Source of the DNA: a virus
IMG/VR virus record: IMGVR_UViG_3300021197_000168
Coordinates: 1-22,202 of that record
Reading direction: 5' to 3' (one strand)
Length of the DNA: 22,202 nt
The translations under genes and the position numbers were made by a program. Positions 1 to 22,202 of the stretch are shown here, in pieces. The number at the start of each line of letters is the position of its first letter. Position 1 is the first letter of the stretch. The notes under the pieces were generated by a model, which worked only from the letters and a program-made list of their open reading frames with translations, made no database searches and was not told the origin of the DNA.

Positions 1-366
1 TTTGGAGTGACGCAGGGTGTCAGAACCTTAGATGAGCAAAAGGCTAACGTAGCTGCAGGAAGATCACAGACCATGAGGTCTAAGCACTTACTTCAACAAA
101 CTGGTTTTAGTCACGCAGTAGATGTAGTAGCTTATGTTGGTTCTGATGTTTCTTGGGAACTAAACTTGTACGACAATATTTGTGACGCATTTAAAAAGGC
201 TGCAGAAGAAGTAGGTTGCAGTATCAAATGGGGAGCAGCTTGGAGTGAAGGAGATATAAGATCTTACCCAGGCAGCGCAGAGGATGCTATGATGGCATAC
301 GTAGACTTAAGACGCAGCCAGGGGCGTAGACCCTTTATCGATGCTCCCCACTTTGAGTTGATGTAA
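1..366 (+). CDS. Endolysin, M15-type (L-Ala-D-Glu) peptidase, 5' end cut by window edge
   Basis: Zinc peptidase of the M15 (VanY/LAS) type that would cut the peptide part of host peptidoglycan at lysis. Counting from the GTG at position 7, the zinc ligands appear as H27 (in SKHL), D39 (in HAVDV) and H115 (in DAPHFEL), with WGAAW at 75-79, the typical M15 spacing. The conserved start of the domain, of the type FGVTQGVRT..Q, begins at codon 1 of the window (TTT GGA before the GTG), so the true start lies upstream and the GTG is probably internal. There are about five extra residues between the SKH and the AVD halves of the metal motif compared with the usual SKHLTGHAVD. The stop overlaps the ATG of the next lysis gene (TAATG). 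Recognised from motif memory, not from a search. Confidence 0.9.
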   Translation, partial: FGVTQGVRTLDEQKANVAAGRSQTMRSKHLLQQTGFSHAVDVVAYVGSDVSWELNLYDNICDAFKKAAEEVGCSIKWGAAWSEGDIRSYPGSAEDAMMAYVDLRRSQGRRPFIDAPHFELM

Positions 367-728
367 TGCGATGGCTAATCCTAACTTTATTCTTATCTGG
401 TTGTGGTTTGAGTACTCTTCTGTCGCTAGGAGGATCAGACGGACCTACAGTAAATTCTAACGCACAGATAGGTGCTGAGAACAGACAAGCTGTAATGAGT
501 GTTGAACAAAACACTACTGCAGGAAGAGATGTAATCAAAAAAGAAGTAGAGACAGGAACTGTGGAAAACTTAGATATCATCAACACCAACATACCTCCTT
601 GGGTTATTCTGTTACTAATTTTAGGTTGGCTCTTGCCAACACCAACAGAAATGATTAGAGGTGTAACAGATTTTGTTTTAAGGCTGTTCGGAAGAAGAGA
701 TAATCCGAAGTACGACAGGTACAAGTAA
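366..728 (+). CDS. Small lipoprotein with C-terminal membrane segment, candidate unimolecular spanin
   Basis: A 120-aa protein. It starts with a short signal peptide and a textbook lipobox, LSGC at residues 10-13, so Cys13 should be lipidated; the following residues (GLS) contain no Asp, which fits outer-membrane sorting. A Ser/Thr/Asn-rich stretch (about 14-77) would span the periplasm. A hydrophobic segment (WVILLLILGWLLP, 79-91) follows, then a basic tail (RLFGRRDNPKYDRYK). Lipid anchor at the N terminus and membrane anchor at the C terminus is the topology of u-spanins such as phage T1 gp11, which join the inner and outer membranes in the last step of lysis. It sits directly behind the endolysin. 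The function is inferred from topology and context; an ordinary lysis-cassette lipoprotein or holin-like protein is the alternative. The membrane segment is rather short. Confidence 0.65.
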   Translation: MRWLILTLFLSGCGLSTLLSLGGSDGPTVNSNAQIGAENRQAVMSVEQNTTAGRDVIKKEVETGTVENLDIINTNIPPWVILLLILGWLLPTPTEMIRGVTDFVLRLFGRRDNPKYDRYK

Positions 729-1046
729 ATGGCTGTACCTGAGCGTGTCAAAAACAAAATGAAAGATGTTGGCCTCAAAGGTGTCAACAAACCGCAAAGG
801 TTAAATGATAGTAGTGATAAGTCACATCATGTGATGGCATCTGAAGGAGGCAAGTACAAGTACATAAAGTTCGGGCAGAAAGGTGTAAAGACAAACCAGA
901 CTGCAGGACAACGTAAAGCTTTTAAATCAAGACACGCAAAGAACATTTCAAAAGGTAAAATGTCAGCAGCGTATTGGGCAGACAAAGTTAAATGGAGTGC
1001 TTCTAAAACAAAATCTCCTTCTAAGAAATGGGTTAAAGGATCATAA
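729..1046 (+). CDS. Short basic conserved phage protein of unknown function
   Basis: A 105-aa Lys-rich protein starting right after the previous stop. It contains PERVKNKMKDVG near the N terminus, then KYKYIKFGQKGVKTN and a core FKSRHAKNISKGKMSAAYWA. I recognise this core from many marine phages and some large eukaryotic viruses, where it has no known function (possibly DUF6321; not verified). It has no signal peptide or membrane segment. The basic charge suggests nucleic-acid or virion-interior contact, but this is only inference. The PxxV(K/R)NKM segment recurs in the repeat protein at 2858-3295 as PTSVRNKMGYM. Confidence 0.75.
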   Translation: MAVPERVKNKMKDVGLKGVNKPQRLNDSSDKSHHVMASEGGKYKYIKFGQKGVKTNQTAGQRKAFKSRHAKNISKGKMSAAYWADKVKWSASKTKSPSKKWVKGS

Positions 1047-1050
1047 GATA

Positions 1051-1437
1051 ATGAACAAAAAAGAAATAATTATTTTTACGGCATGGGTAGGTTTAGCTAC
1101 TGCAATGGCAGCTTCATCTGTTTACGCAAAAGATTTCTCAGTAGCAGGTCAGACTGTCTCGTTTGGAGCAGCATCTGATTTAAACTACACAACTGGTTCA
1201 GAAGACTGGGAATGGGAAATGACACCATCAGCAGGTTTGTCTGCTATGGGTATTGGCTTAACGATGTCTACTGACATTGATATGCTTACTCTTGACGAAG
1301 GAGATATATTTCAAGGCTTAGACTTTACAGCAGACTACACTGTACCTAGCACAAACATTAGCTTGTACACTGAAGTATCAACAGACACAGACCTAGAGTT
1401 TGGTGATGTAACAGTAGGGGCTACGGTCAGTTTCTAA
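1051..1437 (+). CDS. Exported small beta-barrel-like outer-membrane protein
   Basis: A 128-aa protein. I chose the ATG at 1051 because AAAGGA lies 10 bases upstream and because it begins a clean signal peptide: basic start MNKKE, hydrophobic core, and a VYA cleavage site after A26. An upstream in-frame ATG at 997 would bury the signal and overlap the previous gene. The mature part (about 102 aa) has no Cys, alternates polar and hydrophobic/aromatic residues in about six possible strands (for example WEWEMTPSAGLSAMG, ISLYTEVSTDTDLEF) and ends in Phe (TVGATVSF). A terminal Phe after a beta strand is the recognition signal for outer-membrane barrel assembly. It is smaller than the 8-strand OmpX/PagP class, so it may be an incomplete barrel or work as an oligomer. 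A phage gene like this could alter the host surface, for example to exclude other phages; that is speculation. Confidence 0.7.
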   Translation: MNKKEIIIFTAWVGLATAMAASSVYAKDFSVAGQTVSFGAASDLNYTTGSEDWEWEMTPSAGLSAMGIGLTMSTDIDMLTLDEGDIFQGLDFTADYTVPSTNISLYTEVSTDTDLEFGDVTVGATVSF

Positions 1438-1631
1438 TGTGGATAGCGTTCATGCTCCTCTGTACTGGACCTTCTGCATTAACTTGCGAAATAATGGCTA
1501 AGACAGAAGCAACATTTCCTACAGAGCAAGCATGTGCTCAAGAAGCATTAATAGTAGCTAGGTACTTTCAAGAACAAGGGTATCTAGCAATACCAGATTG
1601 TAAAAAAATAAACATGGGAGTTTCATTATGA
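1437..1631 (+). CDS. Tiny secreted or membrane-anchored Cys-containing protein
   Basis: A 64-aa protein whose ATG overlaps the stop of the barrel-like gene (TAATG), so the two are likely co-translated. Residues 1-15 are hydrophobic (MWIAFMLLCTGPSAL) and could be a signal peptide or short anchor. Cysteines lie at 9, 17, 33 and 55, and the middle has a helix-like acidic stretch (TEQACAQEALIVARYFQEQ). The paired, spaced Cys residues would suit disulfides in the periplasm. I have seen similar short proteins near lysis genes of marine phages but know no function. Its 3' end overlaps the next small ORF by 4 bases (ATGA). Confidence 0.65.
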   Translation: MWIAFMLLCTGPSALTCEIMAKTEATFPTEQACAQEALIVARYFQEQGYLAIPDCKKINMGVSL

Positions 1632-1723
1632 GAATGGTAAGATGGATAGGAAGATACTTAAAAAGAGTAGCTTGCGCACTATTAAACATTAAATGCGGTG
1701 CAGATTGTAACTGTAAGGCTTAA
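1628..1723 (+). CDS. 31-aa cationic Cys-rich peptide
   Basis: This micro-ORF begins at an ATG overlapping the previous stop (ATGA) and has a good Shine-Dalgarno, GGGAG at 1616-1620, 7 bases upstream. It reads MRMVRWIGRYLKRVAC then ALLNIKCGADCNCKA: an N-terminal amphipathic cationic helix followed by four Cys (16, 23, 27, 29). It is too short for default gene callers. The ribosome site, the exact coupling with its neighbour and the filling of an otherwise empty 97-base gap support it as a real gene. The CxxxCxC end could bind a metal or form disulfides. Function is unknown; a membrane-active peptide or a regulatory leader for the gene pair downstream are both possible. Confidence 0.6.
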   Translation: MRMVRWIGRYLKRVACALLNIKCGADCNCKA

Positions 1724-1728
1724 AGACT

Positions 1729-1908
1729 ATGAAGAAGAAATCCACTGTTAATAAAGCAGCTAACTACACAAAACCTAGTATGCGTAAAACTTTGTTTAAC
1801 TCGATTAAAGCAGGTGGCAAAGGTGGAAACCCAGGTCAGTGGTCTGCTCGTAAAGCTCAGATGTTAGCTAAACAATACAAAGCTAAAGGTGGAGGATACA
1901 AGACTTGA
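1729..1908 (+). CDS. Basic protein, first half of a split two-part family
   Basis: A 59-aa protein with AAGG at 1715-1718, 10 bases before its ATG. Its core is SIKAGGKGGNPGQWSARKAQ followed by MLAKQYKAKGGGYK. I recall this motif as the N-terminal half of a short basic protein found in phages, chlorella-type viruses and some bacteria (possibly DUF5872; not verified). There it is followed in the same chain by a KSLKKW...RYLPKKAW...ATNxxK segment. Here that second segment is a separate ORF beginning at 1905, in the -1 frame. The GGGY codons at the end of this ORF also provide the Shine-Dalgarno (GGTGGAGG, 1888-1895) for the second ORF. Function unknown; basic and soluble. Confidence 0.7.
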   Translation: MKKKSTVNKAANYTKPSMRKTLFNSIKAGGKGGNPGQWSARKAQMLAKQYKAKGGGYKT

Positions 1909-2168
1909 AAGCTCCTCAAAAATCTCTTAAGAAATGGAGTCAACAGAAGTGGAGAACTTCTGATGGATCACCATCTAAGGGTAAGAAGAGGTACTTGCCT
2001 GATAAAGCATGGAAAGCTTTAAGCCCTGGGGAAAAGGCTGCTACTAACAAAGCCAAAGCTGCAGGAAACAAAAAAGGAAAACAGTTTGTTGCCCAACCAA
2101 AAGGTGTAGCAAAGAAAGTAAAACCTTACAGAGCTAGTAAGGGAGGCCTAGCTAGAAAGAAAAAATAA
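1905..2168 (+). CDS. Basic protein, second half of the split family, TTG start
   Basis: An 87-aa Lys-rich protein. The TTG start at 1905 overlaps the previous stop (TTGA) and lies 9 bases after GGTGGAGG, so reinitiation or coupling is well supported; there is no ATG near the N terminus. It contains KSLKKWSQQKWRTSDG, then KRYLPDKAWKALSPGEKAATN and KGKQFVAQPKG, which match my memory of the C-terminal half of the same viral and bacterial family as its upstream partner. It ends YRASKGGLARKKK, a GGL plus lysine tail seen again at the C termini of the 207-aa protein (3300-3923) and the 1205-aa protein (10271-13888). The two halves probably act together. Function unknown. Confidence 0.7.
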   Translation: MKAPQKSLKKWSQQKWRTSDGSPSKGKKRYLPDKAWKALSPGEKAATNKAKAAGNKKGKQFVAQPKGVAKKVKPYRASKGGLARKKK

Positions 2169-2171
2169 AAT

Positions 2172-2861
2172 ATGTCGTTTCTTACTAGCAGTATACCGTA
2201 CTTCAAAGCTTGGGTACGTAGAGAATACACAAAGAACTTAGAAGATTACTACGGAGAGTTCTTACACGCTATGGTAATTGGTGTAACCACCATGCCAAAC
2301 AGGACTCTGAGTTTCCAAGTTATCTTCACAGGTTGTGAATCAGATTTTGATGACTCACCTAACGTACATGGTGGAGCAATGTGGGCAAGGATGCCATTGA
2401 CTGCACTTGTAGCAGATACTCCCTTAGAGGAGTGGCCTACAGAGTTACCACCGTACTTAGCACAACCCTGGGATTGTATGTCGCATACTCACTCAGTACA
2501 CAAATTAGAAAGAGCCTCACCTGCTCCTTGGATAGCAAAGATAGATGGTGAGTTTTATCCTGCAAAGTATTACTTCACTGTTGATTACACAGACAATGAA
2601 GTAGCTGACGATCCTGCACAACATAAACAATCTCACGTCTTAGAGTTGTTAGATGCAGGAGAGTACACAGGTAACATGGTTGCGTTACCCAATAACAGAG
2701 TGAGAGTAACTCACCCTGCATGGTTTGAAACTGGTGAAGGTGCTCCAGATTTTAGACCTAACCAGAACATATATAACTCGAAAGAAAACGTGGACTACGT
2801 ATGGGATACGCAACGAGTCTTTAACAATTTGTACAGTATTAATGGTGAGGAAGAACAATGA
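2172..2861 (+). CDS. Conserved marine-phage protein of unknown function
   Basis: A 229-aa soluble acidic protein starting 3 bases after the previous stop, with only an A-rich stretch rather than a clear Shine-Dalgarno. It has no signal peptide or long hydrophobic segment. It contains several His/Trp-rich stretches (HGGAMWARMPL, QPWDCMSHTHSVHKLE, RVTHPAWFETGEG) and ends in NIYNSKENVDYVWDTQRVFNN. I have a general memory of this type in uncultured marine phage genomes, always unannotated. The conserved-looking His and Trp could mark an active site or metal site, but no family motif is recognisable. The ATG of the repeat protein downstream overlaps its stop (ATGA), so it belongs to the same late transcript. 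Confidence 0.75.
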   Translation: MSFLTSSIPYFKAWVRREYTKNLEDYYGEFLHAMVIGVTTMPNRTLSFQVIFTGCESDFDDSPNVHGGAMWARMPLTALVADTPLEEWPTELPPYLAQPWDCMSHTHSVHKLERASPAPWIAKIDGEFYPAKYYFTVDYTDNEVADDPAQHKQSHVLELLDAGEYTGNMVALPNNRVRVTHPAWFETGEGAPDFRPNQNIYNSKENVDYVWDTQRVFNNLYSINGEEEQ

Positions 2862-3295
2862 AGAAAATAAAGAAAAAGGGCATGGCTAATGGCGGTGCTA
2901 TGATGAAGAAAAAAGGTATGTCCAAAGGCGGTGCTAACATGAAAAAGAAAGGCATGGCTAACGGTGGTGTATCAATGAAGAAAAAAGGCATGGCAGCAGG
3001 AGGATTAAAAGATCCTAGTGCAAATCAAACTGGTCTTAAAAAACTACCAACATCAGTTCGTAACAAGATGGGTTACATGAACGAAGGTGGCATGCCTAAA
3101 AAGAAAAAGGGCATGGCTAACGGTGGTGCTATGATGAAGAAAAAAGGTATGTCTAAAGGCGGTGCTAACATGAAAAAGAAAGCTTATGCCAAAGGCGGTA
3201 CAGTAGCTACTTACAACGTAGGTGGTATGGTTAAGTCTTCTGGCCCTCTTAACACAGGGATTAAAAAAGCCCCTGACACTTATAACAAGGATTAA
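2858..3295 (+). CDS. Lys/Gly/Met repeat protein with KKKGMxxGG units
   Basis: A 145-aa, very basic, low-complexity protein coupled to the gene before it (ATGA). It is built from units of about 12 residues, such as KKKGMANGGAMM, KKKGMSKGGANM and KKKGMANGGVSM, in two blocks (about residues 5-49 and 77-118). Between them lies a different segment, SANQTGLKKLPTSVRNKMGY. The C-terminal part has AYAKGG and YNVGGMVKSSGPL. Proteins rich in this motif are common in marine phage genomes but have no assigned role as far as I know. High charge and Gly content suggest a disordered, protamine-like or peptide-tag role, possibly in the capsid interior. The DNA blocks are near-identical direct repeats, so copy number probably varies between relatives. 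Confidence 0.7.
   Translation: MKKIKKKGMANGGAMMKKKGMSKGGANMKKKGMANGGVSMKKKGMAAGGLKDPSANQTGLKKLPTSVRNKMGYMNEGGMPKKKKGMANGGAMMKKKGMSKGGANMKKKAYAKGGTVATYNVGGMVKSSGPLNTGIKKAPDTYNKD
2871..3182 (+). repeat. 81-bp direct repeat pair inside the KKKGM protein gene
   Basis: Copy 1 is at 2871-2951 and copy 2 at 3102-3182. By eye they differ at three positions in 81, all synonymous third-base changes, while the spacer between them is partly unrelated. Each copy codes for about two KKKGMxxGG units. Such identity at the DNA level points to recent duplication or conversion. Confidence 0.85.
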
Positions 3296-3299
3296 TACA

Positions 3300-3923
3300 A
3301 TGGCTTCTTACAAAGATTATAAAAGTATCTCTGCCGCTAAAAAAGCAGGATCAATATATTACATGAATAAGCAAGGCAAGAAAATGCTTGCTGTAACAAA
3401 AGAAGATTTAGATGCTTGGAAGAAAAAGAACAAAGGTAAGTACAAAGGTTCTGCTCTTACAGCTTGGGCTAACGCAAAAGGTAAAAACATTAGTGGTGCT
3501 CCATCATCTTCAAAGAAACCTAAAGCACGTCCAGGTTCAGCCAAGGATGTTATCACAGTTGAAAAACTACCTCCTGCTTTTACTATACCAACTAAAGGTA
3601 AACAAGCTAAAGAAAGCATTGGAGAGCGAGAGTCTAGATCTAAGCAAGTAGACAAAGTTAAAAAAGTTGCTGAAGAAGGTTTAGCAAAAGCTACTAAGTT
3701 TGACGAATGGTACAAAAAGAACGGAAGTAAGTACAAAAATAGAGCAAGAGCTATGGAAGCCTATAAGATGGGTCCAGGTAGAACAGAAAGCACTAGGTAC
3801 GGAAACTCTAAAGGTAGCTTACAAAAAAAGAAAAAAGGTTATGCTAAAGGTGGAATGACTGACTATCGTAAGAAAGGAATGTTTTACGGTGGTGGTATGG
3901 CTAGGCCTTCTAAAAAAAGTTAA
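3300..3923 (+). CDS. Basic protein with internal duplication and KKKGYAKGGM tail
   Basis: A 207-aa Lys-rich protein. I chose the ATG at 3300 because AAGG (3287-3290) lies 9 bases upstream and the previous gene stops at 3295; a longer reading from 3222 would overlap that gene. A segment near the N terminus, WKKKNKGKYKGSALTAWANA, is echoed near the C terminus by WYKKNGSKYKNRARAMEAYK, an internal duplication of about 20 residues. The middle is Pro/Ser/Lys-rich with charged helix-like stretches. The C terminus, KKKKGYAKGGMTDYRKKGM then FYGGGMARPSKKS, carries the same motif as the preceding repeat protein. Function is unknown; a virion-interior or DNA-contacting role is only a guess. Confidence 0.7.
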   Translation: MASYKDYKSISAAKKAGSIYYMNKQGKKMLAVTKEDLDAWKKKNKGKYKGSALTAWANAKGKNISGAPSSSKKPKARPGSAKDVITVEKLPPAFTIPTKGKQAKESIGERESRSKQVDKVKKVAEEGLAKATKFDEWYKKNGSKYKNRARAMEAYKMGPGRTESTRYGNSKGSLQKKKKGYAKGGMTDYRKKGMFYGGGMARPSKKS

Positions 3924-3936
3924 AAAGTAATTAAAG

Positions 3937-3942
3937 TATAAT
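3937..3942 (+). promoter_or_regulatory. Possible -10 element (TATAAT) before the virion protein pair
   Basis: A perfect TATAAT lies 14 bases after the 3300-3923 gene, in an AT-rich gap. No convincing -35 hexamer is visible at the expected distance, so this may be chance in AT-rich DNA. It is supported only by its place in a gap before genes likely to be highly expressed. Confidence 0.3.
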
Positions 3943-3950
3943 AACTATAA

Positions 3951-3995
3951 GTGGTCAACCCACACAAATCTAATCTATTAAAGTGGTAAAACCAC
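3951..3995 (+). promoter_or_regulatory. Two tandem GTGG...CCAC hairpins in the leader of the next gene
   Basis: Hairpin 1 pairs GTGG (3951-3954) with CCAC (3960-3963). Hairpin 2 pairs GTGGT (3983-3987) with ACCAC (3991-3995) over an AAA loop. The Shine-Dalgarno AAGGA (3998-4002) follows at once, 8 bases before the ATG at 4011. Neither has a U-tract, so they look more like mRNA leader structures or operator-like repeats than terminators. Confidence 0.45.
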
Positions 3996-4010
3996 GAAAG
4001 GAATATAATT

Positions 4011-4595
4011 ATGACAACAACTACTTTTACAAAAGGTATTGAAGAGTACGAAGATAACGTAACCTTTGGTACAGGAATTACAGGCACTGGTCTTGTACAC
4101 TCATTTGGAACACGTAAGATCCAAACATTTGTAGGATCACTAGCAGCTACAGATACTGATACAGCATATGCAGACGGTGACGTTCTAGTAGAGCTAGGTG
4201 CTCTAGATACATCTTCACCCTCAAGTATTGTAACGCCATCTAAGTTTTTTATTCATAGAGCTTTGATAGGTATCACAACTGCTGCAGGTCAAACACTTGT
4301 AGGTGGTCTATCTCTTAGTGCCACTTCAGGTACAAATACTAATGCTGCTGTTTCTTCAGGAACAGAGATTGTGGGTGCAGGTGTAACATCTTTTAACGAA
4401 CAGTTAAGTGCTACACAGTCAATCACTGAGGTTGATGTAAACTTTAATAACACAGCAGGTAACTACCACATATTTGTACCTAATATTACTGCTGCTATAG
4501 CAAGTAAAAACTTGTACGCATTTGCTACTACTACGTTAAATGCTGACGCATCTGCAGGCCGATTTACTGTTGAGCTAGAATACTCAGTATATTAA
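4011..4595 (+). CDS. Probable virion (decoration or head-associated) protein, beta-rich
   Basis: A 194-aa protein rich in Thr, Ala, Gly, Ser and Val with few charges, typical of beta-structured phage virion proteins. There is no signal peptide or membrane segment. Repeated strand-like runs (SKFFIHRALIGITTAAGQTL, GNYHIFVPNITAAIAS, FTVELEYSVY) suggest a beta sandwich. The start is set by AAGGA 8 bases upstream. With its own leader structures and strong ribosome site it is likely well expressed. It resembles in style the capsid-associated protein at 16180-16716, though I see no clear sequence identity. A role in head decoration is inferred from composition and context only. Confidence 0.6.
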   Translation: MTTTTFTKGIEEYEDNVTFGTGITGTGLVHSFGTRKIQTFVGSLAATDTDTAYADGDVLVELGALDTSSPSSIVTPSKFFIHRALIGITTAAGQTLVGGLSLSATSGTNTNAAVSSGTEIVGAGVTSFNEQLSATQSITEVDVNFNNTAGNYHIFVPNITAAIASKNLYAFATTTLNADASAGRFTVELEYSVY

Positions 4596-4607
4596 GGGAG
4601 ATAATAA

Positions 4608-4919
4608 ATGTCAACTTCCGTAGGCACATTCCAACCTAATACGTTACAATGGAGTGTACAAACAAAACAAACCGTAGATAATACAGCAGCTAACACAAAA
4701 CATTTTACCTGCACTGGTTTTAAAGTTGTACACCTTCACGCTGACCAAGAGTTTCTAATTAACTTTGGCACTGCAGAAGCAAACTGTGGTGCTAACGATT
4801 TAGAATTAGAAGCAGGTAATTACACTATTGCAATACCTGACGCTATTGGTGATACTGTTATAATGAATATCTTAGCAGCAACCAGTGATAACGTAACTAT
4901 TAAAGTAGTACTTTCATAA
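4608..4919 (+). CDS. Small beta-rich probable virion protein
   Basis: A 103-aa protein, 12 bases after its neighbour, with GGGAG at 4596-4600 before the ATG. It alternates hydrophobic and polar residues (FKVVHLHADQEFLINFG, LEAGNYTIAIPDAIGDTVI, DNVTIKVVLS), as in a compact beta domain of the kind found in head fibers, decoration proteins or tail accessories. Two Cys (CTG, NCG) are present. It is probably translated with the 4011-4595 gene and may work with it. A hairpin follows its stop. No family recognised. Confidence 0.55.
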   Translation: MSTSVGTFQPNTLQWSVQTKQTVDNTAANTKHFTCTGFKVVHLHADQEFLINFGTAEANCGANDLELEAGNYTIAIPDAIGDTVIMNILAATSDNVTIKVVLS

Positions 4920-4925
4920 AAAGTA

Positions 4926-4954
4926 ACAACCCTGCTAAAACATAGTGGGGTTGT
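4926..4954 (+). terminator. Hairpin after the virion protein pair (terminator or attenuator-like)
   Basis: ACAACCC (4926-4932) pairs perfectly with GGGTTGT (4948-4954), 7 bp. An inner CTA/TAG (4935-4937 with 4943-4945) closes a small AAACA loop. The sequence after it, ATTAAC, is not a good U-tract, so full termination is doubtful; partial termination or 3'-end protection of the upstream message fits better. Confidence 0.5.
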
Positions 4955-4975
4955 ATTAACATAAGAAAGGTTAAT

Positions 4976-5233
4976 ATGAAACTTAAAGGCACTAAAGTAT
5001 TATCAGATAAAAATAAAGTAATTGCTGAAAATATTAATGGTGATTGGGTATCTAAAGATGACTCTGTTTCTATCTTTACTATTTTAGACTTTGTTAAAGA
5101 TGCTGAAGTAGAAGAAACAGAGATGGTTCGTGCTCGTAACGAAAAGGGTCACTACATAGCTGATGACCCCGATACTCCAGAGAACGAAGCTTGGACAACT
5201 AAGATTGTAAAAAAAGTTACAGGAAAGTCATAA
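4976..5233 (+). CDS. Small conserved phage protein of unknown function
   Basis: An 85-aa soluble protein with AAAGG at 4966-4970, 5 bases before the ATG. The N-terminal half reads like a small beta domain (MKLKGTKVLSDKNKVIAEN, GDWVSKDDSVSIFTILDFV). The C-terminal half has RNEKGHYIADDPDTPENEAW, a pattern (RNxKGxYxADDPxTPxxNEAW) that I recall from short proteins in marine phages and cyanophages. Function unknown; possibly a minor virion or head-assembly protein given its place between virion and packaging genes. Confidence 0.6.
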   Translation: MKLKGTKVLSDKNKVIAENINGDWVSKDDSVSIFTILDFVKDAEVEETEMVRARNEKGHYIADDPDTPENEAWTTKIVKKVTGKS

Positions 5234-5272
5234 CGGCATAGTTAGTTCTTTAATTAGGTTAGGAGTGCTTTG

Positions 5273-5280
5273 GGAGGAGG
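5273..5280 (+). promoter_or_regulatory. Strong Shine-Dalgarno GGAGGAGG without a standard start codon behind it
   Basis: GGAGGAGG is the strongest ribosome site seen in the window. It is followed by CTC GTT ATC GAT CCA. No ATG, GTG or TTG lies in the next 50 bases in the reading frame of the gene it should serve. GTT (5284) or ATC (5287) are the codons at start distance, 3 and 6 bases away. Confidence 0.7.
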
Positions 5281-5286
5281 CTCGTT

Positions 5287-5742
5287 ATCGATCCAGTTAC
5301 AATCATAGGTGGAGCTACCGTAGCTTTTAATGCTTTGAAGAAAGGTTTCCAATTCGGAAAAGATCTTCAAGAAATGGGTGGTCAACTAAATCAGTGGGCT
5401 AGTAGCATGAGCGACTTGTCCTACTTAGAACAGAAAAATAAGAACCCCCCTTGGTGGAAAGCTATGGGAGGCTCTGTTGAAGCAGAAGCTCTAGAGATAT
5501 TCACAGCTAAAAAGAAAGCTGAGGCCATGCGAAAAGAGCTAAAAGACTGGATTAGTTTTACGTATGGGCCATCCGTTTGGGAAGAACTAGTAGCAACTGA
5601 AGGTAGAATACGTAAACAAAAGAAAGAACAAGAGTACCGTAAAGCAGAGGTACAAGAAGCAATAATTACTTGGGGTATCTCAGGTGTTCTTCTTTCAGTA
5701 GGTGCAGGTACTCTAGGTTTTATAATTTATATGGTGGCATAA
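5287..5742 (+). CDS. Conserved phage protein with C-terminal membrane anchor; start codon non-standard
   Basis: The frame is open from 5263. The first standard start is a TTG at 5335, but the sequence before it, IDPVTIIGGATVAFNALKKG, matches the N terminus I recall for this family (MIDPVT..), so translation should begin at GTT 5284 or ATC 5287, 3 or 6 bases after GGAGGAGG. From ATC it would be 151 aa. The middle is charged and helical (QKNKNPPWWKAM, EIFTAKKKAEAMRKELKDW, GRIRKQKKEQEYRKAEVQEA). The C terminus is one hydrophobic segment (ITWGISGVLLSVGAGTLGF). Similar proteins are common near structural genes of marine T7-like and T4-like phages, with no firm function; a holin-like or membrane-bound assembly role is possible. 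Its stop overlaps the small terminase start (TAATG). Confidence 0.7.
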   Translation: MDPVTIIGGATVAFNALKKGFQFGKDLQEMGGQLNQWASSMSDLSYLEQKNKNPPWWKAMGGSVEAEALEIFTAKKKAEAMRKELKDWISFTYGPSVWEELVATEGRIRKQKKEQEYRKAEVQEAIITWGISGVLLSVGAGTLGFIIYMVA

Positions 5743-6104
5743 TGGTAAAAAACTTAACAGAGAAACAACAGAAATTCCTCGATGTTTTATTTGAGGAAGC
5801 ACAAGGAGATCCTGTGCAAGCAAAAAAACTAGCAGGTTACTCTGACGGTGTTGCTTCTACACAGATAGTAAATAGTCTGACAGATGAGATAGCAGATCTA
5901 ACAAAAAAATTTATAGCACAATCATCAACAAAAGCAGCGTATACTATGTTCTCTGTTATGGCAGATCCTACAGATCTAGGTGTAAAAGAAAAGATGTTAG
6001 CAGCAAAAGATATTTTAGATCGTGCAGGTTTTACTAAAACAGATAAAGTAGAAGTAAAAACATCAGAACCTTTGTTTATTTTACCTGCGAAAGATAATGA
6101 GTAA
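5742..6104 (+). CDS. Terminase small subunit
   Basis: A 120-aa protein beginning at the ATG that overlaps the previous stop. The N-terminal region LTEKQQKFLDVLFEEAQGDP then QAKKLAGYSD is the helix-turn-helix type of phage small terminases. The C-terminal half has KEKMLAAKDILDRAGFTKTD, also typical of these proteins, in which it lies in the oligomer core or tail. It would bind the packaging site on phage DNA and load the large subunit. Directly followed by the HTH protein and large terminase. The family usually has 120-180 aa, so length is normal. Confidence 0.8.
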   Translation: MVKNLTEKQQKFLDVLFEEAQGDPVQAKKLAGYSDGVASTQIVNSLTDEIADLTKKFIAQSSTKAAYTMFSVMADPTDLGVKEKMLAAKDILDRAGFTKTDKVEVKTSEPLFILPAKDNE

Positions 6105-6594
6105 AAGAGCTTCAGAAGCAGACCACCCAACCAAAGTTGATTGGCAGATACCACTACAAGGAAAACTAGGAGAGTGGTATCCTGTCATAAGGGTAGGGAG
6201 ACACGTACCCTTTGGATATAAACAGGATAAAGAAGATGACATGCTTCTCATTCCTATCCCTGAAGAATTAGAACTTTTAGAAAAAGCAAAGAAGTTTCTT
6301 AAAGATTACAGTGTAAGACAAGTAGCTAAGTGGCTGTCTGATCAATCTGGTAGAGACATCTCACATGTAGGGTTATATAAACGTGTCAGAATGGAAGAAA
6401 AAAGGCGTAGAGCTTCCTCAAACTACAAGCAGTATGCCAAAAAATACAAAGAAGCGGCAAGGAAAAGCCAGAAGATTGAAGAGAAAAGACTTGGTGGTAG
6501 AAGTACCAGAAGTCTTGCCACAGATGAGGGATACATCAAACTCGAAAGAGGGGAGTGTTGCCCCTTCTGTGGACAAACAAGAGGTGATATTTGA
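6097..6594 (+). CDS. HTH protein linked to terminase (resolvase-like DNA-binding fold)
   Basis: A 165-aa protein whose ATG lies 8 bases inside the terminase small subunit gene. The N-terminal part (WQIPLQGKLGEWYPVIRVGR, VPFGYKQDKED) is followed by a helix-turn-helix at about residues 71-98 (YSVRQVAKWLSDQSG, ISHVGLYKRVR), resembling resolvase-type HTH domains. A basic coiled helix follows (YAKKYKEAARKSQKIEEKRL). The last 30 or so residues, ending ECCPFCGQTRGDI, overlap the large terminase reading frame and may not be under normal constraint. I recall this HTH plus helix in marine phages either directly before or joined to the large terminase, so it probably helps DNA recognition in packaging. 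Confidence 0.7.
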   Translation: MSKRASEADHPTKVDWQIPLQGKLGEWYPVIRVGRHVPFGYKQDKEDDMLLIPIPEELELLEKAKKFLKDYSVRQVAKWLSDQSGRDISHVGLYKRVRMEEKRRRASSNYKQYAKKYKEAARKSQKIEEKRLGGRSTRSLATDEGYIKLERGECCPFCGQTRGDI

Positions 6595-7969
6595 ACCTAA
6601 CCCTGGGCCACAAACTAAGTTTCTAGCATCTACTGAACAGGAAGTACTATATGGAGGGGCAGCAGGTGGGGGCAAGTCGTATTCGTTGGTTGCTGATCCA
6701 GTTAGATATTTTACGAATCCACATGCACGAATGTTACTTGTTCGTAGGAGTACAGAAGAGCTACGAGAACTTATTTCTGTAAGCAAACAACTTTATCCAA
6801 AGGCTGTGCCAGGAATAAAGTTCATGGAAAGAGATAAGACTTGGGTAGCACCTAACGGTGCAACACTTTGGATGTCATACCTTGATCGTGATGATGATGT
6901 TATGAGATACCAAGGACAAGCTTTTAACTGGATAGGCTTTGACGAGTTGACCCAATGGCCTACAGACTATGCTTGGACATACATGCGTTCAAGGTTACGT
7001 GCTACAAAAGCCAGTGGTCTTCCTCTCTACATGAGAGCTACAAGTAACCCTGGAGGCCCAGGACACAGATGGGTAAAAAAAGTATTTATTGATCCAAGTA
7101 CACCAGACGAATCTTTTTGGGCAACAGACGAAAACGGAGAAGTAATAAAGTGGCCTAAAGGTCACACAAGGGAAGGTGAACCCCTATTCAAAAGAAAGTT
7201 TATTCCTGCTACGTTATTTGATAATCCTTACCTGTCTGAAGATGGTATGTACGAAGCAAACCTTTTGTCTTTACCAGAACATCAAAGAAGACAGTTACTT
7301 GAAGGGGATTGGGATATAAATGAAGGTGCAGCTTTCCCAGAGTTTAACAGGCGTATCCACGTAGTAGATTCCTATGAAGTACCTAGTAACTGGACTCGAT
7401 TTAGAGCTTGTGACTACGGATACGGATCTCACACAGGCGTTGTCTGGTTCGCAGTTGTTCCAGGGTCTGAGCAGCTAATAGTCTACAGAGAGCTATACGT
7501 TTCTAAGGTAATTGCTACTGATTTGGCTGACATGATCCTGGGCATTGAAGACGGAGAGAAACTAAGATACGGAGTATTAGACTCTTCTCTTTGGCATAAT
7601 CGTGGTGACACTGGCCCTAGTTTAGCAGAACAAATGATTATGAAAGGTTGCCGTTGGAGGCCATCTGACAGATCAAAAGGTTCTAGGGTAGCAGGTAAAA
7701 ACGAGATACACAGACGATTACAAGTGGACGAATTTACGGAAGAGCCAAGGCTTGTTATATTTAATAACTGCACAAATCTTATCTCTCAACTACCGTCTAT
7801 ACCTTTGGATAAAAAAAATCCTGAAGATGTAGACACTCACGCAGAAGATCATTTGTATGACGCACTTAGATACGGTGTAATGACACGTCCAAGAAGCAGC
7901 GTATTTGATTTTGATCCTGCTTCTCAAAGATCAGGCTTTCAAGCTTCAGATCCCACTTTTGGTTATTAA
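6524..7969 (+). CDS. terL: Terminase large subunit (packaging ATPase and nuclease)
   Basis: Motor protein that pumps DNA into the procapsid and cuts it. Numbered from the ATG at 6524 (481 aa): Walker A GGAAGGGKS at 44-52, Walker B WIGFDE at 136-141, coupling motif ATSNPGG at 172-178, and nuclease acids D297 (ACDYGYG), D353 (VLDSS) and D446 (LYDALRYG). The start is uncertain: the frame is open to a GTG at 6383 and has an ATG at 6434, but these lie deep in the conserved part of the HTH gene, and none has a good ribosome site. I chose 6524 because the upstream codons look like a shadow of the HTH helix, while the domain proper (EVIFEPNPGPQTKFL) begins at about residue 20. A frameshifted HTH fusion is also possible. 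All ATPase and nuclease motifs are intact. Confidence 0.92.
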   Translation: MRDTSNSKEGSVAPSVDKQEVIFEPNPGPQTKFLASTEQEVLYGGAAGGGKSYSLVADPVRYFTNPHARMLLVRRSTEELRELISVSKQLYPKAVPGIKFMERDKTWVAPNGATLWMSYLDRDDDVMRYQGQAFNWIGFDELTQWPTDYAWTYMRSRLRATKASGLPLYMRATSNPGGPGHRWVKKVFIDPSTPDESFWATDENGEVIKWPKGHTREGEPLFKRKFIPATLFDNPYLSEDGMYEANLLSLPEHQRRQLLEGDWDINEGAAFPEFNRRIHVVDSYEVPSNWTRFRACDYGYGSHTGVVWFAVVPGSEQLIVYRELYVSKVIATDLADMILGIEDGEKLRYGVLDSSLWHNRGDTGPSLAEQMIMKGCRWRPSDRSKGSRVAGKNEIHRRLQVDEFTEEPRLVIFNNCTNLISQLPSIPLDKKNPEDVDTHAEDHLYDALRYGVMTRPRSSVFDFDPASQRSGFQASDPTFGY

Positions 7970-7978
7970 GGATTTCCT

Positions 7979-10090
7979 ATGGAAGAAGACGATATTTTTG
8001 ACACAGATGAACTATCAATGGATGAAGATAACTCTTCATATATAGAAGATACTAGTGATGATAAATTAAACAGTGATCCTGCAACAGGAACTATTCTAGG
8101 TTTTGTAGAAGAAAGGTACAACAAAGCTGAAAAGGCTAGATACTCTGACGAACAAAGATGGATTAAATCTTATCAGAACTACAGAGGTATCTATGGTCCT
8201 GACGTGCAGTTTACTTCCACAGAAAAATCTAGAGTATTTGTTAAAGTAACTAAGACTAAAGTTCTTGCAGCTTACGGTCAAATTGTTGATGTTTTATTTG
8301 GAAATCACAAGTTTCCTATTTCAATCAACCCTACTAAACTTCCTGACGGTGTAGCAGAAGCTGTGCACTTTGAAACAAATCCTCAGATAAAAGAAGCTAC
8401 TTCACAAGGACTTACTCCTGATGATACAAAGTTACAGCCTGGGGAAACTATAATTGATTTAAGAGAAAGACTAGGAGGTTTACGTAATAAACTAGAGCCT
8501 GTTATTGACGATCTTAGAGAAGGTGAAGGACAAACACCATCACAACCTAGTTATCATCCTGCTATGGTAGCAGCAAAGAAAATGGAAAAGAAAATCCATG
8601 ATCAACTAGACGAATCCAACGCAAGCAAACAATTGCGTAACACAGCCTTTGAAACTGCTCTGTTTGGTACAGGCATAATGAAAGGCCCATTTGCTCTTGA
8701 TAAAGAATATCCTAACTGGGATGATCAAGGCAACTACTCCCCAATGTACAAAACTATTCCTCAGACTGGTTCTGTAAGTATATGGAACTTTTATCCTGAT
8801 CCTGACGCTAATAACATGGATGAGGCTGAGTACGTTATTGAACGACATAAAATGTCTAGGTCACAAATAAGAGGTTTAAAAAACAGACCTTTCTTTAGAG
8901 CTAACGCCATAGATACTGCAATTAGTATTGGTGAGTCCTACAATAAAGAATGGTGGGAACAAATCATGGAAGATGCAGATCAAGAAACAAAAGCAGAAAG
9001 GTTTAACGTTCTTGAGTTCTGGGGTTACGTAGACACAGATATTTTAGAAGGTCATGACATAGAAATTCCAAAAGAGTTAAAAGATCAAGACCAAGTATCA
9101 GTAAACATTTGGGTCTGTAACGGACAAGTTATACGTCTTGTAATGAATCCTTTTAACCCTGCTATACTTCCGTACTATGCCGTACCTTACGAAGTAAACC
9201 CTTATAGTTTCTTTGGTGTAGGTATTGCTGAAAACATGGATGACACACAAACTCTTATGAATGGTTTTATGAGAATGAGTGTAGATAACGCTGCACTATC
9301 AGGCAACTTGCTTATTGAAGTAGATGAAACTAACTTAGTTCCAGGTCAAGACCTGAGTGTGTATCCTGGCAAGGTCTTTCGTAGACAAGGCGGTGCTCCT
9401 GGACAGGCTATCTTTGGCACTAAGTTTCCTAACGTCAGTAACGAAAACATGCAGATGTTTGATAAAGCAAGGGTATTATCAGATGAATCAACTGGCTTTC
9501 CATCTTTCGCTCATGGTCAAACAGGCATACAAGGAGTGGGTCGTACTGCTTCTGGTATTTCTATGCTTATGTCTGCTGCCAACGGTAGCATACGTACTGT
9601 TGTTAAAAATATAGACGATTATTTATTATCACCACTAGCAAAAGCTTTCTTTAGTTTTAACATGCAGTTTGATTTTGATCCTAATATTAAAGGTGATTTA
9701 GAAGTAAAAGCCGAAGGTACAAACTCTCTTATGGCTAACGAGGTTCGTAGTCAAAGGCTCATGCAGTTTCTTGGCGTTGTCCAGAACCCTGCTCTTGCAC
9801 CTTTTGCAAAAATGGATTATATTATCAGAGAGATTGCAAACTCTATGAGTCTTGATCCTGATAAAGTTGCTAACTCAATGACAGAGGCAGCTATACAAGC
9901 TGAGATCTTAAAGAAATTTCAAGCAGAAAATCCACCACCTCCACAGGCAGCACCACCACAACAAGGAGCACCTGCAGGAGCACAAGCACAAGATACTCAA
10001 GGATCTGGTGGTGGGCAGATAGGTACAGGATCTGTTCCTACCCCTGGTGAACCTGGATTCCCTGCTAACACAGGACAAGGACAAGGATGA
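7979..10090 (+). CDS. Portal protein
   Basis: A 703-aa protein directly behind the large terminase, with TAAGGA 6 bases before the ATG. It forms the ring at the capsid vertex through which DNA enters and leaves. Length is close to that of P22-type portals (about 725 aa) and well above siphovirus portals. Evidence is position, size and the recognisable segments VKVTKTKVLAAYGQIVDVLF, YEVNPYSFFGVGIAENMDDT and STGFPSFAHGQTG, which recall portals of marine podoviruses. The first 35 residues are strongly acidic, and the last 50 or so (from about residue 650) are Pro/Gln/Gly-rich (NPPPPQAAPPQQGAPAGAQ), probably a flexible tail. Its stop overlaps the next start (ATGA). Confidence 0.87.
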   Translation: MEEDDIFDTDELSMDEDNSSYIEDTSDDKLNSDPATGTILGFVEERYNKAEKARYSDEQRWIKSYQNYRGIYGPDVQFTSTEKSRVFVKVTKTKVLAAYGQIVDVLFGNHKFPISINPTKLPDGVAEAVHFETNPQIKEATSQGLTPDDTKLQPGETIIDLRERLGGLRNKLEPVIDDLREGEGQTPSQPSYHPAMVAAKKMEKKIHDQLDESNASKQLRNTAFETALFGTGIMKGPFALDKEYPNWDDQGNYSPMYKTIPQTGSVSIWNFYPDPDANNMDEAEYVIERHKMSRSQIRGLKNRPFFRANAIDTAISIGESYNKEWWEQIMEDADQETKAERFNVLEFWGYVDTDILEGHDIEIPKELKDQDQVSVNIWVCNGQVIRLVMNPFNPAILPYYAVPYEVNPYSFFGVGIAENMDDTQTLMNGFMRMSVDNAALSGNLLIEVDETNLVPGQDLSVYPGKVFRRQGGAPGQAIFGTKFPNVSNENMQMFDKARVLSDESTGFPSFAHGQTGIQGVGRTASGISMLMSAANGSIRTVVKNIDDYLLSPLAKAFFSFNMQFDFDPNIKGDLEVKAEGTNSLMANEVRSQRLMQFLGVVQNPALAPFAKMDYIIREIANSMSLDPDKVANSMTEAAIQAEILKKFQAENPPPPQAAPPQQGAPAGAQAQDTQGSGGGQIGTGSVPTPGEPGFPANTGQGQG

Positions 10091-10293
10091 AGAATTTAAA
10101 ACCTTTAGTAAACGACAACAAATTATGGAACTCGTTTAACGAAGAACTGGATCGAAGACTAAATCACGTCCATATTCAAATGGAACAAACTATAAAACAA
10201 GAAGACTTGTTTAGACTACAGGGTGAAGCAAGAGCTTTTCGTAGACTAAAGTTTTTAAGGGATGAAGTGAATGGTGCTGAACATACAGGGTAA
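10087..10293 (+). CDS. Short conserved helical protein between portal and ejection protein
   Basis: A 68-aa charged, helical protein whose ATG overlaps the portal stop. It reads as two helices (LVNDNKLWNSFNEELDRRLN, QEDLFRLQGEARAFRRLKFL). I recall the same pattern (LKPLV...LW..F..EL, then LYRxQGExxALRRLKxLRDEV) directly after portal genes in many marine podoviruses, so the linkage looks conserved. No function is known to me; a portal-associated or assembly cofactor is the natural guess. Its last 23 bases overlap the next gene. Confidence 0.75.
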   Translation: MKNLKPLVNDNKLWNSFNEELDRRLNHVHIQMEQTIKQEDLFRLQGEARAFRRLKFLRDEVNGAEHTG

Positions 10294-13200
10294 TCAGACT
10301 GAACCTGCAACAACTATTGGACGTTTTGGTCTTGAGAAAGAAGATCCTACGATAGGTATAGATCTTCCTGAAGGTCTTTATAACCAAGTTGATACTTACT
10401 TAGAGTCTGCACAATCTAGTCCAGATGCTTTTTATCCTGAACTACCATCAGAAACATCAACAGAACCTAGTGTCGTATCACAGACAGATAAACTATTTAA
10501 TAAGAAACCAAAACCTAGACCACGTAAACCAATACCAAATATAAGTCCAAAGATAAGACCTGGCTCAGTAAGCCCTATAGATAAAATTTTAGAACTTAAC
10601 TATCTTTTAGAAGGTACACGTGATCCTAACTCAAAAAAATCAAAAATTCTTTCAGGTTTAAATGAGCTTACTGAAACTGGTAAAAAGGCTATAAAAGGTT
10701 TTATGGATACGGCTGCAGGTGGAGAAACAAGTTTTAATCCTGCAGTAGATGCTTGGTGTGCAGCTTTTGTTGCTCACGTTCTTAGTGAACTTGGAGCAGA
10801 TCCTTTAAAATCAAAAGATAGGTATGACAGACTCAGAGCAGATAAATACAGAAATTATGGATCAAAGGTAGAAAACTTTGCAGATGCCAAAGAAGGCGAT
10901 ATAATTGTTTTTGATTTAGCTAATAATGACGGAATAGGAGATCATGTAGCTTTTTACTCAGGAGAAAGAATAACATCTCAAGGGGGTAAAAGCTCTTATA
11001 CTGGTAAAGAATACATTAATGTGGTTGGTGGTAATCAAGGTATAGGGGAAGTAAGTATAAGAGAAAACGCTTTTGGTTACACAAAAGATAAAGTTTTAGC
11101 AATCAGAAGAATTACGTATAACGACATTGACTTTGACTTTACTCAAGAGATGGCTAAACAAAACCCTGTGTTTAAAAAGTTTATTCCTGAGTATGCTTCC
11201 CTTAATCCTAATGATGATGATGATGACTTACCATCCTTTGATGAAGGTGGTCTAGCAGAAGATGATCAAATGGGAATACTTGGTTTTACTGCTCAGGGAG
11301 TACAACAAGAGGTAGACAAGTACGTAGACAAAGATGCTGAAGCTGCAAAAGAAATAACGTTTAAAGATGCAGCTAAGTTTGTAGCAGAACTAACACCTGT
11401 CATAGGTGACGCTATGGCTGCTAAAGAAGTGTATGACGAACTACAAAAAGATGATCCTAACTACTTACTAGCAGGAGCTTTAGGTGGTGCAACTATAATA
11501 GGTTTGATTCCTGGTATAGGAGATGCAGCAGCAGCAGCAATAAGAACAGGAGCTAGAAAAGCTTTAGATGTAGCTAAACGTGTTGAGGTAGACCCAGACG
11601 CAGTTGGCATGATGGGGGGTAGTATTAGAATAAGAATAACTAATAAAGATGCAGATGTAAAAGAAGCAGAAAGACTTATTGATGATCCTGACGCACTAAA
11701 GGCTTGGCAAGAAACAGAAGGTGGAAAAGGTAAAAGACAAGAAAATCCTGCAGATTCTGAAGCAGCAGCACAAGCTCTTATAGAAGGTAGTATTACTTCT
11801 AAAGAAGCTCGTAAACGTGTTGGTGATGCCATACCTCCACCAAAAGAATACACTGCTGATGAAGTAAGAAAGATGATGCCCACTGTAACTGATGTGACAG
11901 GAGCAATGGGTAAAAAAGCAAGAGACTATGGTATACTTGGTGTAAAAGGTTTTGATTTAAAATTAAAAAAAGGTCAATTAATAGGAACACGTTTAGATAT
12001 TCCTGCTTATAACAAGTATGATAAGTGGGTTGTTTCTATACACGATGGTGGCACTAAAGAAAAAATAAATTTAAGAGGATCTGTTCTAGGATATGGACAA
12101 GCAATAAGACTGAAGAATGTTAGGTTTGGTTCTGATGCTACCACTGCTTTAGATATTGCTAGAGGTAAACGTACTGATCGAAAGACATTGCAAGATGCTA
12201 CAGATAAAAAGACTGGTAAACCTGCCAAACAAGACAAAGCTACAATAGCTCGTGCTGTTGGTGAGTATGTTCCAGAAGATCCTTACAAACTACAGGAAAT
12301 GGCTGCATCTATTATAGAGTCTGGTTCAAAAGAATGGACACAAGTAGGAATGAATCCTTACAGAGGAAGTCAGTTCTATGACAAGAAAACAGGAAAGATT
12401 ATATTTGATGCTGAAGAGATGATTCAAGTTGGTCCTCTTGTCCTAGCCAAAAATGCTAAAGTTGCTACTATTTCTGATTTAAAAGAAATGGCAGTAAGAA
12501 CAAAAGATGGTAAACTGAGAATGTTTAATGAAGGTGGTACAGCAATGAAAGATCAAATGCAGATGGCGTTTAAAGATGATGGCATGACTAAAGATCCTGT
12601 CTCAGGTAACGAAGTTCCTCCAGGCTCGTTAGCCAAAGAAGTACGAGATGATATTCCTGCCATGTTATCCGAAGGTGAATATGTTGTTCCTGCTGATGTT
12701 CTTAGGTACTACGGAGTAAACTTCTTTGAGAACTTACGTAACCAAGCAAAGTCTGGTCTACAGACTATGGAAAACACAGGTAGAATTGGTGGTGATCCAA
12801 TGTCTCCTCAACAAGTACAACAGAACATGAGTGGTCAACCTATGACCAATGCTCCACCTGCACAACCTGTAGCTGCTAACACTGGTCCTGCCATGTTAGG
12901 TCAACAATCTCAAACAGGTACAAACACGGCAACAACAGGACAAGCTACACAGAATACGTTTGCTCCTATGAACTTTTCAACTGTAGGGTTCAGTCAGTAT
13001 CAACAGCCTACTCAGAAACCTACTAGTGTTACCTCAACTAAAACGTATGTTAACGCAGATAACACTTCTGACACAAGGATTGTCACGTATGTAGATGGTG
13101 TAGTAACACCTCCTGCTGACTCTAAATATACTAGACCACCTTATTACTTGATGGGTTCACCTGCGTTAGCAGAAGCTATTAAGGGTGCTCCTAAAGGAGG

Positions 13201-13888
13201 AGGCGGTGGAGGAGGAGGTGGAGGTGGTGGTGACACAGATCCACCAGATCCTAATGCTTGGGCAAGAGAGATTACAGATCCTTTAGAATGGGCAAGAGAA
13301 AACCTAAAAACTGAAGGTAAAAGTGTTTTAGAACTTGGTGTATCTGTTGCAAGAACCAGAGCTTTAGCATTTGTTGCAGAGGCTGAAGGTCTTGAAAATC
13401 TGGCATTTGACTTAAGAAAAGAAGCAAGAAAAGTAGTAGACGAAAAGAAATTATTACAGCTTGTTCCTGAAGGTGGAATGAACGGAAGTGTATATGCTTC
13501 TCCTCTTGGAAAAGAAAGAGACTTAGTAAACAGTATCTTTAGCATTAAAGACAAAGAAAAAAATATTACAAAATCTCAAAGTAGCTCAGGTGTATTTGAC
13601 AGTTTTAAAACTTCTGCTGCACAAACTGAAAAAGACGTTAAGGCCGCAAAAGAAAAAAGAAAGAAATCAGGAACATCTGCAGCTGAAAAAGCAGCAGCTA
13701 TGAGAGATGCAAGGACAACAGATAAACAAGACGGAAAAAGCACAGGAGGTTTTAAAGACGATAGTGCAAATCCACTCTCCTCAGCAGATAGAGTTTCAAA
13801 TTATCAATCTAATGGTCAAATGTTTAGAGGCCAAGGAGGTAGGGCTGAAGGTGGACTGATGCAAAGGAAGAAAAAGAAAGGCAAATAA
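10271..13888 (+). CDS. 1205-aa multidomain, probably ejected virion protein with cell-wall hydrolase domain
   Basis: Start ATG 10271 has AAGGG 9 bases upstream. After a Pro/Lys-rich lead, residues about 105-280 form a CHAP/NlpC-like (TIGR02594-type) peptidase with likely catalytic Cys163 (AWCAAFVAHVL), His225 (GDHVAFYSG) and Asn255 (VVGGNQG). A hydrophobic Gly/Ala segment follows (LLAGALGGATIIGLIPGIGD, 399-418), which could enter membranes. Residues about 530-730 (RLDIPAYNKYDKWVV, QVGMNPYRGSQFYD, QVGPLVLAKNA) recall a domain of phage polyvalent proteins. Next come PGSLAKEVRDDIPAMLSEGE (about 784-803), a Gln/Pro/Thr-rich linker, twelve glycines (976-987) and a charged helical C terminus ending AEGGLMQRKKKKGK. 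Its place between portal and scaffold, its size and its wall hydrolase suggest an internal protein injected with DNA that opens the wall. The function is inferred. Confidence 0.75.
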   Translation: MVLNIQGNQTEPATTIGRFGLEKEDPTIGIDLPEGLYNQVDTYLESAQSSPDAFYPELPSETSTEPSVVSQTDKLFNKKPKPRPRKPIPNISPKIRPGSVSPIDKILELNYLLEGTRDPNSKKSKILSGLNELTETGKKAIKGFMDTAAGGETSFNPAVDAWCAAFVAHVLSELGADPLKSKDRYDRLRADKYRNYGSKVENFADAKEGDIIVFDLANNDGIGDHVAFYSGERITSQGGKSSYTGKEYINVVGGNQGIGEVSIRENAFGYTKDKVLAIRRITYNDIDFDFTQEMAKQNPVFKKFIPEYASLNPNDDDDDLPSFDEGGLAEDDQMGILGFTAQGVQQEVDKYVDKDAEAAKEITFKDAAKFVAELTPVIGDAMAAKEVYDELQKDDPNYLLAGALGGATIIGLIPGIGDAAAAAIRTGARKALDVAKRVEVDPDAVGMMGGSIRIRITNKDADVKEAERLIDDPDALKAWQETEGGKGKRQENPADSEAAAQALIEGSITSKEARKRVGDAIPPPKEYTADEVRKMMPTVTDVTGAMGKKARDYGILGVKGFDLKLKKGQLIGTRLDIPAYNKYDKWVVSIHDGGTKEKINLRGSVLGYGQAIRLKNVRFGSDATTALDIARGKRTDRKTLQDATDKKTGKPAKQDKATIARAVGEYVPEDPYKLQEMAASIIESGSKEWTQVGMNPYRGSQFYDKKTGKIIFDAEEMIQVGPLVLAKNAKVATISDLKEMAVRTKDGKLRMFNEGGTAMKDQMQMAFKDDGMTKDPVSGNEVPPGSLAKEVRDDIPAMLSEGEYVVPADVLRYYGVNFFENLRNQAKSGLQTMENTGRIGGDPMSPQQVQQNMSGQPMTNAPPAQPVAANTGPAMLGQQSQTGTNTATTGQATQNTFAPMNFSTVGFSQYQQPTQKPTSVTSTKTYVNADNTSDTRIVTYVDGVVTPPADSKYTRPPYYLMGSPALAEAIKGAPKGGGGGGGGGGGGDTDPPDPNAWAREITDPLEWARENLKTEGKSVLELGVSVARTRALAFVAEAEGLENLAFDLRKEARKVVDEKKLLQLVPEGGMNGSVYASPLGKERDLVNSIFSIKDKEKNITKSQSSSGVFDSFKTSAAQTEKDVKAAKEKRKKSGTSAAEKAAAMRDARTTDKQDGKSTGGFKDDSANPLSSADRVSNYQSNGQMFRGQGGRAEGGLMQRKKKKGK

Positions 13889-13904
13889 ATAATTATAAGG
13901 CTAC

Positions 13905-13918
13905 TCAGCTACGGCTGA
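13905..13918 (+). promoter_or_regulatory. UACG tetraloop hairpin before the scaffold gene
   Basis: TCAGC-TACG-GCTGA forms a 5-bp stem closed by a C(UACG)G loop, one of the most stable RNA tetraloops. It lies in the 52-base gap between the 1205-aa gene and the scaffold gene, 22 bases before the scaffold ATG. With no U-tract it is more likely an mRNA stability or processing element than a terminator. Confidence 0.6.
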
Positions 13919-13940
13919 CCCCAACAGAAAAGGAAAAAAT

Positions 13941-14876
13941 ATGCCTGAATTAACAGAAGTAGAAAAACCTAAAACAGCAGGTTTTGTAGATCGTGGATTC
14001 AACCACTCAAAAAAACAAAAGCGTATTGAAGAAGAAGAGCAAGAGATTGCCAAGCTAGAAGCAGAGGCTCGAGGTGAAGAAGTTGTTGAAGATAAACCCA
14101 GTGGCGAGAATACTGAGGACACAGAAGTTCAAGCAACAGACGATACCAAACAAGAAGAAGCCACAGAGGAAACCGAAACACAAGAAGATGATTCAGAGTT
14201 AACTGCTGAAGAAAAGTCTTTTAAGAAACGTTACGGTGACTTGCGTAGACACATGCAAGAAAAAGAAAAAGAGTGGAACGAAAGAATCCAAGCTCTTGAA
14301 AAGCGTAAAGCATCAGACACAATAATACCACCAAAAACTCCTGAAGAGATTGATGAGTGGGCAAAACAATATCCTGATGTAGCAGGTATCTTTAACAAGA
14401 TAGCAGAAGAAAAAGCTAAACAGATGTTTAGTAAAGCTGAATCAAGATTAAAAGAATTAGATGATGCACACAGCGAAGCTCTAAGATTAAAAGCTGAGAA
14501 CGTCATACGTAAGTCTCATGATGACTTTGACGAATTAAAAGCTTCAGAAGAGTTTCACAACTGGGTAGATGTACAACCCAAGTGGGTTAAGGATGCACTG
14601 TATGAAAACTCAGATGATCCTGCTTCAGTTGTTCGTGTTATTGATCTTTATAAAGTTGATAAAGGTATTAGTGTAGCAGACAAGCGTGATAGCAAAAAAG
14701 CTGCAGCTTCTACCATTACCAAAGGAACTCGTACTTCTATTGACGCAAAAGGTACTTCAGGTCAAATAAAAGAGTCTGACGTAGCTAAAATGTCAACAAA
14801 GGAGTTTGAGGAACGTCAAGATGAAATTGCCGAAGCAATGAAAAAAGGTAAATTTATCTATGACGTATCTAATTAG
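13941..14876 (+). CDS. Capsid scaffolding protein
   Basis: A 311-aa, strongly acidic and helical protein directly upstream of the major capsid gene. It would guide coat assembly and then leave the procapsid. The N-terminal half is Glu/Thr-rich and coiled-coil-like (RIEEEEQEIAKLEAEARGEE; EKSFKKRYGDLRRHMQEKEK). The middle has TPEEIDEWAKQYPDVAGIFN and then FHNWVDVQPKWVKDALYENS, segments I recognise from marine podovirus scaffolds. The C terminus is basic and then ends EERQDEIAEAMKKGKFIYD, as expected for the coat-binding end. The start has AAAAGGA 6 bases upstream. A promoter begins at the base after its stop codon, so the capsid gene can be transcribed apart from it. Confidence 0.85.
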   Translation: MPELTEVEKPKTAGFVDRGFNHSKKQKRIEEEEQEIAKLEAEARGEEVVEDKPSGENTEDTEVQATDDTKQEEATEETETQEDDSELTAEEKSFKKRYGDLRRHMQEKEKEWNERIQALEKRKASDTIIPPKTPEEIDEWAKQYPDVAGIFNKIAEEKAKQMFSKAESRLKELDDAHSEALRLKAENVIRKSHDDFDELKASEEFHNWVDVQPKWVKDALYENSDDPASVVRVIDLYKVDKGISVADKRDSKKAAASTITKGTRTSIDAKGTSGQIKESDVAKMSTKEFEERQDEIAEAMKKGKFIYDVSN

Positions 14877-14904
14877 TTGACACTTTAAGAGTCTTCTATA
14901 TAAC
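14877..14904 (+). promoter_or_regulatory. Sigma70-like promoter driving the major capsid gene
   Basis: A perfect -35 box TTGACA (14877-14882) starts at the base after the scaffold stop codon. With a 16-bp spacer comes TATAAC (14899-14904), five of six matches to the -10 consensus. It heads the longest non-coding gap of the window (214 bases) and the most abundant virion protein. This suggests use of host RNA polymerase for capsid expression. Confidence 0.65.
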
Positions 14905-14909
14905 TACGT

Positions 14910-14953
14910 GTATCTGTATTGAAGCCTCCTGTATGGACTACCTTCAAAGATAC
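14910..14953 (+). promoter_or_regulatory. Bulged 12-bp hairpin at the start of the capsid mRNA leader
   Basis: GTATCT (14910-14915) pairs with AGATAC (14948-14953). After a 3-base bulge, TTGAAG (14919-14924) pairs with CTTCAA (14942-14947), leaving a 17-base loop. It starts a few bases after the -10 box, so it would be at the very 5' end of the transcript, where such structures protect mRNA. The rest of the gap (14954-15078) holds no ORF or RNA gene I can recognise. Confidence 0.6.
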
Positions 14954-15090
14954 TTCTCAAATAAAAGCATAAACTACAAAAAAAGACTTACCTGTACAAG
15001 TATAGGCCCACTTATGTGTTACCCTAGAACGTTCAGCCTCTTTCAAGGTGTTTAGCTCCATTAAGCCAAATATCATGGAAGGATTTAATC

Positions 15091-16164
15091 ATGGCTTTTC
15101 AAACCGCATCAGGTTACGGTAATTTACCTAACGGTAATTTTTCTAGCGTAATCTACTCCAAAAAAGTACAGCTTGCTTTCCGCAAGAGTACTGTAGTAGG
15201 AGACATAACTAACTCTGATTATTTTGGGGATATTTCTGCCCAAGGTGATACAGTGAAAATCATCAAAGAACCTGAAATCTCAGTGAGCGCATATGCTAGG
15301 GGTACACAGGTTTCAGCACAAGATCTTGACGATGAAGACTTTTCTCTAGTCGTAGATAAGGCCAACTACTATGCCTTTAAGATCGATGATATCGAAGAGG
15401 CGCACTCGCATGCAAATTTCATGCAGCTTGCAACAGATCGTGCAGCATATCGTTTAGCTGATCAGCATGACCAAGAAGTTCTTGGCTATCTATCAGGTTT
15501 TAAACAGTCTGCTCTACACTCAGTTGCAGGTACAGCGAATGACGTAGTAAACGGAACTAAAGCTGTATCAACAGCAGGTTCTGACGAACTGCTTTCAAGC
15601 ATGAAGTTGATCAAGAGTTCATTTGGTAATATTACAACATCGTCTGCAGGGGATCACTCAATCCCAATAACTGCACGTATGCCAGGTGCTACTTCTTTAC
15701 CAACAGCTACAGTTTCACCTGCGATGGTTGTATCCAGAATGAAACGATTGCTTGATCAGCAACAAGTTGATTCACAAGGCAGGTGGCTTGTAATTGACCC
15801 TGTGTTCATGGAAATACTTTCCGATGAGGATTCACGTTTCATGAATGGAGACTACGGTGAGTCTGGTGGACTACGTAACGGTCTTGTAATCAACAACTTT
15901 CACGGCTTTCGTTTGTACGTGTCATCAAACCTACCTGCTGTAGGTACTGGTGCAGGTACATCAGGAACAGCAAACCAAAACTCAAACTTTGGTGTGATTG
16001 TTGGTGGACATGATTCTGCTGTCGCAACTGCAGAGCAGATCAGTAAAACTGAAACATATCGTGATCCTGACAGCTTTGCTGACATTGTTCGTGGTATGCA
16101 CTTATACGGCAGAAAAATACTAAGGCCAGAAGCCTTGGTTACTGCTAAATACAACGCAGCGTAA
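15091..16164 (+). CDS. Major capsid protein
   Basis: A 357-aa protein forming the icosahedral shell. The start has AAGGA 7 bases upstream. I recognise the N terminus (MAFQTASGYGNLPNGNFSS, VIYSKKVQLAFRKSTVV) and the segments DTVKIIKEPEISVSAYARGT, QDLDDEDFSLVVDKANYYAF and DDIEEAHSHANFMQLATDRA as those of major capsid proteins in uncultured marine podoviruses. Near the C terminus are RWLVIDPVFMEILSDEDSRF and MHLYGRKILRPEALVTAKY, in line with the HK97-like coat fold. Position after scaffold and before the decoration-like gene agrees. It has its own promoter, a structured leader and a terminator-like hairpin after the next gene, so capsid and decoration genes form a short high-level unit. Confidence 0.92.
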   Translation: MAFQTASGYGNLPNGNFSSVIYSKKVQLAFRKSTVVGDITNSDYFGDISAQGDTVKIIKEPEISVSAYARGTQVSAQDLDDEDFSLVVDKANYYAFKIDDIEEAHSHANFMQLATDRAAYRLADQHDQEVLGYLSGFKQSALHSVAGTANDVVNGTKAVSTAGSDELLSSMKLIKSSFGNITTSSAGDHSIPITARMPGATSLPTATVSPAMVVSRMKRLLDQQQVDSQGRWLVIDPVFMEILSDEDSRFMNGDYGESGGLRNGLVINNFHGFRLYVSSNLPAVGTGAGTSGTANQNSNFGVIVGGHDSAVATAEQISKTETYRDPDSFADIVRGMHLYGRKILRPEALVTAKYNAA

Positions 16165-16179
16165 GGGAGGATATAACTT

Positions 16180-16716
16180 ATGGCTACTTTTGATATGACT
16201 TCCTCAGCTACTGTAGGTGTTGATTCTAACAGCATTGCAGCAGCTACCTCACGTTATCAAGCAATGGGAATGTACATGCGTGAAGCACGTTTGGACATTG
16301 CCAAAATGGTAGAAGACGGATACTCCTGTACCAATGGGGATATCTTTCAGCTTCTAGAAATTCCTGCTAATACATTAGTGTTGTTTGCAGGTGCTGAAGT
16401 TGAGACTGCTTTTAACGGCACATCTCCAACTGTGGATATTGATTTTGCAGCAGGTGATGATATTGTTGATGGTGGTGACGTTTCCTCTGCAGGTTTTTTA
16501 GCAAGTGGTACAAACGGTCAATCTATGGTTGTTAATACTGCTGCTGCAGATACGTTTACTGCACACGTAACAACTACAGACACAATTGACGTTAAGTTAA
16601 TTGCTTCTTCTGCAGATGTTACATCTGGTATCCTACGTGTTGTTGCATGTTGCATTGACACAGGTGCTAGAGGTGGACGTGCTCCAACTGAAGTGGATCG
16701 TGATCTACTAGCATAA
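16180..16716 (+). CDS. Capsid-associated (decoration-type) protein
   Basis: A 178-aa protein 15 bases after the major capsid gene, with GGGAGG 9 bases before the ATG. It is Ala/Thr/Asp-rich and beta-like: QLLEIPANTLVLFAGAEVET, then SPTVDIDFAAGDDIVDGGD and TTDTIDVKLIASSADVTSGI, ending in a basic-acidic tail GGRAPTEVDRDLLA. Proteins of this style directly after the capsid gene are usually head decoration or stabilising proteins in marine podoviruses. Gene order and the strong ribosome site fit one copy per coat subunit, but this is inferred. A terminator-like hairpin follows. Confidence 0.65.
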   Translation: MATFDMTSSATVGVDSNSIAAATSRYQAMGMYMREARLDIAKMVEDGYSCTNGDIFQLLEIPANTLVLFAGAEVETAFNGTSPTVDIDFAAGDDIVDGGDVSSAGFLASGTNGQSMVVNTAAADTFTAHVTTTDTIDVKLIASSADVTSGILRVVACCIDTGARGGRAPTEVDRDLLA

Positions 16717-16725
16717 AACAACTTT

Positions 16726-16751
16726 AGGGGCTGACTTAGGTTAGCCCCTTT
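16726..16751 (+). terminator. Rho-independent terminator-like hairpin after the capsid unit
   Basis: AGGGGCTGAC (16726-16735) pairs with GTTAGCCCCT (16740-16749) across a TTAG loop: 10 bp with one G-U pair. A short, broken T-run (TTT, then AGCTTATTT) follows. It sits 10 bases after the decoration gene stop and 22 bases before the next start, so it likely reduces read-through into the tail genes. Confidence 0.65.
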
Positions 16752-16772
16752 AGCTTATTTAAAGGAAACAAT

Positions 16773-17711
16773 ATGGCTTTGACATTTCTCTCTTTAACTA
16801 ACGATGTAATTACACGTATGAATGAAGTGGCACTTACTTCCACTACTTTTGCTAGTGCAAGAGGTGTTCAGGTACAATGTCAAAATGCTGTTAATGAGTC
16901 TATAAGATATATTAACCAAAGAGAGTTTGGATACTCTTTTAATCACGCACAAAATTCTTCTACTTTAACTCCAGGTGTGTGTAGATACACTGTACCAACT
17001 AGTACTAAATCAATAGATTATGCCACAGCTAGAATTAAAAAAGATGAAGATGTTAATGCTGCAGGAAATAATCTAACAGTTCTTAACTATAACGAATACA
17101 TAGAAAAAGGTTTTCCTAACGAGGAAGATCAAGTTGAAACAACAACTTTAAATGGATCACACTCAAGTTCTGTAACAACTCTTACTCTAACATCTAGCAC
17201 AGGTTTTGCTTCATCAGGTAAAGTATACATTGGTGGAGAGCAAATAACTTACACCGGTGTTTCAGGTAACGATATTACAGGTTGCACTAGAGGTGCTAAT
17301 AGTACAACTGCTGCTCTACATGCTGATGGCACAACAGTAACACAGTTTGATGGTGGTGGTGTTCCCAGAAATATAGTTAGAACTCCCGATAATAATTATT
17401 TAGTGTACCCTTATCCAGATAAACAGTACACACTTATATTTGATTACTTTACATTTCCATCTGATTTATCAGCACATGGAGACACTACAAGTATTCCAGA
17501 TAGGTTTGCACCAGTAATTGTAGATGGTGCGGCTGCTTTTGTTTATCAGTATCGAGGTGAAACACAACAATATCAATTAAACTTTGCTAGGTTTGAGCAA
17601 GGTATTAAAAATATGCAGAGCTTACTTATTAACAAGTATGAGTATGTACGATCTACAGTCATACTTGCCCCCAGAGGTTCTGCTAACTTTGCAGGTGGAG
17701 TAGTTTCCTAA
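16773..17711 (+). CDS. Tail tubular protein A-like / head-tail adaptor with inserted beta module
   Basis: A 312-aa protein, the first of the tail genes. The N-terminal part (LSLTNDVITRMNEVALTSTT, CQNAVNESIRYINQREFGY) and the C-terminal part (RFAPVIVDGAAAFVYQYRG, ARFEQGIKNMQSLLINKYEY) resemble the helical, adaptor-like tubular A proteins of podoviruses, which join portal and tail. Between them, residues about 123-191 form a Thr/Ser/Gly-rich module with TGFASSGKVYIGGEQITYTG and GCTRGANSTTAALHADGTTV. The same module occurs in the next gene. Without the insert, the length would be near the usual 200-240 aa of the family. GGAAACAAT precedes the ATG. Its stop overlaps the next start (TAATG). Confidence 0.7.
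   Translation: MALTFLSLTNDVITRMNEVALTSTTFASARGVQVQCQNAVNESIRYINQREFGYSFNHAQNSSTLTPGVCRYTVPTSTKSIDYATARIKKDEDVNAAGNNLTVLNYNEYIEKGFPNEEDQVETTTLNGSHSSSVTTLTLTSSTGFASSGKVYIGGEQITYTGVSGNDITGCTRGANSTTAALHADGTTVTQFDGGGVPRNIVRTPDNNYLVYPYPDKQYTLIFDYFTFPSDLSAHGDTTSIPDRFAPVIVDGAAAFVYQYRGETQQYQLNFARFEQGIKNMQSLLINKYEYVRSTVILAPRGSANFAGGVVS
17139..17345 (+). repeat. Inserted beta module, copy A
   Basis: Protein-level repeat: residues about 123-191 of the tubular A-like protein. Shared residues with copy B are TGF.SSG, E..TYTGV, TG.TR.A.STTAA.HA and a final V. DNA identity between the copies is low by eye, so this is an old or independently acquired module rather than a recent duplication. Confidence 0.75.
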
Positions 17712-19450
17712 TGCCTGATTTTTCTCAAGCTCAACCTGCAGCGTTTAACTGTGAGGGTGGCTTAGTTTTAAATCGTTCTACTTTCTTAATGCAACCTGGA
17801 GAGGCTTTAGAGTTAGAAAACTTTGAGCCTGACATTGAGGGTGGCTACAGGAGAATAAACGGTTTTCGTAAATACGTAAATCATCAAGTGCCTCAAACAT
17901 CTAGCTCTGGCGAAAAGGTGTTGATGGTTGCTACCTTTGCAGATAAAGTGTTAGCAGCTAGAGGTGAAAAGATATTTAGTTCTTCATCTACTGAGCTTGC
18001 AACTAAAATTGTTTCTACTACAGGCATGACAGGATCTGGAACTATATCTGTAGACTCTACTACAGGATTTTCTTCTAGTGGAACACTACAGATTAACAGT
18101 GAAATATTTACGTACACTGGTGTTACCTCTACTACTTTTACAGGAGTAACTCGTGCTGCATCAAGTACAACTGCTGCTAATCATGCTGTTGATGATGTAG
18201 TCTCAGAGTCTTGGACTGAGATAGACACTGGTAGAACGAGTGCAAGTAAATACAGTTTTGAAAGATATAACTTTGACGGTAATGAAAAGATTATATTTGT
18301 TGACGGTGCAAATGCCCCAACTATTTTTAATTCTTCTTTATCAGCAACAGATGTTAGTGAAAGTTCTGTAGCAGGTTCTACAATAGTTGTAGCTTTTAAA
18401 AACCACATGTTTTACGCAGGTAAATCTACTACACCACAGACCTTAGTATTTAGTGAACCTTTTGACGAAGATGGTTTCCAATCAGGTGATGGTGCAGGAA
18501 CTATCAAAGTAGATGATAATATTGTCGGACTAAAAGTATTTAGGGATTCTTTATTTATATTTTGTGAAAACAGAATATTTAAAATGACAGGATCTACTCT
18601 AAGTGACTTTGCTATACAACCAGTTACCAGAGATATTGGTTGCGTAAATAAAGACACTATACAGGAATTTGCAGGTGACTTGTTATTCCTTGGTCCTGAC
18701 GGACTTAGAACTGTTGCTGCTACTGAAAGAATTGGTGATACGGCTCTTGGTGCTATTACACAAAACGTTCAATCTATTTTTGATGCTAACATTAAAGATT
18801 CAACAGTGTTTGAAAGTGTAGTTATACCAGATAAAACACAGTACAGAATATTCTTTTCAAAAGCAGGACAAGGTGAAAATTTAACTAAGGGTATCATTTG
18901 TGTTAGAAGAGCAGACAGGTTTGAGTTTTCAGAAATACGTGGGGTAAAACCTGCAGCTACGGATGCTTTAGTCGTTGATGGAGATGTTCTAGTATTACAT
19001 GGTGATTTTTCAGGCTACATCCACAGACAAGAAGAAGGTAATACTTTTGATGGTACAGCAATACTAGCAAGATACAGAAGCCCTGATTTAAGTTTTGGAG
19101 ACACTGGTGTTAGAAAACACATGCAAAGGGTTATCCTTAACTATAAACCTGAATCAGCAATAGATGCAGATTTGTTTGTTCGCTATGACAATGAAGCTTC
19201 AGACTCAGCAAGACCTGCAGCATATGCTTTAGACAGTTCTCAGGTTGCGGCACAATTTGGATCTGCAACTTTTAGTACATCTAGTAGTGCTGCACAGTTT
19301 GTTTTTGGTGGACCTTCACAGCCACTTGTAAGACAGTCAGTAGAAGGATCAGGTTTTTCCGTAGCGTTAAGAATTAATGATGGTGGTGAGACAGCACCAT
19401 ATTCCCTAAAAGGGTTTCAATTAGAATATCAGGTAGGAGCAAGACGTTAG
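17711..19450 (+). CDS. Tail tubular protein B-like / tail stabilisation protein
   Basis: A 579-aa protein coupled to the previous tail gene (TAATG). The start PDFSQAQPAAFNCEGGLVLN then MQPGEALELENFEPDIEGGY recalls tail nozzle proteins of marine podoviruses, which begin with a motif for oligomer packing and binding of gene products around the tail axis. Residues about 104-166 carry the inserted beta module shared with the upstream gene. The remainder is beta-rich and propeller-like (FKNHMFYAGKSTTPQTLVFS; DNIVGLKVFRDSLFIFCENR; GDLLFLGPDGLRTVAATERI; ALVVDGDVLVLHGDFSGYIH). Such blade-like repeats fit T7 gp12 or P22 gp10-type nozzles. It is likely the distal tail tube to which the fiber binds. Assignment is from position and fold impression. 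Confidence 0.7.
   Translation: MPDFSQAQPAAFNCEGGLVLNRSTFLMQPGEALELENFEPDIEGGYRRINGFRKYVNHQVPQTSSSGEKVLMVATFADKVLAARGEKIFSSSSTELATKIVSTTGMTGSGTISVDSTTGFSSSGTLQINSEIFTYTGVTSTTFTGVTRAASSTTAANHAVDDVVSESWTEIDTGRTSASKYSFERYNFDGNEKIIFVDGANAPTIFNSSLSATDVSESSVAGSTIVVAFKNHMFYAGKSTTPQTLVFSEPFDEDGFQSGDGAGTIKVDDNIVGLKVFRDSLFIFCENRIFKMTGSTLSDFAIQPVTRDIGCVNKDTIQEFAGDLLFLGPDGLRTVAATERIGDTALGAITQNVQSIFDANIKDSTVFESVVIPDKTQYRIFFSKAGQGENLTKGIICVRRADRFEFSEIRGVKPAATDALVVDGDVLVLHGDFSGYIHRQEEGNTFDGTAILARYRSPDLSFGDTGVRKHMQRVILNYKPESAIDADLFVRYDNEASDSARPAAYALDSSQVAAQFGSATFSTSSSAAQFVFGGPSQPLVRQSVEGSGFSVALRINDGGETAPYSLKGFQLEYQVGARR
18020..18208 (+). repeat. Inserted beta module, copy B
   Basis: Residues about 104-166 of the tubular B-like protein, with TGFSSSGTLQINSEIFTYTG and GVTRAASSTTAANHAVDDVV. 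It lines up with copy A over its full length without large gaps. Confidence 0.75.
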
Positions 19451-22072
19451 ATGGGTAATACATACACGAGACAATCTAGTTTTACAGACGGTGATGTTAT
19501 TACTGCTGATCTGTTTAACAATGAATACGATCAACTCTTAGCTGCGTTTGCAGCAAGCACAGGACACACTCACGATGGTACTGCTGCAGAGGGTGGTCCT
19601 ATTACTAAACTGCTAGGAACTAACATTACTATTGGTGACGCTACATCAGGTACTGATATTACAGTTACCTTTGACGGTGAAACTAATGACGGTGTTTTTA
19701 AATGGATGGAGGACGAAGACTACTTTGAGTTTTCTGACGATATTCTTATTGCCTCTACAGAAAAACTACAGTTTCGTGACACAGCTATTTACATTAACTC
19801 TAGTGCTGATGGTCAGCTTGATCTTGTTGCAGATACAGAAATACAGATTGCTGCTACTACTGTTGATATAAATGGTAACGTAGATGTGTCAGGAACACTT
19901 ACTGTTGCAGGTGCTGTAGACTTTGGTGATGCTGCTTTATCAAATGTGGGTGCAGTCCAACTGGATAGTATTGCAGGTGATGCTGACTCTAACACAAGCA
20001 TAGCTTTCAGTGGCTCTGACGTAATTACAATTACTGCAGGTGGTGAGACACAGGTTACGTTTAACAACGGATCAATACTACCTACAACAGATGACGATGT
20101 AGATTTAGGTTCTAGTTCTTTTGAGTTTAAAGATGGTTACTTTGACGGCACACTTTACGCAGATGCAATAAACTTTAACGGTACAGCTATAAGTGCAACT
20201 GCTGCTGAACTTAACATTATGGATGGTGTTACTGCTACCACTGCAGAGTTAAATACTTTGGATGGTGTTACAGCAGTTGTAGGAGAACTTAACGCTCTTG
20301 ATCTAGGATCTACAGCAATAGGTACAGCTATTAACTCTAAAGCAGTTATACTAGATGCTGACAAAGATTATACTGGTATAAGAAACCTTACACTTACAGG
20401 TGATCTCACTATTGGTGGTGATGATCTTACTATGGGTACTAATACTTCAGGACATCTTCTTATTGCAGACGGTACAAACTTTAATCCTACTGGTGTGGGT
20501 GACTTATCTGAGATTAGCACAGTTGCTAACGATGACGTGTTTCTTGCTGTGGATACATCTGGTGGTGGTCTTAAAAAGATTACTCGTAGTACTATAGTTT
20601 CTGGTCTTGCTGTTGGTGGTGTTGCTTTATCTAACATAGTAGAGGATACTAGTCCACAGCTAGGTGGTGACCTTGATATGAACGGTCAGGACATTGTTAC
20701 TACATCAAATGCAGACCTTGAGTTAGCTCCAAACGGAACAGGTCATGTAACTGTACGTGGTAATACTAACGCAGGTGCAATACAGTTTAACTGCGAAAGT
20801 AATAGTCATGGACAAATAGTACAATCTCAACCACACTCTGCTAGTGTTACAAACACTATGTTGTTACCTGCAGGTTCTAGTTCAACCCTAGTATCTAAGG
20901 TATCAACAGATACACTAACAAACAAAACATTTGGTGACAATGTAAGTTTTGGTGACAACAACATCACTAACGTTGGTGACATTGCTCTAGACTCTATTAG
21001 TGCTGATGCTACAGATATTAACGTAGCTGTTACTGATAACTCAGCTACTGCACTTACAATTAAACAAGGGTCAGATGCTTATCTTATAATTGACACAGCT
21101 AACAGCAGTGAGTCTGTATCTATTGGTACAGGTATCTCTGGTACAGCTATTACATTAGGTCATAGTACGTCAGAGGTTACAGTAGCAGACAACCTTACAG
21201 TTACAGGTGACTTAACTGTATCGGGTACAACTACAACGGTAAACTCTACTACTGTAAATCTTAACGATCACAACATTGTTCTTGACAGTGGTAACAGCAC
21301 ATCTGCTGTAGTTAATGGTGCAGGTATTACAATAGAGGGTGGTAGTGGTGATGATGCTACATTTACGTACAATACTTCAGGTCCAACATTTGAGTTAAAA
21401 CTAGGCTCTAGCCACGAAGATTTACAAGTAGACAAACTTACTGCAAACGGTGGTCTAGTTGCAGATAATATTACTATTGACGGAACAGAGATTGATCTTA
21501 GCTCTGGAGACTTGACAGTAGATGTAGCAGGAGATATTATCTTAGATGCAGATGGCGGTGACTTTAAGTTTCAAGACGATGGTACAGAGATACTTAGAAT
21601 TACTAACTCATCTAGTGACGTAATTATTAGACCTGTTGTAGATGCTAAAGATCTTATCTTTCAACAAAGAGATGGTACAGAGGTAGCTAGGATAGAAGAC
21701 AATGGTACGTTTAACGTTGTCACAAGTAAACTAGCTATAAACGGAACTGCCATAACTTCAACAGCGGCAGAGTTAAATATACTTGACGGTGTAACATCTA
21801 CTACTGCTGAATTAAACATACTTGACGGTGTGACTTCTACAGCAGCAGAACTAAACATACTCGATGGTGTTACAGCAACAGCGTCAGAACTAAACTTACT
21901 AGATGGTGATACTTCTGTTGGTGGTTCAATAACATTAGCAGATGCTGATGGTTTTGTAGTTAATGATGGTGGAACAATGAAAACCATTCCTGCAACAGAT
22001 GTAAAAACTTACGCTGCAGGTAGTGCTGCCACTAAAGGATTTGCTATCGCTATGGCAATTGTATTCGGGTAA
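19451..22072 (+). CDS. Tail fiber / receptor-binding protein with AELNILDGVT repeats
   Basis: An 873-aa, very Thr/Asp/Gly/Ser-rich protein starting right after the previous stop, with TAGGAG 11 bases upstream. The N terminus (FTDGDVITADLFNNEYDQLL, then GHTHDGTAAEGGPI) is the known virion-attachment type of phage fibers, with the GHxHDG motif. The shaft has repeated strand patterns (DVSGTLTVAGAVDFGDAALS; NLTVTGDLTVSGTTTTVNST) and two clusters of a 13-residue AELNILDGVTxTx repeat, at residues about 250-284 and 771-820. The C terminus (TIPATDVKTYAAGSAATKGF, ending AMAIVFG) is hydrophobic and has no intramolecular chaperone. It should form a long trimeric fiber that binds the host surface. Specificity cannot be read from the sequence. 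Confidence 0.85.
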   Translation: MGNTYTRQSSFTDGDVITADLFNNEYDQLLAAFAASTGHTHDGTAAEGGPITKLLGTNITIGDATSGTDITVTFDGETNDGVFKWMEDEDYFEFSDDILIASTEKLQFRDTAIYINSSADGQLDLVADTEIQIAATTVDINGNVDVSGTLTVAGAVDFGDAALSNVGAVQLDSIAGDADSNTSIAFSGSDVITITAGGETQVTFNNGSILPTTDDDVDLGSSSFEFKDGYFDGTLYADAINFNGTAISATAAELNIMDGVTATTAELNTLDGVTAVVGELNALDLGSTAIGTAINSKAVILDADKDYTGIRNLTLTGDLTIGGDDLTMGTNTSGHLLIADGTNFNPTGVGDLSEISTVANDDVFLAVDTSGGGLKKITRSTIVSGLAVGGVALSNIVEDTSPQLGGDLDMNGQDIVTTSNADLELAPNGTGHVTVRGNTNAGAIQFNCESNSHGQIVQSQPHSASVTNTMLLPAGSSSTLVSKVSTDTLTNKTFGDNVSFGDNNITNVGDIALDSISADATDINVAVTDNSATALTIKQGSDAYLIIDTANSSESVSIGTGISGTAITLGHSTSEVTVADNLTVTGDLTVSGTTTTVNSTTVNLNDHNIVLDSGNSTSAVVNGAGITIEGGSGDDATFTYNTSGPTFELKLGSSHEDLQVDKLTANGGLVADNITIDGTEIDLSSGDLTVDVAGDIILDADGGDFKFQDDGTEILRITNSSSDVIIRPVVDAKDLIFQQRDGTEVARIEDNGTFNVVTSKLAINGTAITSTAAELNILDGVTSTTAELNILDGVTSTAAELNILDGVTATASELNLLDGDTSVGGSITLADADGFVVNDGGTMKTIPATDVKTYAAGSAATKGFAIAMAIVFG
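20198..20302 (+). repeat. AELN-LDGVT repeat cluster 1 in the fiber gene
   Basis: Three diverged copies: AAELNIMDGVTAT, TAELNTLDGVTAV and VGELNALDLG, period 39 bases (13 aa). The third copy is degenerate. Confidence 0.85.
21761..21905 (+). repeat. AELNILDGVT repeat cluster 2 in the fiber gene
   Basis: Four tandem copies with a strict 13-aa (39-base) period: three AELNILDGVT units and one SELNLLDGD. Copies are nearly identical in protein but differ at third codon positions, which suggests selection on the protein rather than fresh duplication. Confidence 0.9.
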
Positions 22073-22087
22073 AAAAGGAAAAGGTAA

Positions 22088-22202
22088 ATGACCGTAATAA
22101 ATCTAATTAATGTAACAAGTATTACACCTACGACAGTAGCAGGTGCAGTAACAACAAGTAGGGCATCTATTATTGATGTCGCTGCAGATAAAGTTGCTAA
22201 AG
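22088..22202 (+). CDS. Start of a further tail-region gene, cut by window edge
   Basis: An ATG at 22088, with AAAAAGGAAAAGG upstream, opens a frame without a stop to the window end (38 full codons). It begins MTVINLINVTSITPTTVAGA, Thr/Val/Ile-rich and beta-like. I recall similar short proteins directly after fibers in marine phages, so a fiber-associated virion protein is likely. Nothing can be said about its length or C terminus. Confidence 0.6.
   Translation, partial: MTVINLINVTSITPTTVAGAVTTSRASIIDVAADKVAK

What the first reader, a model, noticed from the sequence alone, without database searches (positions are those of the whole stretch)
2138..13888. A short GG[LM] plus lysine motif shared by the ends of unrelated virion-region proteins
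Seen in sequence: the split-family protein ends KGGLARKKK (near 2138-2165), the repeat protein is made of KKKGMxxGG units (2858-3295), the 207-aa protein ends KKKKGYAKGGM then GGGMARPSKKS (3300-3923), and the 1205-aa protein ends AEGGLMQRKKKKGK (13888), with inner copies FDEGGLAEDD (residues 323-332) and MFNEGGTAMKD (751-761). The rest of these proteins is not alike. Inference: this may be a portable tag, for example a signal for packing into the capsid or for binding scaffold, portal or DNA, with the repeat protein being almost pure tag. I know of no described function for it.
Basis: partly seen in the sequence, partly recalled or inferred. Interest (0 to 1): 0.8.

Follow-up and report, generated by a model that had tools for sequence, protein, structure and literature searches.

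The report
Swappable C-terminal tags on phage proteins
In one of the commonest groups of ocean viruses that infect bacteria, many unrelated late proteins end in the same few short lysine- and glycine-rich peptides; these look like swappable address labels, probably for getting proteins into the virus particle, but what they bind has not been tested.

Summary
The window is part of an HMO-2011-type marine podovirus. Three of the four named proteins end in GG[LM]+Lys peptides beyond whole-protein composition (P 0.0001-0.006); the fourth is mostly KKKGxxxGG repeats. Unanchored DNA scans of 2.9 million viral contigs show several distinct C-terminal caps. A (NKGGLMxKKKK): 115/115 matches lie within 26 residues of a stop. 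C (DMRKTGLF[KR]): 37/39 end one residue before the stop. B (GGxxxCGAS) and D (STGxLNTGI) behave alike. 160 of 165 capped loci carry HMO-2011-type packaging genes; cellular genomes give no real case. In relatives the same body (phrog_14910) ends with no tag, A, B, D or A+C (at least 12 changes on its tree), and one genome carries cap C on three unrelated proteins with different codons. The inner copies in the 1205-aa protein are acidic and belong to a different, tape-measure-like element. My best reading is a docking motif that recruits late and ejection proteins into the procapsid, comparable to the basic C-terminus of T7 gp16 or P22 scaffold; DNA binding is the main rival. No tag peptide string was found in 5.39 million papers. 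Function is untested.

The parts
1905..2168 (+). 87-aa basic protein of family phrog_14910 (MKAPQKSLKKW...) with C-terminal cap A; tag KGGLARKKK at 2139-2165
   Evidence: phrog_14910 E=1.4e-34; relatives with the same body end with no tag (22), A (9), B (7), D (9), A+C (1) or other (2); tree counts
2858..3295 (+). 145-aa repeat protein: KKKGMxxGG units plus mini-modules (GLKKLPTSVRNKMGYMNEGG) and C-terminal cap D (NVGGMVKSSGPLNTGIKKAPDTYNKD, 3215-3292)
   Evidence: no PHROG or Pfam match
3300..3923 (+). 207-aa protein (MASYKDYKSISAAKKAG... family) with tag stretch KKKKGYAKGGMTDYRKKGMFYGGGMARPSKKS at 3825-3920 (cap C plus an A-like end)
   Evidence: 18-sequence family alignment; tail predicted disordered, pLDDT 45-49, N-terminal mini-domain 75-82
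10271..13888 (+). 1205-aa post-portal protein: NlpC/P60-like stretch, tape-measure-like element, cap A at the C-terminus (AEGGLMQRKKKKGK, 13844-13885)
   Evidence: phrog_21825 endolysin E=9e-7 at residues 151-230; 30 of 39 non-redundant tails of the post-portal family carry GG+Lys ends; tails listed
12593..12715 (+). DPVSGNEVPPGSLAKEVRDDIPAMLSEGEYVVPADVLRYYG element (residues 775-815) shared with tape measure proteins
   Evidence: tblastn: 120 phage records, many of those listed annotated as tape measure proteins; seven PHROG tape-measure families match the positional homologue in HTVC103P, best E=3e-11, and two match a core fragment from L283, best E=4.5e-7
11237..11266 (+). inner acidic copy FDEGGLAEDD: not counted as a tag
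   Evidence: acidic context; same style as the conserved [DE]GG[LI]xDDG stretch before the core in relatives
12521..12553 (+). inner copy MFNEGGTAMKD: not counted as a tag; it sits just before MKDQMQMAF, which starts a separate ORF in some relatives
13941..14876 (+). putative scaffolding protein (phrog_13678), acidic after residue 21; candidate acidic partner (context)
   Evidence: net charge -15 over 90 residues; no correlation with tag presence, n=20
5742..10090 (+). small terminase, large terminase and portal genes (context that places the window in HMO-2011-type phages)

Best explanation
Shown: a set of short, exchangeable C-terminal peptide modules (caps A-D, often preceded by KKKGYxKGG units) is attached to unrelated late proteins of HMO-2011-type phages, namely small basic proteins encoded upstream of the terminase genes and the large protein encoded between portal and scaffold. 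Conservation is mainly at the protein level. Inferred: the modules are disordered docking motifs that recruit their carriers into the growing procapsid by binding a shared partner inside it (scaffold, coat N-arm or portal), mainly through lysines, with the specific cap residues (DxRKxGLF, STGxLNTGI, CGAS) tuning the site. The large protein would then be an ejection (pilot) protein, with a peptidoglycan-hydrolase-like stretch, a tape-measure-like element and a basic C-terminus. The small proteins would be co-packaged internal proteins, and the repeat protein a multivalent bridge made almost wholly of docking units.
For: Strict C-terminal placement: A 115/115 and C 37/39 in unanchored scans. About 29 body clusters carry caps, plus 42 tagged ORFs with almost no body; one is an HNH endonuclease (L044, phrog_4578 E=1e-6, Pfam HNH_3 E=4e-5). 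Caps change at least 12 times on the phrog_14910 tree and tag presence at least 6 times. L343 has cap C on three unrelated neighbouring proteins with different codons. 160/165 capped loci carry HMO-2011-type terminase, portal, scaffold or coat genes. In the two complete genomes examined across the replication arm (CRP-9, HMO-2011) no clear cap lies there. The post-portal protein looks like an ejection protein: tape-measure families and an endolysin family. Precedents: T7 gp16's five basic C-terminal residues are needed for infectivity (PMC8954989); P22 scaffold's basic C-terminus binds coat (PMC9962691); P22 scaffold's acidic N-loop helps gp16 assembly (PMC12005531). A head-and-packaging protein, phrog_1645, is encoded beside tagged genes in HMO-2011. 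Tail predicted disordered.
Against: No virion proteomics or binding data exist here. Cap A is missing from the post-portal protein of HMO-2011, CRP-1, CRP-2, CRP-3, CRP-13 and CRP-603, so it is not essential there, though every one of those genomes has some tag-like tail elsewhere. Scaffold N-loop acidity does not differ between tagged and untagged genomes (n=20). Coat, portal, scaffold, terminase and tail proteins carry no tag. An HNH nuclease is not an obvious virion cargo. Lysine-rich tails fit DNA binding equally well.
Confidence: 0.38

Rival explanations
1. The tags are nucleic-acid-binding or condensing tails: Lys/Gly-rich disordered ends that coat or compact phage DNA late in infection, inside the virion or on the ejected genome. 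The repeat protein would be a protamine-like condenser.
For: High Lys and Gly content; pure-repeat proteins are common; carriers are small basic proteins and an HNH nuclease; some carriers hold Cys4 zinc-like modules. T7 gp16-C binds DNA (PMC8954989).
Against: Caps B-D conserve specific non-basic residues at the very C-terminus (DxRKxGLF, STGxLNTGI, CGAS), which non-specific DNA binding does not need; no known DNA-binding family matched; placement is strictly terminal.
Confidence: 0.3
2. The conserved ends are mostly DNA-level linkers: conserved 3' ends of genes that promote recombination between phages, with the peptide as by-product.
For: In cap A the Gly codons are GGC in 146 of 185 cases (79%) against 16% inside the same proteins; a conserved hairpin follows the post-portal gene; bodies are mosaic.
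Against: Cap C uses many synonymous codons with invariant amino acids, also between three genes of one genome; Gly codons of small-protein tags match background (GGT 0.55 vs 0.56); the window's cap A uses GGT GGA, not GGC GGC.
Confidence: 0.1
3. The tags serve another late function outside the particle, such as membrane or host-target binding, lysis timing, or late-gene control; location in the late arm is coincidental.
For: Small tagged genes lie near lysis and endolysin-like genes, and no virion data exist.
Against: A tag is also on the post-portal, ejection-like protein; linkage is to packaging genes in 160/165 loci.
Confidence: 0.15
4. GG[LM] marks processing sites: a protease cuts after GG and releases Lys-rich peptides, the repeat protein being a polyprotein.
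For: Double-glycine followed by L/M recurs in register; the post-portal protein has an NlpC/P60-like (papain-like) stretch in this window.
Against: No separate protease gene was recognised among the proteins scanned; cap C ends exactly one residue before the stop and has no GG after it; N-terminal parts of the post-portal protein vary widely.
Confidence: 0.05

Closest known systems
T7 gp16 ejection protein, basic C-terminus (PMC8954989)
   Same: Large ejection-type protein with N-terminal peptidoglycan hydrolase and a short positively charged C-terminus needed for infectivity.
   Different: No sequence homology found here; in T7 the tail is on one protein, here related tags sit on many unrelated proteins; gene order differs.
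P22 scaffold (gp8) C-terminal coat-binding region (PMC9962691) and acidic N-loop (PMC12005531)
   Same: Basic C-terminal stretch binds an acidic partner to bring protein into a procapsid; HMO-2011 coat is annotated as P22-type (PF11651).
   Different: P22's is a helix-turn-helix on the scaffold itself; here tails are predicted disordered, Gly-rich, and sit on other proteins.
Encapsulin cargo-loading peptides (PMC11866011, PMC8346489)
   Same: Short peptides on unrelated cargo direct it into an HK97-fold shell.
   Different: From general knowledge their consensus is a hydrophobic GSLxIG-type; here Lys-rich with several alternative caps; loading is unproven.
T4 capsid targeting sequence (from general knowledge)
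   Same: Short portable peptide sends internal proteins to the prohead.
   Different: T4's is N-terminal and removed by the gp21 protease; these are C-terminal and no cleavage is known.
Tape measure proteins of siphophages
   Same: The D[DS][IV]PAxLSxGE[FY]V element is shared with the post-portal protein.
   Different: The carrier lies between portal and scaffold of a podovirus; the tag itself is not part of that element.

Membership tests
HMO-2011-type marine podoviruses | HMO-2011-type terminase, portal, scaffold, coat gene set in conserved order | tested here: met
   79% DNA identity to CRP-9 over portal/terminase; gene order matches HMO-2011 and CRP-9; group described in PMC8528129
P22-like scaffold coat-binding region | basic residues at the extreme C-terminus | tested here: met
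   AEGGLMQRKKKKGK etc.
P22-like scaffold coat-binding region | C-terminal helix-turn-helix | tested here: not met
   207-aa protein tail has no helix in the model, pLDDT 45-49 (shallow alignment)
T7 gp16-like ejection proteins | N-terminal peptidoglycan-hydrolase-like domain plus basic C-terminus in one large protein | tested here: met
   phrog_21825 E=9e-7 at residues 151-230; Lys tail
T7 gp16-like ejection proteins | sequence homology to gp16/gp15 families | tested here: not met
   only the endolysin PHROG matched
T7 gp16-like ejection proteins | present in virion and ejected | not testable with these tools
   no proteomics held
Tape measure proteins | shared D[DS][IV]PAxLSxGE[FY]V element | tested here: met
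Tape measure proteins | encoded with long-tail genes and sets tail length | tested here: not met
   gene lies between portal and scaffold of a podovirus-type genome
Encapsulin cargo-loading peptides | C-terminal portable peptide on unrelated proteins | tested here: met
Encapsulin cargo-loading peptides | hydrophobic GSL-type consensus | tested here: not met
   caps A-D are Lys/Gly-based with other conserved residues
T4 capsid targeting sequence | N-terminal, protease-cleaved | tested here: not met
   placement is C-terminal; cleavage not testable
Pfam KGG stress repeat / AT-hook type families | profile match | tested here: not met
   no Pfam match to the repeat protein at E<=0.1

The most novel reading that the evidence does not exclude
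HMO-2011-type phages use a combinatorial code of C-terminal docking peptides: each cap (A, B, C, D) is read by a different site in the assembling particle, so any protein, including an HNH nuclease, can be loaded by acquiring a cap. This would be a cargo-loading system of a tailed phage with several interchangeable addresses.
Probability: 0.2. Interest if true: 0.85.

Novelty: new variant of a known kind. Interest (0 to 1): 0.62.

Why it matters
[quoted passage not shown] A shared, exchangeable C-terminal tag groups about 29 otherwise unconnected protein bodies into one functional class and gives a direct test in cultured phages (CRP-9, CRP-207, CRP-13, HMO-2011). If it loads cargo, it is a phage counterpart of encapsulin cargo peptides and possibly a ready-made tag for packing proteins into P22-type shells. 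It also suggests that the unknown post-portal protein is an ejection protein with a tape-measure-like element.

Tried and rejected
(1) Shine-Dalgarno explanation: AAR-GGN-GGN plus ATG can look like SD plus start, and four of the six cellular hits are near the start of their frames, but GGAGG occurs in only 1 of 74 phage tags, with GGC GGC dominating. (2) Programmed frameshifting on the Lys run: A-AAA-AAG in the right frame in only 3/74, with scattered extension lengths in both shifted frames. (3) Scaffold acidity co-varying with the tag: no relation, n=20, p=0.29 and 0.18. (4) First cap-B pattern had the wrong spacing and gave only chance hits; the corrected one worked. (5) tblastn of a bare tag peptide in annotated phages found nothing, possibly because of the low-complexity filter. 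(6) The phrog_17747 family end KAKGGGYK looks tag-like but is part of that family's own conserved sequence and is excluded. (7) PDB searches: one non-significant hit (KIF13B CAP-Gly, E=0.16) for the core profile and none for the 207-aa family. (8) The structure model of the tape-measure-like core is of modest quality (pLDDT 71, pTM 0.35), so no fold search was run. (9) Literature: none of six tag or core peptide strings occurs in the library.
Full report
What the window is. The 22.2-kb record is a virus fragment. Its terminase and portal genes are 79% identical in DNA to Roseobacter phage CRP-9, and the gene order matches the HMO-2011-type group of marine podoviruses. The HMO-2011 coat is annotated as P22-type. 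The finding covers three small genes upstream of the terminase genes and the large gene between portal and scaffold.

Observation. Every quoted peptide is present at the stated place. Whole-protein shuffles give P = 0.001, 0.006 and 0.0001 for the three non-repeat tails. Shuffling only the last 25 residues gives 0.004, 0.07 and 0.036. So in the window alone the effect is real but moderate; the strength comes from relatives. A motif-free test on 1,100 ORFs from 83 portal-selected loci asked which 6-residue words are shared by unrelated families. The top words are GYNKGG, NKGGMA, GGMVKS, NCGASM and CGASNP, mostly near the C-terminus. In the same loci the tails are concentrated in a few family groups, and 36 of 41 families have none. 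The words from GQWSARKAQ to KGGGYK belong to phrog_17747, not to the tag.

Caps are strictly C-terminal. Exact, unanchored DNA patterns were scanned over 2.9 million viral contigs. Cap A (N-K-G-G-[LF]-M-x-K-K-K): 115 of 115 in-frame matches start 10-26 residues before a stop; these include overlapping loci, with 74 distinct sequences used for codons. Cap C (D-M-R-K-T-G-[LF]-F): 37 of 39 end one residue before the stop. Cap D (S-T-G-x-h-N-T-G-I): most matches 10-19 residues from the stop are real caps following GG; the rest are chance hits in other proteins. Cap B (K-G-G-xxx-C-G-A-S): about 15 of 26 are real, 17-21 residues from the stop. In 84,980 cellular genomes the cap A pattern gives six matches, none a C-terminal tag of a long protein.

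Caps are portable. 277 distinct tagged ORFs fall into about 29 body clusters plus 42 with almost no body; a few singletons are chance ORFs. Carriers include an HNH endonuclease. The phrog_14910 body, present in the window with cap A, ends in relatives with nothing (22), A (9), D (9), B (7), A+C (1) or other (2). On a tree of the body alone this needs at least 12 changes of cap and 6 gains or losses. One genome (L343) has cap C on three unrelated neighbouring proteins, written with different codons.

Caps belong to one phage module. Although the scans did not select for phage type, 160 of 165 capped loci contain HMO-2011-type terminase, portal, scaffold, coat or post-portal genes. In the complete genomes examined the tails lie upstream of the terminase or at the end of the post-portal gene; no clear cap lies in the replication arms of CRP-9 or HMO-2011. 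Cultured isolates with recognisable tails: CRP-9, CRP-13, CRP-1, CRP-2, CRP-207, CRP-603, CRP-3 and HMO-2011; ctYwJ313 (an uncultured assembly) and HTVC103P have only weak ones.

Protein-level selection, with one oddity. Cap C keeps its residues while synonymous codons vary, and Gly codons in small-protein tags equal background. In cap A of the post-portal protein the two Gly codons are GGC in 79% of cases against 16% elsewhere in the same proteins. This is unexplained. The alternating AAG/AAA pattern may avoid poly-A slippage. Shine-Dalgarno and frameshift explanations were tested and fail.

The inner copies. In the 1205-aa protein EGGLAEDD and NEGGTAMKD are acidic. Relatives show a conserved [DE]GG[LI]xDDG stretch before DPVSGNEVPPGS...EVRDDIPAMLSEGEYVVPADV. 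That element matches tape measure proteins of siphophages in tblastn and in PHROGs (seven tape-measure families for the positional homologue in HTVC103P, best E=3e-11; two for an L283 fragment). With the endolysin-like stretch this suggests an ejection protein.

Mechanism. Shown: disordered-looking, portable C-terminal peptides on late proteins. Inferred: docking into the procapsid. The closest functional precedents are T7 gp16, whose five basic C-terminal residues are needed for infectivity (PMC8954989), P22 scaffold's basic coat-binding C-terminus (PMC9962691), and P22 scaffold's acidic N-loop, which helps gp16 assembly (PMC12005531). Against: scaffold acidity does not track the tag, several genomes lack cap A on the post-portal protein, and no virion data exist. 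DNA binding remains a close rival; specific non-basic cap residues argue against it as the whole story.

Known or new. None of six tag or core peptide strings occurs in 5.39 million open papers, and no Pfam or PHROG model describes the tags. The kind of thing, a short portable peptide that targets proteins to a capsid, is known from encapsulins and, from general knowledge, T4; the sequence, the multiplicity of caps and the phage group are new. I therefore call it a new variant of a known kind, conditional on function.

Noticed in passing
window 13897-13921 (+): Conserved RNA hairpin AUAAGGCUAC-UCAGC-UACG-GCUGA-CCCC between the post-portal gene and the scaffold gene; found in 126 loci, 87 distinct copies with compensatory arm changes (CCAGC/GCUGG 52, UCAGC/GCUGA 18, CCAGG/CCUGG 3, CUAGC/GCUAG 2), often UACG, UAAG or UUCG loops; no Rfam match.
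   Followed up: partly
window 12593-12715; HTVC103P gp79 (L003 26674-27969): Tape-measure-like element inside a podovirus protein encoded between portal and scaffold; in about a quarter of distinct cases the core lies within the first 80 residues of its ORF.
   Followed up: partly
cap A loci L267-L376: Glycine codons of the tag are GGC in 146 of 185 cases against 16% elsewhere in the same proteins; no explanation found.
   Followed up: partly
window 2858-3295; L069 5934-6305; L285 656-1069; L195 6646-7098: Small late proteins are mosaics of recurring 15-35-residue mini-modules: VRNKMGYM, VPFYAADGxGKM, GMxALKKAAPxVAKKMGY, HRMPDGTMMK, EF-hand-like PDFLDIDKDGD, DnaJ-like CPKCKGxGCSHCGGKGYH.
   Followed up: partly
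L044 711-1043 (+): HNH endonuclease-like protein with an inner EKGGLVKK and a C-terminal KGGYVVCGASNPGTHKRGK cap.
   Followed up: no
L081 3632-3802 (+): Small late protein matching Pfam DUF5872 (E=1.6e-10).
   Followed up: no
window 2172-2861 (+): 229-aa protein matching phrog_3704, annotated ferredoxin (auxiliary metabolic), E=8.8e-27.
   Followed up: no
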